DNA of 64,000 nt from Haloterrigena gelatinilytica (lineage in GTDB: Archaea; Halobacteriota; Halobacteria; Halobacteriales; Natrialbaceae). Each line of letters starts with the position of its first letter. Positions within the stretch are counted from its first letter, which is position 1. The position numbers and the translations under genes are program-made. A model generated the notes under the pieces. That model searched no databases. It saw only the letters and a program-made list of their open reading frames with translations, and was not told the DNA's origin. Below, piece after piece: positions 1 to 64,000 of this stretch. Location of the stretch: assembly GCF_013342145.1 (NCBI RefSeq), contig NZ_JABUQZ010000001.1, positions 682,001 through 746,000 of the forward strand, given 5' to 3'.

Positions 1-668
1 TCGATCAGGTCCTCGATCTTCGAGGTGGCGATCGGATCCAGCGCCGACGCCGGCTCGTCCATCAGCACGACCTCCGGATCGGGCGCGATCGCGCGGGCGA
101 TACAGAGGCGCTGCTGTTGACCGCCAGAGAGATCCAGTCCGCTCGAGTCGAGTTGACCGTCGACCTCCTCGAGGAGGGCCGCTCGCTCGAGGGCTGTTCG
201 GACCTTCTCGTCGACGTTTTCGTCTTTCCCCTGGACCCGCAGCCCGTAGGCGACGTTGTCCCGGATCGATTTGGGGAACGGGTTAGGCGACTGGAAGACC
301 ATGCCGATTTTCCGGCGTAAGGCGACGGGGTCGACGTCGTCGTCGTAGACGTTCTTCCCGTGGAAGTAGAGGTCGCCCTCGACGCGGGCGACGTCTATCA
401 GATCGTTCATGCGGTTGATCGAGCGCAGGAACGTCGACTTTCCACAGCCCGACGGTCCGATCAGCGCCGTGACCTTCCGCTCGGGGATGTCCATGTGGAT
501 ACCGTCCAGCGCCTGGTCGTCGCCGTAGTAGACGTCCAGATCGCGCGCTTCGATGACGGCGTCGTCGACCCGCGGTGATCCGAGGGGAGCGTCGTCGGTT
601 ACGGACGTGACCGAACGGGCGGTACTGTCGTCGGACGTCGAGACGGATTGGGTTCCGTTCGCGGTCAT
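1..668 (-). CDS. pstB: Phosphate ABC transporter ATP-binding protein PstB (C-terminus beyond window)
   Basis: Cytoplasmic ATPase of the high-affinity phosphate importer PstSCAB. The visible 222 codons start at the ATG at 668 and hold an acidic, Ser/Thr-rich leader of about 35 residues, then the ABC fold: Walker [10 protein letters not shown], the Q-loop region [13 protein letters not shown], signature [16 protein letters not shown] and Walker [15 protein letters not shown], which are PstB-specific in wording. The gene runs off the left edge before its stop codon. No pstA lies directly upstream; instead there is about 500 bp of non-coding DNA and then the divergent PhoU-like regulator, so pstB starts its own transcript here or the operon order is unusual. 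The assignment is firm; the start could be slightly further in because the leader is low complexity. Confidence 0.95.
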
Positions 669-1177
669 TGTGGGTAAGTTCGGGCAGTTATCGGTTGGAA
701 AACGCAGGTTGATACGATCGCTGCCGTGGTGGCACGCGACCGGCGGCGAGCGCCGGACCGAACTCGGCTCCGATCGGTCGGCGTCCGAATCGGTGCGCAG
801 GTACCATTATCCGGACTCAACGCCCGAGCGAATAAATACTGTGCTATGAGCGGTCCGTCCGTTACACGTCGCCCCAGTGACGTTACAGAGACCTACGGAG
901 AGGAGGTGTACGACGGCGCTGATCGGCGATACTGCTCGATTTTTCGAGACCGAACAACGCGCCGCTCGCGAACGGTCGGGGACGGGTCCGTCGCTGCCAT
1001 CACTACATAGATTCCTGTCAACTATACATATTCCTACGGTCGGACTGGCTCACGAGGGACTCGCGTGCGTATTTCGGCAACTCACCCCACAGAAGCAGTA
1101 GTGTGGCCGTACGATAGGTGACGCTGATCTCTATAGATGAAGATGGGTTTATACGCACGGGGTCGAATCGCCACGGT
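669..1177. other. Divergent intergenic region between pstB and the AbrB-PhoU gene
   Basis: About 500 bp with no convincing gene. Short open frames here lack acidic haloarchaeal composition. A possible TATA-like stretch for pstB on the minus strand lies near 830-838 (AATAAATAC read on the plus strand). On the plus strand TTTATA at 1148-1153 serves the regulator gene. Phosphate-responsive control would be expected from the flanking genes, but no operator could be recognised by eye. Confidence 0.5.
1148..1153 (+). promoter_or_regulatory. TATA box of the AbrB-PhoU gene
   Basis: TTTATA 25-30 bases before the ATG at 1178. This spacing puts the transcription start at or next to the start codon, the leaderless arrangement common in haloarchaea, and supports the 1178 start over the in-frame ATG at 1118. 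Confidence 0.6.
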
Positions 1178-2173
1178 ATGGAGACGCGCAAGGTGCAGGT
1201 GACGGGCGGGTCGACGTTTACCGTCTCGCTGCCGAAATCCTGGGCGACCGACAACGACGTCAGCGCCGGGACGACGGTCGAGTTCTATCCGGAGGGGGAC
1301 TCGCTGTTGTTGACGCCCCAGAGCGAGACCGATCGCCAGACGGGAACCCTCGACGTCACGGACCTCGAGGGCGAGCGGCTCACCCGAGCCGTGATGACGA
1401 TGTACGTCAGCGGCTTCGACATCATCCGCCTCTCGGCCGGCCGCATCACGACCGATCAGCGCAGCGCGATCCGGAGCGCGACCCAGAGCCTCGTCGGCGT
1501 CGAGGTCTTAGAGGAGACGACCGACAGCGTCGTCATCCAGGACCTGCTCGACTCCTCGGAGCTCTCGATCGTCAACGCCGTCTCGCGGATGCGCCTGATC
1601 GCCCGCGCGATGCTCGAGGACGCCGTCACGGCGCTGGTCGAGAACGACGACGACATCGCTCAGGACGTCATCGAACGCGACGACGACGTCGACCGCCTCT
1701 GGCAGGTCGTCTCGCGGATCTTCCGCGCGACGCTGCGCTCGCCGCGGGCCGCGGAGGAGCTCGGCGTCCCCCGCGAGGACTGCTTCGACTTCCACTCGAG
1801 CGCCCGCCAACTCGAGCGGGTCGCCGACCACGCGGCCAAGATCAGCAACCTCGCGCTCAAACTCGAGGCGATTCCCGGAGACGTCGCCGACGCGCTCGTC
1901 GCCCTCCACGACGACGTCGCGGACGTCATCGAGAAGTCGATGGACGCGCTGGTCGCCGAGGACAGCGACGAGGCGACCGACCTCGGCCACGCCGCCCGCG
2001 AGGCGATCCTCGAGATCGACGAACACACCCGAACGATCGACGACATGCTTCGAGAACTCGAGCCGGTGCAGGCCCAGTCGCTGGGGCTGATCGTCGACTC
2101 GCTGTCTCGAAGCGCCGACTACGGCGGCAACATCGCCGAGACGGCCCTCCAGAAGGCCGCGCCGCGCCCCTGA
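1178..2173 (+). CDS. Phosphate uptake regulator: AbrB/SpoVT domain fused to PhoU
   Basis: A 331-residue protein. Residues 1-45 (METRKVQVTGG, then TFTVSLPKSWA) are an AbrB/SpoVT swapped-hairpin DNA-binding domain, the remainder is an all-helical, acidic PhoU repeat region (for example LDSSELSIVNAVSRMRLIAR and RQLERVADHAAKISNLAL, with the E/D-rich metal-binding helices of PhoU). PhoU proteins dampen Pst transport in response to phosphate; the added AbrB domain suggests direct DNA binding, a common haloarchaeal fusion. It is divergent from pstB. The start at 1178 is preferred because of the TATA box 25-30 bases upstream and because the AbrB domain starts there. Confidence 0.9.
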   Translation: METRKVQVTGGSTFTVSLPKSWATDNDVSAGTTVEFYPEGDSLLLTPQSETDRQTGTLDVTDLEGERLTRAVMTMYVSGFDIIRLSAGRITTDQRSAIRSATQSLVGVEVLEETTDSVVIQDLLDSSELSIVNAVSRMRLIARAMLEDAVTALVENDDDIAQDVIERDDDVDRLWQVVSRIFRATLRSPRAAEELGVPREDCFDFHSSARQLERVADHAAKISNLALKLEAIPGDVADALVALHDDVADVIEKSMDALVAEDSDEATDLGHAAREAILEIDEHTRTIDDMLRELEPVQAQSLGLIVDSLSRSADYGGNIAETALQKAAPRP

Positions 2174-2304
2174 CCCGGGGTTCGATTCGGTTTCGTCACT
2201 CTCTCGCTCGAGTACCGTCCGCGCTCGAGGTTCCTGTCGGGCGTCGAGACAGTGTCCGCGAGGCCGGCTGAGGATTTTCCCGCGACGCCGCGAACGACGA
2301 CGGG

Positions 2305-3288
2305 ATGGAGTACACCCACCTCGGCGAGACGGGACTCGAGGTGTCCCGGCTCTGTCTCGGCTGTATGAACTTCGGCAGTGACGAGCCGTGGATGATAAAC
2401 GACCGCGAGCAGTCCCGTGCGGTGATCCAGCGGGCGCTCGACCTCGGGATCACGTTCTTCGATACCGCGAACGTCTACTCCCAGGGTGAGAGCGAGGAGA
2501 TCCTCGGCGAGGCGCTGGCCGACGCGGACCGCGACCGAGCGGAACTGACCGTCGCGACGAAGGTGTACGGCCCGATGCACGACGGCCCGAACGGACAGGG
2601 ACTCTCCCGCAAGCACGTCTTCGAACAGGCCGACGCGAGCCTCGAGCGACTCGGGCTCGACTATGTCGACCTCTACCAGATCCACCGCTGGGACGACGAG
2701 ACGCCGATCGAGGAGACCCTCTCGGCGCTCGACGCGCTCGTCGAGGAGGGGAAGGTCCGCTACGTCGGCGCGAGCACCATGCCCGCCTGGAAGTTCGCGA
2801 AGGCGCTGTACGAGGCCGACCTGAACAACCGCGAGCGGTTCGTCTCGATGCAGTGCGAGTACAACCTCGTCGACCGCCACGAGGAGGCCAACGTCCTGCC
2901 GCTCTGTGCCGACCAGCGCGTCGGCGTCCTCCCGTGGTCGCCGCTGGCCGGCGGCTTCCTGACGGGCAAGTACGAACGCGACGCGGATCCCGACGAGGGC
3001 CGCGCCGCGTCGGACGAATTTATGGAGAAACGCTTCACCGAGGAGAACTGGGCGGTGCTCGAGGTCGTCCGGGACCTCGCCGACGAGAAGGACACGGCGC
3101 CGGCGCAGCTCTCGCTGGCCTGGTTGTTGCACAAGGGTCTGGTCGACGCGCCGATCGTCGGCCCGCGGACGATCGATCACCTCGAGGAAAACGTCGGCGC
3201 GCTCGAGGTCGACCTGACTGACGAAGAGATCGAGCGGCTCGAGGCGCCGAAGACGCCGGTCTGGAACGCCGAGATCGGGGACGTCTGA
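2305..3288 (+). CDS. Aldo/keto reductase
   Basis: NADPH-dependent oxidoreductase of 327 residues with a TIM-barrel AKR fold. The catalytic set is visible: Asp and Tyr in FFDTANVYSQGESEEILG, Lys in VATKVYGPMHDG and His in YVDLYQIHRWDDETP. The nucleotide-binding region near the end reads APIVGPRTIDHLEENVGAL. The sequence resembles the YghZ/Kvbeta-like group of reductases (MEYTHLGETGLEVSRLCLG start). The substrate cannot be told from the sequence. It stands alone, between the PhoU gene and the convergent S8e gene. Confidence 0.93.
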   Translation: MEYTHLGETGLEVSRLCLGCMNFGSDEPWMINDREQSRAVIQRALDLGITFFDTANVYSQGESEEILGEALADADRDRAELTVATKVYGPMHDGPNGQGLSRKHVFEQADASLERLGLDYVDLYQIHRWDDETPIEETLSALDALVEEGKVRYVGASTMPAWKFAKALYEADLNNRERFVSMQCEYNLVDRHEEANVLPLCADQRVGVLPWSPLAGGFLTGKYERDADPDEGRAASDEFMEKRFTEENWAVLEVVRDLADEKDTAPAQLSLAWLLHKGLVDAPIVGPRTIDHLEENVGALEVDLTDEEIERLEAPKTPVWNAEIGDV

Positions 3289-3399
3289 CGCGCGCTCACG
3301 GGAGTTCGAGCGGAGCTGTGCGGCTACTCGAAGATAGCTGTCGCTCGAGGAGAACTGAACGTCGCCTTCGATCGGAAGACGAAGCGAGACGGTCGCGAT

Positions 3400-3771
3400 C
3401 TAGTCGAGCAGAACGGCGTTGACCTGACCGGTCTGACCGGGACGGGAGGTGACGCGAGCGCGGCCTTCCGAGGTCTCGATGACGGCGCCTTTCGTGATGA
3501 TGTTTCGGCGGACGTAGTTGGGGTTGGCGTCGTTCTCGACGACGTCCTCGATCTCGGCGGAGACGGTCTCGCCGCCCTTGTTGACGCTGGCGACGTCGGT
3601 CGCGAGCGCGCGGGTCTTCGTCTCGTTGCCGCGGACGTCGACGGTTCGGTATCGGGGCTCGCCGACCTGCGTCTCCGTCGGCAGGCGTCCGAGCTCGTTC
3701 TTTCGGCGCTTGCGGACGTTCTTCAGTCGGCCACCGGTTCGCTTGCGCGTGGAGCGTCCCTGGTTTTGCAT
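3400..3771 (-). CDS. rps8e: 30S ribosomal protein S8e
   Basis: Small-subunit ribosomal protein, archaeal/eukaryotic type, 123 residues, the usual archaeal length. The N-terminus MQNQGRSTRKRTGGRLKN and the motif ANPNYVRRNIITKGAVIET are diagnostic. Monocistronic: its neighbours are an aldo/keto reductase and a PQQ lipoprotein. A TATA-like ATATAAATA on the minus strand at about 3793-3801 lies 22-30 bases before the ATG, so the transcript is probably leaderless. Its basic N-terminus contrasts with the acidic proteins around it, as expected for an rRNA-binding protein. Confidence 0.97.
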   Translation of the reverse strand: MQNQGRSTRKRTGGRLKNVRKRRKNELGRLPTETQVGEPRYRTVDVRGNETKTRALATDVASVNKGGETVSAEIEDVVENDANPNYVRRNIITKGAVIETSEGRARVTSRPGQTGQVNAVLLD

Positions 3772-3792
3772 ACTCGCATCCAGTCTCGGCGT

Positions 3793-3801
3793 ATATTTAT
3801 A
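3793..3801 (-). promoter_or_regulatory. TATA box of rps8e
   Basis: ATATAAATA on the minus strand, 22-30 bases upstream of the S8e start codon in a GC-rich surrounding. Confidence 0.55.
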
Positions 3802-3896
3802 TGCAACGTTAGGGCCCCGTCCGGAACCCGCCCGGTGGTGCGACCGCTCGACCGCCGTCGACTGCCCGTGTCGACGCTACTCGTCGGCTGAGGGGG

Positions 3897-5267
3897 CTAC
3901 TCGTCGCCGACCAGGCAGTACCCGTGTCCCGGTTCCTCGAGGATCGTCTCCGTGTCGTCGTCGTAGTAGTTCGAGAAGACGGCCCGTTCCGCGTAGTAGA
4001 TTCGCCCGTCGACGGGGACCGCCGCGCTGGTGACTCGACCGCGGTTCCGAACCCGCCACCGGCGGTCACCCGTCTCCTTATCCAGAGCGTACAGGTGCGA
4101 ATCGTAGGAGCCGACCAGTACCGTCTCCGCGGTGACCGTCAGCGCGCCGATGACGCGGCCGCCGACGTCCGTCGACCACAGCTCCTCGCCCGAGGCCGGA
4201 TCGAGCGCGTAGACGTAGCCGTCGTCGCTGCCCATGTAGACGACGTCCGCGTCGGTATCGACCGCCGGGTTCGACATGATCACCTCGCCCGTCTCGAACG
4301 ACCACTCCTCCGAGCCGTCCTCGAGGTCGAGACAGTAGAAGGTCCCGTCCCAGCTGCCGACGTAGCCGTAGCCGTCGTGTGCCGCGACGGTGCCCTTGAT
4401 CTGGGCGCCCTTGCGGAAGGCGCCGCCCGCCTGTTCCTCGCCGTCGGCGTCGGCCTGAAACGACCACGCGAACTCGAGGGAGGGGTACTCCCAGCAGTAG
4501 ACGACGCCGTCGTTCGACCCCGCGAGGATCCGCCCTGTCTCGAGATCGATCGTCGGCGAGGGGTGGGCCTGCCCCCAGATGCGGTCGTCGCTCCACGTCG
4601 GGTCGCCGGTCTCGGGGTCGATCTCCCAGAGCGCGCCGGAGGAGGGCGGGGCGTACTCGGAGATGAGGTAGAGGGAGCCGTCGTGGTAGGCGGGACTCGA
4701 ACCGATCGCGAGCGGGCCGTCCAGATCGCCGTCCTCGGATCGCGTTCGCCAGACCATGTCACCGCTCTCGGTATCCAGCGCGTAGAGATCGCCGTCGTAA
4801 CCGCCGATGAAGGCGACGTCGCCGACGATCGCCGCTGACCCGTGAAAGCCCTTTTCGGTCGCGTCCGTCTGGGTCGCCCACTGGAGGTCGCCCGACGGCG
4901 CGTAGGCGCACACCTTGCCGGTGTCGCCGGCGAAGACGATCGTCTCGCCGTCGGGCGTCGGGACGGGACTCGACTTGGCGGCCGTGTGGTCGGCGGCGTT
5001 GATCGGGAACGACCAGTTGACGCTCACCGACTCCGGGACGGTTTCGTCGGGGTAGTAGCCGAGGCGTCGGAGCCCGTTCTGGAACAGCGACACGTCCTCG
5101 GTGCCGTCGAAGCGTCCGCCCAGCGTGGTCGGCAGGTCGACGCCGACGCAGCCGGCCAGCCCCGCCGCCGCGGCGCCCGCGCTCGCGCCGAGCAACCGAC
5201 GACGCGAGAGGCCGGCGGACCGGTCGCAACCGCGTTCGGAGACCGTATCTCGGTTCGGAGATCGCAT
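3897..5267 (-). CDS. Tat-exported lipoprotein with PQQ-type beta-propeller (copy 1)
   Basis: A 456-residue extracytoplasmic protein. The start at 5267 (MRSPNRDTVSE) leads to a twin-arginine signal with SRRRLLGASAGAAAAG and a lipobox LAGC, so it is probably exported folded and lipid-anchored outside the membrane. The rest is a beta-propeller of repeated blades of the PQQ/quinoprotein type: YALDTESGDMVWRT, WEIDPETGDPTW, YCLDLEDGSEEWSFE, YALDPASGEELWSTDVGG and YALDKETGDRRWRV. Such repeats also occur in non-enzymatic scaffold proteins, so cofactor binding is not shown. A very similar copy lies at 39426-40847 in the opposite orientation. An alternative upstream ATG at 5309 adds 14 residues and is less likely. 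Confidence 0.85.
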   Translation of the reverse strand: MRSPNRDTVSERGCDRSAGLSRRRLLGASAGAAAAGLAGCVGVDLPTTLGGRFDGTEDVSLFQNGLRRLGYYPDETVPESVSVNWSFPINAADHTAAKSSPVPTPDGETIVFAGDTGKVCAYAPSGDLQWATQTDATEKGFHGSAAIVGDVAFIGGYDGDLYALDTESGDMVWRTRSEDGDLDGPLAIGSSPAYHDGSLYLISEYAPPSSGALWEIDPETGDPTWSDDRIWGQAHPSPTIDLETGRILAGSNDGVVYCWEYPSLEFAWSFQADADGEEQAGGAFRKGAQIKGTVAAHDGYGYVGSWDGTFYCLDLEDGSEEWSFETGEVIMSNPAVDTDADVVYMGSDDGYVYALDPASGEELWSTDVGGRVIGALTVTAETVLVGSYDSHLYALDKETGDRRWRVRNRGRVTSAAVPVDGRIYYAERAVFSNYYDDDTETILEEPGHGYCLVGDE

Positions 5268-5376
5268 TGCGTGTGCTACACGTCTCGAGGGGACCTCGAA
5301 AAATCCCACTGGTTCCGCGGCCGTCGCGAACGCGACGCCGGCCGGCGTCCGCGAGGCCCCGTTTCAGGCAATAATG

Positions 5377-5383
5377 TTTATAC
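5377..5383 (+). promoter_or_regulatory. TATA box of the micro-lipoprotein/beta-helix pair
   Basis: TTTATAC 23-29 bases before the ATG at 5406, indicating a leaderless transcript starting at the small lipoprotein gene and continuing into the beta-helix gene. No comparable box lies just before 5561. Confidence 0.55.
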
Positions 5384-5405
5384 GCCGGTGGGAGAGTCAG
5401 GACGT

Positions 5406-5564
5406 ATGACCGATTCAGGACCCCGCCGACGGGACGTACTCGTCGCGGTCTCGGGAACCTCCCTCCTACTTGCTGGCTGTTCGGAAAGCGACGCGTCGGT
5501 CGAGGATACCGGCTACGGAGCCGCCTACGGGAGCGAATACGGACGCGGAGGCGAGCAATCGTGA
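5406..5564 (+). CDS. Tiny Tat lipoprotein (52 aa), coupled to the beta-helix gene
   Basis: A 52-residue open frame: MTDSGPRRRDVLVAVSG with a twin-arginine-like RRRDVLV, then SLLLAGC as a lipobox, then a short mature part ending in two Gly/Tyr-rich steps (GYGAAYGSEYGRGGEQS). After cleavage at the Cys only about 28 residues would remain. Its TGA overlaps the GTG start of the next gene by four bases (GTGA), so the two are translationally coupled. The next protein has no signal of its own. Either this is a real micro-lipoprotein that escorts or anchors its partner, or the pair is one lipoprotein gene split by a frame change. Confidence 0.7.
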   Translation: MTDSGPRRRDVLVAVSGTSLLLAGCSESDASVEDTGYGAAYGSEYGRGGEQS

Positions 5565-7075
5565 GCGATCGAACGCCGCGGCTCGGACTCGAGACGTTCG
5601 AGGAGGGCGACGCGTGGGATCACACCGACACGGTCGAAGCCGTCGACCGACACGCGATCGTTCGAGGACCGATCGCCGACCGCCCCGACGAGGGCGAGTA
5701 CGACGACGAGCTCTACCACGCGACCGATCAGGGGATCACGTGGCGCTGGGACGCCTCGAGCGAGGACTGGACGTACTTCGGCGGCAAGGGCTGTTCGGAG
5801 CAGCCGATACCGGGGACGAGTCACTTCGAGGCGGCGGAACTCGTCCACGCGCGCACCGAGGAAACCCCCGTCTGGAACGTCGAAGCACACGGGATCGAGG
5901 GCGACGGCGAGACGGAAGTCGGCGCGGCCGTCCACGACCTCCTCGCGGACGTCGCTGAGGCCGGCGGCGGGATCGTCTACTTCCCGCCGGGCCGGTACCT
6001 CCTCGAGCGGACGCCGCTGATCGGCGACGATACGATCCTGCTGGGCGCGGGTCGCGCGACGGTCCTCGAGGGAACGCGCCCCGACGGCGAGGACGGCCGG
6101 GCGCTGCTCTCCAACAGGGGCTACGACGCGGTCGATTTCGACGGCGCGTCGAACTGGGGGATCTGCAACGTCCGAATCGATTCGCCGGCTACGAACGGGA
6201 TCATGCCCGCACACGCAGAGAACGTCCGGCTGGAACGGATCTACGGCGACCGGATCTACTACCACCACATCGACGTCGTGTCCTCGAAAAACGTCGGGAT
6301 CGACGGCTACTGGGCGACTCGAGGCGGCGAGGCCGGCTCGGACGCGCCGATTCAGTTCGACAACCAGACCACGGAGATCGCGTCGAACAGCGTCTGGGAC
6401 GGCGGCGAGGAGCTGCTGGCCGGGAGCGACGGCACCCCGACGCGGAACTGCATCCTCGAAAACTTCGAGATCGACCCCGAGAACGGTCCGGAGTACGGCG
6501 TCCACATCCACCGGAACGGAAACGAGTCGATCACGATCAGCGACGGGTACATCTCCGGCTGCCTCTATTCGGCGATCCGAGGCGACACCGGCGACGAGAT
6601 CGAGGACCTGACGATCGACTCCGTCTCGTGTATCGAGAACGCGCGGGGGATCTCGCTCGGACACGTCAAGGGCGGCCGCCGAGAGCTGACGGTTTCCAAC
6701 GTCACGATCAGAACCGACAACAGGGGGCTGGCCGCCGGCTCGGGGCTGTACGCGGCCGGGTTCGACGGCGCCGAGATCTCGAACACCGTCGTCGACGGCG
6801 AGTTCACGAACGCGATCCTCTTCGACGACATGGGCGACCTGAAGCTGAGCGCCGTGACGGCCAAAGGCGCGAGGGATCAGGCGTTCCGCTTCCGGAACAA
6901 CGTCGACGCGACGCTGACGACCGCTCGAGCGGCGGACTGCGGCGATGCGGGCGTCTACTCGGGAGCCGGCAGCAGCGTCGCCTACGGCGGCGTCACGTTC
7001 GAGGACGTCGGCACTGAGACCGACTCCGACGGCGACGGGGCGTTTCGGGAGTGGAACGCGTCCACCTCATCGTAA
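5561..7075 (+). CDS. Right-handed parallel beta-helix (pectate-lyase-like) protein without signal peptide
   Basis: A 504-residue protein beginning at GTG 5561. The N-terminal 70 residues (LGLETFEEGDAWDHTDTVEA, then DELYHATDQGITWRWDASSE) look like a small capping or attachment domain of the type found before tail-spike-like helices. From about residue 110 the pattern GDGETEVGAAVHDLLADVAE, then GGIVYFPPGRYLLERTPL is typical of the Pectate_lyase_3 family, followed by repeated coils (ISNTVVDGEFTNAILFDDMG, LSAVTAKGARDQAFRFRNNV). Polysaccharide binding or cleavage is a family-based guess; no catalytic residues can be assigned. The preceding overlapping gene supplies the only Tat signal. Confidence 0.75.
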   Translation: MSDRTPRLGLETFEEGDAWDHTDTVEAVDRHAIVRGPIADRPDEGEYDDELYHATDQGITWRWDASSEDWTYFGGKGCSEQPIPGTSHFEAAELVHARTEETPVWNVEAHGIEGDGETEVGAAVHDLLADVAEAGGGIVYFPPGRYLLERTPLIGDDTILLGAGRATVLEGTRPDGEDGRALLSNRGYDAVDFDGASNWGICNVRIDSPATNGIMPAHAENVRLERIYGDRIYYHHIDVVSSKNVGIDGYWATRGGEAGSDAPIQFDNQTTEIASNSVWDGGEELLAGSDGTPTRNCILENFEIDPENGPEYGVHIHRNGNESITISDGYISGCLYSAIRGDTGDEIEDLTIDSVSCIENARGISLGHVKGGRRELTVSNVTIRTDNRGLAAGSGLYAAGFDGAEISNTVVDGEFTNAILFDDMGDLKLSAVTAKGARDQAFRFRNNVDATLTTARAADCGDAGVYSGAGSSVAYGGVTFEDVGTETDSDGDGAFREWNASTSS

Positions 7076-7166
7076 CCGGCCAACACCCGTTCTGACGGCT
7101 CTCCCGAACCGTCTCGAGAAAATGCCGAAAATTCGCTCGCGGTGAGCGGCCGGGACCGCGCTACTC

Positions 7167-7210
7167 ACGGGCGCTGTGCGCCCGTTCGTTCGAGGGATCT
7201 GCAATCCCTC
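7167..7210. terminator. Two hairpins between convergent genes
   Basis: Stem ACGGGCG at 7167-7173 pairs with CGCCCGT at 7179-7185 (5-base loop), and GAGGGAT at 7192-7198 pairs with ATCCCTC at 7204-7210 (5-base loop). They lie between the ends of the beta-helix gene (plus) and the malic enzyme gene (minus), so they may end transcripts from either side. Confidence 0.4.
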
Positions 7211-7211
7211 G

Positions 7212-9467
7212 CTACTCTTTCTGCGCGTCGACGACCGCAACGCCGGCCAGATTCACGATGTCCTTGACCTCGTCGCCCCGCTGGAGGACGTGGACCGGCT
7301 CGTCCATGCCGACCAGCATCGGGCCGATGGCATCGGCGCCGCCGAGTCGCTGAAGCAGCTTGTAGCCGATGTTACCGGACTCGAGGTTCGGGAAGACCAG
7401 CACGTTCGCCGGGTCCTCAAGTTCCGAGAAGCCGTAGGTGCCCTCGAGGATGTCCTCGACGACGGCGGTGTCGGCCTGCATCTCCCCGTCGACCGGGAAG
7501 TCGGCCTCGGGATCGTCCTGGAGCATGCTCGCCGCGCGCCGCGGTCGACGGGTCGCTTCGTTGTCGACGCTACCGAAGTTCGAGTACGAGAGCAGGGCCG
7601 CGCGCGGTTCGATGTTGAACCGTCGCGCCAGCTTGCCCGTCTGTTTGGTGACCTCCGCGAGGACCTCCTCGTCGGGGTCCTGATTGACCGTCGCGTCGGC
7701 GACGAAGATCACGCGGTTCTTGAACGTCAGCATGTAGACGCCGGCCGCGTAATCGACGTCCTCGTCGGTCCCGATCACCTGTAGCGGCGGCCGCAGCGCC
7801 GAGGGGTAGTGGTGGGAGAGGCCGGTCAGGAGCGCGTCAGCGTCGCCCTGTTCGACCATCACGCTCCCGAAGTAGTTGGTGTCGCGCTCGATGAGTTCGC
7901 CGGCCTCGCTGCGCGTGATCCCCTTGCGCGAGCGGAGTTCGTGGAGCCGGTCGGCGTACTCCTCGTAGTCGCCGACCGACGGGTCCGCGACCTGCGGATC
8001 GAAGTCCAGTCCGAGGTTGGCCGCCGTCTGGCGGATGTCGCTCTCGTCGCCGATGAGGATCGGCAGCGCGATCCCCTGCTCCTGGATCTGGTAGGCCGCG
8101 CGGATCATCTTCTCGTTCTCGCCCTCCGCGAGCGCGACCGTCTTGGGGTCGCTCTTGGCCTTGTTGAGGACGACCCGCATCATCTCGCGGGACTTGCCGA
8201 GGCGGGCCTCGAGTTCCTCCTCGTACGCCTCGAGATCGAGTTCGGTGCGAGCGGCGCCGGACTCCATCGCGGCCTCCGCGATCGCCGGCGCGACGCGGAA
8301 GAGCACGCGCGGGTCGACCGGCTTGGGGATGATGTAGTCGGGACCGTACTGAATCGGCTCGTCGCCGTAGGCCTTGACGACCGCGTCGGGGACGTCCTGG
8401 CGGGCCAGGTCGGCCAGCGCCTCGGCGCAGGCGACCTTCATCTCCTCGTTGATCTCGGTCGCGCGCACGTCGAGCGCGCCGCGGAAGATGAATGGGAACC
8501 CGAGCACGTTGTTGACCTGGTTCGGGTAGTCCGAGCGGCCGGTGGCCATGATGACCGTGTCGTCGCGGGCCTCCTTGGCCTCCTCGTAGCCGATCTCCGG
8601 ATCGGGGTTGGCCATCGCGAAGATGATCGGATCGTCGGCCATCGAGCGGACCATCTCCTGCGAGACGATGCCGCCGATCGAGAGGCCGACGAAGACGTCC
8701 GCGCCCTCCATCGCGTCCGCGAGGCCGCCTTCGGGGAGGTCACGAGCGAACTGCCGTTTGTACTCGTTGACGTCGCCCTCCTCCGCGCGGGCCTCGGTGA
8801 TGATCCCCGAGGAGTCACACATCGTGATGTTCTCCTTCCGGACGCCCAGCGACTCGTAGAATCGGGCCGACGCGATCGCGCTCGCGCCGGCGCCCGAGAA
8901 GACGACCTCGAGTTCCTCGAGGCTCTTCCCGGCGATGTCGGCGGCGTTTATCAGCGCGGCGCCCGAGATGATCGCGGTGCCGTGCTGGTCGTCGTGGAAG
9001 ACGGGAATGTCGATCTCCTCGCGCAGGCGCTCCTCGATGGTGAAACAGCCCGGCGCCTTGATGTCCTCCAGGTTGACGCCGCCGAACGTCGGCTCCATCA
9101 TCTTGATGGCCTCGACGAACTTGTGCGGGTCTTCCTCGTCGAGTTCGATGTCGAAGACGTCGATGTCGGCGAAGCGCTTGAACAGCACGCCCTTCCCCTC
9201 CATGACGGGTTTCGACGCCTGGGCACCGATGTCGCCGAGTCCCAGCACCGCCGAGCCGTTCGAGACGACGCCGACGAGGTTCCCCTTGGCCGTGTACTGG
9301 TAGGCGTCGGTCGGATCCTCGTCGATCTCCGTACACGGCGCGGCGACGCCGGGCGAGTACGCGAGCGAGAGGTCGCGTTGGGTATTCGTCGGTTTCGTTG
9401 TCGAAATCTCTATTTTTCCAGGCGGATCGGTGCGGTGATACTCGAGTGCGTCCTCGTCTAATCCCAT
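7212..9467 (-). CDS. maeB: NADP-dependent malic enzyme with C-terminal phosphotransacetylase-like domain
   Basis: Decarboxylates malate to pyruvate and makes NADPH. The 751-residue length and domain order match MaeB-type enzymes: malic N-terminal and NAD-binding domains (residues about 1-420; [77 protein letters not shown]), then a phosphate acetyl/butyryltransferase-like domain (about 430-751; [40 protein letters not shown]). In other MaeB proteins the second domain is thought to be regulatory (acetyl-CoA sensing). The start at 9467 ([20 protein letters not shown]) is preferred over upstream in-frame starts reaching 10058, which would overlap coaD. NADPH from this enzyme could serve PHA synthesis. 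Confidence 0.95.
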
Positions 9468-9584
9468 ATTGGGGACACTGCAGGGGAGTACTAAAAACAA
9501 TGTGGAGGTGGATTTCGACGATCGTCGAATTTTCGGCCCGATCCGATCGGCGCTCGAGAGCGACGCGTTCCCCGATTCGACCGT

Positions 9585-9590
9585 TTTATA
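9585..9590 (+). promoter_or_regulatory. TATA box of coaD
   Basis: TTTATA 25-30 bases before the ATG at 9615, fixing that start as leaderless. Confidence 0.55.
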
Positions 9591-9614
9591 CGCTCCGCGC
9601 AAGTGGAATGGGGT

Positions 9615-10103
9615 ATGGACGTCGCGCTTGGTGGGACGTTCGACCCCGTCCACGACGGCCACCGTCGGCTGTTCGAACGGGCGTTCGAACTCGGAGACGT
9701 GACCGTGGGACTGACGAGCGACGAACTCGCGCCGAAGACGCGACACGTCGAGCGCCGCGTCAGATCGTTCGACGAACGGAAGACGGCGCTCGAGGCGGAA
9801 CTCGAGTCGTTCGCCGCGGACCACGACCGCGAGTTCGCGGTCCGGCCTCTCGAGGAACCGACCGGTATCGCGACCGAACCCCAGTTCGACTATCTGGTCG
9901 TCTCGCCGGAGACCAAAGACGGCGGGGAGCGAATCAACGAGATTCGCCGGGAGCGCGGCCACGATCCCCTCGAGGTCGTCGTCGTGCCACACGTCCGCGC
10001 GGAGGACGGCGACATCATCTCCAGCACCCGGGTCGTCAAGGGCGAGATCGACGAACACGGAAACGTCCTCGAGGACGGAGACGACGCGGCCGACCCCAAC
10101 TGA
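9615..10103 (+). CDS. coaD: Archaeal phosphopantetheine adenylyltransferase
   Basis: Transfers AMP from ATP to 4'-phosphopantetheine, the penultimate step of coenzyme A synthesis. 162 residues with the nucleotidyltransferase signature [19 protein letters not shown] (HxGH-type DGH) and the second motif [14 protein letters not shown], where ISST substitutes the ISS(T/S)R motif. The archaeal-type sequence [20 protein letters not shown] is characteristic. The ATG at 9615 is chosen over 9603 because [11 protein letters not shown] should sit near the N-terminus and a TATA box is 25-30 bases upstream. It is divergent from the malic enzyme gene. Confidence 0.93.
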
Positions 10104-10259
10104 CGGAGCGGACCGATCCGGCCACCCACCGGAGCATCGAATCGAGGGACGGAAGCGACGACCGTCCGACCCGCGATTTTCGTTCTTGTAGCGTATACTT
10201 ACGGGAAGACAGTCACAGCGTGAGTCCGTGAAACAGTCGAAACGGTCGGTTCGGGCGAG

Positions 10260-10568
10260 TTACCACCGCGGCGGCTCGAGGCCCGCCGTTTCGAGGAGAT
10301 CCTTCCAGCGCGACTGGATCGAGAGCCGCGAGACGTCCGCGGCGTCGGCGACGTCGCCCTGGGTTCGGCCCTCGCCGGCGACGAGCGAGCCGGCGTAGAC
10401 GCTGGCCGCGAGGACGGCTCGCTTCGACCGGTCGTCCTCCGGAACGTCCGTCAAGAAGAGATCCACCGCACAGGATCGCGCTTCGGTCGAGAGCTCCAAC
10501 CGGTCGGCGATCTGCTCGAGTTCCTCGAGCCACGGTTCGTACTCGATCCGGTCCCGGGCGCTGTGCAT
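10260..10568 (-). CDS. TFB-like single cyclin-repeat protein
   Basis: A 102-residue protein that resembles the second cyclin repeat of transcription factor B and lacks the zinc ribbon, B-finger and first repeat. Compare RTQGDVADAADVSRLSIQSR here with KVTQNDVSEVASISEVTIRN in the full TFB of this window. It could bind DNA or TBP or interfere with TFB; this is inference. A TATA-like CTTTATG at about 10593-10599 (minus strand) is 25-31 bases upstream of the ATG at 10568, which supports that start over 10595. Confidence 0.75.
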   Translation of the reverse strand: MHSARDRIEYEPWLEELEQIADRLELSTEARSCAVDLFLTDVPEDDRSKRAVLAASVYAGSLVAGEGRTQGDVADAADVSRLSIQSRWKDLLETAGLEPPRW

Positions 10569-10824
10569 GCACCCGGCTATCGGTGCATCGCGCATAAAGG
10601 TAGGGCCAATCGGTCAGGAAACGATCACATATTCGGGCGGCTGATTCGAAATAGCACCGAACGGACCGTCCAATCCGGTGCTACGCTGGGCAACGTTCAG
10701 CTACGAACGAGTTGCCTAATTGGCTGTTCTCTGGTAATTTCACTAGGATACGACTACTAAACCGGGTTGTCTTCGTCCCTCACAATAGACGCTCGTCCGG
10801 CTCCTGCACGGCTGCGTCCCGTCT

Positions 10825-10998
10825 ATGAAAGAGCCAACCTGCAAGCTCGTCTGTACCGGCTGCGGCCTCGAGATGCCGTACCGGGATCGATCGCTGGCCG
10901 AACAAGCGGCGGAACTCCACCAGCTTCGGGATTCGGAGCACGTGACGTTTATCGTGCCGCCGGACTGGTCGCCCGAAGAGCCAGTGAAACAGCGGTAG
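10825..10998 (+). CDS. Small zinc-finger-like protein (57 aa)
   Basis: MKEPTCKLVCTGCGLEMPYR carries CxxxCxxC, a potential metal site; the rest is acidic (AEQAAELHQLRDSEHVTF). Composition and third-position GC match the neighbours, and it fills an otherwise empty interval upstream of tRNA-Leu. Haloarchaea have many such short Cys-rich proteins of unknown role. No partner ligands to complete a four-residue site are obvious besides a His pair near the middle. Confidence 0.6.
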   Translation: MKEPTCKLVCTGCGLEMPYRDRSLAEQAAELHQLRDSEHVTFIVPPDWSPEEPVKQR

Positions 10999-11044
10999 CG
11001 CGGATCGACAGGTACTTACTGGGTTCGTGAAAATCTGGAAGTGA

Positions 11045-11129
11045 GCGCGGGTAGCCAAGCTAGGCCAACGGCGCAGCGCTTAGGACGCTGTCCCGTAGGG
11101 GTCCGCCGGTTCGAATCCGGTCCCGCGCA
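11045..11129 (+). tRNA. tRNA-Leu (anticodon TAG)
   Basis: 85-nt class II tRNA. Acceptor arms GCGCGGG (11045-11051) and CCCGCGC (11122-11128) pair fully, with discriminator A at 11129. The D arm contains AAGCTAGGCC, the anticodon stem CAGCG/CGCTG encloses loop CTTAGGA with TAG in the middle, a long variable arm follows (TCCCGTAGGGGT) and the T arm is CCGGTTCGAATCCGG. No CCA is encoded and no intron is visible. The T-arm to acceptor half is repeated twice just downstream. Confidence 0.97.
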
Positions 11130-11345
11130 TGAGCGAACGAAGTGAGCGAAGAGCAGGACCGGATTCGAGCCCTGGAAACCGAACGTAGTGAGGTTTCCTC
11201 CGGTTCGAATCCGGTCCCGCGCATTTTCCGCGAACAATATCGTGAGCGGAAAATGCAGCTAGCGGATTCGAACGAGAGAAGACGCGCGCAGTGACCCTCG
11301 GGAACGAGCACGTCTTCGCGTTGTTCGAATCCGGTCCCGCACACC
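11130..11345. repeat. Degenerate copies of the tRNA-Leu 3' end with nested hairpins
   Basis: CCGGTTCGAATCCGGTCCCG and the following bases through GCGCAT recur at 11200-11225, and GTTCGAATCCGGTCCCGC recurs at 11323-11340. An inverted partial copy, GGACCGGATTCGAG, sits at 11156-11169. The inverted and direct copies can pair (11156-11168 with 11205-11217) around an inner hairpin GGAAACC/GGTTTCC (11174-11180 and 11192-11198). A further perfect inverted repeat GCATTTTCCGC (11221-11231) / GCGGAAAATGC (11246-11256) follows. This looks like a scar of repeated attachment-site use or rearrangement at the tRNA; no integrase is nearby. Confidence 0.7.
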
Positions 11346-11511
11346 AGAATTCAGAAGCGAACGCTCGCGTTCCGCTCGAGCCGTCGCAACTACTCGAGAC
11401 GAAAGTGCGAGCCGAAAGCCGATCACGAGTGCCGAGCGAGAGTCCGCGAGAACCGAACGGTCGCCTTCGAGTTCCGAAGCGATAATAATTCCTCGCGTGT
11501 CCGTGTTACGT

Positions 11512-11748
11512 ATGACCCGTACAGGACGATACGGTGATCTCGATTACCCGGCCCTCACGAAGGGCGGCTTCCTGCTCGGTCTCGGGCTCCTGGTGCTGGG
11601 CGCGGCCGGCGAGTTGCTCGGCCACATGTTCCTGGGACAGCTTCCGGGATGGGAACACACGCTGTTTACCTTCGCGGAAGGCGGCGGCCTCGTCATCGGC
11701 TTCTTCTCGGTGTGGATTTTCGGGGTCATCCTGCCGCTGACCGAGTGA
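11512..11748 (+). CDS. Small two-helix membrane protein (78 aa)
   Basis: Residues about 18-42 (GFLLGLGLLVLGAAGELLGH) and 53-74 (FAEGGGLVIGFFSVWIFGVI) are strong membrane segments; the first 15 residues are polar. It is a conserved-looking haloarchaeal short membrane protein with no recognised function. The ATG at 11512 is preferred over 11497, with an AT-rich promoter-like stretch GATAATAATT at 11481-11490. Confidence 0.7.
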   Translation: MTRTGRYGDLDYPALTKGGFLLGLGLLVLGAAGELLGHMFLGQLPGWEHTLFTFAEGGGLVIGFFSVWIFGVILPLTE

Positions 11749-12100
11749 GCCGCTCGTCTCGAGTGACAGCTCCGCGCGGTGATTCGATTGTGGAGGAGCG
11801 GACGGTCGGCACCGATTCCGGACCGGCTTGAAAGCGACTCGGTCGCGGAGCCGTCAGGAATCGGCGCGTCGACGACCGTTCGAGAACGGTCCCGGCGTCG
11901 TCGAGAGCGATCATCCACTGGTTGGGAATCGAACCAGCGCTGCGTCACACCGTCGAATGGCGGGAATGCCGTCCGGGCTCCGGATCGAGCGCTGAACCGT
12001 GATCATGGTATTTTGAATCCGGTCGAACCGAGAGACAAGCGACAGACGTGCGTCAGACGGTCCACAACGCTTATTCGCGCGGGAGCAACTTGTATGAGCA
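11749..12100. other. Intergenic region before dacZ, no gene seen
   Basis: About 350 bp. The open frames here (one on each strand) are Arg/Ser-rich and unlike haloarchaeal proteins. Near the end CTTATTC at about 12070-12076 is 25-31 bases before the dacZ ATG and may be its TATA box. Nothing else is recognised. Confidence 0.45.
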
Positions 12101-12913
12101 ATGGCCGGGTTAGACGACGTGTTCGGGGATCTTTATGCGAGCATCGATGCCGTCCTCCTCTTCTCGCCGAGTGGCTCGTACTACGAACGCTTCGCGGACG
12201 TCGACGACCTCGACGTCATCGTCGTCGGGACGGAAAACCCCGTCAACGCCGACGTCTTCGTCGAACTCCCCCTCGCGTTCGACGACATCAAAGAGCGGAT
12301 CAAGTTCGGTCTCGAGGGCGCCTTAGAGCAGGACCTCATCGAGGACGGCGACCAGCTCGTCTGTGCGACGAGTCTCTACGGCGACGAGATCGATACGGTC
12401 TCCCGGGTCCGCGCCGACGCCGAGACGCACACGGGCATCTACGACCTGTTCGTCAAGTCCCGCGCGGAGCCGGAGGTGATCAAGGCCGTCCTCGAACTGG
12501 CGATCGAACTCGGCAAGAAGGGCCAGAAGGGGAAACCCGTCGGCGCGCTGTTCGTCGTCGGCGACGCGGGCAAGGTGATGAACAAGTCCCGCCCGCTGTC
12601 GTACAACCCCTTCGAGAAGTCCCACGTCCACGTCGGCGATCCGATCGTGAACGTGATGCTGAAGGAGTTCTCGCGGCTCGACGGCGCGTTCGTCATCTCC
12701 GACGCGGGGAAGATCGTCTCCGCGTACCGCTACCTCGAGCCGTCCGCGGAAGGTGTCGACATTCCGAAGGGGTTGGGGGCCCGACACATGGCCGGGGGCG
12801 CGATCACGCGGGATACGAACGCGATCACGATCGTGCTCTCGGAAAGCGATGGGCTCGTCCGGGCGTTCAAAGCCGGAGAGCTCATCTTGGAGGTCGATCC
12901 GGAGGCGTACTGA
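12101..12913 (+). CDS. dacZ: Diadenylate cyclase DacZ
   Basis: Makes c-di-AMP from two ATP. The 270-residue archaeal DacZ has an N-terminal regulatory fold and a C-terminal DAC domain. The catalytic motifs are DGA at residues 194-196 (in FSRLDGAFVISDAGKIVSAY) and the RHR-type motif as RHM at 228-230 (GLGARHMAGGAITR). c-di-AMP is known to control osmotic and K+ homeostasis in many prokaryotes, and DacZ is known from Haloferax. The stop is followed after one base by the start of an MscS-type channel gene, an operon that fits osmotic control. Confidence 0.95.
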   Translation: MAGLDDVFGDLYASIDAVLLFSPSGSYYERFADVDDLDVIVVGTENPVNADVFVELPLAFDDIKERIKFGLEGALEQDLIEDGDQLVCATSLYGDEIDTVSRVRADAETHTGIYDLFVKSRAEPEVIKAVLELAIELGKKGQKGKPVGALFVVGDAGKVMNKSRPLSYNPFEKSHVHVGDPIVNVMLKEFSRLDGAFVISDAGKIVSAYRYLEPSAEGVDIPKGLGARHMAGGAITRDTNAITIVLSESDGLVRAFKAGELILEVDPEAY

Positions 12914-12914
12914 T

Positions 12915-13682
12915 ATGGTAGAGTGGCAGACGCTCATCAACGAACCGGCCGTGATAGCCGCGGCGGTCCTAGCGCTCGGGCTCGTCGTCGGCTATCTGGT
13001 CGGGCGGCTCAACGAAGAGCTCCTGCAGGCGTCGGGCGTCCCGGAGGCCGTCGAGGGGACGCCGTTCGAGCGGACCGCCCAGTCGATCGGCACCTCGACG
13101 GTCGAGATCGTCGCCAGACTGAGTTCGTGGTTCATCTACGGCATCGCCGTGCTGACGGCGATCCACATCGCGCAGTTGCTCGACACGGAAGCGTTCTGGC
13201 TCCGGGTGACGAGTTTCATCCCGCAGCTGTTCATCGCCGTCCTCGTGCTCATCATCGGCTTCATCATCGCCGACAAGGCCGAACTGGTCGTCAGCGAGTA
13301 CCTCCGGGGCGTCAAGCTCCCCGAGGTCTCCGTGATCCCGAAACTCGTCAAGTACAGCGTCCTCTACGTGACGCTGATCATCGCGCTCGGACAGGTCGGC
13401 GTCCACGTCGTCGCCCTGCTGATCTTGCTGACGGTGTACGCCGTCGGCATCGTCATCGTCGGCACCGTCGCCTTCAAGGACTTCCTCGTCTCGAGCGCCG
13501 CGGGGATCTACCTGCTGCTCAACCAGCCCTACGGGATCGGCGACGAGATCCGGATCGGCGACCAGACGGGGATCGTCCAGGAGGTCGACCTCTTCGTCAC
13601 GAAGATCGAGGACGATTCGGAGGAGTACATCGTCCCCAATCGGAAGGTCTTCGAGAACGGGATCGTTCGGATGCGAGACTGA
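12915..13682 (+). CDS. MscS-family mechanosensitive channel
   Basis: A 255-residue membrane protein. Hydrophobic segments lie near residues 8-28, 70-90, 97-120, 140-160 and 165-190; the last leads into the MscS pore-like helix and the beta domain signature NQPYGIGDEIRIGDQTGIVQEVD, then YIVPNRKVFENGIVRMRD. It lacks the large C-terminal vestibule of E. coli MscS, as in short archaeal forms. Its start is one base after the dacZ stop, so both are translated from one message; release of solutes under c-di-AMP-linked osmotic control is an inference. Confidence 0.9.
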   Translation: MVEWQTLINEPAVIAAAVLALGLVVGYLVGRLNEELLQASGVPEAVEGTPFERTAQSIGTSTVEIVARLSSWFIYGIAVLTAIHIAQLLDTEAFWLRVTSFIPQLFIAVLVLIIGFIIADKAELVVSEYLRGVKLPEVSVIPKLVKYSVLYVTLIIALGQVGVHVVALLILLTVYAVGIVIVGTVAFKDFLVSSAAGIYLLLNQPYGIGDEIRIGDQTGIVQEVDLFVTKIEDDSEEYIVPNRKVFENGIVRMRD

Positions 13683-13737
13683 ACGCTCGTTTTTCGGCGG
13701 TTCGTAGCGCCCGTCGTCGCTCTCGATGAGCGTCTCG

Positions 13738-14571
13738 TTACTCGAGCGAGAGCCCCGCGTGCCACCGGTCGGCGCCGGCCTCGCGTTTGATGCGGTCCAT
13801 CTTCGCCAGCAGGTGCGTCGCCAGCGTCGCGGTCTCGGCGGCTCGGGACTCGCCTTCCGTGCGGAACTCGCCGGTCTCGCGGTTGGCGTAGACGGTACAG
13901 ACCGCGCCCGCGCGGAGCCCGTAGAGGTTCGCCAGCGTCAGGATCGCGCTGGCCTCCATCTCGATGTTCTTCACGTTGGCTTCCTTGAGGTCCTCGACGA
14001 GGGTCTCGGAGCCCGCGGCCTCGAACCCCTCGAAGCCGGGGCGGCCCTGTCCCGCGTAGAAGGAGTCAGCGCTCATCGTGACGCCGGTGTGGTAGTCGTA
14101 GCCCAACCGCTCCGCCGCGGCGACGAGTGCGCTGACGACCTCCCCATCGGCCGTCGCGGGATAGTCCTCGCGGACGTACTCGTCGCTGGTCCCCTCCTGT
14201 CGGACCGCCCCCGTCGTGATGACGAGGTCGCCGACGTCCATCTCGGGCTGGATCGCCCCGCAGGAGCCGACTCGGACGAAGGTGTCACAACCGACTCGAG
14301 CGAGTTCCTCGACGGCGATCGCCGCGGAGGGGCTGCCGATCCCCGTCGACGTGACCGAAATCGGCGTCTCCTCGTACGTTCCCGTGGCAGTCCGGTACTC
14401 GCGGTGGCGGGCCGCGATCTCGTGGTCGTCCCAGAAGGCGACGATCTTCTCGAGGCGCTCGGGATTCCCCGGCAGGAGCACGGTGTCGGCCACGTCCCCG
14501 GGGCCGACCTCGAGGTGGTACTGGACGTCGGCGTTCGGGTCTTCGCTGTCGTCGATATCGGCGCCGGTCAT
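13738..14571 (-). CDS. udp: Uridine phosphorylase-type nucleoside phosphorylase
   Basis: Phosphorolysis of nucleosides to base and pentose-1-phosphate. 277 residues of the PNP/UDP superfamily: LLPGNPERLEKIVAFWDDHE, the phosphate-site region TSTGIGSPSAAIAVEELARV, FVRVGSCGAIQPEMDVGDLV, and the nucleoside-site NIEMEASAILTLANLYGLRA. Uridine specificity is the best guess from the overall pattern but other nucleosides are possible. Cytidine deaminase and a phosphohexomutase nearby fit nucleoside salvage. It shares a symmetric TATATA box with the divergent DUF488 gene. Confidence 0.9.
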   Translation of the reverse strand: MTGADIDDSEDPNADVQYHLEVGPGDVADTVLLPGNPERLEKIVAFWDDHEIAARHREYRTATGTYEETPISVTSTGIGSPSAAIAVEELARVGCDTFVRVGSCGAIQPEMDVGDLVITTGAVRQEGTSDEYVREDYPATADGEVVSALVAAAERLGYDYHTGVTMSADSFYAGQGRPGFEGFEAAGSETLVEDLKEANVKNIEMEASAILTLANLYGLRAGAVCTVYANRETGEFRTEGESRAAETATLATHLLAKMDRIKREAGADRWHAGLSLE

Positions 14572-14598
14572 TCGGTCCGGCGGTTCGGTCCGGCGCGG

Positions 14599-14604
14599 TA
14601 TATA
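14599..14604. promoter_or_regulatory. Shared palindromic TATA box between udp and the DUF488 gene
   Basis: TATATA, its own reverse complement, centred about 28 bases before the plus-strand ATG (14630) and about 30 bases before the minus-strand ATG (14571). No other TATA-like sequence is seen in the 58-bp gap, so one element may drive both leaderless genes. Confidence 0.6.
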
Positions 14605-14629
14605 ACTGCAGGGCGCCCGTAGCGAGGGT

Positions 14630-15142
14630 ATGGTCGACGCAGACGAGCACGAGCCCGCGGGGACCGACGAGAGCGGCGATATCGTCGGGAGCGAGGACGC
14701 TGACGGGGGAGCCGGAACGCTCACCGACACCTACGTCGCCGCGATCCAGCACGAACTGGTCGAGCTGCCCGCCGATGCGACCCGCGTCGGCGTCGTCCGC
14801 AAACCCACGTCGTGGTTCCACGGCGCCGTCGACGAGAACCGACCCGAACTGGGGCCGCCGGCGGACCTGCTCGAGACGTTCCGCCGGCGCGAGGAAGATA
14901 TGAAGATGCAGGGGCTCTGCGAGGAGGGCGCCCACAACGCCGCGTGGGACGAGGTCGGATTCGAGGAGGCGTATCGGAAGTATCTCGAGGAATCGGACGA
15001 GGCGCGGGCGGCGATCGAGGACCTCGAGTCGCGCTTGGCCGCGGGCGAGTCGCTGGCGCTGGTCTGTTTCGAGAACACCGAGAAGAAGCGGTGCCACCGG
15101 ACGGTGCTCCGGGACGTGCTCTCGAACGGCTCTTCGGAGTGA
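14630..15142 (+). CDS. DUF488 family protein
   Basis: 170 residues. After an acidic leader of about 30 residues, the features of DUF488 are seen: WFHGAVDENRPELGPPADLL, then DEVGFEEAYRKYLEESDEAR, and near the C-terminus LVCFENTEKKRCHRTVLRDV, where C(F/Y)E...CHR is the conserved family signature. The function of DUF488 is not established; the conserved Cys/His and Arg have prompted suggestions of a catalytic or metal role. Divergent from udp. Confidence 0.85.
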   Translation: MVDADEHEPAGTDESGDIVGSEDADGGAGTLTDTYVAAIQHELVELPADATRVGVVRKPTSWFHGAVDENRPELGPPADLLETFRRREEDMKMQGLCEEGAHNAAWDEVGFEEAYRKYLEESDEARAAIEDLESRLAAGESLALVCFENTEKKRCHRTVLRDVLSNGSSE

Positions 15143-15198
15143 CCGCGGCGAGCGGATCGACGGCCGGGTTTATATAACGTGATGGAAAACCGAAACGT

Positions 15199-15363
15199 AT
15201 GATCAAGAGCCCGCGGCTCTTCGGCGCGTTGTTTCTGTTCTCTCTCGGCTACTACGCCGTCAAATCCGGATCGTTGGCGTTTATACTCTTCGTCGGACTC
15301 ATCCCCGCGTTACTGCTGGCGCAGGTGATACTGGACCGCATCGAATCGGACGGCAGCGAGTGA
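15199..15363 (+). CDS. Small membrane protein (54 aa)
   Basis: MIKSPRLFGALFLFSLGYYA starts a protein with two hydrophobic segments (about residues 7-22 and 27-45, FILFVGLIPALLLAQVILDR) and an acidic tail. An AT-rich stretch (TTTATATAACG, 15170-15180) lies 20-30 bases upstream as a TATA box, giving a leaderless start. No family is recognised; small two-helix proteins like this are common in haloarchaea. Confidence 0.65.
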   Translation: MIKSPRLFGALFLFSLGYYAVKSGSLAFILFVGLIPALLLAQVILDRIESDGSE

Positions 15364-15391
15364 CGGTTCCCGACCACACACTCCTCTTCGA

Positions 15392-15790
15392 TCAGTCGAG
15401 CATCTCTTCGGTGATCGTGTTCGGCAGCAGTTCGCCCAGCGTGTACTCGCTCGGTGCCTCGTCCTCGCCCTCGTCGCAGATCACGACCAGATCGTCGTCG
15501 CAGAACTCGGCGAGGGTCTGGCGGCACATCCCGCAGGGCGTGACGCCGTCGCGGCGACCGGAACTGACCGCGAGTCGCGAAAAGTCACGGTGGCCGTTCT
15601 TGACCGCCTCGGCGATCGCGACCTCCTCGGCGTGGAGGCTGTTGCTGAAGTTGGCGTTCTCTAAGTTACAGCCGACGAAGACCTCGCCGTCGGCGGTCTC
15701 GAGCGCGGCGCCGACGGGGTACTCGGAGTAGGGGACGTGGGCGGAATCCTGGACGGTGCGGGCGGCCTCGAGCAACTCGGAGTCGGTCAT
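15392..15790 (-). CDS. cdd: Cytidine deaminase
   Basis: Hydrolytic deamination of cytidine/deoxycytidine to uridine/deoxyuridine for pyrimidine salvage. 132 residues, the length of the homotetrameric class. The zinc and catalytic residues are in NSLHAEEVAIAEAV (here HAE, where Cys-Ala-Glu is usual in many members) and the PCGMCRQTLAEFC motif; PYSEYPVGAALETADGEVF is the substrate-side N-terminus. It lies between a small membrane protein and the phosphohexomutase gene, 47 bases downstream of the latter and probably in the same operon. Confidence 0.95.
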   Translation of the reverse strand: MTDSELLEAARTVQDSAHVPYSEYPVGAALETADGEVFVGCNLENANFSNSLHAEEVAIAEAVKNGHRDFSRLAVSSGRRDGVTPCGMCRQTLAEFCDDDLVVICDEGEDEAPSEYTLGELLPNTITEEMLD

Positions 15791-15837
15791 ACGGGTACTG
15801 ACTCGAGCGGACGGAAAAAGGTCCCTCTCGACCACCG

Positions 15838-17280
15838 TCACCGCGAGGCCGCGACGGCCGACTCGATGACCTCCCGGGCCTCGGCGACCAGCTCGTCTAC
15901 GGCGTCGCTCTCGGCGTAGAGGCGCACGTAGGGTTCGGTCCCGCTGGGGCGGACGAGGATCCAGGAGGCGTCCTCGAACTCGAGGCGGACGCCGTAATCG
16001 GTGTCGACCGCGGCGTCGGGGAAGGCGTCGGGGAGGTCGGACTCGAGGGCGGCCATCGCGTCGGCCTTGGCGTCGTCGGGACAGTCGACGCTGACCTTGC
16101 GGTAGGGCCGTTCGGTGACGGGGTCGCGAAGGGTCGCCGCGTCGCCGGCCTCGGCGACCAGCGCGGCGACGACGGCGGCGCTGGCGACGCCGTCGATCCA
16201 GCCGCCGAAGGCGGTGTGGATGTGTTTCCAGGGTTCGGCGGCGAAGACGATCTCGGTCCCTGGACCACCGTGTTTGCGTTCTCGAGCGATCCCCTCGTGC
16301 AGCGCACCGAGGCGGACGCGTTCGACGCGGCCGCCGGCCGCGCGAACCTGCTCGTCGATCCGGGCCGAGGCGTTGGGCGTGGTGACGACGACGGGGTCGT
16401 CGGCGTCGCTCGTCTCGGCGTAGTGGGCGGCGACGACGGCGAGGATCGTATCCTCGTGGATCACGTCGCCGTCGGGGCCGAGGACGACCAGCCGGTCGGC
16501 GTCGCCGTCGTGGGCCAGTCCGAGATCGAACTGGCCGGTCCTCGCGGCGGTGGCACCCCCCCGTTCCGAGGCGGACGACGCCTCGCTCCCCGCGAGGAAG
16601 TCGGTGAACTCCGCGAGCGTCTCGGGCGTCGGTTTGCTCTCGCGAGCGACGAAGTGACCGTCGACGGTGGCGTTGACCGCGACGACGTCGGCCCCCAGCC
16701 GCTCGAGGACCTGCGGAGTCGCCAGCGACGCCATGCCGTTGCCGCAGTCGACGGCGATCGAGAGCCCGGCGAGCGGACCCGAAGACGAGACCGCGTTCTC
16801 CGCACCGTCGAAGCGGTCGCGGACGAAATCGATGACGGCGTCGCGATACCGATCGAGAATCTCGAGTTCGGCCGACCGACCCCACTCGTCCCAGTCGGCG
16901 ACCGCGGGCGAGGAGCCGTCCGCGAGCTGGTCCTCGATTTCCCGTTCGGCCTGGCGGTCGTACTCGACGCCGTCGACGAAGAGTTTGATCCCGTTGTCCG
17001 CGGGCGGGTTGTGGCTCGCGGTGAGCATCGCGCCGCGTCGCCCGCGCGAGGCGAAGGCCAGCGTCGGCGTCGGCACCTGCCCGAGTCGGTAGACGTCCGC
17101 GCCGGCGCTCTCGAGGCCGGCTTCGACGGCGGCGGCGAGCGCGGGTCCGGTTTCCCGGCCGTCGCGGCCGACGACGAACGTGGCCCCCGGTTCGCCGGCG
17201 GCCTGCGCGACGGAAAGCGCCAGCGACGGGGTGATCTCCTCGACTGGACCGCGGATCCCGGCAGTCCCGAATAGCGTCAT
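15838..17280 (-). CDS. Phosphohexomutase (phosphomannomutase/phosphoglucomutase/GlmM family)
   Basis: Interconverts 1- and 6-phosphates of hexoses, or 5- and 1-phosphates of pentoses, via a phosphoserine. 480 residues. The active-site Ser is in MLTASHNPPADNGIKLF, the Mg-binding loop is LAHDGDADRLVVLGPDGD, the sugar-binding loop is near FAAEPWKHIHTAFGGW and the phosphate-binding loop near the end is LVRPSGTEPYVRLYAE. The substrate cannot be read from this alone. Its position upstream of cytidine deaminase and near uridine phosphorylase allows a role in pentose-1-phosphate handling as well as the usual hexose role. Confidence 0.92.
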   Translation of the reverse strand: MTLFGTAGIRGPVEEITPSLALSVAQAAGEPGATFVVGRDGRETGPALAAAVEAGLESAGADVYRLGQVPTPTLAFASRGRRGAMLTASHNPPADNGIKLFVDGVEYDRQAEREIEDQLADGSSPAVADWDEWGRSAELEILDRYRDAVIDFVRDRFDGAENAVSSSGPLAGLSIAVDCGNGMASLATPQVLERLGADVVAVNATVDGHFVARESKPTPETLAEFTDFLAGSEASSASERGGATAARTGQFDLGLAHDGDADRLVVLGPDGDVIHEDTILAVVAAHYAETSDADDPVVVTTPNASARIDEQVRAAGGRVERVRLGALHEGIARERKHGGPGTEIVFAAEPWKHIHTAFGGWIDGVASAAVVAALVAEAGDAATLRDPVTERPYRKVSVDCPDDAKADAMAALESDLPDAFPDAAVDTDYGVRLEFEDASWILVRPSGTEPYVRLYAESDAVDELVAEAREVIESAVAASR

Positions 17281-17513
17281 GTGGGGCCGTTCCGCGAGGA
17301 ACTACTTAGCAACACTGCACACGCGTCGCGTTCGCACGCCCGACGGCGGATCCGTCCGCTCCGCTCGGGCGAACTCGTGAAACTGCGAAAACGGCGGGGA
17401 AGCCGATTCAACGCGGCTGGCGGGGGTTACTCGCCCCCGTGGAGCGGCGGACGGTGGACGGCGAGCGGCGGGCGGCGAGCGGCCGGACGGTGCCGACTCG
17501 AGTTCGAACCGAA

Positions 17514-18146
17514 TTACTCCTCGGGGAGGTCGTCGATCAGCACGACCGCCTCGCCGTTGATGACGGTCGCGTCGTCGTCCTCGTCGCGGATGAGCGTCTC
17601 GAGGCGGTACTGATCGTTCCCGAGGTCCTCGACGATCTCGACGCGCGCGGAGACGCGGTCGCCGATCCCGACGGGGCCGCTGAACTCGAGGTCCTGGGAG
17701 AGGTAGATGGTGAGACCGGGCAGCCGAGCCAGGGCGGCACTGATGAGCCCGGAAACGAGCGTGCCGTGGACGATCCGTTCGCCGAAGCGGGTGTCGGCGG
17801 CGAACTCGTCGTCGAGGTGAAGCCGGTTCGTGTCGCCGCTGACGTGGGCGAACGCGCGAACGTCCTCGTCGCTGATGACCTTCTCGAAGGTCACGGTGTC
17901 GCCGACGCTGATGTGCTCCGGATCGTCGACGGTTCGGTCGAACTGCCAGTCGAGACTGGAGTGGTCGATGGACGGAATCGACGCGGGAACCGTTTCGCTT
18001 TCCGACCCGTTCGACGCGGTCGGCACCATCGCCGACATGGCCGCCCGGTTCGCCGCGGTCGCGCTCTGGAGGAAGGTCTGTGTCATCGCCGACCAGGCAT
18101 CGGTCATGGCAGCGAGGTTCCGTTTCGCAGCGTTCTGGTGGGACAT
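17514..18146 (-). CDS. phaJ: (R)-specific enoyl-CoA hydratase PhaJ (MaoC family) with N-terminal phasin-like extension
   Basis: Hydrates trans-2-enoyl-CoA to (R)-3-hydroxyacyl-CoA, feeding PHA synthase from beta-oxidation. The MaoC hot-dog domain spans about residues 72-205, with the hydratase motif DVRAFAHVSGDTNRLHLDDE (catalytic Asp and His) and FGERIVHGTLVSGLISAAL. The first 45-50 residues (AMTDAWSAMTQTFLQSATAA) form an amphipathic, Ala/Gln/Ser-rich helix unlike the MaoC fold and similar in style to phasin segments, which may target the enzyme to PHA granules. It is divergent from the phaR-P-E-C operon. Confidence 0.9.
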   Translation of the reverse strand: MSHQNAAKRNLAAMTDAWSAMTQTFLQSATAANRAAMSAMVPTASNGSESETVPASIPSIDHSSLDWQFDRTVDDPEHISVGDTVTFEKVISDEDVRAFAHVSGDTNRLHLDDEFAADTRFGERIVHGTLVSGLISAALARLPGLTIYLSQDLEFSGPVGIGDRVSARVEIVEDLGNDQYRLETLIRDEDDDATVINGEAVVLIDDLPEE

Positions 18147-18411
18147 CTATGGGGCGGTAAGCGTGTGGACATTATGACTTCTTTGGCTCGCGCACGGACT
18201 GTTACTGGTGCTCATAGCTAGTAATTTACCATTAGGAGGGCTCTAGGGCCGGAATTCGCGTCAGTACAACCGACAGACAGAATTTTTCCCATGATAAAAT
18301 CCGGTAATACGATCGCTGCTCGAAACTGCCCGGCCCCCACTATGGTATTAGATGGTATTAGATGGTATCTAGTGGAAACCCTTATGTGGTGCGCGCTCGT
18401 TGATACAGGTG
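18147..18411. promoter_or_regulatory. phaJ/phaR divergent promoter region
   Basis: 265 bp. On the phaR side CTTATGT at 18381-18387 is 25-31 bases before the ATG and acts as TATA box. Directly upstream are three tandem 10-mers (18341-18370). On the phaJ side an AT-rich stretch at about 18218-18235 (AGTAATTTACCATTAGG) may hold its promoter. Confidence 0.55.
18341..18370 (+). repeat. Three tandem 10-mers, candidate PhaR operator
   Basis: TATGGTATTA, GATGGTATTA and GATGGTATCT follow each other without gaps, a period of one DNA helix turn, ending about 10 bases before the phaR TATA box. The phase and position suggest binding sites for a regulator on one DNA face, most simply the AbrB-type PhaR encoded next to it. 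Confidence 0.6.
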
Positions 18412-18728
18412 ATGACGGACGACTCCGATCGATCGCTCTGGTTCCCGCCTGCGATGTTCACCGAACAGATGCAGGAGGCGGGCGAGCAAGTTGCCGAATC
18501 CCAGCAGGAGATGCTGAAGAAGATGATGCAGGCCAGTAGCTCGAACCCGTTCGATACGGGCTCGAGCTTCGGGCCGATGAACATGGGGACGGCGACGTTC
18601 AAAGCCCGCGTCCAGAGCGGCGGTCGGATCAGCATTCCCGGTCCAGAACGGGAAGCCCTCGACATCGAAGAGGGAGATATCGTCCAGACCGTCGTCGTCC
18701 CCGTCAAACGAAACCGAGAGGATCAATC

Positions 18729-18732
<4 letters not shown>
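18412..18732 (+). CDS. phaR: PHA-cluster AbrB/SpoVT regulator PhaR
   Basis: 106 residues. The N-terminal half is polar and helical (FTEQMQEAGEQVAESQQEML), probably a granule-interacting or oligomerising helix; the C-terminal half is an AbrB/SpoVT swapped-hairpin domain (FKARVQSGGRISIPGPEREA, then LDIEEGDIVQTVVVPV). In Haloferax mediterranei an AbrB-type PhaR regulates phaR-phaP, so autoregulation through the promoter repeats is likely. Its TGA overlaps the phaP ATG by four bases. The ATG at 18412 is preferred over 18400 because of TATA spacing. Confidence 0.88.
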
Positions 18733-19214
<482 letters not shown>

Positions 19215-19264
19215 CGCGCAACGCAGCCCCAGGCTTTTGCGGTTGGCCCGCTAATATTATTCCA

Positions 19265-19810
19265 ATGTCAGATTCACAGCCCCAGTCACACGAGTGGAAC
19301 GAGGTCGTCGAACAGTGGAACGAACAGTTCATGAACGCCTTGGAGGAGAACATGGAGGCCCAGGCCCAGTTCGTCGAGAGCTGGTCGGACGCCGTCGGCG
19401 AGGCGACCGAGGAGAACGAGATCTCCGACGGCGTCGAGGGCTACGCCCGGGCCTACGAGACCTGGATGAACGCCTCCCAGCAGATGGTCGAGCGGATGAA
19501 CGACCAGCTCGAGGGCGAGGACGTCGACGCCGAGGAGTTCCGTGACATCTGGCTCAACACGGCCAACGAGGCGTTCAAGGACGTCATGTCGACGACCGCC
19601 TTCGCTCGGATGACCGGCGAGACCGTCGGCGACGTCCTCGAGATGCAACAGCAGGCCCAGGAGACGTCCCAGGAGACCCTGCGAACGCTCGGCTTCGCGA
19701 CCGAAGCGGACGTCGTCGAAATCGGCGACCGACTGGTCGAACTCGAGCGTCGCCAACACGACGTCGAGAAGAAAATCGACCGCGTTCTCGAGCACCTAGA
19801 GGAGCAATGA
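19265..19810 (+). CDS. phaE: Class III PHA synthase subunit PhaE
   Basis: Non-catalytic partner that activates PhaC. 181 residues, the short haloarchaeal type. [20 protein letters not shown] and [20 protein letters not shown] begin the domain, [17 protein letters not shown]-like sequence follows in the middle, and the C-terminus is a coiled coil ([20 protein letters not shown]). The last codons overlap the phaC start (ATGA), so subunits are made in step. Confidence 0.92.
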
Positions 19811-21399
19811 ACAATCCGTTCGCGACCGCCCTGAACATGCAGCGACAGGCCTGGGAGGCGACCGCCGATCTGGCCGAGAAGAGTCGGGTCGCCCCGGACC
19901 GCACCGAAACCGTCGAGAACATCGAGGTCGGTCAGACGCCCAGCGAGGTCGTCTACGAGGAGAACAAGCTGAAACTCCTCCACTACGAGTCCCAGACGGA
20001 GGAGCAACACGACGTGCCGATCCTCATCGTCTACGCGCTGATCAACAAACCCTACATCCTCGACCTCCAGCCGGACCGCTCGGTGGTCCGGACCTTACTC
20101 GAGTCCGGCTTCGACGTCTACCTGATCGACTGGGGCGAGCCCTCGAAGCTGGACCGTTCGCTGTCGCTGGACGACTACGTCAACCGCTACATCGACAACT
20201 GCGTCGACGTCGTCCGCGAACGCTCCGGCCAGGACGCGATCAACATCCTCGGCTACTGCATGGGCGGCACGAAGTCGGCCATGTACGCCTCGCTGTACCC
20301 CGAGAAGGTCAAGAACCTCGGACTGATGGCCGCGGGCCTCTGTTTCGCCGGCGAGGGCGGCGTCCTCGAGCTCTGGGGCGGCGAGGAGTTCTACGATCCG
20401 GAAGCGGTCACCGAGACGTTCGACAACGTCCCCGCCGAGTTCTTGGACGTCGGCTTCGCGCTGATGGACCCCGTCGCGAACAACGTGACGAAGTACGTCC
20501 GGTTCTACGACAACATGGAGGACGGGGACTTCGTCGAGAACTTCGCCCGGATGGAGCGCTGGCTCGACGAGGGGATCGACGTCGCGGGCGAGGCCTACGA
20601 GGAGTTCATCCGCGACATCTACCAGGACAACAAGCTCTACAACAACGAGCTCTACCTGGGCGACGAGCGCGTCGACGTCTCCAACATCGACATGCCCGTC
20701 CTCCAGATCGTCGCCGAGTACGACCACCTCATCCCGCCGGGAGCCTCGAAGCCGTTCAACGAGGTCATCGGCTCCGACGACACCGAGGTCATGGAGTTCG
20801 CGACGGGTCACATCGGCATGTCCGTCTCCTCGCGCAGCCACGAGGAGCTCTGGCCGCAGGTCAGCGAGTGGTTCGAGGAGCGCTCGAATGGTTCCGACGT
20901 CGATTCGGAGCCGGAGACGCCCGAACCCGAGGCCGCAGACGCCGCGCTCGCGGAGGACGTCGCGGGCGACGAGTCCGGCGCCGAGGACCTCGCGGACGGA
21001 TCCGGACTCGAGACGGACGCCGAGAGCAGTACCCAGACCGAACTCGACGCCGAGACCAGCGACCTCCACGGCGAGGACCGATCGGACGCGGAGATCGTCG
21101 AACGCGGCGAGGACGACGTTCAGGAGGAACCCGCCGAACCGGGCGAGATGAACGTCGACGAGGAGGTCGTCGAAGAAGTCACCGACGAGGACGTCGACGC
21201 CGAGTCGGCGATCGAGTCCGAGACCGACGATCTGACGGACCTCGACGGCGTCGGACAGGCCTACGCGGATACGCTGGCCGAGGCCGGCATCGAGACGTTC
21301 GACGAGTTGGTCGACGCCGACGTCGCCGAACTGGCCACCGAGACGGGGATCTCGCCCAGTCGCATCGAAGACTGGATCGAGCAGGCCGAAAGCCGATAG
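19807..21399 (+). CDS. phaC: Class III PHA synthase PhaC with long C-terminal helix-hairpin-helix tail
   Basis: Polymerises (R)-3-hydroxyacyl-CoA into PHA at the granule surface. The alpha/beta-hydrolase core covers residues 1-360 with a lipase-like box [12 protein letters not shown] (catalytic Cys151), Asp306 in [13 protein letters not shown] and His335 in [10 protein letters not shown]. Typical class III PhaC ends near 360 residues; this one has an acidic, low-complexity linker (about 361-475) followed by a helix-hairpin-helix-like module ([20 protein letters not shown], then [20 protein letters not shown]). The tail occurs in other haloarchaeal synthases, but its role is not known to me. 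Translationally coupled to phaE. Confidence 0.95.
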
Positions 21400-21507
21400 T
21401 ATCGGTTCGGCTGTCGGGGACGCTCGCGGCTCGCTCGAGACCGGCGTCTGGGCTCGATCGGCCGCTGAACCGTTATCCTCGTTGTATGTACTGATAACTA
21501 ACAGGTC

Positions 21508-21516
21508 GTTATTTAT
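21508..21516 (+). promoter_or_regulatory. TATA-like box of phaB
   Basis: TTATTTATC 25-33 bases before the ATG at 21541, separating phaB transcription from the phaC operon even though a readthrough message is possible. Confidence 0.5.
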
Positions 21517-21540
21517 CGGCGGCCGTTGAAGGCGTGAGTC

Positions 21541-22284
21541 ATGTCCATGGATGGGCGAACCTGCATCATCACCGGCTCGGCGCGCGGTATCGGACGGGGT
21601 ATCGCGGAGTATCTCGGCGCGGAGGGTGCGAACGTCGTCATCAACTACCGCTCCTCGGAAGACGCCGCCCGAAATGCGGTCGGCGCGATCGAGGACGCCG
21701 GCGGAAGCGCCGTCGCGGCCCAGGCCGACGTAACCGACCGCGAGGAGGTCGAACACATGCGGGAGGTCTGCCACGAGGCGTTCGGCCCGGCGGACGTCCT
21801 GGTCAACAACGCCGGCATCACGGCCGACGTACAGTTCACCGAGATGTCCCGCGAGGACTGGGACCGGGTGATGGACGTCAACCTCGGCGGGATGTTCAAC
21901 TGCACCCAGGAGTTCTTCGACGACATCTGGAACGCCCACGAGGGGCGCCTGATCAACATCTCGAGCGTCGTCGGCAAACAGGGGAACTTCGGCCAGGCCA
22001 ACTACGCCGCCGCGAAGAGCGGCATGTTCGGCTTCACCCGAACCATCGCCCTCGAGCTCGCCAAGGGCGGCTCGACGGCCAACTGCGTCGCCCCCGGCTT
22101 CACCCGGACGGACATGCTCGAGTCCGTCCCCGATCAGGTCTTAGAGCGGATCGTCTCGGGGATCCCCCTCGAGCGGCTGGCCGAAGTCGAGGACATCGCG
22201 GCCGTGGTTCGGTTCCTCGCCAGCGAGGATTCCTCGTACGTGACCGGTGAAGTCATCGACGTCAACGGCGGGATGGACCTCTAA
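21541..22284 (+). CDS. phaB: Acetoacetyl-CoA reductase / 3-oxoacyl reductase PhaB-type SDR
   Basis: NADPH-dependent reduction of acetoacetyl-CoA (or other 3-oxoacyl-CoA) to the (R)-3-hydroxy monomer. 247 residues, classical SDR: TGSARGIGRGIAEYLG cofactor loop, NNAGIT, catalytic Ser in INISSVVGKQG, YxxxK in NYAAAKSGMFGFTRTIALEL, and the tail YVTGEVIDVNGGMDL. Basic residues near the cofactor loop (NYRSSEDAAR) fit NADPH. The position directly after phaC strongly supports the PHA role, although SDRs of this group also serve fatty-acid metabolism. Confidence 0.9.
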   Translation: MSMDGRTCIITGSARGIGRGIAEYLGAEGANVVINYRSSEDAARNAVGAIEDAGGSAVAAQADVTDREEVEHMREVCHEAFGPADVLVNNAGITADVQFTEMSREDWDRVMDVNLGGMFNCTQEFFDDIWNAHEGRLINISSVVGKQGNFGQANYAAAKSGMFGFTRTIALELAKGGSTANCVAPGFTRTDMLESVPDQVLERIVSGIPLERLAEVEDIAAVVRFLASEDSSYVTGEVIDVNGGMDL

Positions 22285-22455
22285 ATACCGCCTGCCCCCG
22301 TTCGATACGGCCCTCCAGCGCCGCGATTCGGCCGCACTCTTTTCCCGAAACGATCGACGGACAACGATCTCGCTTCGTGACTGCGATGACGTGCGATCGG
22401 TCTCGATCGAGTCGGTTCGCCTTCCAGTCACCGCTCAAGGGCGTGAGAAACGAGC

Positions 22456-23492
22456 CTATCGATCCACCGAACTGGCGACCGTCGAGAGATCCGAGATCGT
22501 CTCGCGCGTCTCCGCGACGAGCTCCCTCACGACTGCAGCCGCAGACCGCACCTCGTCGACTCCGCCGACGCTCTGGCCGGCGTACAGCGCCATCGACTCG
22601 ATATCGCCCTCGAGGTCGGGCGTCGCCAGCGCCTCGTCGTAGCGTTCGATCGGGTCGGCGTCACCGTCGTCCGTCCGCGCGACGACGTCGCCCTCGCCGG
22701 GTCGCTCGCCCGCGGGCGGTTCCCCGGCCGCCCGCCAGCGCTCGAGCGTCTCGTTCTCGAGCACGCGGTGGGGCATCCCCGGCCAGCCCTCGTCGTACAG
22801 GGTCGTGTACGCGGTATCGGTCTCGTCGCTCTCGCGGAGCCGTCGCCGATACGTTTCGTGTACGTTCGCCTCCTCGCACGCGACGAAGCGGGTGCCGAGC
22901 CACGCGCCGTCCGCGCCGAGTGCGAGCGCCGCCGCGACGCCGCGGCCGTCGGCGATCCGCCCGCCGCGACGATCGGCACCGCGTCGCCGACCGCGTCCGC
23001 GACCCGCGGGACCAGCGCCGCCGTCGCGATTTCGCTCTGGACGTGGCCGCCGGCCTCGAGGCCCTGCGTGACGACGACGTCGACGCCGGCCTCGACGGCC
23101 TCGCGTGCGGCGTCCGCGCTGCCGACGGTCTGCAGCACCGTCCCACCGGTGTCGTGGACGCGGTCGACGTACGGGGCCGCATCGCCGAAGGAAAACGAGA
23201 CGATCGGCGCGCCGGCCTCGAGGACGACCTCGAGATGGGGATCGGTGTCGACGACCGTCGTCGCGTCGTCCAGCGCGAGGTTGACGGCGAACGGCCGGTC
23301 GGTTCGCTCGCGGGTCTCGCGGATCGCCTCGCGGGTCTCCTCGAGGTCCCGCCACGTGACGGCGAGATGGCCCAGCCCGCCGGCGTTCGAAACGGCCGCC
23401 GCGAGTTCCGGGGTCGTGGCGCTGCCGATCGGCGCCTGGACGATGGGGTACTCGATCTCGAGGGCGTCACAGAGCGGCGTCCGGAGTGCCAT
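22456..23492 (-). pseudogene. Nitronate monooxygenase / enoyl reductase-like FMN enzyme, single frameshift
   Basis: The first part (ATG 23492 to about 22960) encodes ALEIEYPIVQAPIGSATTPE and EAGVDVVVTQGLEAGGHVQS, then VPIVAAGG, matching the 2-nitropropane dioxygenase family. The expected continuation IADGRGVAAALALGADGAWL and the C-terminal part to 22456 lie in another frame. The break is at about 22955-22965, where the minus-strand GCGGGCGGATCGCC would read correctly as GGCGGGATCGCC with one extra G. The reading frames on either side keep normal haloarchaeal composition, so it is either a recent loss or a base missed in a GC run. Confidence 0.8.
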
Positions 23493-23521
23493 GACACGCC
23501 CCGATTCGAGTCACCGCTATT

Positions 23522-24049
23522 TCACTTCCGGTGCTTCTCCTTGGTCACGACTCGGACGTTCTCGATCCCCGTTTCGGGGTACTGCCCGTCGTCGTCCTTC
23601 TCGACGGCCTTGACCATGTCCCAGACGACGTTGAGCCCGGTCGTGACGCCCTCGAGGGCCTCCATCTCGCAGCCCGTCTTGCCGATCGTCTCGACGGCGA
23701 CCTCGAGTTCGACCCGGTCCTCGCCCAGCGAGAACTCGGTGTCGACGTTGGTGATCGGAATTTGGTGGCACATCGGGATCGTCTCCCAGGTGTGTTTGAC
23801 GGCCTGAATCGCGCCGACGCGGGCGGTCGCGAGCACGTCGCCCTTCCCGATCTGATCGTCGCGGATCGCCTCGATCGTCGAGGACTGCAGGCGGATCTCG
23901 CCGGCGGCGACCGCGCGGCGCTCGCTGTCGGGCTTGTCGCCGACGTCGACCATCTGGACGTCGCCCTCGTCGGTGGTGTGGGTGAGGTCGTCGGCGTCGG
24001 TTCGGGGGTCCGTGTTCGAGTCCGCGGCGGGAGACGGGTCCTCACTCAT
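23522..24049 (-). CDS. moaC: Cyclic pyranopterin monophosphate synthase MoaC
   Basis: Second step of molybdopterin synthesis, making cPMP. The conserved core starts after an acidic leader of about 30 residues: DVQMVDVGDKPDSERRAVAA, then GDVLATARVGAIQAVKHTWE and TIPMCHQIPITNVDTEF (family T..LIPLCHP-type motif), VETIGKTGCEMEALEGVTTG and the end VVTKEKHRK. 175 residues from ATG 24049. It overlaps the stop of the nnr gene upstream by eight bases, so the two are co-transcribed. Confidence 0.95.
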   Translation of the reverse strand: MSEDPSPAADSNTDPRTDADDLTHTTDEGDVQMVDVGDKPDSERRAVAAGEIRLQSSTIEAIRDDQIGKGDVLATARVGAIQAVKHTWETIPMCHQIPITNVDTEFSLGEDRVELEVAVETIGKTGCEMEALEGVTTGLNVVWDMVKAVEKDDDGQYPETGIENVRVVTKEKHRK

Positions 24050-25469
24050 CGTCACCACCCCAGAGCACCGCGGGCAGTTCAGCGAGCATATCGGACGCGA
24101 GGAACCCGTGCTCCTTGGTCTCCGCGAGGCGCTCGCCCGCGAGCCCGTTGACGTGGGCCCCCGCCGCGGCGGCGTCGAGCGGCTCGGCGTGCTCGAGCAG
24201 GGCGGCGACGATCCCCGCCAACGTGTCACCGGTGCCGCCGACCTTCATCCCGACGGTGCCCGAGCGGCTGATCCGCGTGCGCTCGCCGTCGGTGATCACG
24301 TCGTTCGCCCCCTTCGCGAGGACGACGTGCCCGAGTTCGGCCGCGAACGCCTCGATCTCGTCGGCCGCCGACGCCAGATCGTCGGTGTCGGGACCGCCCA
24401 TCCGTGCGAGTTCACCGCGGTTCGGCGTACAGACCAGCGTCGCGTCGGTCTCGATCTCCGGGACGACCGCGAGGGCGTCGGCGTCGACGACCGCCCGGCC
24501 GGTGTACGAAGAGAGGAACTGGCGGGTCGCCTCGAGAGTCTCGTCTGCGGTGCCGAGACCGGGGCCGATGACGACGGCGTTGTCGTACGCTTCGGCCGTC
24601 TCGAGGAGGTCGTCGGCCACCTCGGGCGTGAGGACGTCGCTCTCGTACGACTGGACGATCAGATCCTCGCTGTACCCCTGGATCTCGCCGGCGACGGAGT
24701 CGGGAGCCGCGACGAAGGCGAGCTCCGCGCTGGCCCGCAGGGCGGCCTGGGCCGCCAGCGCCGGCGCGCCGGTGTAGGGGCCCCCGCCGATGATATTCGG
24801 CCGTCCCTCGCGAGTGTCGGGTCGCGCGAGGTCGACGTCGCCGGGCCCGACGTACCGTTCGGCCGCGGCCGGGATGCCGATATCTGCGACCGTGATCTCC
24901 GCGTCGAGGTCCTCGAGTCCCGGTTTCGCGTCGTGGAACGTGACGACGCGGTCCGCCTCGACGCCGTTGTCGGCGTGGTCGCCCCCGTCGGCGTCGAAGC
25001 CGGAGGGGACGTCGACCGCGACGACGGTCGCGTCGGCGGCGTTGATCGCGTCGGCCGCGGTCGCCGCGGGTTCCCGGAGGTCGCCGCTGATCCCCGTCCC
25101 CAGCATCGCGTCCACGATGACGTCGCACTCGGGGAGCTCGAACCCGCTCGAGTCCGTGACTTCTCGCGCGTCGTAGTCGGCCCGCTGGAGGGCGTCCCAG
25201 TTCTCGCGAGCGATCTCCGTGCCGATGTTCGCGGCGCGGCCGAGCAGGAGGGTCGTGACGTCGTACCCGTCCAAGAAGCGAGCGGCGACGAACGCGTCCC
25301 CGCCGTTGTTGCCTCGTCCGGCGACGATCGCGACTCGGTCGCCCCGCTCGGCGACGTCGCGGACCGCGCGGGCGACGGCGTTCCCGCTCGACTCCATCAA
25401 CTGCTTTCGCGGCACGCCCAGTGCCGCGGCGTTCTCGTCGACGGCGCCCATTCGCTCGCCTGTGATCAT
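24042..25469 (-). CDS. nnr: Bifunctional NAD(P)H-hydrate epimerase / ADP-dependent dehydratase
   Basis: Repairs damaged NADHX/NADPHX. 475 residues: the YjeF_N epimerase domain (about 1-210; VAIVAGRGNNGGDAFVAARF, then DVIVDAMLGTGISGDLREPA and VAVDVPSGFDADGGDHAD) and the ribokinase-like dehydratase domain (about 225-470; PNIIGGGPYTGAPALAAQAA, VIGPGLGTADETLEATRQF, MKVGGTGDTLAGIVAALLEH). Archaea and bacteria use ADP with this enzyme. The ATG at 25469 is chosen because the family begins near MITGERMGAVDENAAALGVP. Overlaps moaC by eight bases. Confidence 0.95.
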   Translation of the reverse strand: MITGERMGAVDENAAALGVPRKQLMESSGNAVARAVRDVAERGDRVAIVAGRGNNGGDAFVAARFLDGYDVTTLLLGRAANIGTEIARENWDALQRADYDAREVTDSSGFELPECDVIVDAMLGTGISGDLREPAATAADAINAADATVVAVDVPSGFDADGGDHADNGVEADRVVTFHDAKPGLEDLDAEITVADIGIPAAAERYVGPGDVDLARPDTREGRPNIIGGGPYTGAPALAAQAALRASAELAFVAAPDSVAGEIQGYSEDLIVQSYESDVLTPEVADDLLETAEAYDNAVVIGPGLGTADETLEATRQFLSSYTGRAVVDADALAVVPEIETDATLVCTPNRGELARMGGPDTDDLASAADEIEAFAAELGHVVLAKGANDVITDGERTRISRSGTVGMKVGGTGDTLAGIVAALLEHAEPLDAAAAGAHVNGLAGERLAETKEHGFLASDMLAELPAVLWGGDDE

Positions 25470-25573
25470 GTCCGGGGGTTCGACGGGCCGTCCGTTCAAC
25501 GTTGCGGACCGGTGGGACTCGGTCGAACATCGGTAGGCGATACCGTCAATCGTCTCGAGCCCCAACTACCGTC

Positions 25574-26071
25574 GTGAACGTCTTCTGGCTCGACGAGGAT
25601 CCGCGGCTCGCCGCGCGCTATCACTGCGACCAGCACGTCAACAAGCTGCTGCTCGAGGCCGCGCAGGTCCTCTGCACTGCAGCCCGGGAGAACGGCTACG
25701 AGGCGGACTTCCTCTATCGGCCGACCCACGTCGACCACCCCGTCACGACGTGGGCGACCGAGTCGCGGGCGAACTGGCTTCGCCTCCGGGAGCACGCCGC
25801 GGCGCTCAACGCCGAGTTCGTCGAGCGATACGACAAGGACGACGACCACGCCTCCTGGCAGGTGATCGAGCGTATCGACCCCGAGGCGATCGAATTCCCC
25901 GGCGAAGAGCCGACGCCCCGACCCCAGACGATGCCCGACGAGTACAAACGGCCCGACGATCCCGTCGCCGCCTATCGGGCCTACTACGCCGGCGAGAAGG
26001 CCGAGATGGCCGAGTGGAAGTACACCGAGGAGCCGCCGTGGCTCGAGTCGTATTTGGTCGAGTCCGTCTGA
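25574..26071 (+). CDS. Uncharacterised protein with conserved CDQHVNK motif (165 aa)
   Basis: GTG start; the N-terminus VNVFWLDEDPRLAARYHCDQ HVNK followed by LLLEAAQVLCTAARENG, then HPVTTWATESRANWLRLREH, and a middle TMPDEYKRPDDPVAAYRAYY. The same pattern (LDxDPxxAAxxHCDKHV, HPxTxWA) recurs in phage- and plasmid-encoded proteins, some loosely labelled pyrimidine-dimer glycosylase; I do not accept that label without structure evidence. Conserved Cys, His, Asp, Trp and Tyr residues suggest an enzyme or nucleic-acid protein. Divergent from nnr with about 104 bp between. Confidence 0.75.
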   Translation: MNVFWLDEDPRLAARYHCDQHVNKLLLEAAQVLCTAARENGYEADFLYRPTHVDHPVTTWATESRANWLRLREHAAALNAEFVERYDKDDDHASWQVIERIDPEAIEFPGEEPTPRPQTMPDEYKRPDDPVAAYRAYYAGEKAEMAEWKYTEEPPWLESYLVESV

Positions 26072-26164
26072 TCGCTCGCCTCGATGGCGTCGTCTCGCGT
26101 TGCACGGCACGGCCACTGTCCGTTACGGTATACTTATCTGACGTAGTGGTGTCATTCCCCTACG

Positions 26165-26446
26165 ATGTTCCCGCCGATCGCCTCCCGCGACTCGATCGTC
26201 TCCGACGACGTGAATCCCCTCACGGAAGCCTACAGGGACGTCGTCATCTACGACGAACCGGTCGACGACGACCCGCTCTACGAAGGGCCGATCGTCGTCC
26301 ACGCCAACGGCTGGATCGAACTCGAGGGGAACCGACTCCTCTCCCCGAGCGCGGTCCACCACATCGACATCTACGACGGCGAGGTCACGGGATCGAGGGC
26401 CGAACGCGACGACTCGGGAGTCGACCAGCCCGACGATCGAGAGTGA
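26165..26446 (+). CDS. Hypothetical protein (93 aa)
   Basis: Acidic soluble protein: SDDVNPLTEAYRDVVIYDEP, then EGPIVVHANGWIELEGNRLL, then VHHIDIYDGE and an acidic end. Composition and codon use fit a real gene; a TATA-like TATACTTATC (26129-26138) lies 27-36 bases before the ATG. No family or function is recognised. No Cys, no membrane segment. Confidence 0.65.
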   Translation: MFPPIASRDSIVSDDVNPLTEAYRDVVIYDEPVDDDPLYEGPIVVHANGWIELEGNRLLSPSAVHHIDIYDGEVTGSRAERDDSGVDQPDDRE

Positions 26447-26522
26447 AACGACCGGTGACGGCGACCGCCGAACGGATCGGTTCGGTCCTCGATAGCGGCC
26501 GACAGCAGCGCCGAACGCCGGT

Positions 26523-26801
26523 TCAGTACCGGATTTCGAAGCCGTCCTCGCCCCGCGGCTCCTCGTACTCGACCTCGACGTCCTCGACGTCGGCCGCGGG
26601 ACTGCCCGTGTGACACCACTCGATCATCTCCTCGACGGCGTCCTCGGGTCCTTCGAAGATCGCCTCGACGCGGCCGTCGTCCAAGTTCTTCACCCAGCCG
26701 TCGACACCCCTGTCGCGGGCCGTGTCTCGAGTGTTCGCGCGGTAGTAGACGCCCTGTACCTTCCCGGAGACGAAGACGTGTGCGCGGGTTCGGTCCGCCA
26801 T
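26523..26801 (-). CDS. acyP: Acylphosphatase
   Basis: Hydrolyses carboxyl-phosphate bonds of acyl phosphates. 92 residues, the normal size. The two catalytic residues are visible: Arg in SGKVQGVYYRANTRDTARDR and Asn in GWVKNLDDGRVEAIFEGPED; the ending EEPRGEDGFEIRY is typical. The ATG at 26801 is chosen because the fold begins at RTRAHVFVSGKVQGV. Confidence 0.95.
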   Translation of the reverse strand: MADRTRAHVFVSGKVQGVYYRANTRDTARDRGVDGWVKNLDDGRVEAIFEGPEDAVEEMIEWCHTGSPAADVEDVEVEYEEPRGEDGFEIRY

Positions 26802-27183
26802 GTGCGAGTGGTCGACCGCGAGCGGCAAAAAGCCGACTCTACGACGCGAGCCGTCGACTGATCACCCGCCGTGGCGCGCGCTGTCAGGCACTCGAGCGAA
26901 GCGAGGTGCGACCGACGGGAGCACCTCGACTGCGAACGGGGAGCGGAGTAACCGTGAGCGAAGCGAGGGCGCCTGTCGAATTTGCGCGGGGTCTTCGCGA
27001 ACGGAGTGAACGAAGGCTTGGGAGGCGCGAAGCGTCTTCCAGTGGATGAGCGAGGTCTCGATCCGCCACGACTACTCGAGTCCGTCCCTGATCTCGGAAC
27101 GGAAGCGCGTACTCCATCGACGACCACCGTGCACAGAAGCGACAACGGAAGGTAGCTCGAGCCCCTACAAACGCGCGATCCCA
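26802..27183. other. Intergenic region with inverted and direct short repeats
   Basis: About 380 bp before the nuclease gene. It holds GAGGTGC/GCACCTC (perfect 7-bp stem near 26902-26926) and a stem-loop around CTTCGCGAACGGAGTGAACGAAG at about 26994-27016, whose loop GAACGGAGTGA matches loops near tRNA-Leu. Repeated GCGAAGCGAG words follow. An in-frame ATG at 27046 precedes the nuclease but its first 46 residues are unlike the family. Confidence 0.45.
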
Positions 27184-28287
27184 GTGCCCGTTCGCCACCG
27201 TGACGGCATCCACTTCGAACTCGAGTCCTCGAAAGGCCTCGAGCGGCAATCACAGCCGCGGATCGTCGCCGACGCCCGCAGCGCCGTCGGGGCGATCAAC
27301 GTGGTGAGCCACGCCCACGCCGACCACACGTTTCGGTCGACTCCCGAGACGGTCGTCTGTTCGCCGGAAACCGCAGCGATCGCCGAGGCTCGCACCGGTA
27401 CCGGCTTCGAGTTCGTCGACTCCGCGCCGGGCGTCGACCTCGTTCCCGCCGGCCACGTCGTCGGCTCGCGCGCGGCGCTGCTCGACCTCGAGACCGCCGA
27501 CGGCGACTCCCGACGCTACTGCTACACCGGCGACTTCTCGACGCGCGATCGGTGCTACCTCGAGGGGTTCGACCCCGAGCGCATCGACGCCGACGTCCTC
27601 GTGATGGAGACGACCTACGGACTCCCGAAGTACCGTTTCCCGTCGCAAGAGGAACTCGAGGCCGAGATCGCCGACTGGATCCGCGACAACGACGACCGGC
27701 CGCTGTTCTGCTTCGGCTACTCGCTGGGCCGGGCCCAGAAGCTGCAGTGGATCGCCCGCGAGGCGCTGGCGGGGTCTCGAGCGGCCGACGGTGACACTCG
27801 AATCGATGCCGACGAGACTACCGCCACCGACAGCGACGACCTCGAGCGCGAGATCCTGGTGTCCGACTCGATCCGCGACGTCAACCGGGCCATCGAGACC
27901 GCCACGGACGGCCGACTCGCGTTCCCGGGCCGCCCGTACGACTCCCTGCGCGGCCTCTCCGACGAGATCGTGATCCTCCCGACCAACCAGGCCCGCGCGG
28001 ACTGGGTCGAGGCCGCCGTCGAGCGCGAGGGCGCGCTGAAGGCGGGCTTTTCCGGCTGGGCCGTCGACGATTTCTTCCTGTATCGGGGGAATTACGACGT
28101 CACCTTCCCGCTTACCGATCACTGCGACTTCGACGAACTGCTCGAGACGGTCCGGGCGATCGACCCCGAAACCGTCTACACCCACCACGGCTTTGACGAG
28201 GCCTTTGCGGACCGCCTCGAGACCGAGTACGGCTACCGGGCGCGACCGCTAAAGCGGGATCAGACCGCGCTCGAGGAGTTCTGCTGA
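27184..28287 (+). CDS. Metallo-beta-lactamase/beta-CASP-like nuclease (mRNA 3'-end processing factor type)
   Basis: 367 residues from GTG 27184. The zinc site is in VVSHAHADHTF (HxHxDH), with VPAGHVVGSRAALLDL, GDFSTRDR, METTYG, and later VYTHHGFDEAFADRLE. The family includes archaeal CPSF-like RNases and Artemis/exonuclease-like enzymes; the insertion with FCFGYSLGRAQKLQWIAREA fits a beta-CASP cap. RNA maturation or turnover or DNA end processing are possible. An ATG at 27046 is in frame, but the preceding 46 residues do not look like the family, so 27184 is preferred with moderate certainty. Confidence 0.82.
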   Translation: MPVRHRDGIHFELESSKGLERQSQPRIVADARSAVGAINVVSHAHADHTFRSTPETVVCSPETAAIAEARTGTGFEFVDSAPGVDLVPAGHVVGSRAALLDLETADGDSRRYCYTGDFSTRDRCYLEGFDPERIDADVLVMETTYGLPKYRFPSQEELEAEIADWIRDNDDRPLFCFGYSLGRAQKLQWIAREALAGSRAADGDTRIDADETTATDSDDLEREILVSDSIRDVNRAIETATDGRLAFPGRPYDSLRGLSDEIVILPTNQARADWVEAAVEREGALKAGFSGWAVDDFFLYRGNYDVTFPLTDHCDFDELLETVRAIDPETVYTHHGFDEAFADRLETEYGYRARPLKRDQTALEEFC

Positions 28288-28317
28288 TTCGGGCTCCGAA
28301 CGAGAGAGGACACGACC

Positions 28318-28563
28318 ATGGGCATCATCGAACGCATCGAAGACGAGTATCTCGACGTCTCGACGAGTCGCGCGACGCTCCGAGAGCTACTCGAGTTACT
28401 CGTCGGCGCGATCCTGTTCGTTCTCGTCGCGAGCGGACTCGCGTCTTATCTGGTCGGCGAGACGGCCGCCCGCTACGTCGCCGCCGTACTCGCGGCTATC
28501 TTCGCCGTTATGCTCGTCTCGCAGGCCTACTGGGCGATGACCGGGCGCGAGGACTACGACTGA
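28318..28563 (+). CDS. Small two-helix membrane protein (81 aa)
   Basis: MGIIERIEDEYLDVSTSRAT is a soluble acidic head, followed by LLELLVGAILFVLVASGLAS and YVAAVLAAIFAVMLVSQAYW as membrane helices and a short acidic end. It lies 30 bases after the nuclease gene, probably in the same transcript. No family is recognised. Confidence 0.7.
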   Translation: MGIIERIEDEYLDVSTSRATLRELLELLVGAILFVLVASGLASYLVGETAARYVAAVLAAIFAVMLVSQAYWAMTGREDYD

Positions 28564-28611
28564 GCGCCGATCGACACAGCGGCGGCCGAGCGATTGTCCG
28601 CGCGAACGGCG

Positions 28612-29541
28612 TCACTCGCCGGTCCGCAGGTGGTGGAAGATGTAGGTCTGGGCGTACCCGGCGTACTCCCCGCCCAGTCGCTCGCGGATCGCCCGCGAGG
28701 TCGCGGCGTAAGAGCCGCGGTCGCAGTCGGGGTAGTACTCCTCGACGGCCGACTTGAGCCACGTGTCGAGGGGGACGGCCTCGTCGAATCCCAGCGAGAA
28801 CAGGAGCACGCAGTCGGCGACCTTGTCCCCGACGCCGACGAACCGCGTCAGGTACTCCCGCGCGGCCTCGTATGCGAGGTCCCGCGCTTCCTCGGGGTGG
28901 GCCTCGCCGTCGGCCACCATCTCGGCCGTGCGAACGACGTAGGGGGCGCGGTAGCCCAGTCCCAGGTCCCGCAGTTCGGCCTCGGTCGCCGCCGCGAGTT
29001 GCGCCGGCGTCGGGAACGCGTGGTAGGTCTCGCCGTCGAACGCGATCGCGTCGCCGTATTCTCGAGCCAGCGTCGAGACCATCGTGTGGATCCGACCGAC
29101 CCGCATCTGCGTCGAACAGATAAACGAGATCAGGCAGCCGAAGGCCGGATCGTCGACCAGTCGCATCCCGCGGTGGGCCTCGTAGGCTTCGCGAAGGAGG
29201 GGATCGTCCGGCGCCGCGTCGACGATCGCCCCGAGGTCGTCGTCCAGGCGCAACAGGTCGCGGACGATCGGTTCGGCGTCGGTCGTCGACGCCCACTCGA
29301 GACGGCCGGTCGTCGCGTCGGCCGCCACCCCGGCGGTCGGATCGCCCTCCGGACCGCCGCGGCGGCGAACGCGGATCACCTCCCCGTCGACGACGGTGTG
29401 ATACCACGCGTTCGGCGCCGGCGACCCGCCGTACATCTCGCCGTCGCTGCGCCGCCAGAGGTAGCTCTGTCCGCTCTCGAGCGTGCGATACAGGTCGAGA
29501 CCGCCCCCGAGTTCGTCGACCGGAATCGTCCCTGACTCCAT
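28612..29541 (-). CDS. OGG1-type 8-oxoguanine DNA glycosylase/AP lyase
   Basis: Base-excision repair of oxidised guanine. 309 residues. The N-terminal OGG_N part (LDLYRTLESGQSYLWRRSDG) is followed by an HhH-GPD domain; the catalytic Lys240 is in FVGVGDKVADCVLLFSL and Asp259 in AVPLDTWLKSAVEEYY. CLISFICSTQMRVGRIHTMV is the family's N(I/F)I.S.NN-like region. The end AQTYIFHHLRTGE resembles Y.Q..LF found in OGG proteins. The substrate range is not fixed by sequence. Confidence 0.92.
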   Translation of the reverse strand: MESGTIPVDELGGGLDLYRTLESGQSYLWRRSDGEMYGGSPAPNAWYHTVVDGEVIRVRRRGGPEGDPTAGVAADATTGRLEWASTTDAEPIVRDLLRLDDDLGAIVDAAPDDPLLREAYEAHRGMRLVDDPAFGCLISFICSTQMRVGRIHTMVSTLAREYGDAIAFDGETYHAFPTPAQLAAATEAELRDLGLGYRAPYVVRTAEMVADGEAHPEEARDLAYEAAREYLTRFVGVGDKVADCVLLFSLGFDEAVPLDTWLKSAVEEYYPDCDRGSYAATSRAIRERLGGEYAGYAQTYIFHHLRTGE

Positions 29542-29746
29542 CTAGCCGTCCGTTCGGGGGCGCGGGCTTTTGCCTTTCGAACCGACGGGGCAGACGGGTG
29601 GCCGGTCGATCGAATCAGCCGCACAGCGCGTGAGATTACCTAGCTATCCAGCCGACGGGGCGCTCGCCGGGCAGAGCTAGCTCTCGAACAGAGTGTCCTG
29701 TCTCCTGAGGCGAACTTTCATACTGGATGCGACACAATATCCGCAC

Positions 29747-30199
29747 ATGAACTGCAGGGTTGTCGTCGAAGCCGCCGTGCCGGTGTTCGATGTGGAAACT
29801 CCGGACGAGGCGATTCGCATCGCCATTTCGAAGACGGGTGAGATGCTAAACCCTGACTTAAACTACGTCGAGATCAACATGGGCGAGCGCACCTCCCCAT
29901 CGGGAGAGGAGCTCCCGCCCGCCTTCATCGCGGCCGACGAGGCACTGGTCGCGCTCGAACTGGAGATGACCGTCTTCAACGTCGAGCGCGAGGAACACGC
30001 CTCCCGCATCGCGCGCAAGGAGATCGGCCAACTCCTCGAGAACATCCCCCTCGAGGTCATCGAGGTCGAGGAACTCGAGGAAGACGAAGTCGACGACGAG
30101 TCGGACACCGAAACGGAGGAGTCGTCGACCGCGGAGACCGACGACGAGGAGACCGACGACGAGGAGATCCTCCCCGAGTTCGAGGATCTGGTCGAGTAA
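29747..30199 (+). CDS. UPF0212/DUF555 family protein
   Basis: 150 residues of an archaea-only family of unknown function: MNCRVVVEAAVPVFDVETPD, then EAIRIAISKTGEMLNPDLNY, and ALELEMTVFNVEREEHASRI followed by IARKEIGQLLENIPLEVIEV; the last 40 residues are an acidic tail. The ATG at 29747 is chosen because the family begins with MxCRVVVEAAVPV. Upstream at about 29717-29736 TACTGGATGCGACACAATAT is AT-rich. Confidence 0.85.
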   Translation: MNCRVVVEAAVPVFDVETPDEAIRIAISKTGEMLNPDLNYVEINMGERTSPSGEELPPAFIAADEALVALELEMTVFNVEREEHASRIARKEIGQLLENIPLEVIEVEELEEDEVDDESDTETEESSTAETDDEETDDEEILPEFEDLVE

Positions 30200-30413
30200 C
30201 TGACGTCCCCGCCTGACTCTCCGGTGTATTTTCGCGAGCGATACGCACAGCACTGAACAGGAGTCCGACTATCGCGACGGATAGCAGCGCGAGTATCGCG
30301 AAACGTAGCAGAATGGCGCTCGTCGCCGACGAGGCGCACAAGAAGCCGGCGTAGCATATGAAGACGAGTCTCGCCAGTCAGCGGTTGAGTTATCGAAGGA
30401 GATGTCGTCTGTC
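30200..30413. other. Short intergenic region, no gene seen
   Basis: 214 bp between convergent genes. No start-to-stop frame with haloarchaeal composition and no RNA is recognised. Confidence 0.4.
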
Positions 30414-30656
30414 TCAGTCCGCAGTAGCGGCGACTGCTTCCTGCTCCCCCTCGCGCATGTTCTTCGTGATTCCCCCGGCGAGTGCGAAGACAGCAGCTTT
30501 GTGATCGGTTTTTGACTTGTGGATCGATGTCGGTCGGATGCCCCGCGACTCGTACTCCTCGAGGTCGATAGTACAGTCATCCCACTCCGCGCACTGGTTC
30601 GATACCTCCGCGAGAAGGCCGTGAAGGTGAATGAGCTCCTGCTTCTTCATAACCAT
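30414..30656 (-). CDS. UPF0058 family protein
   Basis: 80 residues of an archaeal family: MKKQELIHLHGLLAEVSNQC, with an acidic helix and the ending TDHKAAVFALAGGITKNMRE. These proteins are thought to be helical dimers in haloarchaea; their job is unknown. Either ATG (30656 or 30650) is possible; a TATA-like AATATAACC on the minus strand at about 30677-30685 favours 30656. Confidence 0.85.
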   Translation of the reverse strand: MVMKKQELIHLHGLLAEVSNQCAEWDDCTIDLEEYESRGIRPTSIHKSKTDHKAAVFALAGGITKNMREGEQEAVAATAD

Positions 30657-30946
30657 GCAATCATACCCACTGCAGGGTTATATTATTATCTTGAGTCGCG
30701 TTAGCACGGGCCCTGAGTTCAGTCGACAGGACGTCGCCGGATAGAAATCGCGGAAAGGGGTCCCTACTCGGAACAAAACCGCTCGAAGGAAGCGCGTACA
30801 ATGGGGTATTACACGAATAATGAGCGCTTTCAGCGGGGGGTTGAACGCTCCAGTCAGGCTCGGTAAACGGTCACTACTACTGGACACTGACGCGAGAGAA
30901 TCGAAGAAGTGGGCGGATCGCGCTCCGCACCGCACGGGGTCGATCG
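30657..30946. other. Intergenic region, AT-rich promoter end only
   Basis: 290 bp. The UPF0058 TATA box is near 30680. The remainder has no gene of normal composition. Confidence 0.4.
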
Positions 30947-31126
30947 CTAGCCGAGTTGTTTCAACGTCTGGAGATCCCGATCGGTTCGCGTGAACTCGGA
31001 CATCCGCCGCGAGGCGTGACAGCCGGGGCAGTGAAACATGTCGGCGGCAGCGGGGAGTTCGCCGGGAGAAATCTGCCAATCTTTCGCACATTCTGGACAC
31101 AACAGTTGCACGGTCGTTTCGTCCAT
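30947..31126 (-). CDS. Small zinc-ribbon protein (59 aa)
   Basis: MDETTVQLLCPECAKDWQIS has CPEC, and MFHCPGCHASRRMSEFTRTD has CPGC, giving a four-Cys zinc ribbon. The same layout is common in haloarchaeal micro-proteins. Upstream in-frame ATG at 31153 adds nine residues; 31126 is preferred because the ribbon starts just after it. Function is unknown; it is close to the tfb gene but transcribed in the same direction after it. Confidence 0.8.
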   Translation of the reverse strand: MDETTVQLLCPECAKDWQISPGELPAAADMFHCPGCHASRRMSEFTRTDRDLQTLKQLG

Positions 31127-31236
31127 GCCATGATATTCCACACCGCACCTCAAAAGTGTTGTCGCTTCCCAATCAGCCGCTTACGGCACCCGAGGTCGAA
31201 TCGAAACCGCCGATGACAGACCCCGAAACATGGCGT

Positions 31237-32208
31237 TTACGCCGGGGCTGCCGTGTCGGAGGCCTCGAGCAGCTCCTTGTAGCGGTTGCGGATCGTGACC
31301 TCGGAGATGCTGGCGACTTCGCTGACGTCGTTCTGGGTGACCTTCTCGTTGGTCAGCAGGGCGGCGGCGTAGACCGCGGCGGCCGCGAGGCCGACCGGCG
31401 ACTTGCCGCTGTGGACGCCCTCCTGACGGGCCGACTCGAGCAGTTCGCGGGCCATGCGCTCGGTCTCGTCCGAGAGGTCGAGGTCGCTGACGAACCGCGG
31501 CACGTAGTGTTCGGGGTCGGCCGGCTTGACCTCGAGGCCGAGTTCCCGGATGATGTACCGGTACGTGCGGGTCAGCTCCATCTTCTCGACGCGGCTGACG
31601 GCCGAAATTTCGTCGAGGCTACGCGGCGTGCCCGCCTGGCGGGCCGCGGCGTACAGCGACGCTGTCGCGACGCCCTCGATCGAACGGCCCGGCAGCAGGT
31701 CCTCCTCGAGCGCGCGGCGGTAGATCACGCTGGCGGTCTCGCGGACGTTCTCCGGGAGACCGAGCGCGCTCGCCATCCGGTCGATCTCGCCAAGCGCCTG
31801 CTTGAGGTTGCGCTCCTTGGAGTCGCGGGTGCGGAACCGCTCGTTCCAGGTGCGCAGGCGCTGCATCTTCTGGCGCTGACGACTCGAGAGGGCCCGGCCG
31901 TAGGCGTCCTTGTCCTGCCAGCCGATGTTCGTCGAGAGGCCCTGGTCGTGCATCATGTTCGTCGTCGGCGCGCCGACGCGGGACTTCTCGTCCTTCTCGG
32001 CGGCGTCGAAGGCCCGCCACTCGGGGCCGCGGTCGATCTCGTCTTCCTCGACGACGAGACCGCAGTCTTCACAGACCGTCTCGGCGTGTTCGGCGTCCGA
32101 TACGACTCGGCCGCCACACTCGGGGCAGCGCTCTTGCTCCCCCGACTGTTCGGTCGTTTCCTCGCTCTCCGTCTCGCCTGAGTACGTTTTGATGGTGGTG
32201 TCTGTCAT
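31237..32208 (-). CDS. tfb: Transcription initiation factor IIB (TFB)
   Basis: Binds TBP-TATA and recruits RNA polymerase. 323 residues: a Zn ribbon (CPECGGRVVSDAEHAETVCE, then DCGLVVEEDEIDRGPEWRAF), the B-reader/linker (AFDAAEKDEKSRVGAPTT), two cyclin repeats (repeat 1 near 120-210 with FRTRDSKERNLKQALGEIDR; repeat 2 near 215-310 with KVTQNDVSEVASISEVTIRN). Haloarchaea usually carry several tfb genes; this is one. The upstream region 32284-32360 has two TATA-like stretches, pointing to a 5' leader of roughly 50-100 bases. Related to the short TFB-like protein at 10260-10568. Confidence 0.97.
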   Translation of the reverse strand: MTDTTIKTYSGETESEETTEQSGEQERCPECGGRVVSDAEHAETVCEDCGLVVEEDEIDRGPEWRAFDAAEKDEKSRVGAPTTNMMHDQGLSTNIGWQDKDAYGRALSSRQRQKMQRLRTWNERFRTRDSKERNLKQALGEIDRMASALGLPENVRETASVIYRRALEEDLLPGRSIEGVATASLYAAARQAGTPRSLDEISAVSRVEKMELTRTYRYIIRELGLEVKPADPEHYVPRFVSDLDLSDETERMARELLESARQEGVHSGKSPVGLAAAAVYAAALLTNEKVTQNDVSEVASISEVTIRNRYKELLEASDTAAPA

Positions 32209-32610
32209 GGTGTGTGTATCGGGTGCGTTACTCGGGGCTCCCGGGTGGGGTAACCAGAAGAAACCCGGTCGCCTCAGCTAACATAGGGTAAGGCCGTAAG
32301 TCATATAAAGGTTTCGCCTATCTTATAAACTGTTCGGATTTTCTATTATATATGTTGCGGTTATATTGGTGTTACTCGTGCGGATTCCGGGGATGCCGCG
32401 ACGACGCACTCCGTCGGCGATTCGGTAGTGCGAGTTACCCGCCGGCGAGCTCGGTCCGACTCGGTCGGCGCGTACCATCACCATCGCAGTCGACCGTACA
32501 ACAGCGAGCTACAGAAGTGTAGTGTCCAAATGCATTGGTACCGTCTCGCCGTCCGCGCTCCGTCTCCTCGGTCTCGAGCCCGACGCGGCTCGCCGGCCGC
32601 GAGCGGACCG
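32209..32610. promoter_or_regulatory. AT-rich upstream region of tfb
   Basis: About 400 bp. On the minus strand TTTATATG at about 32302-32309 and TTTATAAG at about 32322-32329 are possible TATA boxes for tfb, with more AT-rich sequence (ATTATATATG) at 32344-32353. No gene of normal composition is seen in the rest. Confidence 0.5.
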
Positions 32611-32895
32611 CTAGACCGTAAACAGGTGTCCCTCAGTCGGCACGTCGAACAGGCCGACTCGAGCGCCCGCGTCGAGCCACGCGTGGCCGTAGGAGAACGA
32701 CGCCAGCGCGTTGACGAGGTCGTCCGCCTCGCGGAAGTGACGGCCGTCCTCGAGGTACGACGACGCCATCTCGTAACATTCGGCCGCCGCCTCGGCCATC
32801 GGGGTTCCTTCCGGCGGCGCGACCGACGCCGCCTCGAGGGCCTCCGCGAGCAACTCGCCGTAGCGATCCGTCTTCTCCTCGAGATCCGCAGCCAT
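32611..32895 (-). CDS. DUF357 family protein
   Basis: 94 residues: MAADLEEKTDRYGELLAEAL, then AECYEMASSYLEDGRHFREA and ALASFSYGHAWLDAGARVGL, a helical archaeal family of unknown function that often resembles HEPN/TPR-like bundles. ATG 32895 is chosen over 32985 because the family begins at ADLxEKTDRY. Divergent from the DUF389 gene. Confidence 0.85.
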   Translation of the reverse strand: MAADLEEKTDRYGELLAEALEAASVAPPEGTPMAEAAAECYEMASSYLEDGRHFREADDLVNALASFSYGHAWLDAGARVGLFDVPTEGHLFTV

Positions 32896-33141
32896 GGTCG
32901 ATACTCGTCGGTCGAGACCGTAAGTGCGTTGTCTCGCCCGGGCGTCGGCGACGGATCGGCGCCGGGGATCGCCTTCCACCATCACCTACGGGGAAGCGGA
33001 GCCGGAACTCGACGCCGCGCCACCGTCGGCAACACCGGCACGGCGGGCGCGCCCGACTCCGACGGTAACCGGGAAGAAACGATCGGAAACAACAGTATAA
33101 CGACCGCATAGGTATCACGCGACGACTCGTCTCCGTCGCCA

Positions 33142-34437
33142 GTGCGACTACTGCAGGTGTTCGTCCCGGCCGAAACGCGGGACGCGGCGCTCGACGTGCT
33201 CGAGGACGAGGGCCTCGATTACGTTCGAACGAACGAGAGCAGCGACCGAGGGGAGGGCGAACTCGTCACGTTCCCGGTCCCGACGCAGGCGGTCGACAGC
33301 GTGCTCACGTCGCTGCGCGAGGCCGGCGTCGAGGACGACTTCATCGTCGTCTCCTCGATCGAGACGGCCCGGACACCGCGAATCGAGGAGCTCGAGGAAC
33401 GGTACGTCAACGGACAGGAGGAAGACGACAGCATCGCCCGCGAGGAGATCCGCACGCGGGCGCTGAACATGACGCCCGGTCGCGTCACCTACTACGCGAT
33501 GACGGTCCTGAGCGCGATCGTCGCGACGGCGGGCTTGCTGCTGGACTCGCCGGCGATCGTCGTCGGGTCGATGGTGATCGCGCCGCAGGTCAGCGCCGCG
33601 CTGACGGGGACCGTCGGCCTCGTGCTCGACGACCGCGACATGATCGCCGGCGGACTCACCTCGCTGGCGATGGGGCTCGTCGTCGCCATCGCCAGCGCCT
33701 TCGCGTTCGCGTGGCTGGTCCGGTCCGGTGGGGTCGTTCCCTCGACGATCGATATCACGGCCATCGTGCAGGTCCAGAACCGGATCTCGCCGGGGCTGCT
33801 CGCGCTCGTGGTCGGCGTCTGCGCCGGCGCCGCCGGCGCGTTCGGCCTCGCGACGGCGATTCCCGTCTCGCTGGTCGGCGTGATGATCGCCGTCGCGCTC
33901 ATCCCGGCGGCCGCGGCGGTCGGCATCGGGCTGGCCTGGGGCGAGACGACCGTCGCCGTCGGCGCCGGCGCGCTGGTCGCCGTCAACGCTACGTCGATCC
34001 TCTTCGCCGGCCTCGCGGTCTTCTGGTATCTCGGCTACCGGCCCGACGGCTGGACGCGGGGATCGCTCCGAGACAACGTCCCCGGCGAGTGGCTCGATAC
34101 CCTCCTCATCGCCGCCGTCGTCGGCATGCTCGTCTTCGCCGCCGGCGGGCTGGTCATCGGCCAGTACGTGAGCCACCAGAACGCCGTCAACGACGAGGTG
34201 CGGACCGTCCTCGAGGACGAGGCGTACGACGACCTCGAGCTCGTCGAGGTGCGCACCGAGTTCGTCGGTCCCGGGACCGACGGCGAGCCGGCGGTCACCG
34301 TCGTCGTCCAGCGACCCGCCGACGTTCCGTATCCGACCCTCGTCTCGACCCTCGAGGCCGGCCTCGAGGACCGGACCGACCGCGACGTGGCCGTGACCGT
34401 CGAGTTCGTCGAGAGCGGGGCCCCACAGGCCTCGTAG
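33142..34437 (+). CDS. DUF389 (TIGR00341) membrane protein
   Basis: 431 residues. The N-terminal soluble part (MRLLQVFVPAETRDAALDVL, then a regulatory-looking alpha/beta region to about residue 95) precedes eight or so membrane segments starting with RVTYYAMTVLSAIVATAGLL; the signature LLDSPAIVVGSMVIAPQVSA is typical of the TIGR00341 family. A polar domain follows. Function is unknown; some members are considered transporter-like. The start is GTG 33142. Confidence 0.85.
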   Translation: MRLLQVFVPAETRDAALDVLEDEGLDYVRTNESSDRGEGELVTFPVPTQAVDSVLTSLREAGVEDDFIVVSSIETARTPRIEELEERYVNGQEEDDSIAREEIRTRALNMTPGRVTYYAMTVLSAIVATAGLLLDSPAIVVGSMVIAPQVSAALTGTVGLVLDDRDMIAGGLTSLAMGLVVAIASAFAFAWLVRSGGVVPSTIDITAIVQVQNRISPGLLALVVGVCAGAAGAFGLATAIPVSLVGVMIAVALIPAAAAVGIGLAWGETTVAVGAGALVAVNATSILFAGLAVFWYLGYRPDGWTRGSLRDNVPGEWLDTLLIAAVVGMLVFAAGGLVIGQYVSHQNAVNDEVRTVLEDEAYDDLELVEVRTEFVGPGTDGEPAVTVVVQRPADVPYPTLVSTLEAGLEDRTDRDVAVTVEFVESGAPQAS

Positions 34438-34566
34438 TCAATAGCGAGACGCGAGACGCCTCGCGACCGCGAGCGGAGATCGAACGACGGCACCGGTGCG
34501 TCGTAGCAACCGCTCGAGATTGCTGAGAACGCAAGGGGTTTAGGCGCTCTATCCCAACCCTGATAC

Positions 34567-35937
34567 ATGAGCGAACAGCCTCGCGTCGAGATCTATACCA
34601 AGGAGGACTGTCCGTACTGCGAGAAGGCAAAGGACCTGTTCGATAGCAAGGACGTCGAGTACGAGACGTACAACGTCACGGGCGACGACGACCTCTTCGA
34701 GGAGATGGTCGAACGCGCCGACGGCCGCAAGACCGCGCCCGAAGTGTTCATCGACGACGAACTCATCGGCGGCTGGGACGACACCAGCGCGCTCAACGAG
34801 ACGGGCGAGTTGGACGAAAAGCTCGGCATCGCGAGCGATGCGCCGGAGGGGCATCGAAACGGAGGCGGCGAAGCCGCCGGCGCCGAGGACGGCGAGATCC
34901 TCGAGCACCGCAAACTGATCATCGCCGGCACCGGGATCGCCGGCCTCACCGCCGCGATCTACGCCGGTCGATCGAACAACGAGCCGCTGGTCATCGAGGG
35001 CGACGAGCCCGGCGGCCAGCTCACCCTCACCACGGACGTCGCGAACTACCCCGGCTTCCCCGAGGGGATCAGCGGGCCCGAACTGGTCAACAACATGAAA
35101 GAGCAGGCCAAACAGTTCGGCGCCGAGCTGAAAAACGGCATCATCGAGTCCGTCGACGCGGACACCCGCCCGTTCCGCGTCGAGTTGACCAACGGCGACG
35201 TCTACACGGCCGACGCCGTCATCGCCGCCTCCGGCGCCAGCGCTCGAACGCTCGGCATCCCCGGCGAGGACGAACTCATGGGCTACGGGCTCTCGACCTG
35301 TGCGACCTGTGACGGCGCGTTCTTCCGCGGCGAAGACATGCTCGTCGTCGGCGGCGGCGACGCCGCCATGGAGGAGGCCACCTTCCTGACAAAATTCGCC
35401 GACACCGTCTACATCGCCCACCGCCGCGACGAGTTCCGCGCCGAGGACTACTGGGTCGACCGCGTCGAGGAGAAGGTCGAGGAGGGCGAGATCGAGATCA
35501 TGAAGAACACCGAACTCGTCGAGGTCCACGGCTCCCAGGAGGAGGGCGTCGACCACGTCACCCTCGTCGAGAACGATCAGGGCCACCCCACCGACCGACT
35601 CGACGACCCCGAGACCGAGGAGTTCGACTTCGACGTCGGCGCCGTCTTCCTCGCGATCGGCCACACGCCCAACACGGAGTACCTCGAGGGCACCGGCGTC
35701 GAGATGGACGCCGACGGCTACCTGAAGACGAAGGGCGGCGACGGCGGCGGCCAGACCGAGACCCACGTCCCCGGTATCTTCGGCGCCGGCGACGTCGTCG
35801 ACTACCACTACCAGCAGGCCGTCACCGCTGCGGGCATGGGCTCGAAGGCCGCGCTGGACGCCGACGAGTACCTCGAGGACCTCGAGCGCGCCGACTCGAG
35901 TATCGAAGAAGTCGAACCGGCCGCGGCCGACGACTGA
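34567..35937 (+). CDS. trxB: Thioredoxin-disulfide reductase with N-terminal glutaredoxin domain
   Basis: 456 residues, a fusion. Residues 1-90: glutaredoxin with CPYC at 15-18 (IYTKEDCPYCEKAKDLF) and the TAPEVFIDDELIGG cis-Pro motif. After a Gly-rich linker, a FAD- and NADPH-binding reductase: GTGIAGLTAAIYAGR, redox pair C245/C248 in STCATCDGAFF, NADPH loop VVGGGDAAMEEA and HRRDEF (2'-phosphate binding), and the end FGAGDVVDYHYQQAVTAAGM. The fused design would hand electrons straight from reductase to the Grx domain; similar fusions exist in other haloarchaea. Confidence 0.95.
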   Translation: MSEQPRVEIYTKEDCPYCEKAKDLFDSKDVEYETYNVTGDDDLFEEMVERADGRKTAPEVFIDDELIGGWDDTSALNETGELDEKLGIASDAPEGHRNGGGEAAGAEDGEILEHRKLIIAGTGIAGLTAAIYAGRSNNEPLVIEGDEPGGQLTLTTDVANYPGFPEGISGPELVNNMKEQAKQFGAELKNGIIESVDADTRPFRVELTNGDVYTADAVIAASGASARTLGIPGEDELMGYGLSTCATCDGAFFRGEDMLVVGGGDAAMEEATFLTKFADTVYIAHRRDEFRAEDYWVDRVEEKVEEGEIEIMKNTELVEVHGSQEEGVDHVTLVENDQGHPTDRLDDPETEEFDFDVGAVFLAIGHTPNTEYLEGTGVEMDADGYLKTKGGDGGGQTETHVPGIFGAGDVVDYHYQQAVTAAGMGSKAALDADEYLEDLERADSSIEEVEPAAADD

Positions 35938-36012
35938 GCACGCCGTTCAACGCGCGCTGGCTAGCGCTCGAGTACGAAGCGGGAGATCTCGGGGTATGTC
36001 GTACGTCGATTC

Positions 36013-36065
36013 TGTCTTTTCGCCGACCGAAGCGTCACTGTCTTTTTCGCCGACCGAAGCGTCAG
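36013..36065. repeat. 26/27-bp tandem direct repeat
   Basis: TGTCTTTTCGCCGACCGAAG followed by CGTCAC (36013-36038), then again with one extra T (36039-36065). It lies in the gap between trxB and tatA. It may be a slippage product or a regulator site; nothing further is visible in this gap. Confidence 0.6.
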
Positions 36066-36238
36066 TATCCGGTCGCGCTCGAGCGCGCTCCCGGGGAACG
36101 AACTGGTGAGCGAGCCGGATTCGGCGGATAACGTGCCGAAAGCACCCGTGACGACGGACGAGCGGACCGAGCGGTCGCGGAACGGAACCGATCCGTTGAG
36201 AGGAAAAGACTACATGCACACCGATAGGCAGTGAAGAC

Positions 36239-36487
36239 GTGACATCGATCGCACCGCTGTTCGTCCCGACGCCCGGGGCCCCGGAACTGCTGATCATCGT
36301 CGGGGTCGCGATCCTGCTGTTCGGCGCACAGAAGATCCCGAAACTCGCGCGGTCCATCGGCGAATCGACCGGCGAGTTCAAGAAAGGTCAGGCGAAAGTC
36401 GAGCAGGAACTCGAGGAGTACCGAAACGACGCCGCTACCGCCGCCCCCGACGTCGAGACGGAGACGGCGACCGAGACGCAGTCGTAA
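36239..36487 (+). CDS. tatA: Twin-arginine translocase TatA
   Basis: Forms the pore part of the Tat system. 82 residues from GTG 36239: a short membrane helix (APELLIIVGVAILLFGAQKI) with the TatA/E FG hinge, then an amphipathic helix PKLARSIGESTGEFKKGQAK and an acidic tail. Haloarchaea export most secreted proteins by Tat, matching the Tat lipoproteins in this window. Confidence 0.93.
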   Translation: MTSIAPLFVPTPGAPELLIIVGVAILLFGAQKIPKLARSIGESTGEFKKGQAKVEQELEEYRNDAATAAPDVETETATETQS

Positions 36488-36548
36488 TCTCGCGCTCGAG
36501 AAGGGCCGTCGATCGGCGATCCCGTATCCTCGCGCCCAATGTCGTTTC

Positions 36549-36570
36549 CACCCTCGCGTTTGCGAGGGTG
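36549..36570. terminator. Hairpin between tatA and the convergent small gene
   Basis: CACCCTCGC (36549-36557) pairs perfectly with GCGAGGGTG (36562-36570) around a four-base loop, followed on the plus strand by TTCTCC. It lies between convergent genes and may terminate both. Confidence 0.5.
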
Positions 36571-36697
36571 TTCTCCATCGAACGCAGCCTCCGCACTCGC
36601 CGGCGCGCTCGAGCGGTAGCCTGTTCCGACAACGCGAGAGCGAACGGTAACGACTCGAGGGCGAGGGCGCCGCCGCGAAAAAACGGGTCGCAGTCGC

Positions 36698-36874
36698 TCA
36701 GACGTGGAGTTCGCCGACCTCGCGTTCCGTCTCGGTTTCGCGAACCGCGCCGTCGCCGCCGGAGAGTTCGCGGTACGTCGAACAGTTCGGACAGCCGTGG
36801 ACCTCGTCGTTCACGCCGAACACCCGAACGAAGTCGCTCGTCACGTACGCGTCGCAGTTGCCACACCTTGGCAT
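36698..36874 (-). CDS. Small zinc-ribbon protein, DUF7563-like (58 aa)
   Basis: MPRCGNCDAYVTSDFVRVFG has CxxC, and EVHGCPNCSTYRELSGG has CxxC, giving a zinc ribbon. This pattern (MPxCxNCxxxVTxDFxRVFG...CxxCxxYREL) is typical of a conserved haloarchaeal micro-protein family. It ends near TatA and starts next to the origin region. It is too short to appear as an obvious long frame, but composition and Cys pattern are clear. Confidence 0.82.
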   Translation of the reverse strand: MPRCGNCDAYVTSDFVRVFGVNDEVHGCPNCSTYRELSGGDGAVRETETEREVGELHV

Positions 36875-37161
36875 GAGTTACGTCACGCATTCGAGCAAAC
36901 GCCGATAAACATATCGGTGGTTTTCATAAGTTGTTGATGGGAGTAGCCGGAAGTCGGTGGCTGTCTGTTCGAGTGTACTCGAACGCGGCGATACGCGGAG
37001 TCCGTGCTGCTGTTGGGAGGGACGCGTCGACGTCAGGACTTTGTGGGCGACCTGAGACGCACCGCTCTTGCTACTCGCGTACAGCGATTCCGGCGGAGAC
37101 CCCGGTGTAACACCAGTCGTCGATTCGACTCGAGCGACCGGGACGGAGAACGACGACGGGC

Positions 37162-37182
37162 ACACCCCTCGTTTTCAGTGAA
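37162..37182 (-). other. Origin recognition box (ORB) 1
   Basis: Reverse complement of TTCACTGAAAACGAGGGGTG plus T. Inverted relative to the box at 37380, with the AT-rich stretch between them. Confidence 0.85.
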
Positions 37183-37277
37183 AGCGAAAACCCGTGGGTG
37201 CGAAGATCGAGCAGTAGTATAAAGAAAACGCTGAGCGAAAGTGGCGCGTCCTAAAGACCGTTTTCAGGATCTGTTGG

Positions 37278-37327
37278 CTTACTACTACACTACTACTTTA
37301 CCGATACAATAAATAATATAATAACGC
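37278..37327. other. AT-rich duplex-unwinding element
   Basis: A run of about 50 bases with very low GC (for example ACAATAAATAATATAATAAC) in an otherwise GC-rich genome, placed between inverted ORBs. Confidence 0.7.
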
Positions 37328-37379
37328 GATCAAGGGACTCGAGCTGAGAGCGGATCACGGATCCCCACTTACGCGGCCG

Positions 37380-37400
37380 TTCACTGAAAACGAGGGGTGT
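37380..37400 (+). other. Origin recognition box (ORB) 2
   Basis: TTCACTGAAAACGAGGGGTG plus T, facing away from the AT-rich element. The inner GAAAACGAGGGG core and the G-string are shared by all full copies. Confidence 0.85.
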
Positions 37401-37463
37401 GTGTGCCGTCGCCGTCCGCGACCCGATCAGTGAGTCACTCACTCTCGTGGCCCGTCTCGAGTC

Positions 37464-37475
37464 TTTCACTGAAAA
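37464..37475 (+). promoter_or_regulatory. Degenerate ORB half next to the orc1 promoter
   Basis: TTTCACTGAAAA matches the left half of the ORB and ends 13 bases before the TATA-like GTTTATC (37489-37495), which is 26-32 bases before the orc1 ATG. The placement would let Orc1 repress its own gene. Confidence 0.5.
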
Positions 37476-37520
37476 TCCGGTTCGGTGCGTTTATCACTCG
37501 CGTCGGGAAAGTCTTCGCTA

Positions 37521-38804
37521 ATGGGAACTGATCCGATCCCGACGCCCTCGATCGAGGAACTCCAGGACGATCCGATGGCGGACGGAACGACGTCTATCTT
37601 CCGTCGTCGGGAACTCCTCCGGCCCCAGCACGTGCCCCAGAAGGACCGCATCGTCGGCCGCGACCGCGAGATCGAGACCGTCGAGGCGCTACTCAAACCG
37701 GCGGCTTTCGGCGATCCGCCCGAGAGCGGCTTCCTCTTCGGGAAGACGGGGACCGGCAAGTCGCTCGTCGCCAAACACGTCACCGGCCGCGCACGCGGCA
37801 TCGCCCAGATGCAGGAGACCGATCTCACCGCCGCGTACGTCGACTGCGATCAGTACAACACGGAGACGCGAGCCGCCCGCAAGATGGCCTTCGAGGTCCG
37901 GGACGCGATCGATCCCGACCGCTACATCCCCAAGGACGGCGTCGGCGCGAGTCGCTACTACGACGCGCTCTGGGACGGCGACGGCCTCCTCCACGACTCG
38001 GACTCGCTGATCGTGATCTTAGACGAGATCGACAAACTCGGTGACGATACCGCCGAAATTCTCTCGAAGCTCTCTCGCTCCGAAGAGGCCGGCAAGACGG
38101 GCTGTTACATCGCGGTCGTCGCGATCAGCAACAAGACCGACTACACCGACGCGCCCGACGAGCGCGTCGCCTCGAGTTTCCAGGACGATCCGATCATCTT
38201 CCCGCCGTACGACGCGACCCAACTGCAGGCGATCCTCGAGCGCCGCAAGGACGCGTTCAAGGACGGCGTCCTCGGACCGGGCGTGATCGAACTGGCCTCG
38301 GCGCTCGCCGCCCGCGACCACGGCGACGCCCGCCGAGCGCTGGACATCCTCCGCTCGGCCGGCAAACTCGCGGAGAAGGACGGCAGCGATCGAGTGACCG
38401 AAGACCACGTGCGCAAGGCCGACGAGTACAGCGATCTCAACCGCTCTATTCAGGTCATCAAGAACGGGACACCTCACTCTCGCTACGCCCTCTACGCGCT
38501 GGCGTACCTGACGAAGTCCAAACTCTCGGATTCCTTCTCGACGGGCGAAGTCTACGACACCTACTGCGTCGTCGCTGACGTGGTCGCCGGCGAATCGCTG
38601 ACCCACCAGCGGGTCCTCGATCTGATGAAGAAGTGGACGCTGCCGGAGATCACCGAGAGCCGACACACCGGCGGCGGCAAGGGACAGGGCAGCTACCGGA
38701 CCCACCGCCTGCTGCACGATCCCGACGTCGTGATGAGCGCCTGCCTCGAGTCTACGAGCGACCAGCGCAACGTTCTCGACGCGCTCTCCGAATCCTCGAT
38801 ATAA
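37521..38804 (+). CDS. orc1: Orc1/Cdc6 replication initiator
   Basis: 427 residues, an AAA+ ATPase that binds origin repeats and loads MCM. Walker A FGKTGTGKS (residues 73-81), Walker B SLIVILDEIDKLGDD (163-175), sensor 1 YIAVVAISNKTDY, sensor 2/arginine-finger region DHGDARRALDILRSAG and a winged-helix C-terminus (YLTKSKLSDSFSTGEVYDTY). Surrounding ORB repeats on both sides confirm its site. Haloarchaea have many orc genes; whether this is the main chromosomal origin cannot be told. The ATG at 37521 is chosen because of the TATA spacing and the N-terminal DPIPTPSIEELQDDPMADG. Confidence 0.95.
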   Translation: MGTDPIPTPSIEELQDDPMADGTTSIFRRRELLRPQHVPQKDRIVGRDREIETVEALLKPAAFGDPPESGFLFGKTGTGKSLVAKHVTGRARGIAQMQETDLTAAYVDCDQYNTETRAARKMAFEVRDAIDPDRYIPKDGVGASRYYDALWDGDGLLHDSDSLIVILDEIDKLGDDTAEILSKLSRSEEAGKTGCYIAVVAISNKTDYTDAPDERVASSFQDDPIIFPPYDATQLQAILERRKDAFKDGVLGPGVIELASALAARDHGDARRALDILRSAGKLAEKDGSDRVTEDHVRKADEYSDLNRSIQVIKNGTPHSRYALYALAYLTKSKLSDSFSTGEVYDTYCVVADVVAGESLTHQRVLDLMKKWTLPEITESRHTGGGKGQGSYRTHRLLHDPDVVMSACLESTSDQRNVLDALSESSI

Positions 38805-38832
38805 CGCATCTCGCTGCTGTTTGCCGGCGGCT

Positions 38833-38961
38833 TTCACTGAAAACGAGGGGTGTCTACCCGCTCCGGATCGCTACGACAGCAACCGGTTCACTGAAAACGA
38901 GGGGTGTCTACCCGCTCCGGATCGCTACGACAGCAACCGGTTCACTGAAAACGAGGGGTGT
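38833..38961 (+). repeat. Three ORBs at an exact 54-bp period downstream of orc1
   Basis: Full ORB copies start at 38833, 38887 and 38941. The first two are followed by the same 33-base spacer (TCTACCCGCTCCGGATCGCT and on), so this is a tandem duplication of a 54-bp unit with an ORB at each start. All three point the same way. Confidence 0.85.
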
Positions 38962-39089
38962 CCTACCAGGCCGTCGTCTCGAGGGTCACCGTCCTCGCCC
39001 GCCAAATTCGACAACTCGAAACGACGGCATATATAAGATGTCCAGTAATTCAGCCGACCGTCTTAGTCGGTTGACTGTCCAGTCACCGT

Positions 39090-39293
39090 ATGGAACACCG
39101 CTACGACGGACCCGAACTACCCTCGAGTCACGACCGACTCCGCGAGACGACGGCGTGTCGCACCTGTGAATGCGAAATCGGGCCCCGTGACCGGCGACTG
39201 ACGTGGCGCGTCCGCGACGGGGCGGACGTGTTCCAGTACCACTACTGCAGCGACGAGTGTCTGCAGGCGGCCCGCGAGAGACACCATCAGTAG
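39090..39293 (+). CDS. Small zinc-binding protein, DUF7576-like (67 aa)
   Basis: CRTCECEIGPRDRRLTWRVR and FQYHYCSDECLQAARERHHQ carry CxxC and CxxxC-type pairs, a zinc-binding treble-clef-like micro-protein common in haloarchaea. It is located just after the origin repeats. Function is unknown. Confidence 0.8.
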   Translation: MEHRYDGPELPSSHDRLRETTACRTCECEIGPRDRRLTWRVRDGADVFQYHYCSDECLQAARERHHQ

Positions 39294-39425
39294 CCGAACT
39301 GCAGATCACCTCGGTAGATCGAATCCTCATGTGAGTCTTCGCCGGCCTTCTACTCTCGATCGGCTGGAGTTGGCGCGATCGAGATGTTTTTGTCAACAGC
39401 AGTTCTTGACAGCAACAGATTATTA

Positions 39426-40847
39426 ATGGATTCGACGAAACGATCTGCGGATCACGGGCGGGCGCGAACACACGTCCCGTCCCGACGACAATTACTTCGT
39501 CTCGGTAGCGCGGCCGCGGTCACCGGGCTGGCCGGCTGTTCCGAGACAGTGGACACTCTCGGTACGATCGTCGACCCGAGCGACGACGACTCCGGTTGCG
39601 GGACCGCTAAACCCGCGGCTTCCGTTTCCGAGTACGCGACGCATCCGGAGACGGACGTCTCGCTGTTCCGTCGCGGACTGCGTCGACTCGGCTACTTCCC
39701 CGACGAAGTCGTCCCGAGTTCGGTGAGCGTCAACTGGACGTTCCCGCTCAACTACGTCGGCCACACGGCCGCCAAGTCGAGCCCCGTCCCGACGCCCGAC
39801 GCTGAGACGATAATCTTCGCTGGCGACACCGGTTGGGTATACGCCTACGCACCGACGGGGGAACTGCAGTGGTCGACCCGGACCGGCGCGACGGAGAAAG
39901 GGTTCCACGGCTCGGCGGCAGTGATCGACGACACCGCCTACATCGGCGGCTACGACGGTGACCTCTACGCGCTGGACGTCAAAACCGGCGACCTCGTCTG
40001 GCGGACTCGTTCCCGGGACCTCGAGGGAACGCTCGCGATCGGCTCGAGTCCCGCCTACTACGACGGGCGGCTCTACATCATCGCCGAATACGGCGCACCA
40101 TCTTCCGGCGCACTCTGGGAAATCGATCCGGAGACGGGGGAGCCGACCTGGAGCGACGACCGCATCTGGGGCCAGCCCCACCCTTCACCGACGATCGATC
40201 TCGAGACGGGACGGATCCTCGCGGGGTCGAACGACGGCGTCGTCTACTGTTGGGAATTTCCCTCTCTCGAGTTCGCGTGGTCGTTCCAGACCGACGCCGA
40301 CGGCGAGGAACAAGCGGGCGGCGCCTTTCGCAAGGGCGCCCAGATCAAGGGCACCGTCGCGGCACACGACGGCTACGGCTACGTCGGCAGCTGGGACGAG
40401 ACCTTCTACTGTCTCGATCTCGAGGACGGCTCGGAAGTGTGGTCGTTCGACACGGATCGCTCTATCATGTCGAACCCCGCAGTCGACATCGAGGAAGATG
40501 TCGTCTACATGGGCAATGACGACGGCTACGTCTACGCGATCGACGCTAAATCGGGGGAAGAGCTGTGGTCGGCGGACGTCGGCGGCCGCGTTATCGGCGC
40601 GCTGACGGTCACTGCCGGAACGGTGCTGGCCGGCTCCTACGATTCGCACCTGTACGCCCTCGACAAGGAGACCGGCAATCGATGTTGGCGGGTTGCGAAC
40701 CGCGGTCGAGTTACCAGTGCGCCGGTCCCCGTCGACGGGCGAATCTACTACGCGGAACGGGCCGTCTTCTCGAACTACTACGACGACGAGAGGGAGACGA
40801 TCCTCGAGGAACCGGGACACGGGTACTGTCTGGTCGGCGACGAGTGA
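39426..40847 (+). CDS. Tat-exported lipoprotein with PQQ-type beta-propeller (copy 2)
   Basis: 473 residues from ATG 39426. The Tat signal SRRQLLRLGSAAAVTG ends in a lipobox LAGC. The propeller blades (YALDVKTGDLVWRT, WEIDPETGEPTWSD, YCLDLEDGSEVWSFD, YAIDAKSGEELWSADVGG, YALDKETGNRCWRV) match copy 1 residue for residue over long stretches, ending identically at ILEEPGHGYCLVGDE. It differs in the first 90 residues and has a slightly lower GC third position. The copies face opposite ways 34 kb apart with an origin close to copy 2. Confidence 0.85.
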   Translation: MDSTKRSADHGRARTHVPSRRQLLRLGSAAAVTGLAGCSETVDTLGTIVDPSDDDSGCGTAKPAASVSEYATHPETDVSLFRRGLRRLGYFPDEVVPSSVSVNWTFPLNYVGHTAAKSSPVPTPDAETIIFAGDTGWVYAYAPTGELQWSTRTGATEKGFHGSAAVIDDTAYIGGYDGDLYALDVKTGDLVWRTRSRDLEGTLAIGSSPAYYDGRLYIIAEYGAPSSGALWEIDPETGEPTWSDDRIWGQPHPSPTIDLETGRILAGSNDGVVYCWEFPSLEFAWSFQTDADGEEQAGGAFRKGAQIKGTVAAHDGYGYVGSWDETFYCLDLEDGSEVWSFDTDRSIMSNPAVDIEEDVVYMGNDDGYVYAIDAKSGEELWSADVGGRVIGALTVTAGTVLAGSYDSHLYALDKETGNRCWRVANRGRVTSAPVPVDGRIYYAERAVFSNYYDDERETILEEPGHGYCLVGDE

Positions 40848-41303
40848 CGGCTGCTGGAGTTACGCGTCTCAATCGTCTCTAGTTCCTTCACGCTTCGAGC
40901 AACGAAAGTTCTCTGAACCGGTTCTCCTCACAGAGAGCTCTGGTAGCACGATATCGGCGTTCAAGAATTCTTGTCTCGGTTTCCAGCAAGTAGCCGACGG
41001 TGGTCGCTGTTCGGTCAGTCTCTGCTGGTGCTCGGTTCGATAATGAGCCACTCGAGTTCGATCTCAGTGGCGACCGTCGCAGCGTGTGTAGAATTCAGCT
41101 AATTCCCCTCGAGATACGTATAGCAGCGCTATATCGTGTAGCGCGTCGTCAGTTCGGCGAATTCTCGATAGCGTCACTCGGACCTTCGGTTACACATCTC
41201 GGATGAGCGCTCGTCTAACAGTGAGACAAAACGGGCCGTTGATTCGGCGACTGCCGTCGCTATCGGATGTAGCGCGCGAAAGAAAATGGAATGTGCGTCA
41301 AGG
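40848..41303. other. Intergenic region before the S-layer gene terminator, no gene seen
   Basis: About 455 bp of lower GC. Open frames here are short with atypical composition. A short inverted repeat TATAGC/GCTATA surrounds 41119-41134. Otherwise nothing is recognised. Confidence 0.45.
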
Positions 41304-41320
41304 ACCGGACGAAGTCCGGT
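41304..41320 (-). terminator. Hairpin terminator of the S-layer gene
   Basis: On the minus strand ACCGGAC TTC GTCCGGT, a perfect seven-bp stem with a three-base loop, is 17 bases after the stop of the surface glycoprotein gene and is followed by a T-containing stretch (CATTCCATTTTCTTT). Confidence 0.6.
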
Positions 41321-41336
41321 AGTTAGTTAGCGGTGA

Positions 41337-43862
41337 TTAGTTCTGGCGGCGGAGCGCGAGCATGGCGGCAGCGAGCATCGCGACGAGGGCGACAGCGATG
41401 CCGAAGCCGGGCGTACCGTCGTCTTCGCCATCGTCTTCGCCACCGTTCTCGTTGCCGTTCTCGTTGCCGTTCTCGTCGCCGTTCTCGTTGCCGTTCTCGG
41501 CACCGTTCTCGTTGCCGTTCTCGGTACCGTTCTCGTCGCCGTTCTCGGCACCGTTCTCGTCGCCGTTCTCGGCACCGTTCTCGGCACCGTTCTCGGATGC
41601 GTCCTCGACGGTCAGCGTACCGTCGGCGGATGCGTCAACGTTCTCGTTGGAGACGGAGATCGTGAGATCGTAGTCACTGGCGTCGAGGTCCTCACCGTTG
41701 ACGGTGGTGAGGGTGACGGTCTCGCTCGAGTTAGCGCCGACTTCGACGCCTTCCTCGGTGTAGGTCTCACCGTTGAAGGTGAGCTCAACGTCGACGGTCT
41801 GCGCGGTGTCACCGTTGTTGGTAACGACCGCGCTGATGTCGGTGGACTCCTCGGTCGTGATCGGGGAGTCGTACTCAGCGGAGACGTCGACGTCCGTTTC
41901 GGGTTCAGGCTCGTCGGCAGCGGTCAGCTGGACGTCCTCGAGGACAGCGGCGTCAGCCGGGGAGGCGACCGAGGTGTCCTCGTTGGCGGTCAGGTCGAAG
42001 TGAACGCCAGGGGTTTCGCCTGCGAGGTCGAATTCAGCGTCGAACGTGTAGTCGTCGTTGACGACAGCACTCGTGTAGTCGACGAAGCCGCCTTCGTCGC
42101 TCGGCGAGTCAGCGTTTGCGCTGAGGTCCGTACCGGGGGCGACCGTCGTCGTACCGGACGCGGTTGCGCCGTCTTCAGCCGGGAGCGAGTCGATCTCGTC
42201 CCAGGAGAGTTCACGGTCCTCGAAGGAGATTTCGAACTCCTGCTCGTAGTCGTCATCCTCGTCGGCGTCCATGAAGGAACTGGTCTCAGCGTCGATGGTC
42301 ACCGTCACGTCGTAGCTCTGGTCAGCTGCGAAGCTGGCGTTGCCAGCAGGGTCGAGCGTGACCAGCAGGTCACCATCGTAGCTGTCCAGATCAGTCGTGA
42401 TCAGTTCAGCGTCGAGGTCGCCTGCGTTCGTACTCCAGTTCTCTGCGTTGTTGATCGGACCGGAAGTCTGCTCAGCAACGTCGATGTTGACGCCTTCCTT
42501 GTCGAGGAGGTCCGAGCCGTTGGCCGCGACGGCCCCGTCAGCGCCGAAGTCTTCGAGGGCAACGACGATACCATCTTCGACGGCGAAGGTGTCCGTCTCA
42601 GTGACGGTTGCCTCGTCGTAGGCCTCGTAGTCGCCGTGGATACCGGCATCAGCCGGTGCAGTGTAGCTCGTCGTGTCACCGACACCCGCGTAATCGCTCA
42701 CGGTGAGGACGTCACGGTCGTGTTCCTCGTTGAGCGTGAAGTTCTGGGTATCAAGGCCCTGACCGAGAGTCAGATCCCAGTTCCATGCGGGCAGGGAGTC
42801 GTTACCATTGTCGAGCGCGTCGTTGGTTTTCTCGTTAGTGAGGTATGCGTCAGAGTCGTCGTCGGCGATGTCCCACTCGTTATTGTACGTGTTGTACTCA
42901 AGGGTGATCTCGTCGCCGGAGACGTCGTTCACTGTGACTGCTGCAGCGAAGGTGTCGTCCTCACCGAGGACAACGGATGCAGTGTCGGCGCCCTCGAGAC
43001 CGAGGGTAATCTCTGCAATTTCGCCTTCGGAGACGGATTCGACGTTACTGAAGTAGTAGTCTTCGTCGATCTCGGACACTTGGATCGTCGCCGTGTCCTC
43101 GGCCGTCGTGTCAGTCACCGATGCGGTGAACTCGTATTCACCAGCCTCGATGCCGTCGAAGTCAGCGTTGAAGTCTTCGCGACCCTCAAGAACGATCGAA
43201 TCTTCTTCGGCGTCAACGTAAGCAACACCCTCTGCAGCGGTAACGTTACCGTCGTCGAGCGTACTGCCGTCGCCGAAGATGCTCCAGAGGTCCTTGTGGT
43301 CGAGGCCCTCGGCACTCACTTCGGTCGTGATGCCCGAGCGCTCGGAGTCGATCGACAGCTCGGTGCTGGTACCGGAGTTAGCATTAGTGACGGAATCGTC
43401 AGTAAACTCCGAGGTCAGCGTGTGCGTGCTGACATCGAACTGGACGTTAACCTCGTCCTCGTCAGTCACATTGTACGAACTGCCATCAAGGATCTCAGTC
43501 GAGACCTCGATGTACAGTTCATCTTCCGCGACAAAGTCATGATCGGCACCGGCCTTTTTCACGTCGAGGTCACGGACCCAGTTGCCGTCCTCGTCGTGGA
43601 GTTCGACAGTGCTAGCGTTCGATAGATCAGTGCTAACACCAACGCTATCGTTGAGGACATAGCCGACCTGACCCTGGAAGAGTCGGTCACTGTTGTTTAA
43701 TTGTGTGTTACCATCGTTTACGTCACCATCGTCACCGTAGCTATCTTGTGCTGCTGCCGCGCCGCCTGCAAATGCAGCGGACATGGCAACAACGGAGAAC
43801 ACCATAAGCGCGGCCAGGACTACTGCGCGTCCCTTTTCGCGAATGGTTGCGTTGTCTGTCAT
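41337..43862 (-). CDS. csg: S-layer glycoprotein with PGF-CTERM anchor
   Basis: The main surface-array protein. 841 residues: N-terminal haloarchaeal surface signal (REKGRAVVLAALMVFSVVAM, ending SAAFAGGAAA), a run of acidic beta-rich domains with many N-x-S/T sequons, and near the end a tract of thirteen xENG tetrapeptides followed by the archaeosortase signal TPGFGIAVALVAMLAAAMLA. The usual S-layer linker before PGF-CTERM is Thr-rich; here it is Glu-Asn-Gly-rich with a single NGT sequon. No Shine-Dalgarno; a TATA box lies about 105 bases upstream, giving a long 5' leader like that known for csg in other haloarchaea. Confidence 0.92.
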   Translation of the reverse strand: MTDNATIREKGRAVVLAALMVFSVVAMSAAFAGGAAAAQDSYGDDGDVNDGNTQLNNSDRLFQGQVGYVLNDSVGVSTDLSNASTVELHDEDGNWVRDLDVKKAGADHDFVAEDELYIEVSTEILDGSSYNVTDEDEVNVQFDVSTHTLTSEFTDDSVTNANSGTSTELSIDSERSGITTEVSAEGLDHKDLWSIFGDGSTLDDGNVTAAEGVAYVDAEEDSIVLEGREDFNADFDGIEAGEYEFTASVTDTTAEDTATIQVSEIDEDYYFSNVESVSEGEIAEITLGLEGADTASVVLGEDDTFAAAVTVNDVSGDEITLEYNTYNNEWDIADDDSDAYLTNEKTNDALDNGNDSLPAWNWDLTLGQGLDTQNFTLNEEHDRDVLTVSDYAGVGDTTSYTAPADAGIHGDYEAYDEATVTETDTFAVEDGIVVALEDFGADGAVAANGSDLLDKEGVNIDVAEQTSGPINNAENWSTNAGDLDAELITTDLDSYDGDLLVTLDPAGNASFAADQSYDVTVTIDAETSSFMDADEDDDYEQEFEISFEDRELSWDEIDSLPAEDGATASGTTTVAPGTDLSANADSPSDEGGFVDYTSAVVNDDYTFDAEFDLAGETPGVHFDLTANEDTSVASPADAAVLEDVQLTAADEPEPETDVDVSAEYDSPITTEESTDISAVVTNNGDTAQTVDVELTFNGETYTEEGVEVGANSSETVTLTTVNGEDLDASDYDLTISVSNENVDASADGTLTVEDASENGAENGAENGDENGAENGDENGTENGNENGAENGNENGDENGNENGNENGGEDDGEDDGTPGFGIAVALVAMLAAAMLALRRQN
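41444..41597 (-). repeat. 12-bp tandem repeat coding (x)ENG in the S-layer gene
   Basis: Thirteen units of 12 bases (GTTCTCG[T/G]xx-type on the plus strand), coding xENG with x being S, A, D, T or N. The regular unit suggests slippage-prone length variation. Confidence 0.85.
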
Positions 43863-43965
43863 TTATGTTGTCTTGTTGTTTTGTCGGGTTGGTTAGCGTG
43901 CGATGCGGACGGATACGGACAGCACGATGCTCGTACTGTCCGCGCCGGGTAGGGGTATCTCCATC

Positions 43966-43972
43966 TATAAAG
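43966..43972 (-). promoter_or_regulatory. TATA box of the S-layer gene
   Basis: TTTATAG on the minus strand about 104 bases before the ATG, implying a leader of roughly 75-80 bases. The leader is A/C-rich (ACAAAACAACAAGACAACAT) and has no Shine-Dalgarno. Confidence 0.6.
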
Positions 43973-44455
43973 TACCCCGTAATAAGTTTTCTGTATGAGT
44001 CATTGGTCCATTATATTGAGTAATCCGAGATAAATCGCGGGACGGCGTCGACTTTCGACGATCGGCTCGCGATACCAATCGATCTCTGAATTACAGCTCT
44101 AACAGAATATTACTTATAAATGCCGTCCCGCAGCGTCCTGCTACCGGGGTGATTGCTACTCGCCCGCGGTGTCCTTGACGGAGAGAGCGAACGATACCCG
44201 GCACAGTTCAAATCAAATTCGGCGAACTTCTTCGTAAGGGATTATTACTCCCGTAGCAGCTGATTGCTGGCACAAGTTACCGTTCCATATTCCGGTTGCA
44301 CGCGTAGCGCGCGAATGATTTATCTGAAGAACGAAATTCAAGCGGACCAGAATAACGATCAGAAACCAGTCGGACCCAGCACCGAATAAAAAGCGAATCC
44401 GAACTCAACAGTCACTCGGCCAGCGGATGCGAGACCGTAGCGGACCGCGACGCCC
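43973..44455. other. AT-richer intergenic region upstream of the S-layer promoter
   Basis: About 480 bp of lower GC than the genome. No coding frame of haloarchaeal composition, tRNA or known RNA is recognised. It may hold regulatory sequence of the strong S-layer promoter. Confidence 0.45.
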
Positions 44456-45250
44456 TCAGAACGGGAACAGCGAGTCGGCCTCGAGGTCGCGCTCGATCAG
44501 TTCGATCTCGTGGCCGTCCTGGTCTTTCGTGAAGGCGTACATGTTGTCGTTGCTCTCGGGGTCACGGTAGTCGGGCGCCTCGCGCTCGAGCAGGGCCTCC
44601 CAGTCCTCGGCGAGGTCGTCGACGCGGACGCAGAGGTGGCCCCAGGCGTCGCCCGTGTCGTAGCTACGGCCGTCGTAGTTGTAGGTGAGTTCGACGGACA
44701 TCGCCTCGGGAGCGGCGTCGCGGGGCTCGACGAAGTAGTTCGCGAAGGTGTCGGCCTCCCAGCGGCCGACCTCGTCGTACTCGAACTTGCGGGTCCAGAA
44801 GCCCAGTGCTTCGTCGGCGTCCTCGACGCGGATCATGGTGTGGTCGATCGACCAGAGCGCCCCCTCGTCGGGGTCGCGCTGGACGATTTCGATCTCGTGG
44901 CCGTCGGGATCCTTGACGAAGGCGTAGTCGCCGCCGCAGGACTCGGGATCGCGGTAATCGTCGACGCCCTCGTCCAGCAGCTGCTGGTAGTAGTCCTCGA
45001 GTTCGCCGTCGGGAACGCGGACGGCGATGTGCCCCCAGGCGTCGCCCACTTCCGGCTCCTCGCCTTCGTTGTGGGTGATCTCGAGCATGGCGCCCTCGTC
45101 GTGCATCTCCTCGGGGCCGAGGTAGACGATCGTGAACCCGTCGCCCTCGAAGCGATCCTTCTCCTCGTACTCGAGGTGGGTCTGGTACCAGTCGAGCGAC
45201 TCCTCGAGATCCGAGACGCGGATCATCGTGTGGTCGAGCGTTCCGTCCAT
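44456..45250 (-). CDS. Tandem VOC (glyoxalase I-like) protein
   Basis: 264 residues made of two similar vicinal-oxygen-chelate domains: LDHTMIRVSDLEESLDWYQT with DPDGHEIEIVQRD, and IDHTMIRVEDADEALGFWTR with DQDGHEIELIERD. Each HT/HE pair gives metal-binding residues (His and Glu), so a fused pair makes a complete active site. Glyoxalase I (methylglyoxal detoxification) is the usual prediction; other VOC functions are possible. Next to NhaC. Confidence 0.88.
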   Translation of the reverse strand: MDGTLDHTMIRVSDLEESLDWYQTHLEYEEKDRFEGDGFTIVYLGPEEMHDEGAMLEITHNEGEEPEVGDAWGHIAVRVPDGELEDYYQQLLDEGVDDYRDPESCGGDYAFVKDPDGHEIEIVQRDPDEGALWSIDHTMIRVEDADEALGFWTRKFEYDEVGRWEADTFANYFVEPRDAAPEAMSVELTYNYDGRSYDTGDAWGHLCVRVDDLAEDWEALLEREAPDYRDPESNDNMYAFTKDQDGHEIELIERDLEADSLFPF

Positions 45251-45298
45251 ACGCGAAACGACGCCTGCGACCCCAAAAAGCGTGGCGAAGGCGGCGGT

Positions 45299-46969
45299 CT
45301 ACTCGGTCCGACGGTCGGACTCGGCGCCCTCCTTGAGCGAGTCGGCGGCGACCGGGTTGAGTCCCTTGCGGGCGGCGTCGAGTTCCGAGAGGCCGCGGAC
45401 GAGGACGACGAGCAGGGCCACGCCCAGCGGGAGGAAGAACAGCGGCGAGAGGCCGAGGTAGCCGTTGAGCAGGTAGCAGATCACGACGACGAACATGACG
45501 GTCGCGGCGTAGGGCAGTTGGGTGCGCACGTGATCGATCAGGTCCGCGCCGGTGAAGGTCGCCGAGAGCACCGTCGTGTCGGAGATCGGCGAGGCGTGGT
45601 CGCCGAAGATCGCGCCCGAGAAGACCGCACCGACGACGACCGGCATGATATCGAACGTCCCGGTGAGGTCGTAGGCGAGTTGGATGGCGATCGGCGTGAC
45701 GATCCCCATCGTCGCCCACGACGAGCCCATCGTGAACGCGATGAAGGCGGCGACGAACAGAATCACGACGGGAAGCAACTCGACCGGGATCGCGTCGCCG
45801 ACGATCCCCGTTACGTAGTCGCCCGTCCCGAGTTCCTCCGCGACGGCGCTGATCGTCCACGCGAGCACGAGGATCGTGACGGCCGTCAGCATGAGCCGGA
45901 ACCCGTCGAGGACGGTGTCGACGGCGGTGCCGAGATCGAACAGGTCGTAGGCGATCCCGATCGCGATGGCGGTCGCGACCATGGCGAACGAGCCCCAGAC
46001 CAGCGCCGCGGCGAAGTCCCCGGCGCCGACGATGTCGACGAACACCTGGACGAACCCGTCCTCGCCGAGGGCACCCTCGATCGTCGTCGGAGCCCCCGCC
46101 TCGGCCTGCGTCGACGTCCACGACTGGTACCCGGTCCAGAACGCGCCCGCGAGCGTCACCGCGATGAGCACGACCACCGGCCCGAAGAACGTCCGCAGCA
46201 TCGGCCGATCCTCGATCGGTTCGCCGAGGTCCTTCTGGACTTCCTGCAGCGGCTGGGCGTCCTCGCGGCTGACCGCGCCGGTCGAGTACGCGCGGTGTTC
46301 GGCGTCGAGCATCTCGCCGTAGTCCCGGCGCGTGATGACGATGATGCCGACCATCACGATCGCCAGCAGGGCGTAGGTGTTGTACGGGATCGACCGAAAG
46401 AACGTCTCGAAGGCCGTCGGCGCTCCCTCGGCCCCGAGTCCGTCGTAGGCCTCGCTGATCAGCGAGAGCTGGAAGGCGACCCAGCTCGAGAGCCCGATCG
46501 TCGCGACGGGGGCGGCCGTCGAGTCGACGATGTAGGAGAGTTTCTCGCGGGAAATGTGCAGCTGGTCGGAGATCTCGCGCATCGTGGAGCCGACGATGGC
46601 CGTGTTGGCGTAGTCGTCGAAGAACATAGCCATCCCGAGCCCCCAGGTCGTCACTCCGACCGCCCGCTGGGAGCCGAGACGGGCCGTCGCCCACTCGCGG
46701 ACGGCGGTCGCGCCGCCGAGGCGCCAGATGAGCGCGACGCCCGATCCCAGCAGGATGGTAAACAGCAGGATCTGGACGTGGAAGCCGTCGTCGGCGATGA
46801 TCGCGCCGGTGATCCAGTCGAACGTCTGTGCGATGCCGAGGCTCTCGGTGTAGATTACCGCACCCGACCAGATGCCAAGGAACAGCGAGAGCATCGGTCG
46901 CCGCGTCGCGATCGCGAGCCCGATCGCGAGCAGCGGCGGAATGAGCGATAGCGCTCCGAAGTCGGACAT
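45299..46969 (-). CDS. NhaC-family Na+/H+ antiporter
   Basis: 556 residues, about a dozen membrane segments. FFDDYANTAIVGSTMREISD, then SYIVDSTAAPVATIGLSSWV and GSSWATMGIVTPIAIQLAYD are hallmarks of the NhaC superfamily; FGDHASPISDTTVLSATFTG is the most conserved line. Uses the proton gradient to export Na+ (or the reverse). A second NhaC is partly visible at the right end of the window. Probably monocistronic. Confidence 0.93.
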   Translation of the reverse strand: MSDFGALSLIPPLLAIGLAIATRRPMLSLFLGIWSGAVIYTESLGIAQTFDWITGAIIADDGFHVQILLFTILLGSGVALIWRLGGATAVREWATARLGSQRAVGVTTWGLGMAMFFDDYANTAIVGSTMREISDQLHISREKLSYIVDSTAAPVATIGLSSWVAFQLSLISEAYDGLGAEGAPTAFETFFRSIPYNTYALLAIVMVGIIVITRRDYGEMLDAEHRAYSTGAVSREDAQPLQEVQKDLGEPIEDRPMLRTFFGPVVVLIAVTLAGAFWTGYQSWTSTQAEAGAPTTIEGALGEDGFVQVFVDIVGAGDFAAALVWGSFAMVATAIAIGIAYDLFDLGTAVDTVLDGFRLMLTAVTILVLAWTISAVAEELGTGDYVTGIVGDAIPVELLPVVILFVAAFIAFTMGSSWATMGIVTPIAIQLAYDLTGTFDIMPVVVGAVFSGAIFGDHASPISDTTVLSATFTGADLIDHVRTQLPYAATVMFVVVICYLLNGYLGLSPLFFLPLGVALLVVLVRGLSELDAARKGLNPVAADSLKEGAESDRRTE

Positions 46970-47095
46970 ACGTTATCGGTAGGTCGACTGCGTGATAATG
47001 CCACTGATTGTAGTATCATCCGATAATAGTACGCAGTTTTGAACTCTCGGTGATTGGTAGGACGCTTCCTCGAGGACGCCGCTCCACGCGCCGTG

Positions 47096-48292
47096 CTAGT
47101 AATCGACCGAGACGAACACGATACAGACGACGACGCCGGCGAGAGCGGCGATACCGACGAACGCCTCGTCGAAGTACCCCAAGTCGGCGATCGCTCCGAA
47201 GAGAAGCGGACTCAGCGCGCCGAGCGCGAGGTAGACCGTCCGGAGCGCGCCCAGATTCGTCCCCTGCGTGCCGTCCGGCAGCCGCTGGGTGAGATCGGAG
47301 ATCACGATCGTTTCGAATCCCAGGAGGCTACTCGCGAGCACGGTCAGCAGACCGAAGAGCCACACCTCCCCGACGAAGGGGAGCGCGAGAAGCGCCAGAC
47401 CGGCCGATCCCATGATCAGGAGGAGGGGCGCCCGAACGCCGATGCTATCGTAGGCCCGTCCGGCGACCGGCTTCATCAGGATGCCGAGCGCGAAGAAGAA
47501 GCCGAACAGGACGTTCGCGACCCGCGCCGAGAGCCCCTTTACGTCCATCAGATACGTCGGGTAGAACCCCATGAACGCCTGGATGATGACGGCCCACAGG
47601 ACGAGCAGCGCGGTCCCACGGAGGACGGTCGGTTGCGACAGCGTCGGAACGATGCCCTCGAGGTCGAGGGACTCGCTCAGTGACGTCGACGTCGACGGCT
47701 GTTTCGGAAGCGTTAGCCAGAGGCTGAGAGCCGCGATCAGAAAGAGCGGAACGGCGGCGCCGAAGCTGTACTGCCAGGCCAGCGCGGTCGCGATGAACCC
47801 GGCGGCCGGCGGCATCACCGCGTTCCCGACGTCGCCGGCGGCCATCGTCGCGCCCGTCGCCGTGCCGAGTCGGTCGGGGTAAATCTTGTTCAGGATCGTG
47901 AACCGAGAGACGCCGTACAGCGCCGTTCCGCCGCCGAACAGGGCCGTCGCGAGGAACAGGAGGATCGTCGAGTTGACGACGATGACGAGCGCGAGCATCG
48001 CCGCCGCGAGGAGGGACCCCGCGATCAACAGCAGACGCTCCCCGATCCAGTCGGCGAGGATGCCGCCCGGCAGTTGCCCGAACGCGTAGGCGATCCAGAG
48101 CACCGACAGGAGCAGGCCGGACGTCGTGAGCGTAAGCGAGTACGTGCCGCGAATATGGGGCAACAACGCCGGGTAGATCATCCGGACGCTGATCGAGAGG
48201 AACCAGCCGAAGGCGACGGAGAGGAGTATCTTTCCGCGGCCGTCGCTCGAGAGGTCGCTAATAACGCGTTTCGGTTTCGAAATAGAGCGCAC
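47096..48292 (-). CDS. MFS transporter
   Basis: 398 residues, twelve hydrophobic segments; ILLSVAFGWFLSISVRMIYP and QLPGGILADWIGERLLLIAG fit the DHA/ACS-type MFS with the A-motif-like GILADWIGER, and GVSRFTILNKIYPDRLGTAT is the region of motif B. GTG 48292 is the start. Substrate unknown. Confidence 0.85.
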   Translation of the reverse strand: MRSISKPKRVISDLSSDGRGKILLSVAFGWFLSISVRMIYPALLPHIRGTYSLTLTTSGLLLSVLWIAYAFGQLPGGILADWIGERLLLIAGSLLAAAMLALVIVVNSTILLFLATALFGGGTALYGVSRFTILNKIYPDRLGTATGATMAAGDVGNAVMPPAAGFIATALAWQYSFGAAVPLFLIAALSLWLTLPKQPSTSTSLSESLDLEGIVPTLSQPTVLRGTALLVLWAVIIQAFMGFYPTYLMDVKGLSARVANVLFGFFFALGILMKPVAGRAYDSIGVRAPLLLIMGSAGLALLALPFVGEVWLFGLLTVLASSLLGFETIVISDLTQRLPDGTQGTNLGALRTVYLALGALSPLLFGAIADLGYFDEAFVGIAALAGVVVCIVFVSVDY

Positions 48293-48403
48293 GGGCAGTA
48301 AGCGTCACCTATGGTGTGGGTTCTCGGTCGCCTTCTTCAGTGTTGTTATCCGGACGCCGGCTCGCGATAACGGTGCGTCGCGTCGGCGTTCCTGTGAAAC
48401 AAC

Positions 48404-49513
48404 CTACCGGCGCAGAATCAGTTTCAGCACGTCCTCGTCCTCGAGGACGTGTTCCGTGCCGACCTGCTGTTCGTCGTGGGTGGCGCTGGGGCCGCTCACG
48501 CGGGCGAAGCGGAACCGCTCTTCCATCTCGCCGCCGAGTTTCTCGATGGCCTCGCCGACGGTCGCCCCCTGCTCGATGACCAGCGGTTCCTCCCAGTCGA
48601 TGCCGCGGCCGGGCTTGTCCATGTAGACGCGGATCAGCCCCAGGTTGTCCCAGATGCGGTCCTTGAGCGCGTCGAGGCCCTTCTCCTTCGCGGCGCTGAT
48701 GAACGTGACTTCCTCGGGGTCGAGGTCGCGCTCGCGCAGTTGCTCGTCGACCGTCTCCTTGTAGTCGGGTTCGATCAGGTCGACCTTGTTGACGCAGGTG
48801 ATCGAGGGGATGTACTCGCGGTTCTCCATCAGGCCGTCGACCAGCCGGTCGATGGTGACGTTCTCCTGGAGGTTCAGGTCGGCGTTGACGTAGCCGTGTT
48901 CCCGGAGGACGTGCTTGATCGTCTCCTCGTCCAGGTCCTGGTCCGTGCTCGAGGTGATCTTGATCCCGTCTTTGATCTTCGGCCGCACGGTCACCCGCGG
49001 CGGCTCCCGGTCGACGCGGATGTTGATGTCGTACAGTTCCTCCTGCAGGCGGTCGTACTGGTCGATCTCGAACACCGAGAGGACGAAGACGATCAGGTCG
49101 GCGTTGCGCACGACCGCCAGCACCTGCTGCCCGTCGCCACGCCCCGACGCCGCGCCTTCGATCAACCCGGGAACGTCCAGCATCTGGATGTTCGCCCCGC
49201 GGTGCTGGAGCATCCCGGGGTTGACGTCCAGCGTCGTGAACTCGTAGGAGCCCGTCTCGCTGTCGGCGTTGGTCAGCGAGTTCAGCAGCGACGACTTGCC
49301 GACGCTCGGAAAGCCGACCAGCGCGACGGTGGCGTCGCCGTGTTTCTCGACGGAGTAGCCGGTGCCGCCCCCGGCAGAGCTCTGGTTCTGGAGCTTCTCC
49401 TTTTTCTCCGCGAGTTTTGACTTCAGCCGGCCGATGTGGGCCTCCGTCGACTTGTTGTAGGGCGTGTTGGCGATTTCTTCTTCGATCTCCTCGATCTCCT
49501 CCTCGAGCCCCAT
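48404..49513 (-). CDS. drg: DRG-type GTP-binding protein
   Basis: 369 residues of the OBG/DRG GTPase family: an N-terminal helical coil (MGLEEEIEEIEEEIANTPYN), G1 GFPSVGKSSLLNSLT, G3 DVPGLIEGAASGRGDGQQVL, G4 CVNKVDLIEP, and a C-terminal TGS domain (IRVYMDKPGRGIDWEEPLVI). DRG proteins assist ribosome function and translation in archaea and eukaryotes. Divergent from the small conserved protein at 49751. Confidence 0.95.
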   Translation of the reverse strand: MGLEEEIEEIEEEIANTPYNKSTEAHIGRLKSKLAEKKEKLQNQSSAGGGTGYSVEKHGDATVALVGFPSVGKSSLLNSLTNADSETGSYEFTTLDVNPGMLQHRGANIQMLDVPGLIEGAASGRGDGQQVLAVVRNADLIVFVLSVFEIDQYDRLQEELYDINIRVDREPPRVTVRPKIKDGIKITSSTDQDLDEETIKHVLREHGYVNADLNLQENVTIDRLVDGLMENREYIPSITCVNKVDLIEPDYKETVDEQLRERDLDPEEVTFISAAKEKGLDALKDRIWDNLGLIRVYMDKPGRGIDWEEPLVIEQGATVGEAIEKLGGEMEERFRFARVSGPSATHDEQQVGTEHVLEDEDVLKLILRR

Positions 49514-49750
49514 TTGTCAGTATCCAACCGCCCGCGCCGAAAAACACTTTCCATGCGCGCCGTCGTACGGTCGCCGTTCCCGTCGAGCGTTCGAACCGGT
49601 CGACCGGTGTCCGGACCGATCGGCAAACGGCACGGACGCCGTCGTATGACGGGCCCTCGTGCGTATTCGATCGACGCCGGTCGGCCGACCCGTGGGACTA
49701 CCGGCGGCGGTTTCGACGGGTATAAACGATACCCGGCTGACCTTTCGGTA

Positions 49751-49954
49751 ATGCCAGACGCGGCGCGGCTTCGCGACAGCACGCAGATCGTCCTCCCTCG
49801 GGAGACCCTCGACGCCGTCGAGCCACCGCTTTCTGACGAGTTTACCGTAACGGTCGTCCCGGAGGGAGACCGCCAGTGTCGCGTCATCGGGAGCCCCGTC
49901 GAGATCAAGGCCGCCAGCGAGTACCTCGCGCGCCGCGGCGTCACGATGCGCTAA
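49751..49954 (+). CDS. Small conserved haloarchaeal protein (67 aa)
   Basis: MPDAARLRDSTQIVLPRETL, then DEFTVTVVPEGDRQCRVIGS and SEYLARRGVTMR. The pattern LRDSTQI.LPR.TL and IGSPVEIK is shared with a haloarchaeal small protein family (VNG_1110C-like, by memory); function unknown. ATG 49751 has a TATA-like TATAAACG at about 49721-49728, 23-30 bases upstream. Confidence 0.75.
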   Translation: MPDAARLRDSTQIVLPRETLDAVEPPLSDEFTVTVVPEGDRQCRVIGSPVEIKAASEYLARRGVTMR

Positions 49955-50126
49955 GATCGCGTCACGGTCGCAACTCCGATCCTCGTCTCTCGCCTCTCTT
50001 GTCGTCTCTCGTCCGCTGTTCCCCGGTGTTCGTCTCGCTGCTCGCGTCTTCACGCCCCGCTTTTCGCCCCCTCTCAGTTTCGCGGTCGCTCTACGAGCGG
50101 ACTCGAGGGAGACCGACACGCATTCG

Positions 50127-51134
50127 GTGGAACCGGCCGTAGCTGCGGTCGTGAACGTCTTCGAACGGTTTCAGACGCTGTTCGTGATGGCGGGGATCGC
50201 CGTCGGTCTCGGAGCCGCACAGGTGTCCGGCGTCCCCGCCCTCGCCGACCGGCTCATCTTCCCGTTCCTGATGGTGATGCTGTTCGCCTCCTTCGCCGGC
50301 ATCCCCCTCGAGGGGCTGCGGCGGGCCTTCGGGAACCGCCGCGTCGTCGGCTCGAGTCTCGCGGTGAACTTCGTCTGGAACCCGCTGCTGGCGGTGGCGC
50401 TCGGCGCCGTCTTCCTCGCCGATCGCCCGGCGCTGTGGGTCGGGCTGCTCATGTTGCTCGTCACCCCTTGTACAGACTGGTACCTCGTTTTCACCGATCT
50501 GGCCAACGGAGACGTCCCGCTGGCGACGTCGCTGTTGCCGTACAACCTCGTGCTCCAGTTGGTCTTGCTCCCGGTCTACCTCTACGCGTTCGCGGGCACG
50601 CTCGTCGACCTCCGACTGAGGATCCTCCTCGAGGGGATCGCGCTGGTGCTGGTCGTCCCGCTGGTCCTCGCCGCCGTCGCGCGGTACGGCCTGACGGCGC
50701 TGCGGGGTCGCCGGTGGTTGACGGACGTCTTCCTGCCGAAACTCGGGCCCGTCCAGATCGTCTTTCTCGCGCTCGCGGTCGCCGCGATGTTCGCCTCGCA
50801 GGGACGACTCGTCCTCGAGCGGCCGGACGTGCTGGTCCTGCTCGCGGCGCCGCTGCTCGCGTTCTACGCCGTCAACTTCTCGCTCGGGCTCGCGATCGGC
50901 CGGCTGCTCGACTTCTCCTATCGCGAGGTCGCCTGCTTCAACTGTACGGTCCTCTCGCGAAACTCGCCGACGGCGCTGGCCATCGCCGTCGTCGCCTTCC
51001 CGCACGAACCGCTGATCGCGCTCGCGCTGGTGATCGGCCCGCTGCTCGAGTTGCCGCTGCTGTCGGTGGTCGCGAACCTGTTGCGCCGAATCGAGGCCCG
51101 CGGCTGGGATCGCCTCGACCGGGCGCCGGGGTGA
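50127..51134 (+). CDS. ACR3/BASS-type carrier (arsenical or organic anion transporter)
   Basis: 335 residues, about ten hydrophobic segments. LLVTPCTDWYLVFTDLANGD and ACFNCTVLSRNSPTALAIAV are conserved features of the ACR3/bile-acid-symporter superfamily; the Cys in TPCTDWYLVF is at the place of the arsenite-binding Cys of ACR3, which supports, but does not prove, arsenite export. No arsR or arsC lies next to it. GTG 50127 is used; GTG 50151 is another choice. Confidence 0.78.
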   Translation: MEPAVAAVVNVFERFQTLFVMAGIAVGLGAAQVSGVPALADRLIFPFLMVMLFASFAGIPLEGLRRAFGNRRVVGSSLAVNFVWNPLLAVALGAVFLADRPALWVGLLMLLVTPCTDWYLVFTDLANGDVPLATSLLPYNLVLQLVLLPVYLYAFAGTLVDLRLRILLEGIALVLVVPLVLAAVARYGLTALRGRRWLTDVFLPKLGPVQIVFLALAVAAMFASQGRLVLERPDVLVLLAAPLLAFYAVNFSLGLAIGRLLDFSYREVACFNCTVLSRNSPTALAIAVVAFPHEPLIALALVIGPLLELPLLSVVANLLRRIEARGWDRLDRAPG

Positions 51135-51171
51135 TCTCGGGGCGCCGAGCGAGGGTTCGCGCGGCGAGCGG

Positions 51172-51600
51172 TCACTCCGCGTCCGGGTCGACGGTCTCGT
51201 CCCCGAGGTACGCCGCGAGACGGTGGCGGAGATCCGTCTCGAACACGATCGCGATCGCGCCGGTGAGCGCGGCGAGGTAGCCGAGTCCGGTGGCCGCCAG
51301 CAGCCGCAGCGAGATCGCGTTCGCTCCCCGGAGCCCGACGAGCCACTGTACGGCGACGTACAGGACCGCCACCAGCAACGCGGTCGGCAGCAACAGCGCG
51401 ATCGGCCCGTCGTACGTTTCCGCGAGGACGAACCCGACGAGCAACAGGAGGAGTATCGCGAGCCAGTCCAACCGGGGTCCGCCCGCGAGTTCGGCCGCCG
51501 ACTCGAGCAGGTCCCGGACCGGCGCGACCGCCGGCGCGACGAGAAACGCGAACAGAAGCGTCCATCCGGCCTTCTTCGCGGCCGCGGTTGCGCGGCTCAC
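51172..51600 (-). CDS. Membrane protein coupled to the third PQQ protein (142 aa)
   Basis: Four hydrophobic segments (KKAGWTLLFAFLVAPAVAPV, RLDWLAILLLLLVGFVLAET, GPIALLLPTALLVAVLYVAV and LRLLAATGLGYLAALTGAIA) with an acidic tail. The GTG start at 51600 overlaps the stop of the PQQ gene by four bases (GTGA), so the two are coupled. No family is recognised; it may anchor or assist the propeller protein. Confidence 0.7.
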   Translation of the reverse strand: MSRATAAAKKAGWTLLFAFLVAPAVAPVRDLLESAAELAGGPRLDWLAILLLLLVGFVLAETYDGPIALLLPTALLVAVLYVAVQWLVGLRGANAISLRLLAATGLGYLAALTGAIAIVFETDLRHRLAAYLGDETVDPDAE

Positions 51601-52808
51601 CGCGGAGTCACCTCGTAGACCGTCTCGCCGAGCAGGTGGTAGACGCGGTCGTCGGCGATCAACGGCGTACCGCCGAGGGGGTCGGTTCCGTCGGGGTCGA
51701 CCGAAACGCGGAACCGCTCGTCGCCGGCGTCGGCCTCGAGCGCGAGCAGGCCGCCGGTCGTCGACGCGTAGACGGTCCCGCCGCCGACGCTGACGCCGAA
51801 CTCGAGGGCCGATTCGTCGATCCGCCACTCCTCGTCGCCCGCGAAATCGATCCGGGAAATCGTGCTCGCGTCCGGACGCGACCGGTAGATCGCTCGATCG
51901 GACGGATCGACGGCGACGGAACGCCGGTACGTGTTCGGCTCGCCGACGTCGTCGAAGACGGTCCAGCGACGCTCGCCGGTGTCCGCCTCGAGGGCGGTCA
52001 GGTCGCCGTTCGACTCGATCCCGACGACGAGATCGTCGACCGCGGCGACCGAGCCCCGGTTCAGCGTCGCGGCGCCGATCGCGGCGTCGCTCAGCCAGCG
52101 CCGGGTGCCGGTTTCGGGCTCGAGTCCGAGCAGCCGTCCGCTCTCGTAGCGAGCGCCGACGAGCAGCCCGCTGCGGGCGGTCAACGGGATCACGCGTCCG
52201 GTTTTTCGCCAGCGCTCGAGGCCGGTGTTCGCGTCGATGGCGAGCAGTCGGTCCTCGCCGTCGAGGCGGCCCGTCGCGTACGCCGTGTTCCCGAACAGGT
52301 GCAGCCCGTCGACGCTGCCGTCGAGACTGTAGCGCCAGCGAAGTCGCTGCGAATCGAGTTCGAGCGCGCAGACGTCGGCCTGAAACGCCAGGTAGACGAC
52401 GCCGTCGCGGATCCGCGGCGCCGTATCGAGTTGCGGACGGTCGAACGGGCCGACCGGCAAATCCCGGTACGCGTACCGCCATCGTTCCGCGCCGCTCTCG
52501 ACGTCGATCGCCCGAAGCGACCGGTGGGTCGGAACGAGGAGCGTCCCGTCGACGAGGGCGAGGCCGGCGTGCTCGAACCGACGGTGGGCATCGAGCGAGT
52601 GGGCCCACCCGACTCGTCCGTCCGACCCGGGACCGGGATCGGCCGTCCGCGCGACGTTTCTCGCGTCCGTGCGGGGCTGGTGCCACCCCGACCCGGGGTC
52701 CGGATCGACGTGACCCGAGCCGCCGACGCGAGGACCGAGGAGGAAGGCGCCGAGCAAGGACCCGCCCGCCGCGCCGAGGAGTCGCCGGCGGGTTAGTACT
52801 GAACCCAT
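51597..52808 (-). CDS. PQQ-type beta-propeller protein with Tat-like signal (copy 3, divergent)
   Basis: 403 residues. The N-terminus MGSVLTRRRLLGAAGGSLLG, then AFLLGPRVGG is Tat-like with no lipobox, so the protein may be secreted or membrane-held. Blades are of the PQQ type: RSLRAIDVESGAERWRYAYR, ALELDSQRLRWRYSLDGS, LLAIDANTGLERWRKTGR, TALEADTGERRWTVFDD, LLALEADAGDERFRVSVD. Unlike copies 1 and 2 it is only distantly similar. The stop overlaps the next membrane protein gene. Confidence 0.82.
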   Translation of the reverse strand: MGSVLTRRRLLGAAGGSLLGAFLLGPRVGGSGHVDPDPGSGWHQPRTDARNVARTADPGPGSDGRVGWAHSLDAHRRFEHAGLALVDGTLLVPTHRSLRAIDVESGAERWRYAYRDLPVGPFDRPQLDTAPRIRDGVVYLAFQADVCALELDSQRLRWRYSLDGSVDGLHLFGNTAYATGRLDGEDRLLAIDANTGLERWRKTGRVIPLTARSGLLVGARYESGRLLGLEPETGTRRWLSDAAIGAATLNRGSVAAVDDLVVGIESNGDLTALEADTGERRWTVFDDVGEPNTYRRSVAVDPSDRAIYRSRPDASTISRIDFAGDEEWRIDESALEFGVSVGGGTVYASTTGGLLALEADAGDERFRVSVDPDGTDPLGGTPLIADDRVYHLLGETVYEVTPR

Positions 52809-53002
52809 ACTCGGCACATAGATATCGCTAGTATATCATTTCTTCTTTCGAACCGTGTCAGACGTCGAAATAACTGCTCGGATCGAACGGGACTGATAAC
52901 TGGCGGAATCGATCGAAGCGGCGAGCATCGGTGTTCCGATCGTCGGCAATCACTCCCTCGGCGTCACATTCAAATGGATTTCGACGCTATCTCCTGATAG
53001 GT

Positions 53003-53284
53003 ATGGACCCGACCACCGTCGTCCTGGGATCCGTGCTGCTGTTCGCCGTCCACCTATCGCTCGCCGGGGCCCTCAGGCGCTACCTGTCCGGCTCGGCGGG
53101 GATCGGTCTCGACGCCGAGCGGACGGCGACCGTCGACCGGGACGCGGAGACGGTCGTCTGTCCCGACTGCGGCGCCGAAAACGACCTCGACTACAGGTTC
53201 TGTCGGAACTGCGTCGAGGAACTCCCGGGCTCCGCCGTCGGAACCGCCTCGAGCGCCGCCCCCAGTCGACGGGGCATCGTCTGA
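53003..53284 (+). CDS. Small membrane-anchored zinc-ribbon protein (93 aa)
   Basis: MDPTTVVLGSVLLFAVHLSL is one membrane helix, followed by a basic stretch and VVCPDCGAENDLDYRFCRNC, a CxxC...CxxC zinc ribbon like those of DUF7577/zinc-ribbon anchor proteins. The ATG at 53003 is the one that gives the TM helix at the start; the longer upstream frame is unlikely. Function unknown. Confidence 0.75.
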   Translation: MDPTTVVLGSVLLFAVHLSLAGALRRYLSGSAGIGLDAERTATVDRDAETVVCPDCGAENDLDYRFCRNCVEELPGSAVGTASSAAPSRRGIV

Positions 53285-53293
53285 CGCTCGGGG

Positions 53294-54586
53294 CTACCGC
53301 TCGGGATGGGTCGGCGCGTCGAACCCGCCGCGAACCAGCGGCTTCGCGATGTGGCGGCGCGCACACGGCGGCACCTCGTACCAGCCGATTTCGAGGTCGC
53401 GCTCGAGCGGGCGCTCCGCCTTCCCGTCGGCGCTCGTCCCGCAGTCCCGGCACCGATACCCCTGATTCCGTCCGGCGCTCTTCATCCGGCGCTCGCAGTC
53501 GGGACAGGTCGGCGTCACGCGCTCGGTCGTCACGAGGTCCCGAACCGCGAACTTCTCGAGTTTGAGCGTCCCTCGCGCGACCTCGCCGCAGACGGTGAGC
53601 CGGTCGCCGACCCGGAGCGCCCGGACGCGGTCGCGAAACCGCTTCGTCGGCTCGAACGCGGCGCACTCGAGGCGCTGCCGCTGATCGTCCGCGCGATCGT
53701 CAGCCGCGCTCTCGAGCGCGAAGAAGACGTGCCCGCCGCGGCGCGTCTCGGGCTCGCTCGCGACCCGACCCTCGATCCGATAGGCGCGGCCGTCCTCGAC
53801 GGCCGCCAGGTTCGCGTCTCGCAGGTGGACGTCCGTCCCCTGATTGGTTACGAACAGCTGGCTCGAGGCGACGGGTTCGCCCTCGATGCGGTCGGCGACG
53901 CCGCGGACGGCGTCGGAGTCGTCGCCGCGAATCCCGTGGAGGATCGGGCCGGGCGTGTGGGGGACGCAGACGGTCTCGTCCTCGCCGCGGTCGACCGTGT
54001 CCCAGATCTCGGGGTAGCCCCGATCGGCGGCGGCGAAGACGCTCTCGCGGTCGACCTCGCGGGGCGTCCCCCAGCGGTCGGACTCGCGGTAGGAGATGTG
54101 CTCGTAGGTCCACTCCTCGAGGGCGTTCCAGGCGCCGACGGCGGCCAGCGCGCCGATCCGACCGCGGCCGTCGCCGACGTGCCACGAGCGGTAGCCGCGG
54201 CGCTCGAGCAGTTCGACGGCGTCGCGGATCTCGAGGTGGTCCCGGATCGCCCGCCGGGTGAACGCGCTTACCTCGTCGGCCACGGCGGCGGGCGCGCCGT
54301 CGGCGACGACCAGCCCCGGATGGGTTCGCTCGTCGGCGGTTTCGGCCAGCGCCTCGAGGCGTTCGCGGGCGAGGTCGAACGCCCGGTCGGGGTCGGCGTC
54401 GGTGTGAATCGCCAGCGCGGCGTTCCCCCGCGTCTTGTACTCGACGGCGGGATTGAGCCGCACGAGCAGGCAGCGCTCGACCGCACACCCTTCCCGGCGC
54501 AGCCGCTCGGCGACCCGCGCGGCGACGTAGGTCGTACACATCCCGCGGTCGCGGGAGTCGGTATCGTCGAGTCCGACGACGGTCAT
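53294..54586 (-). CDS. tiaS: tRNA(Ile2) 2-agmatinylcytidine synthetase TiaS
   Basis: Adds agmatine to C34 of tRNA-Ile(CAU) so that it reads AUA, an archaeal essential step. 430 residues: VVGLDDTDSRDRGMCTTYVA N-terminal motif, then RLNPAVEYKTRGNAALAIHT, the OB-fold region (FFALESAADDRADDQRQRLE) and a C-terminal zinc ribbon CPDCERRMKSAGRNQGYRCR, then DCG. ATG 54586 is chosen because the family starts with the DDTDS motif a few residues in. Confidence 0.95.
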   Translation of the reverse strand: MTVVGLDDTDSRDRGMCTTYVAARVAERLRREGCAVERCLLVRLNPAVEYKTRGNAALAIHTDADPDRAFDLARERLEALAETADERTHPGLVVADGAPAAVADEVSAFTRRAIRDHLEIRDAVELLERRGYRSWHVGDGRGRIGALAAVGAWNALEEWTYEHISYRESDRWGTPREVDRESVFAAADRGYPEIWDTVDRGEDETVCVPHTPGPILHGIRGDDSDAVRGVADRIEGEPVASSQLFVTNQGTDVHLRDANLAAVEDGRAYRIEGRVASEPETRRGGHVFFALESAADDRADDQRQRLECAAFEPTKRFRDRVRALRVGDRLTVCGEVARGTLKLEKFAVRDLVTTERVTPTCPDCERRMKSAGRNQGYRCRDCGTSADGKAERPLERDLEIGWYEVPPCARRHIAKPLVRGGFDAPTHPER

Positions 54587-54771
54587 CGCCGGCGATTGGG
54601 CCGGCGTCGAGTAACGCCTTTCGGGACGGAGCAGCACCGACGCCGCGACGGGCGGCGAATCGAATCAGGCGGCGGACCGATTGCCCCCGAAGAACGGAAA
54701 CCCCTATATAAGTATACTGTCGGTACGGGGGCGAACCGCGACACGGCACCCGGACATCCCGGGGAAAACGT

Positions 54772-54777
54772 CTTATA
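54772..54777 (+). promoter_or_regulatory. TATA box of the HTH regulator gene
   Basis: CTTATA 24-29 bases before the ATG at 54801. A second strong AT-rich stretch, CTATATAAGTATAC at about 54704-54717, may be another start or serve the minus strand. Confidence 0.5.
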
Positions 54778-54800
54778 CGAGGAATAGCTTACATCCCCCT

Positions 54801-55772
54801 ATGTCCCGCTCCGCACTGGTCGGCAACGTAACCGCGATGTTAGAGGACGCGGGATTCGTGGTCAGCGACCGGTGTGCGATCCGGCCGAAGAGTTTCGACA
54901 TCGCCGCGCGCCGGGGAGAGGACCTCATTCTGGTCAAGATCCTCGGCAACATCGACGCGTTCAACGAGGCGACGGGCCACGAGATGCGACGGCTCGGAAC
55001 CTACCTCGACGCGACGCCGCTGGTCATCGGCCTGCGGAGTCGCGACGAGGACCTCAAACCCGACGTGGTCTACTTCCGACACGGCGTCCCCGTCCTCAGC
55101 CCCGACACGGCGTACAACCTGTTCATCGAGGAGGTGCCGCCGCTGATCTACGCGGCCCCCGGCGGCCTCTACGTCAACATCGACGGCGACTTGCTCGCCG
55201 ACGAACGCCAGGATCGGGATTGGAGCCTCGGCCAACTGGCCAACGAACTCGGCGTCTCCCGCCGGACCGTCTCGAAGTACGAGGACGGCATGAACGCCTC
55301 CGTCGAGGTCGCGATGGAACTCGAGAACCTGTTCGACGCGCCGCTGACGAGCCCGGTTTCGGTCCTCGAGGGGGCCGACGACGTCCACGAGACGGAGGCG
55401 ACGCCGGACGATCCCGAAGCCGACCCCGACGACGAGGAGGTCGTCGCCGTCCTCACGCGGGCCGGCTACGAGGTCCACCCAACGCTTCGCTCGCCGTTCA
55501 AGGCCGTCAGCCACGAGGAAGAGGAGAAGGACGACGACGTCGTGCTCACCGGCCACTCCGAGTTCACGAAGGCCGCGGAGAAGCGCGCCCGGATCATGAG
55601 TTCGATCGGCCACGTCACCCACACCCACTCGGTCTACGTCGTCGACCGCGCCAAACAGGAGTCCGTCGACGGCACCGCGCTGGTCGAACGCGAGGAACTC
55701 GAGCAACTCCGCGACGCGGCCGAACTGCGGAAGGTCATCCGGGAGCGCGCCGAACACGAAGAGGCGGCCTAA
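54801..55772 (+). CDS. Archaeal HTH (XRE-type) transcriptional regulator
   Basis: 323 residues. [20 protein letters not shown], then the conserved [20 protein letters not shown], and a helix-turn-helix [20 protein letters not shown] (about residues 130-155), followed by an acidic hinge and a second alpha/beta part ([19 protein letters not shown]). This is the archaeal UPF-type putative HTH regulatory protein family, whose target is not known to me. Confidence 0.88.
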
Positions 55773-55875
55773 ACAGATCGGTCGGTCCTCGAGGCGGTTC
55801 GCGGCGTCGTTCTCGGTCACCGATCGATTCCGATAGAACTACCGATCACTGAGCCGATAGCTCGAGGTAACGACG

Positions 55876-56079
55876 ATGCTCGAGCAGTCTCCGGTCGCGC
55901 TGGTCAGCAGACAGCGCGCGATCCTGGCCGTCGGCGTTGCGGCGCTTCTCGTGGTGTTCAACCGCTCTCGCTTCGGCTCGCCGATCGACGCGGCGATCGC
56001 CGCCGTCGGCTTCCTCGTCGTCGGCTATCTGACCCTCACGGTCGCCGATCTGATTCTCGATCGGTTCGTCTATCCGTAG
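55876..56079 (+). CDS. Small two-helix membrane protein (67 aa)
   Basis: RQRAILAVGVAALLVVFNRS and AAIAAVGFLVVGYLTLTVAD are membrane segments. No family is recognised. Haloarchaeal composition and a plausible ATG support it. Confidence 0.65.
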   Translation: MLEQSPVALVSRQRAILAVGVAALLVVFNRSRFGSPIDAAIAAVGFLVVGYLTLTVADLILDRFVYP

Positions 56080-56244
56080 CCGAGCAGTGTCGACGTTCCG
56101 GGCGTTCCTGACGCTCCCGATGCTCTCGAGCGCACCGTCGCCGAATTAGTCCTGACGACCAGTGAAAACCCGAAAACGCCCCTCGCGAGCGCCGCTGATC
56201 GACCGCTCGACCGGGAAAACTGGGAACCGCGGGACTGGCAACCG

Positions 56245-56502
56245 TTACGCGGCGCCTTCGCCGTACGTCTCCGCTAAGTACTCGACGATGTCGTCGCTCT
56301 CCGACATCCCCTCGACGCCGTTTTCCTCGTCGCTGATGACGGGGACGCCCGTTTGGCCGCTGACCTTCTCCACTTCGGTCCGCTCGTCGTGCGAGCGGGG
56401 GACCTCGATCACGTCGTACTCGAGGTCGAGTTCGTCGAGTTTCGATCGGACTTTCGCGCAGTACGGACAGCCGGGCAGCTCGTACATCGTGATGTCGGCC
56501 AT
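56245..56502 (-). CDS. Glutaredoxin
   Basis: 85-residue thioredoxin-fold protein with CPYC in ITMYELPGCPYCAKVRSKLD, and the TGVPVIS cis-Pro motif. Reduces disulfides; a substrate of the Grx-TrxR fusion is one possibility in haloarchaea, which use gamma-glutamylcysteine in place of glutathione. Monocistronic. Confidence 0.93.
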   Translation of the reverse strand: MADITMYELPGCPYCAKVRSKLDELDLEYDVIEVPRSHDERTEVEKVSGQTGVPVISDEENGVEGMSESDDIVEYLAETYGEGAA

Positions 56503-56583
56503 GCTGTACTAGGCTCGGGCCTCGAGTCGTAAGAACGCAGTGGTTGCGACGGTCCGGGCGGGCGAAATCGACTCGAGCGGGCG

Positions 56584-57996
56584 TCAGCCGATCATGCCGC
56601 TCGTGTACACGTAGAAGTAGCCGACGAGGACCAGCGCCATGAGCCACTGTCCGTGCCGGACGTCGTCGAACTCGCCGGTCGCGGCTTTGATCAGCGGATA
56701 CGTGATGATCCCGGCCGCGAGTCCGTTCGCGATCGAGTAGGTCAACGGCATGATGGTGATCGTCAGCCCGGCGGAGACGGCCCACGCCGGGTCGTCCCAC
56801 TCGACGTCGAGGACGCCCTCGAGCATGATGATCCCGACGACGACCAGCGCGATGAACGAGGCGTAGGCGGGGATCATCGCGACCAGCGGAATGAGCACGA
56901 GCGTGGCGAGAAAGAGGAGGCCGACGACCAGCGCCGTCAGCCCCGTTCGGCCGCCCTCCTCGACGCCGGTCGAGGACTCGACGTACGTCGTGACCGTCGA
57001 GGTACCGACCATCGCGCCGACGGTCGTCCCGACGGCGTCGGCCATCAGCGGCTGGTCGATGTCGGGGAGGTTCCCGTCCTCGTCGAGGAACTCGCCGAAC
57101 TGGGCGACGCCGATGAGCGTGCCGGCGGTGTCGAAGAAGTCGACGAAGAAGAACGTGAAGACGACCAGGACGAACGTGAGCGGATCGACGCCCTGGAGGC
57201 CGTCGACGAACGCGAACAGCAGCGGCGAGATGTCGTACTGGGGCGACGTGACGACCGCGAAGGAGAGGTCGCCGCCCTCGCCGACGAGCGCCGCCGGGAG
57301 GACCGCCGTGCCAGCGATTCCCGTCAGATAGGTGAGCCAGCCGACGACCGTCGTCGCGACGATTCCGATGATGATCGCGCCGGTGATCCCGCGCGCCCAG
57401 AGGACGAACGTCAGGAACAGGCCGAACAGACCGAGCAGCGCCGCCGGGCTCGTCGCGAGATCGCCGAGCGTGACTGCGGTGTCCGGATCCGGAACGACGA
57501 CCGACATCTCGAGCAGCCCGATGAACAGGAGGAAGATCCCGATCCCGGCGCCGACGGAGAACTTCACCGGCTCGGGAAACAGTCGGATCACGTACTCGCG
57601 GGCGCCGACGGCCGTGATGACGATGAAGATAATCCCCTCGACGAAGACCGCGGCGAGCGCCGTTTCCCACGGGACGCCCATCCCGAGGACGACCGTGTAC
57701 GCGAAGAAGACGTTCAGCCCCATTCCCGGCGCGAGCCCGAAGGGCCGATTCGCGTAGAAGGCCATCACGAAGATAGCGGCGGCCGACGCGATGATCGTCC
57801 CGATGGCGACCATCTGGACGACCTCGATGTATTCGTATCCCTGGATCTGAATCGCGTCCGCGAGGATGAACGGATTGACCAGAATGATGTACGACATCGC
57901 GAGGAACGTCGTGATCCCCGCGACGAGTTCGGTACCGACGTCGGAGTCGCGTTCGCCGACCCCGAAGTAGTCGTCGAGCGTATCGGATACCCCCAT
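56584..57996 (-). CDS. NCS2/AzgA-type purine permease
   Basis: 470 residues, about 12-14 hydrophobic segments. VGTELVAGITTFLAMSYIIL, VNPFILADAIQIQGYEY, GMGLNVFFAYTVVLGMGVPW and FVDFFDTAGTLIGVAQF are typical of AzgA-like adenine/guanine/hypoxanthine-H+ symporters. The start at 57996 (MGVSDTLDDYFGVGERDSDV) fits the family; a longer frame to 58059 does not. Confidence 0.93.
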   Translation of the reverse strand: MGVSDTLDDYFGVGERDSDVGTELVAGITTFLAMSYIILVNPFILADAIQIQGYEYIEVVQMVAIGTIIASAAAIFVMAFYANRPFGLAPGMGLNVFFAYTVVLGMGVPWETALAAVFVEGIIFIVITAVGAREYVIRLFPEPVKFSVGAGIGIFLLFIGLLEMSVVVPDPDTAVTLGDLATSPAALLGLFGLFLTFVLWARGITGAIIIGIVATTVVGWLTYLTGIAGTAVLPAALVGEGGDLSFAVVTSPQYDISPLLFAFVDGLQGVDPLTFVLVVFTFFFVDFFDTAGTLIGVAQFGEFLDEDGNLPDIDQPLMADAVGTTVGAMVGTSTVTTYVESSTGVEEGGRTGLTALVVGLLFLATLVLIPLVAMIPAYASFIALVVVGIIMLEGVLDVEWDDPAWAVSAGLTITIMPLTYSIANGLAAGIITYPLIKAATGEFDDVRHGQWLMALVLVGYFYVYTSGMIG

Positions 57997-58130
57997 ATTG
58001 GATGCTCGAGCATAGCCATACGGATTAGTTAAAGGTTCTCGTCCGTCCTCGCCGCGCATCGATACATGTTCGTGGATACGTCCACCAAGCGGTAGGTTCT
58101 CGAGAGCAGCGGGCGACGGACCCGAATCCT

Positions 58131-58137
58131 CTTATCG
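58131..58137 (+). promoter_or_regulatory. TATA-like box before the small ORF and glycerate kinase
   Basis: CTTATCG 22-28 bases before the ATG at 58159. A leaderless transcript from here would start at the small open frame, not at the kinase. Confidence 0.5.
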
Positions 58138-58158
58138 CCCTCTGGAAAACACACCGCT

Positions 58159-58260
58159 ATGAGACGCCAGCGAGCCGTCCCGTCGTCCGTCGACGCGACG
58201 ACCGGGCCGAGAGTCGGAACGGATCGAACGGTCGGACGACCGTCGGGTGAGAGCGCGTGA
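58159..58260 (+). CDS. Small upstream open frame (33 aa) coupled to glycerate kinase
   Basis: MRRQRAVPSSVDATTGPRVG and about a dozen more residues; its TGA overlaps the kinase GTG by four bases. The peptide is basic and unlike haloarchaeal proteins, so a regulatory (coupling) role is more likely than a product. It could also be chance. The TATA box 22-28 bases before its ATG is the reason to list it. Confidence 0.35.
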   Translation: MRRQRAVPSSVDATTGPRVGTDRTVGRPSGESA

Positions 58261-59624
58261 TCGAGGACCGCGAGCGGGTGGCGACCACCGACGCGCGCGA
58301 CCTCGCCCTCGAGTGCGTCGAGACCGGCATCGAGGCCGGTCGGCCGCGGCGCGTGATTCGCGAGGCGGTCTCCCTCGAGCGGAGCGAGACGCAGGCGGAG
58401 TCTCGAGACGGCGCCGCCGCCGGCGATACCCTCCGCATCGCAGACGAGGCCTACGATCTCGCGGCCTACGACGAGGTGCTCGTCCTCGGCGGCGGCAACG
58501 CCGCCGCACACGTCGCCGCGGCCCTCGAGGACGTCCTCGGCGATCGGATCGACGGCGGCGTCGTCGTCACGGACGACCCCGTCGACACCGAGCGCGTGGC
58601 GGTCCGGGAGGGCGACCACCCGGTTCCGAGCCGGCGCGGCGTGGAGAGCACGCGGGAACTGCTCGCGGCCGCCGACGCGGCCGACGAGGGCACGCTCGTG
58701 CTGGCGGCGGTCACCGGCGGCGGGAGCGCGGTCATGCCCGCCCCCGCGGGCGACGTCTCGCTCGCGGCGCTCCAGGAGACGACGAACGCGCTGCTCGAGA
58801 GCGGCGCCGACATCCGCGAGATCAACGCCGTCCGGAAACACTGCTCGGCGCTGAAGGGCGGCCGCCTGGCCCGCCGGGCGGCCCCCGCGACGGTCGTCTC
58901 GCTGCTCCTGAGCGACGTCGTCGGCAACGACTTGAGCGTGATCGCCAGCGGCCCCCTCGCGCCCGACGCGTCGACCTACGAGGACGCGCTCGCGGTCGTC
59001 GACCGGTACGGGATCGACGTTCCCGACGCCGTCGCTGACCGCCTCGAGCGCGGCGCGGCCGGCGAAATCGACGAGACGCCGGGGCCCGACGATCCCGCCT
59101 TCGAGACCGTGTCGAACCACGTCGTCGCCGACGGCCTGACGGTCCTCGAGGCGGCCCGCGACGCGGCCGCCGAGCGGGGGTACGAGACGCTGATCCTCTC
59201 CTCGCGGGTCCGCGGGGAGGCCCGGGACGCGGCCACGACCCACGTCGCCGTCGCCGAAGAGGCGCAGGCGACGGGGACCCCGGTCTCGACGCCGGCGGTG
59301 ATCCTCTCGGGCGGCGAAACGACGGTGACGGTCCGTGGCGACGGCACGGGCGGGCCGAACCAGGAGTTCGCGACGAGCGCCGCCCTCGACCTCGAGGGCG
59401 GGAACGGAATCACCGTCGCCGCCGTCGACACGGACGGGATCGACGGCGCGACCGACGTCGCGGGGGCGGTCGTCGACGAGACGACGGTCGACGACGCCGA
59501 GCGAGCCCGCGAGATGCTCGCGGACAACGACGTCTACTCGTACCTCGACGAGCGCGGGGACCTGATCCGCACCGGTCCGACGGGGACGAACCTGAACGAC
59601 CTGCGCGTGATCGTCGTCGAGTAA
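58257..59624 (+). CDS. gck: Glycerate 2-kinase (MOFRL family)
   Basis: Phosphorylates D-glycerate to 2-phosphoglycerate, feeding the lower glycolytic/semi-phosphorylative pathway. 455 residues: VLVLGGGNAAAHVAAALEDV (nucleotide loop), VAVREGDHPVPSRRGVESTR, VTGGGSAVMPAPAGDVSLAA, and the C-terminal MOFRL domain with VILSGGETTVTVRGDGTGGP, then NQEFATSAALD and TDGIDGATDVAGAVVD. GTG start. Convergent with a gluconate/glycerate-type permease downstream. Confidence 0.93.
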   Translation: MIEDRERVATTDARDLALECVETGIEAGRPRRVIREAVSLERSETQAESRDGAAAGDTLRIADEAYDLAAYDEVLVLGGGNAAAHVAAALEDVLGDRIDGGVVVTDDPVDTERVAVREGDHPVPSRRGVESTRELLAAADAADEGTLVLAAVTGGGSAVMPAPAGDVSLAALQETTNALLESGADIREINAVRKHCSALKGGRLARRAAPATVVSLLLSDVVGNDLSVIASGPLAPDASTYEDALAVVDRYGIDVPDAVADRLERGAAGEIDETPGPDDPAFETVSNHVVADGLTVLEAARDAAAERGYETLILSSRVRGEARDAATTHVAVAEEAQATGTPVSTPAVILSGGETTVTVRGDGTGGPNQEFATSAALDLEGGNGITVAAVDTDGIDGATDVAGAVVDETTVDDAERAREMLADNDVYSYLDERGDLIRTGPTGTNLNDLRVIVVE

Positions 59625-59680
59625 GAACCGGGAACGGTCGACGAACGGCCGCGAGCCGAGACTCGAGGCCGACGGCGTCC

Positions 59681-61042
59681 TCAGAAGGCCAGCGTGACGA
59701 GCTGCTGGAGGAGGGCGATCCAGACGATGCTGGAGACGCCGAGCACGAGTGTGCCGACGGTCCAGGCCTGGTAGGCCGTCGCCGTCTCCATGTCCGAGAA
59801 CTCCGTGATGATCCAGAAGTAGGAGTCGTTGGCGTGGCTGACGGTCATCGCCCCGGCGCCGATCGCGAGGACGGTAAAGACCTGTCCGATCTCGGTGTCG
59901 AGTCCGAGCGAGCCGAGCAGCGGCGCCATCAGGCTGGCGGTCGTCAGGATCGCGACCGTCGAGGAGCCGAGCGCCGTCTTCATCGCCGCGGCGACGAGGA
60001 AGGCGGCGAACAGACCGATCCCCAGATCGCCGAGCGCACCGGTGATGAGGTCCTCGAGCGGCAGCGCCGAGAGGACCTCGCCGAACGCGCCGCCGGCGCC
60101 GGTGACCGCGAGGATGACCGCGGCGTTGGTGATCCCGTCGGAGACCCAGTCGTCGGTGACCTCGGTCGTGAACGAGGGAACGATCGCGAAGGCGGCGAAC
60201 GCGCCGATGAGCAGCGCGACGGCGGGGTCGCCGAGGAACAGGAGCCAGCGCTGGAGCGTTCCGGTGACGAAGGCCGGATCCTCCGCCTCGGGGTAGGCCG
60301 CGATGGAGCCGACGGCGATGAGCGCGATCGGGACGAGCAGCGGGGCGAACGAGGCCGCCCGCGAGGGCATCGTCCCGTACTCGGCCTTGATCTCGTCGAT
60401 CGTCATCTCGGGGTCGGGATCGATGTGGTAGTTCGACGCGACGCGGTCGGCCCAGATCGCGGCGACGAAGACGACGGGGACGCTGACCACGAGTCCGGCG
60501 AGCATCACCAGGCCGATGTCGGCGCCGATGATCCCCGCGGCCGCGATCGGGCCGGGCGTCGGCGGAACGAAGACGTGGGTCACGTAGAGGCCGCCGGCCA
60601 GCGCGACGCTCAGGGTCGACAGCGAGAGCCCGGACCGCTGGGCGAGCGAGCGGTTGAGCCCCGAGAGGATGACGAACCCGGAGTCACAGAAGACGGGAAT
60701 GCTGACGACGCTGCCCGTGACCGCCATCACCTGCGTCGTGTACTTCTCGCCGACGTAGTCGAGGATCGTCTCCGCGATGACGATCGCGGCCCCCGAGCGC
60801 TCGAGGCAGGTGCCGATGATCGTGCCGGCGATGATGACGATCCCGATGTAGCCGAGGATGCCGCCGAAGCCGTCGGTGACCAGTTCGGCGGCTTCGGCCG
60901 GATCGAGCCCGGCGACCAGTCCGGTCAGATACGCCGCGATCAACAGCGCGAGAAACGCGTGTAACTCCAACTTCGCCGTCGCGACGATGATAAACGCCAC
61001 CGCCGCGAGCAACAACACGACCAGTGCGATTCCGTCGAGCAT
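59681..61042 (-). CDS. GntP-family permease (gluconate:H+ symporter type)
   Basis: 453 residues with about 12 hydrophobic segments. VTDGFGGILGYIGIVIIAGT, IGTCLERSGAAIVIAETILD, VTHVFVPPTPGPIAAAGIIG and DSYFWIITEFSDMETATAYQ are GntP features. Uptake of gluconate or related hydroxy acids; glycerate is attractive because the glycerate kinase gene converges on it. ATG 61042 is chosen; GTG 61051 is in frame. Confidence 0.92.
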   Translation of the reverse strand: MLDGIALVVLLLAAVAFIIVATAKLELHAFLALLIAAYLTGLVAGLDPAEAAELVTDGFGGILGYIGIVIIAGTIIGTCLERSGAAIVIAETILDYVGEKYTTQVMAVTGSVVSIPVFCDSGFVILSGLNRSLAQRSGLSLSTLSVALAGGLYVTHVFVPPTPGPIAAAGIIGADIGLVMLAGLVVSVPVVFVAAIWADRVASNYHIDPDPEMTIDEIKAEYGTMPSRAASFAPLLVPIALIAVGSIAAYPEAEDPAFVTGTLQRWLLFLGDPAVALLIGAFAAFAIVPSFTTEVTDDWVSDGITNAAVILAVTGAGGAFGEVLSALPLEDLITGALGDLGIGLFAAFLVAAAMKTALGSSTVAILTTASLMAPLLGSLGLDTEIGQVFTVLAIGAGAMTVSHANDSYFWIITEFSDMETATAYQAWTVGTLVLGVSSIVWIALLQQLVTLAF

Positions 61043-61298
61043 GTACTGCACGGACGTTCATGAATTATGATAAGGTCTCCGATTACTCGGTCGGGAGATT
61101 GGTTCGCAAACCCAGAGAAGTACCGATAGTCCAGGCTTCCGCCCGGATCTCGTCGACTGACCTACAAATCCCGATACTTCAACACCGGTCTATTTCGAAA
61201 ACAGACACGAACGAGCCCGGTACTGGCGAGATCGTCCGCGGCCGGCGCCCGTTTCCGCGAGCCAACGTATTTTACCTCGGGGCGTGTACTCACGCACC

Positions 61299-61961
61299 AT
61301 GAGATTCGTCATCGTGGGGTACGGACGGGTCGGGTCGCGAACCGCTCGGATCATGACCGAGGAGGGACACGACGTCGTCGTCGTCGACAACGACCCCGAT
61401 CGGATCGATCGAGCCGAGTCCGACGGGTTCGAGACGGTTCGGGGCGACGGGGCCGACGAAGCGACGCTCGTCGACGCGGGAATCGAGGACGCCGTCGCCA
61501 TCGGCGCCTTCACGCCGGACCTGAACGTCAACTTCGCGGCCTGCATGGTCGGCGACCACCACGGCTGCCGGACCGTCCTCCGGATCGACGAGGACTACCG
61601 CCAGGACATCTACGAGAAGTACGCCGCGGACGTCGACGAGATCATCTACCCCGAGCGCCTCGGCGCGGCCGGGGCCAAGACGGCCATGCTCGGCGGCGAC
61701 TTCAACGTCGTCGCCGACATCGCGTCGAACCTGCAGCTGACCGTCCTCGAGATCGCCGACGACTCGCCGGCGGTCGGCAAGCGAATGAGCGAACTCGAGC
61801 TCCCCGGCGGCGCGCGGATCTACGCCCACGGACGGGCACGCGACTCGCTGACGATCCCGCTACCGGGAACCGAACTCGCCGCCGGCGACGAGATCGCGGT
61901 CATCACAGAGACCGACCGCGCCGAAGAGGTCCGGGAGACGCTCTTGCCCGCCAGCGCTTGA
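61299..61961 (+). CDS. trkA: TrkA-type K+ channel/transporter regulator
   Basis: 220 residues: an RCK/Rossmann N domain MRFVIVGYGRVGSRTARIM with VVDNDPDRIDRAESDGFE (NAD-binding), then a TrkA_C domain (MSELELPGGARIYAHGRARD, LPGTELAAGDEIAVITE). Gates K+ uptake or efflux. RCK_C domains are known c-di-AMP receptors in bacteria, and DacZ is encoded in this window, but binding here is an inference. ATG 61299, 22 bases after a TATA-like ATTTTACC (61269-61276). Confidence 0.9.
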   Translation: MRFVIVGYGRVGSRTARIMTEEGHDVVVVDNDPDRIDRAESDGFETVRGDGADEATLVDAGIEDAVAIGAFTPDLNVNFAACMVGDHHGCRTVLRIDEDYRQDIYEKYAADVDEIIYPERLGAAGAKTAMLGGDFNVVADIASNLQLTVLEIADDSPAVGKRMSELELPGGARIYAHGRARDSLTIPLPGTELAAGDEIAVITETDRAEEVRETLLPASA

Positions 61962-62210
61962 GGCACACACCGCAGTGGAGCGGCGGTGCTGGACACTGGT
62001 AGCGGCGATACCGAACGCTGTCGGCGGCAACGCTGGGAGTACGGTCGAGCTCTCGCACCAAACCAAAGGGGGAGCGAGTGGGAAGGAAGGCTGGCGCGCG
62101 GATGGGTGGAAGTGGGATGGGGAGCGTCCGGCAAGCGCGCCGGTTTCGACCACACACTCTGACGGCATAAAATCCCGTCAGACGGCCGAATGACGATAGT
62201 CAGACCGGAA
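61962..62210. other. Short intergenic region, no gene seen
   Basis: 249 bp between convergent genes. No frame of haloarchaeal composition and no clear hairpin. Confidence 0.4.
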
Positions 62211-63302
62211 TTAGCTGTCGGTTTCGGGGCGGAAGACGAGGACGTTCTGGTGGACCATCGACGGGACGAACGAGAACGGATAGCCGTAGACGTGGAGGTC
62301 CTTCGTCGGATCGTACCAGATCAGGTTCGCCGCGAGCGTTACCGGCGCGGTCGACTCGATCGCTCGCGCGAGGTCGGCGGAAAGGAACTCGTAGGACTGC
62401 TCGCGGTACATGTCGCCGATGAAGACGACGAGGTGGCCGTCCGGCGCGACCGCGTCGGTAAAGCGCTCGAACTTCGCGGCCATGTCGTCGAGCCACTCCG
62501 CCTTCGTTCCGGTTTCCGTCTCCGCGTCCGCTTCGGTCGCCGGCCCCTCGTCGGTCGGTGACTCCTCGCCGTCGCCGTCGCCCTCGTCGGGCACGGCGGC
62601 CGCGTCGAACGCCCCCAGTTTGCTCTCTCGGGTCGCGCGCTCGTTGCGCGTCTGCTCGAGTTCGTCCATGTGCCAGTAGGGAACGTCGGTCAACAGGAGG
62701 TCGACCGAGTCGTCCGGAACCTCCGCGATCAGGTCCGCGCAGTCGCCGTGGCGCATGTCCTGGTCGGCAAGCGGCGGCTCGCCGCGCTCGCGGCGCTCCT
62801 CGTTTTCGCGCTCGAGGGCGGTCTCGTAGATTTCGACCCACCGGCGGTTCCGCTCGAAGCCGATGGCCTCGCGCAGCCCGGTTCCCTCGTGTTCGCAGAG
62901 GCTCGCCCCGAGCAGCGTGCCGCCGACGCCGGCGAACGGATCGAGGACGGTGTCGCCGGTCTTGCTGAACCGGCCGATCAGCTCGGCACAGAGCCGCGGC
63001 GGTTTCTGGCCGCCGTGTTCGCTGCGCAGGTCGTGTTGGAGGGCCGGCGGGTACCCCTCGGCGATCACGGACTTCGTCGCGTACTTCCACTCCTTGCCGG
63101 TGAGGTCGTTGACTCGGTTGCGCTCGTCGTAGATCCCCCGCCCCTCGACGTAGCGCTGGTGATCGGCCAGCTCGTCGGTGTCGATCACTTCGCCGTCCTC
63201 GACCGGCAGCGACTCCTCGCGGGCCCGTTCGGCGTCGAACTCGCCGTCGTCGTCCGTGAACAGGCGGCTCTGGCGGTGCTGCTCCCGCTCGTCCTCTGCC
63301 AT
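62211..63302 (-). CDS. SAM-dependent DNA methyltransferase-like protein (N4/N6 type)
   Basis: 363 residues. Motif I (SAM binding) is TVLDPFAGVGGTLLGASL, near residue 120; the catalytic motif IV is LLLTDVPYWHMDELEQ, near 200, reading DVPYW where DPPY/W is usual. Motif I comes before motif IV. A DNA-specific target or an RNA target (TRM11-like) cannot be told apart: the front part WKYATKSVIAEGYPPALQHD and QKPPRLCAELIGRFSKTGDT is like many N4/N6 methylases. A long acidic insert (about 225-265, GDGDGEESPTDEGPATEADA) splits the catalytic side. No restriction enzyme is next to it. Confidence 0.8.
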   Translation of the reverse strand: MAEDEREQHRQSRLFTDDDGEFDAERAREESLPVEDGEVIDTDELADHQRYVEGRGIYDERNRVNDLTGKEWKYATKSVIAEGYPPALQHDLRSEHGGQKPPRLCAELIGRFSKTGDTVLDPFAGVGGTLLGASLCEHEGTGLREAIGFERNRRWVEIYETALERENEERRERGEPPLADQDMRHGDCADLIAEVPDDSVDLLLTDVPYWHMDELEQTRNERATRESKLGAFDAAAVPDEGDGDGEESPTDEGPATEADAETETGTKAEWLDDMAAKFERFTDAVAPDGHLVVFIGDMYREQSYEFLSADLARAIESTAPVTLAANLIWYDPTKDLHVYGYPFSFVPSMVHQNVLVFRPETDS

Positions 63303-63378
63303 ATTCCTCGGTGGGAACCGCTGGATGATAAAAGCGCGTCTCTCTCCCGGGAGGAGGTGCCGACCCCGTCGACGGTCG

Positions 63379-63651
63379 TCAGCCGGTGTAGGAGCTCTCG
63401 CCGACGACTTCGAGCAACTCGCCGCGGCCGGTCGCCGACGAGTCGTCGAACTCGGTCACGCGGACCCGGACGCGTTTCTCGACGGTCTCCGGACCGGCCC
63501 CCTCGACGGTCAGGCGGGTATCGCCGACGTAGGCGCGGCCGTCGGTCCCGTTGGTTTCGGCGACGAAGACGCTGATCTCGTCGCCGGGTTCGAACGTCGG
63601 TTCGGAACTGCGGAACCGCCAGCCCTCGAGGTACTTGCTAAAGAGGCTCAT
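63379..63651 (-). CDS. DUF7513-like TRAM/OB-fold small protein
   Basis: 90 residues: MSLFSKYLEGWRFRSSEPTF, then EPGDEISVFVAETNGTDGRA, DTRLTVEGAGPETVEKRVRV and an end GRGELLEVVGESSYTG. The pattern matches a haloarchaeal small family of TRAM-like fold; function not known. Its ATG overlaps the stop of the NhaC gene by four bases (ATGA), so it is coupled. Confidence 0.8.
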   Translation of the reverse strand: MSLFSKYLEGWRFRSSEPTFEPGDEISVFVAETNGTDGRAYVGDTRLTVEGAGPETVEKRVRVRVTEFDDSSATGRGELLEVVGESSYTG

Positions 63652-64000
63652 ACGCGAGCCACCTCCTCGCTCTCGCGGTCGGTCACGTACTCGCGGCCGA
63701 AGCCGGTGATCGCCGCGACGACGAACACCGCCACCAGCAGCCAGCCCTGGAAGACGTAGGGCACGACGTCGATCGGAGTGACGAGCATCGCCTGATCGAG
63801 CCACTCGTACTCACCGGGGAGCCCCTCCATCGCCTGGTAGCCGGCGAGGACGCCGCCGGACCACGGGAAGATGTACCCCAGCGCGGCGGTCTGGCCGTCC
63901 AGGATGTTCGCCCGGCGGTAGCCGTTCAAGTTGAACCGCTCGCCGATCTTCGAGATGTAGGGTCCGATCGCGACCTCCGCGGCCGTGTTGATCGTGATGA
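63648..64000 (-). CDS. NhaC-family Na+/H+ antiporter, C-terminal part (N-terminus beyond window)
   Basis: The visible C-terminal 117 codons read INTAAEVAIGPYISKIGERF, then NLNGYRRANILDGQTAALGY, then IFPWSGGVLAGYQAMEGLPG and two hydrophobic segments to the end VTDRESEEVARV. The INTAAEVAIGPYI and ALGYIFPWSGG lines are characteristic of the NhaC superfamily. It continues past the right edge. Coupled to the DUF7513-like gene. Confidence 0.9.
   Translation of the reverse strand, partial: ITINTAAEVAIGPYISKIGERFNLNGYRRANILDGQTAALGYIFPWSGGVLAGYQAMEGLPGEYEWLDQAMLVTPIDVVPYVFQGWLLVAVFVVAAITGFGREYVTDRESEEVARV

Follow-up and report, generated by a model that had tools for sequence, protein, structure and literature searches.

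Gene pair at the locus

The window, by which we designate the whole stretch of 64,000 nucleotides of Haloterrigena gelatinilytica DNA that was analysed, contains a small ORF running from an ATG at 5406 to a TGA at 5564. Its 52-aa product reads MTDSGPRRRDVLVAVSGTSLLLAGC followed by SESDASVEDTGYGAAYGSEYGRGGEQS, with 28 residues counted from the lipobox Cys. A large ORF extends from a GTG at 5561 to a TAA at 7075 and encodes a protein of 504 aa in which a signal peptide is absent. The features of the pair are the following:

5377-5383, + strand: TATA-box-like TTTATAC of a leaderless-type promoter, about 26 bases before the ATG; read in the sequence, with a similar box at an equal distance in most relatives
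5406-5564, + strand: 52-aa Tat lipoprotein, kept in 29 loci, median pairwise dN/dS 0.40
5406-5477, + strand: Tat signal peptide (RRRDVLV ... LLAG); RR, L and lipobox A-G invariant, Cys in 28 of 29 relatives
5478-5480, + strand: lipobox cysteine codon, residue 25, from sequence and conservation
5514-5543, + strand: YGAAYGSEYG tail, proposed docking peptide with three Tyr-Gly at a spacing of 4; Tyr invariant, motif type shared with the tail hub of provirus L123
5561-5564, + strand: GTGA stop/start overlap, seen in the sequence; a 2-base gap instead in most relatives
5561-7075, + strand: signal-less, tail-spike-like right-handed beta-helix protein of 504 aa (Pfam, PHROG, AlphaFold2, Foldseek)
5573-5668, + strand: putative docking segment TPRLGL...GDAWDHTDTVEAVDRHAIVRG, residues 5-36; replaced in Tat-fused relatives, common to the Halorubrum tailed virus OP630575
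5669-5839, + strand: latter half of the N-terminal domain (residues 37-93), of tail-fibre type; weak Mtd_N matches come from related domains elsewhere
5861-7012, + strand: right-handed beta-helix body, residues 101-484 (AlphaFold2, Foldseek)

The position of the TATA-like box and its recurrence in most relatives make leaderless transcription plausible. The preliminary description of this DNA, which reported a Tat lipoprotein with a Tyr/Gly tail, a GTGA overlap and a signal-less 504-aa protein, agrees with the sequence at every point that could be checked against it. The Pfam matches were PF12708 (8.7e-14) and PF13229 (6e-11) in the large protein, with none in the 52-aa lipoprotein, and no NCBIfam model was found for the tag. 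The pair stands alone amid unrelated cellular genes, with the genes for a PQQ-repeat lipoprotein and a malic enzyme on its two sides and no tail gene module. The divergent neighbour (3897-5309, - strand) is the PQQ-repeat (beta-propeller) protein, which has its own Tat-lipobox signal SRRRLLGASAGAAAAGLAGC and adjoins the pair in the closest relatives only. Elsewhere in the window, a tRNA-Leu gene (11045-11129, + strand) is overlapped by ORFs (RDRIRTGG, GPDSNRRTPTG) that are likely spurious translations.

Conservation of the micro-lipoprotein

Relatives of the beta-helix protein were drawn from GTDB genomes together with near kin, and nearly all of them are preceded by a small ORF for a Tat lipoprotein, whose end and the start of the large gene are no more than a few bases apart. 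An alignment of 29 of the small proteins shows no variation at the two Arg of the RR, at one Leu, at the lipobox A-G or at the three tail Tyr. The Cys of the lipobox is found in 28 (Ser in L035) and the three tail Gly in 28 to 29, while the third bases of these three Gly codons vary in 9, 16 and 12 of the 29. The lipoprotein is, judged from its aligned codons, under purifying selection. Conservation is limited to the Tat signal, the lipobox and the YGxxYGxxYG tail, the stretch from Cys to tail varying in length and composition, so that the mature part measures about 18 to 32 residues over the loci, the shortest ones, at 18 residues, being CTSRSGYGTAYGRRYGAE and CSSQSGYGTTYGTAYGEE. With its twin arginine, the hydrophobic stretch that follows and the lipobox Cys, the protein has the make-up of haloarchaeal Tat lipoproteins, and it is predicted to be a membrane lipid anchor.

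The association between the two genes is close. In 293 haloarchaeal genomes, the lipoprotein profile gave 20 full-length matches, every one of them directly before a beta-helix N-terminal domain. A tested neighbour gene was shared with the window in only 4 of 26 loci, which indicates that the pair stays together while its surroundings change. The DNA pattern encoding YGxxYGxxYG occurs twice in the 4.55-Mb genome, once in this ORF and once where there is no apparent gene.

Two genes in variable frame relation

The preliminary description had left two readings open, a carrier lipoprotein docking its partner or a single protein in a programmed or accidental -1 frame, and had pointed to related loci as the place to tell them apart. 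The overlap and the frame relation in the window would suit a -1 frameshift joining lipoprotein and beta-helix. Against it, some 30 loci from at least six Natrialbaceae genera keep the two genes split; measured from the start of the large gene, the stop of the small one lies at +4, -2, -1 or -14 bases, and Natrialba has a frame relation unlike that of the other genera. Moreover, the second frame is open only two codons upstream of its start in several relatives, and the large-gene start codon is conserved as ATG or GTG. Conservation of the split in differing reading-frame relations excludes frameshifting, and the single-protein reading was rejected as having next to no probability. An in-frame fusion by a one-base difference in close relatives was looked for and not seen; the fusions of Halovivax, Natronoglomus, Natronococcus and G016 are true domain replacements, with a Tat-lipobox signal in the place of the docking segment.

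A tail-spike-like body behind a viral-type N-terminal domain

The AlphaFold2 model of the body is a right-handed beta-helix with a pLDDT of about 88 over most of its length. Foldseek found it most like the AlgE4/AlgE6 C5-epimerases (1e-9, at an identity of 13-16%), PfbA and phage tailspikes, and PHROG returned tail-spike matches (PHROG 2234); conserved His, Asp and Arg residues are present. The protein is built like a viral tail spike, probably as a homotrimer, and we infer an activity on polysaccharide. Together with the fold, the glycosyltransferase clusters that house the cousins L145 and L148 suggest a surface polysaccharide or exopolysaccharide as the target.

Residues 1-93 are highly conserved. 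The profile of this N-terminal domain gave 21 strong matches in the 293 genomes, and the sole match without a lipoprotein was a provirus (L114, identical to IMG/VR L123), in which the domain is 67% identical. It also occurs just after the tail genes of the Halorubrum tailed virus OP630575, at 58% identity (E 5e-28). The N-terminal domain is thus, by its homologues, viral in kind: the protein belongs by homology with tail fibres, and the window gene is located outside a tail module. A PDB profile search with the domain gave no significant match. In the AlphaFold2 monomer of the full protein, residues 1-100 have no confident fold (pLDDT about 30), which weighs against the mechanism that we propose below. 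An alignment of divergent N-terminal domains (A3) varied too much to be used for scanning viruses. The 66-kb record OP630575.1 (L124, L160) itself contains two tail modules that differ in hub and fibre.

The triplet motif on virus tail hubs

The tail hub of provirus L123, encoded a few genes upstream of the fibre, carries GYGVSYGTNYGGG, and an aromatic-Gly triplet is found at the corresponding place in four relatives of this hub. In L130, GAYGDGTFGDGLYP occurs twice in the hub, whose gene immediately precedes that of the fibre, and the hubs of HRTV-4 and HRTV-DL1 start with three spaced YG or YS, the N-terminus of the latter being AYGGEHGATYGGDNGSVYS. The HRTV-DL1 hub is homologous to the baseplate hub of HFTV1 (PDB 9h4p, E 1.3e-14), whose N-terminus reads MPQLGDSKLGESQLG, also written MPQLGDSKLGESQLGSP, with residues 1-20 of gp44 being QLGDSKLGESQLG. 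In the cryo-EM structure of HFTV1, trimeric fibres are connected to the hub N-terminus (PMC12494034). ORF24 and ORF25 of HRTV-DL1, the hub and a protein that includes part of the N-terminal domain, were both detected in purified particles (PMC10544981). The lipoprotein tail has the form of such a hub docking peptide, namely an equally spaced aromatic/Leu-Gly triplet on the partner of a fibre. An equally spaced [YFW]G triplet occurs in 12 of the 515 distinct proteins of the fetched loci, and 11 of these 12 are Tat partners or viral tail proteins; since this set was enriched by design, the proportion shows specificity among these proteins and is no estimate for whole genomes. Viral scans with the hub proteins gave few relatives, and more came from proviruses in haloarchaeal genomes.

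Spacing rule and exchange of partners

A triplet spacing of 4 corresponds to G-x2-aromatic in the fibre segment, and a spacing of 5, which goes with a one-residue insertion in that segment, to G-x3-aromatic; this holds in 14 of 14 scored pairs, which are partly non-independent, eight coming from one class. The rule was noticed in the first pairs and then tested on new loci, having been seen before it was formalised. L147 (6/5), the spacing-8 hubs (HRTV-4, HRTV-DL1) and the segments with ambiguous landmarks (L045 and the PPRT class) were left unscored, as were the two-repeat tags of L144 and L148, both with spacing 5 and G-x3-aromatic. L147 and the two spacing-8 hubs are exceptions to simple spacing and count against our preferred explanation. 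The motif type tracks the fibre class across viruses and cells: Y4 is found in L123 and the lipoprotein, W5 in the L220 hub (TWGEGTWGEGVWGG) and the L045 Tat protein (GWGEGSWGAGPWGG), and Y5 in L130/L146 and L149.

Anchors of three kinds accompany the beta-helix body. The first is the YG lipoprotein, with the TPRL segment. The second is a Tat/CFI-box protein of Natronorubrum halalkaliphilum (L045), which bears the W5 motif and is combined with a segment LPRPVPG..., a combination matched by the hub of provirus L220 and its fibre LPVPG.... The third is an in-frame Tat-lipobox signal with loss of the docking segment, this fusion replacing residues 1-36 in L042 and L043 and the whole domain in L019 and L127. 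Such swapping of partners places the docking function in residues ~5-36 and implies that the beta-helix body belongs outside the cell.

Proposed mechanism and alternatives

From the conserved pair, the invariant motif, the co-occurrence, the viral relatives, the spacing match and the direct fusions, all read from sequence, we consider it probable that a viral hub-fibre docking peptide placed on a Tat lipoprotein anchors and co-exports a trimeric tail-spike-like enzyme. The micro-lipoprotein would provide a Tat export signal and a lipid anchor bearing the docking peptide alone, whose Tyr-Gly repeats, resembling those of viral tail hubs at their fibre sites, would bind residues ~5-36 of the enzyme, perhaps with one repeat for each chain of the trimer. 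The signal-less enzyme would fold in the cytoplasm, bind the lipoprotein tail, cross with it through Tat and stay tethered at the cell surface, where it would act on polysaccharide. Co-export through Tat is made probable by the coupling of the genes and by the lack of a signal on the enzyme. Of the earlier view of the lipoprotein as a carrier, the Tyr/Gly dock finds strong comparative support: no other part of the mature protein is conserved, it is in every case found together with the N-terminal segment that it would bind, and a like motif and segment are carried by viral hubs and fibres. The interpretation as a whole is supported in part, with carriage through Tat as a complex being a putative step.

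The export step is where an alternative can be placed that shares all the docking evidence, namely that the lipoprotein is solely an anchor and that the YG tail catches a beta-helix protein which leaves the cell by lysis, vesicles or an unknown export route. Viral fibres assemble without export, the Tat step is inferred, and a beta-helix trimer would be a large load for Tat, a point that counts against our mechanism. However, a stop and a start within a few bases suit assembly before export, and direct Tat fusions of the same body make Tat export of this protein feasible, so that we hold the anchor-only alternative to be unlikely. Still less likely, in our estimation, is that the two products are co-transcribed and make no contact, the YG tail serving for an interaction with the membrane or S-layer or for a modification and the viral domain match reflecting a viral origin of the operon. 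It would account for the YG-rich stretches that stand behind Tat signals in some haloarchaeal proteins having no partner encoded next to them, and for the N-terminal-domain genes that lack a YG partner; it does not sit well with a motif type and spacing that match the fibre class in unrelated partners and in viruses, with the invariable co-occurrence of profile matches, or with the replacement of the docking segment when a signal is present in cis.

A further proposition is compatible with docking and concerns the use of the pair and not its mechanism: the pair could serve viruses in lysogenic conversion, displaying a depolymerase on the host that removes virus receptors and thereby excludes superinfection. 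The viral character of the N-terminal domain agrees with this, as do the Tat YG gene between tail hub and spike in L146 and the YG micro-lipoprotein beside a hub remnant in L142. The isolation of the window pair among cellular genes and the glycosyltransferase surroundings of L145 and L148 fit a cellular role instead, and we regard a lysogenic use as unlikely.

Relation to known systems

The docking proposed here resembles hub-fibre attachment in HFTV1 and HRTV-DL1 in the three hydrophobic-Gly repeats on the hub N-terminus and in a fibre N-terminal segment of the same type; it differs in that the peptide is borne by a 52-aa cellular lipoprotein and that the fibre-like protein is cellular and encoded outside a tail module. 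[NiFe] hydrogenases are exported by Tat hitch-hiking, and the pair described here likewise consists of a signal-bearing and a signal-less partner, encoded by adjacent and coupled genes, of which the latter would cross with the former. A ternary precedent is PaoABC (PMC4273604). The known carriers are folded subunits, whereas here the mature carrier is mainly a peptide tag, of ~18-32 residues and with a predicted lipid anchor. The RR motif and lipobox are those of haloarchaeal Tat lipoproteins (PMC2945643), from which the micro-lipoprotein is distinguished by an almost absent mature domain and a tail that is the proposed dock. Phage tailspike depolymerases (CBA120 TSP3, Sf6 tailspike, phi29 gp12) share the right-handed beta-helix according to Foldseek and HMM comparisons, but the window gene is chromosomal, outside a provirus and coupled to a lipoprotein. 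The likeness to the mannuronan C5-epimerases AlgE4/AlgE6 and to the PF12708 rhamnogalacturonase/epimerase family lies in the beta-helix fold.

A literature search, outside which most subscription journals lay, found nothing on haloarchaeal tail-spike lipoproteins or haloarchaeal hitch-hiking. Hitch-hiking and hub-fibre docking are each known, and the literature searched contains no description of a micro-lipoprotein that combines them. Our analysis suggests that a joint from virus assembly has been put to new use by cells, which retain enzymes at their surface with it. If true, it would offer a complete and minimal example of such a joint converted into a tag for sorting and anchoring proteins, a route for signal-less tail-spike-like enzymes to the archaeal surface, a predictable docking code for haloarchaeal tail fibres, and a short, genetically encodable surface-display tag for haloarchaea.

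Wider occurrence of tags

A broader class of fibre segments, TDNHxYxTPxxGxxDWHxPLNxNF..., is found in 64 of the 293 genomes. Among 30 loci of this wider domain class that were read, a protein with a strict triplet is encoded directly upstream in nine, a proportion that speaks against the preferred explanation; these triplets are mostly C-terminal tags on Tat proteins, such as DDYGEQGYGQYGYGG. The partners examined, larger Tat proteins from other haloarchaea, have CBM6/35 or LamG domains, and the cargoes give weak Mtd_N matches, with an S74 chaperone domain in one. At L143 and L145 a triplet was sought and none was found, which is a further point against. It can tentatively be hypothesised, as a possibility for which we would not claim even chances, that a general tag-and-plug system exists, viral-derived or shared with viruses, in which short aromatic-Gly triplet tags dock the N-terminal segments, of tail-fibre type, of signal-less effectors encoded by separate genes. 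The tags would be carried by Tat-exported micro-lipoproteins and by CBM6/35, LamG and CFI-box proteins, and specificity would be set by tag spacing and aromatic type. In building cell-surface assemblies, such a system would be the viral equivalent of the cohesin-dockerin principle.

Several arrangements were observed beside these loci. In L291-L293 (G005), YGxxxYGxxxYGG stands right after the Tat signal with no fibre-domain gene adjoining, which was also counted against the preferred explanation. L143 (G022, 12446-14183) has a tandem of two TPNH-type fibre-domain genes in the vicinity of genes that resemble those for asparagine synthase and ABC transporters. At G122:C2:209071 and 211440, two different fibre-domain genes lie on opposite strands about 2.3 kb apart, and similar opposite-strand pairs recur in several genomes of one family. 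In L146 (G021) and L113, genes for a hub, a Tat YG/CFI-box protein and a spike are located near a repeat array (reading FQQDPCWVEA when translated) and apparent cas genes, possibly a provirus remnant beside CRISPR. Finally, L142 (G048:C125, 5227-5394, reversed strand) encodes a 55-aa Tat lipoprotein ending in GYGLAYGQTYGR. This arrangement, in which the lipoprotein immediately follows the remnant of a tail hub and precedes a broken beta-helix spike, may connect the stand-alone pair with the tail module of a provirus.
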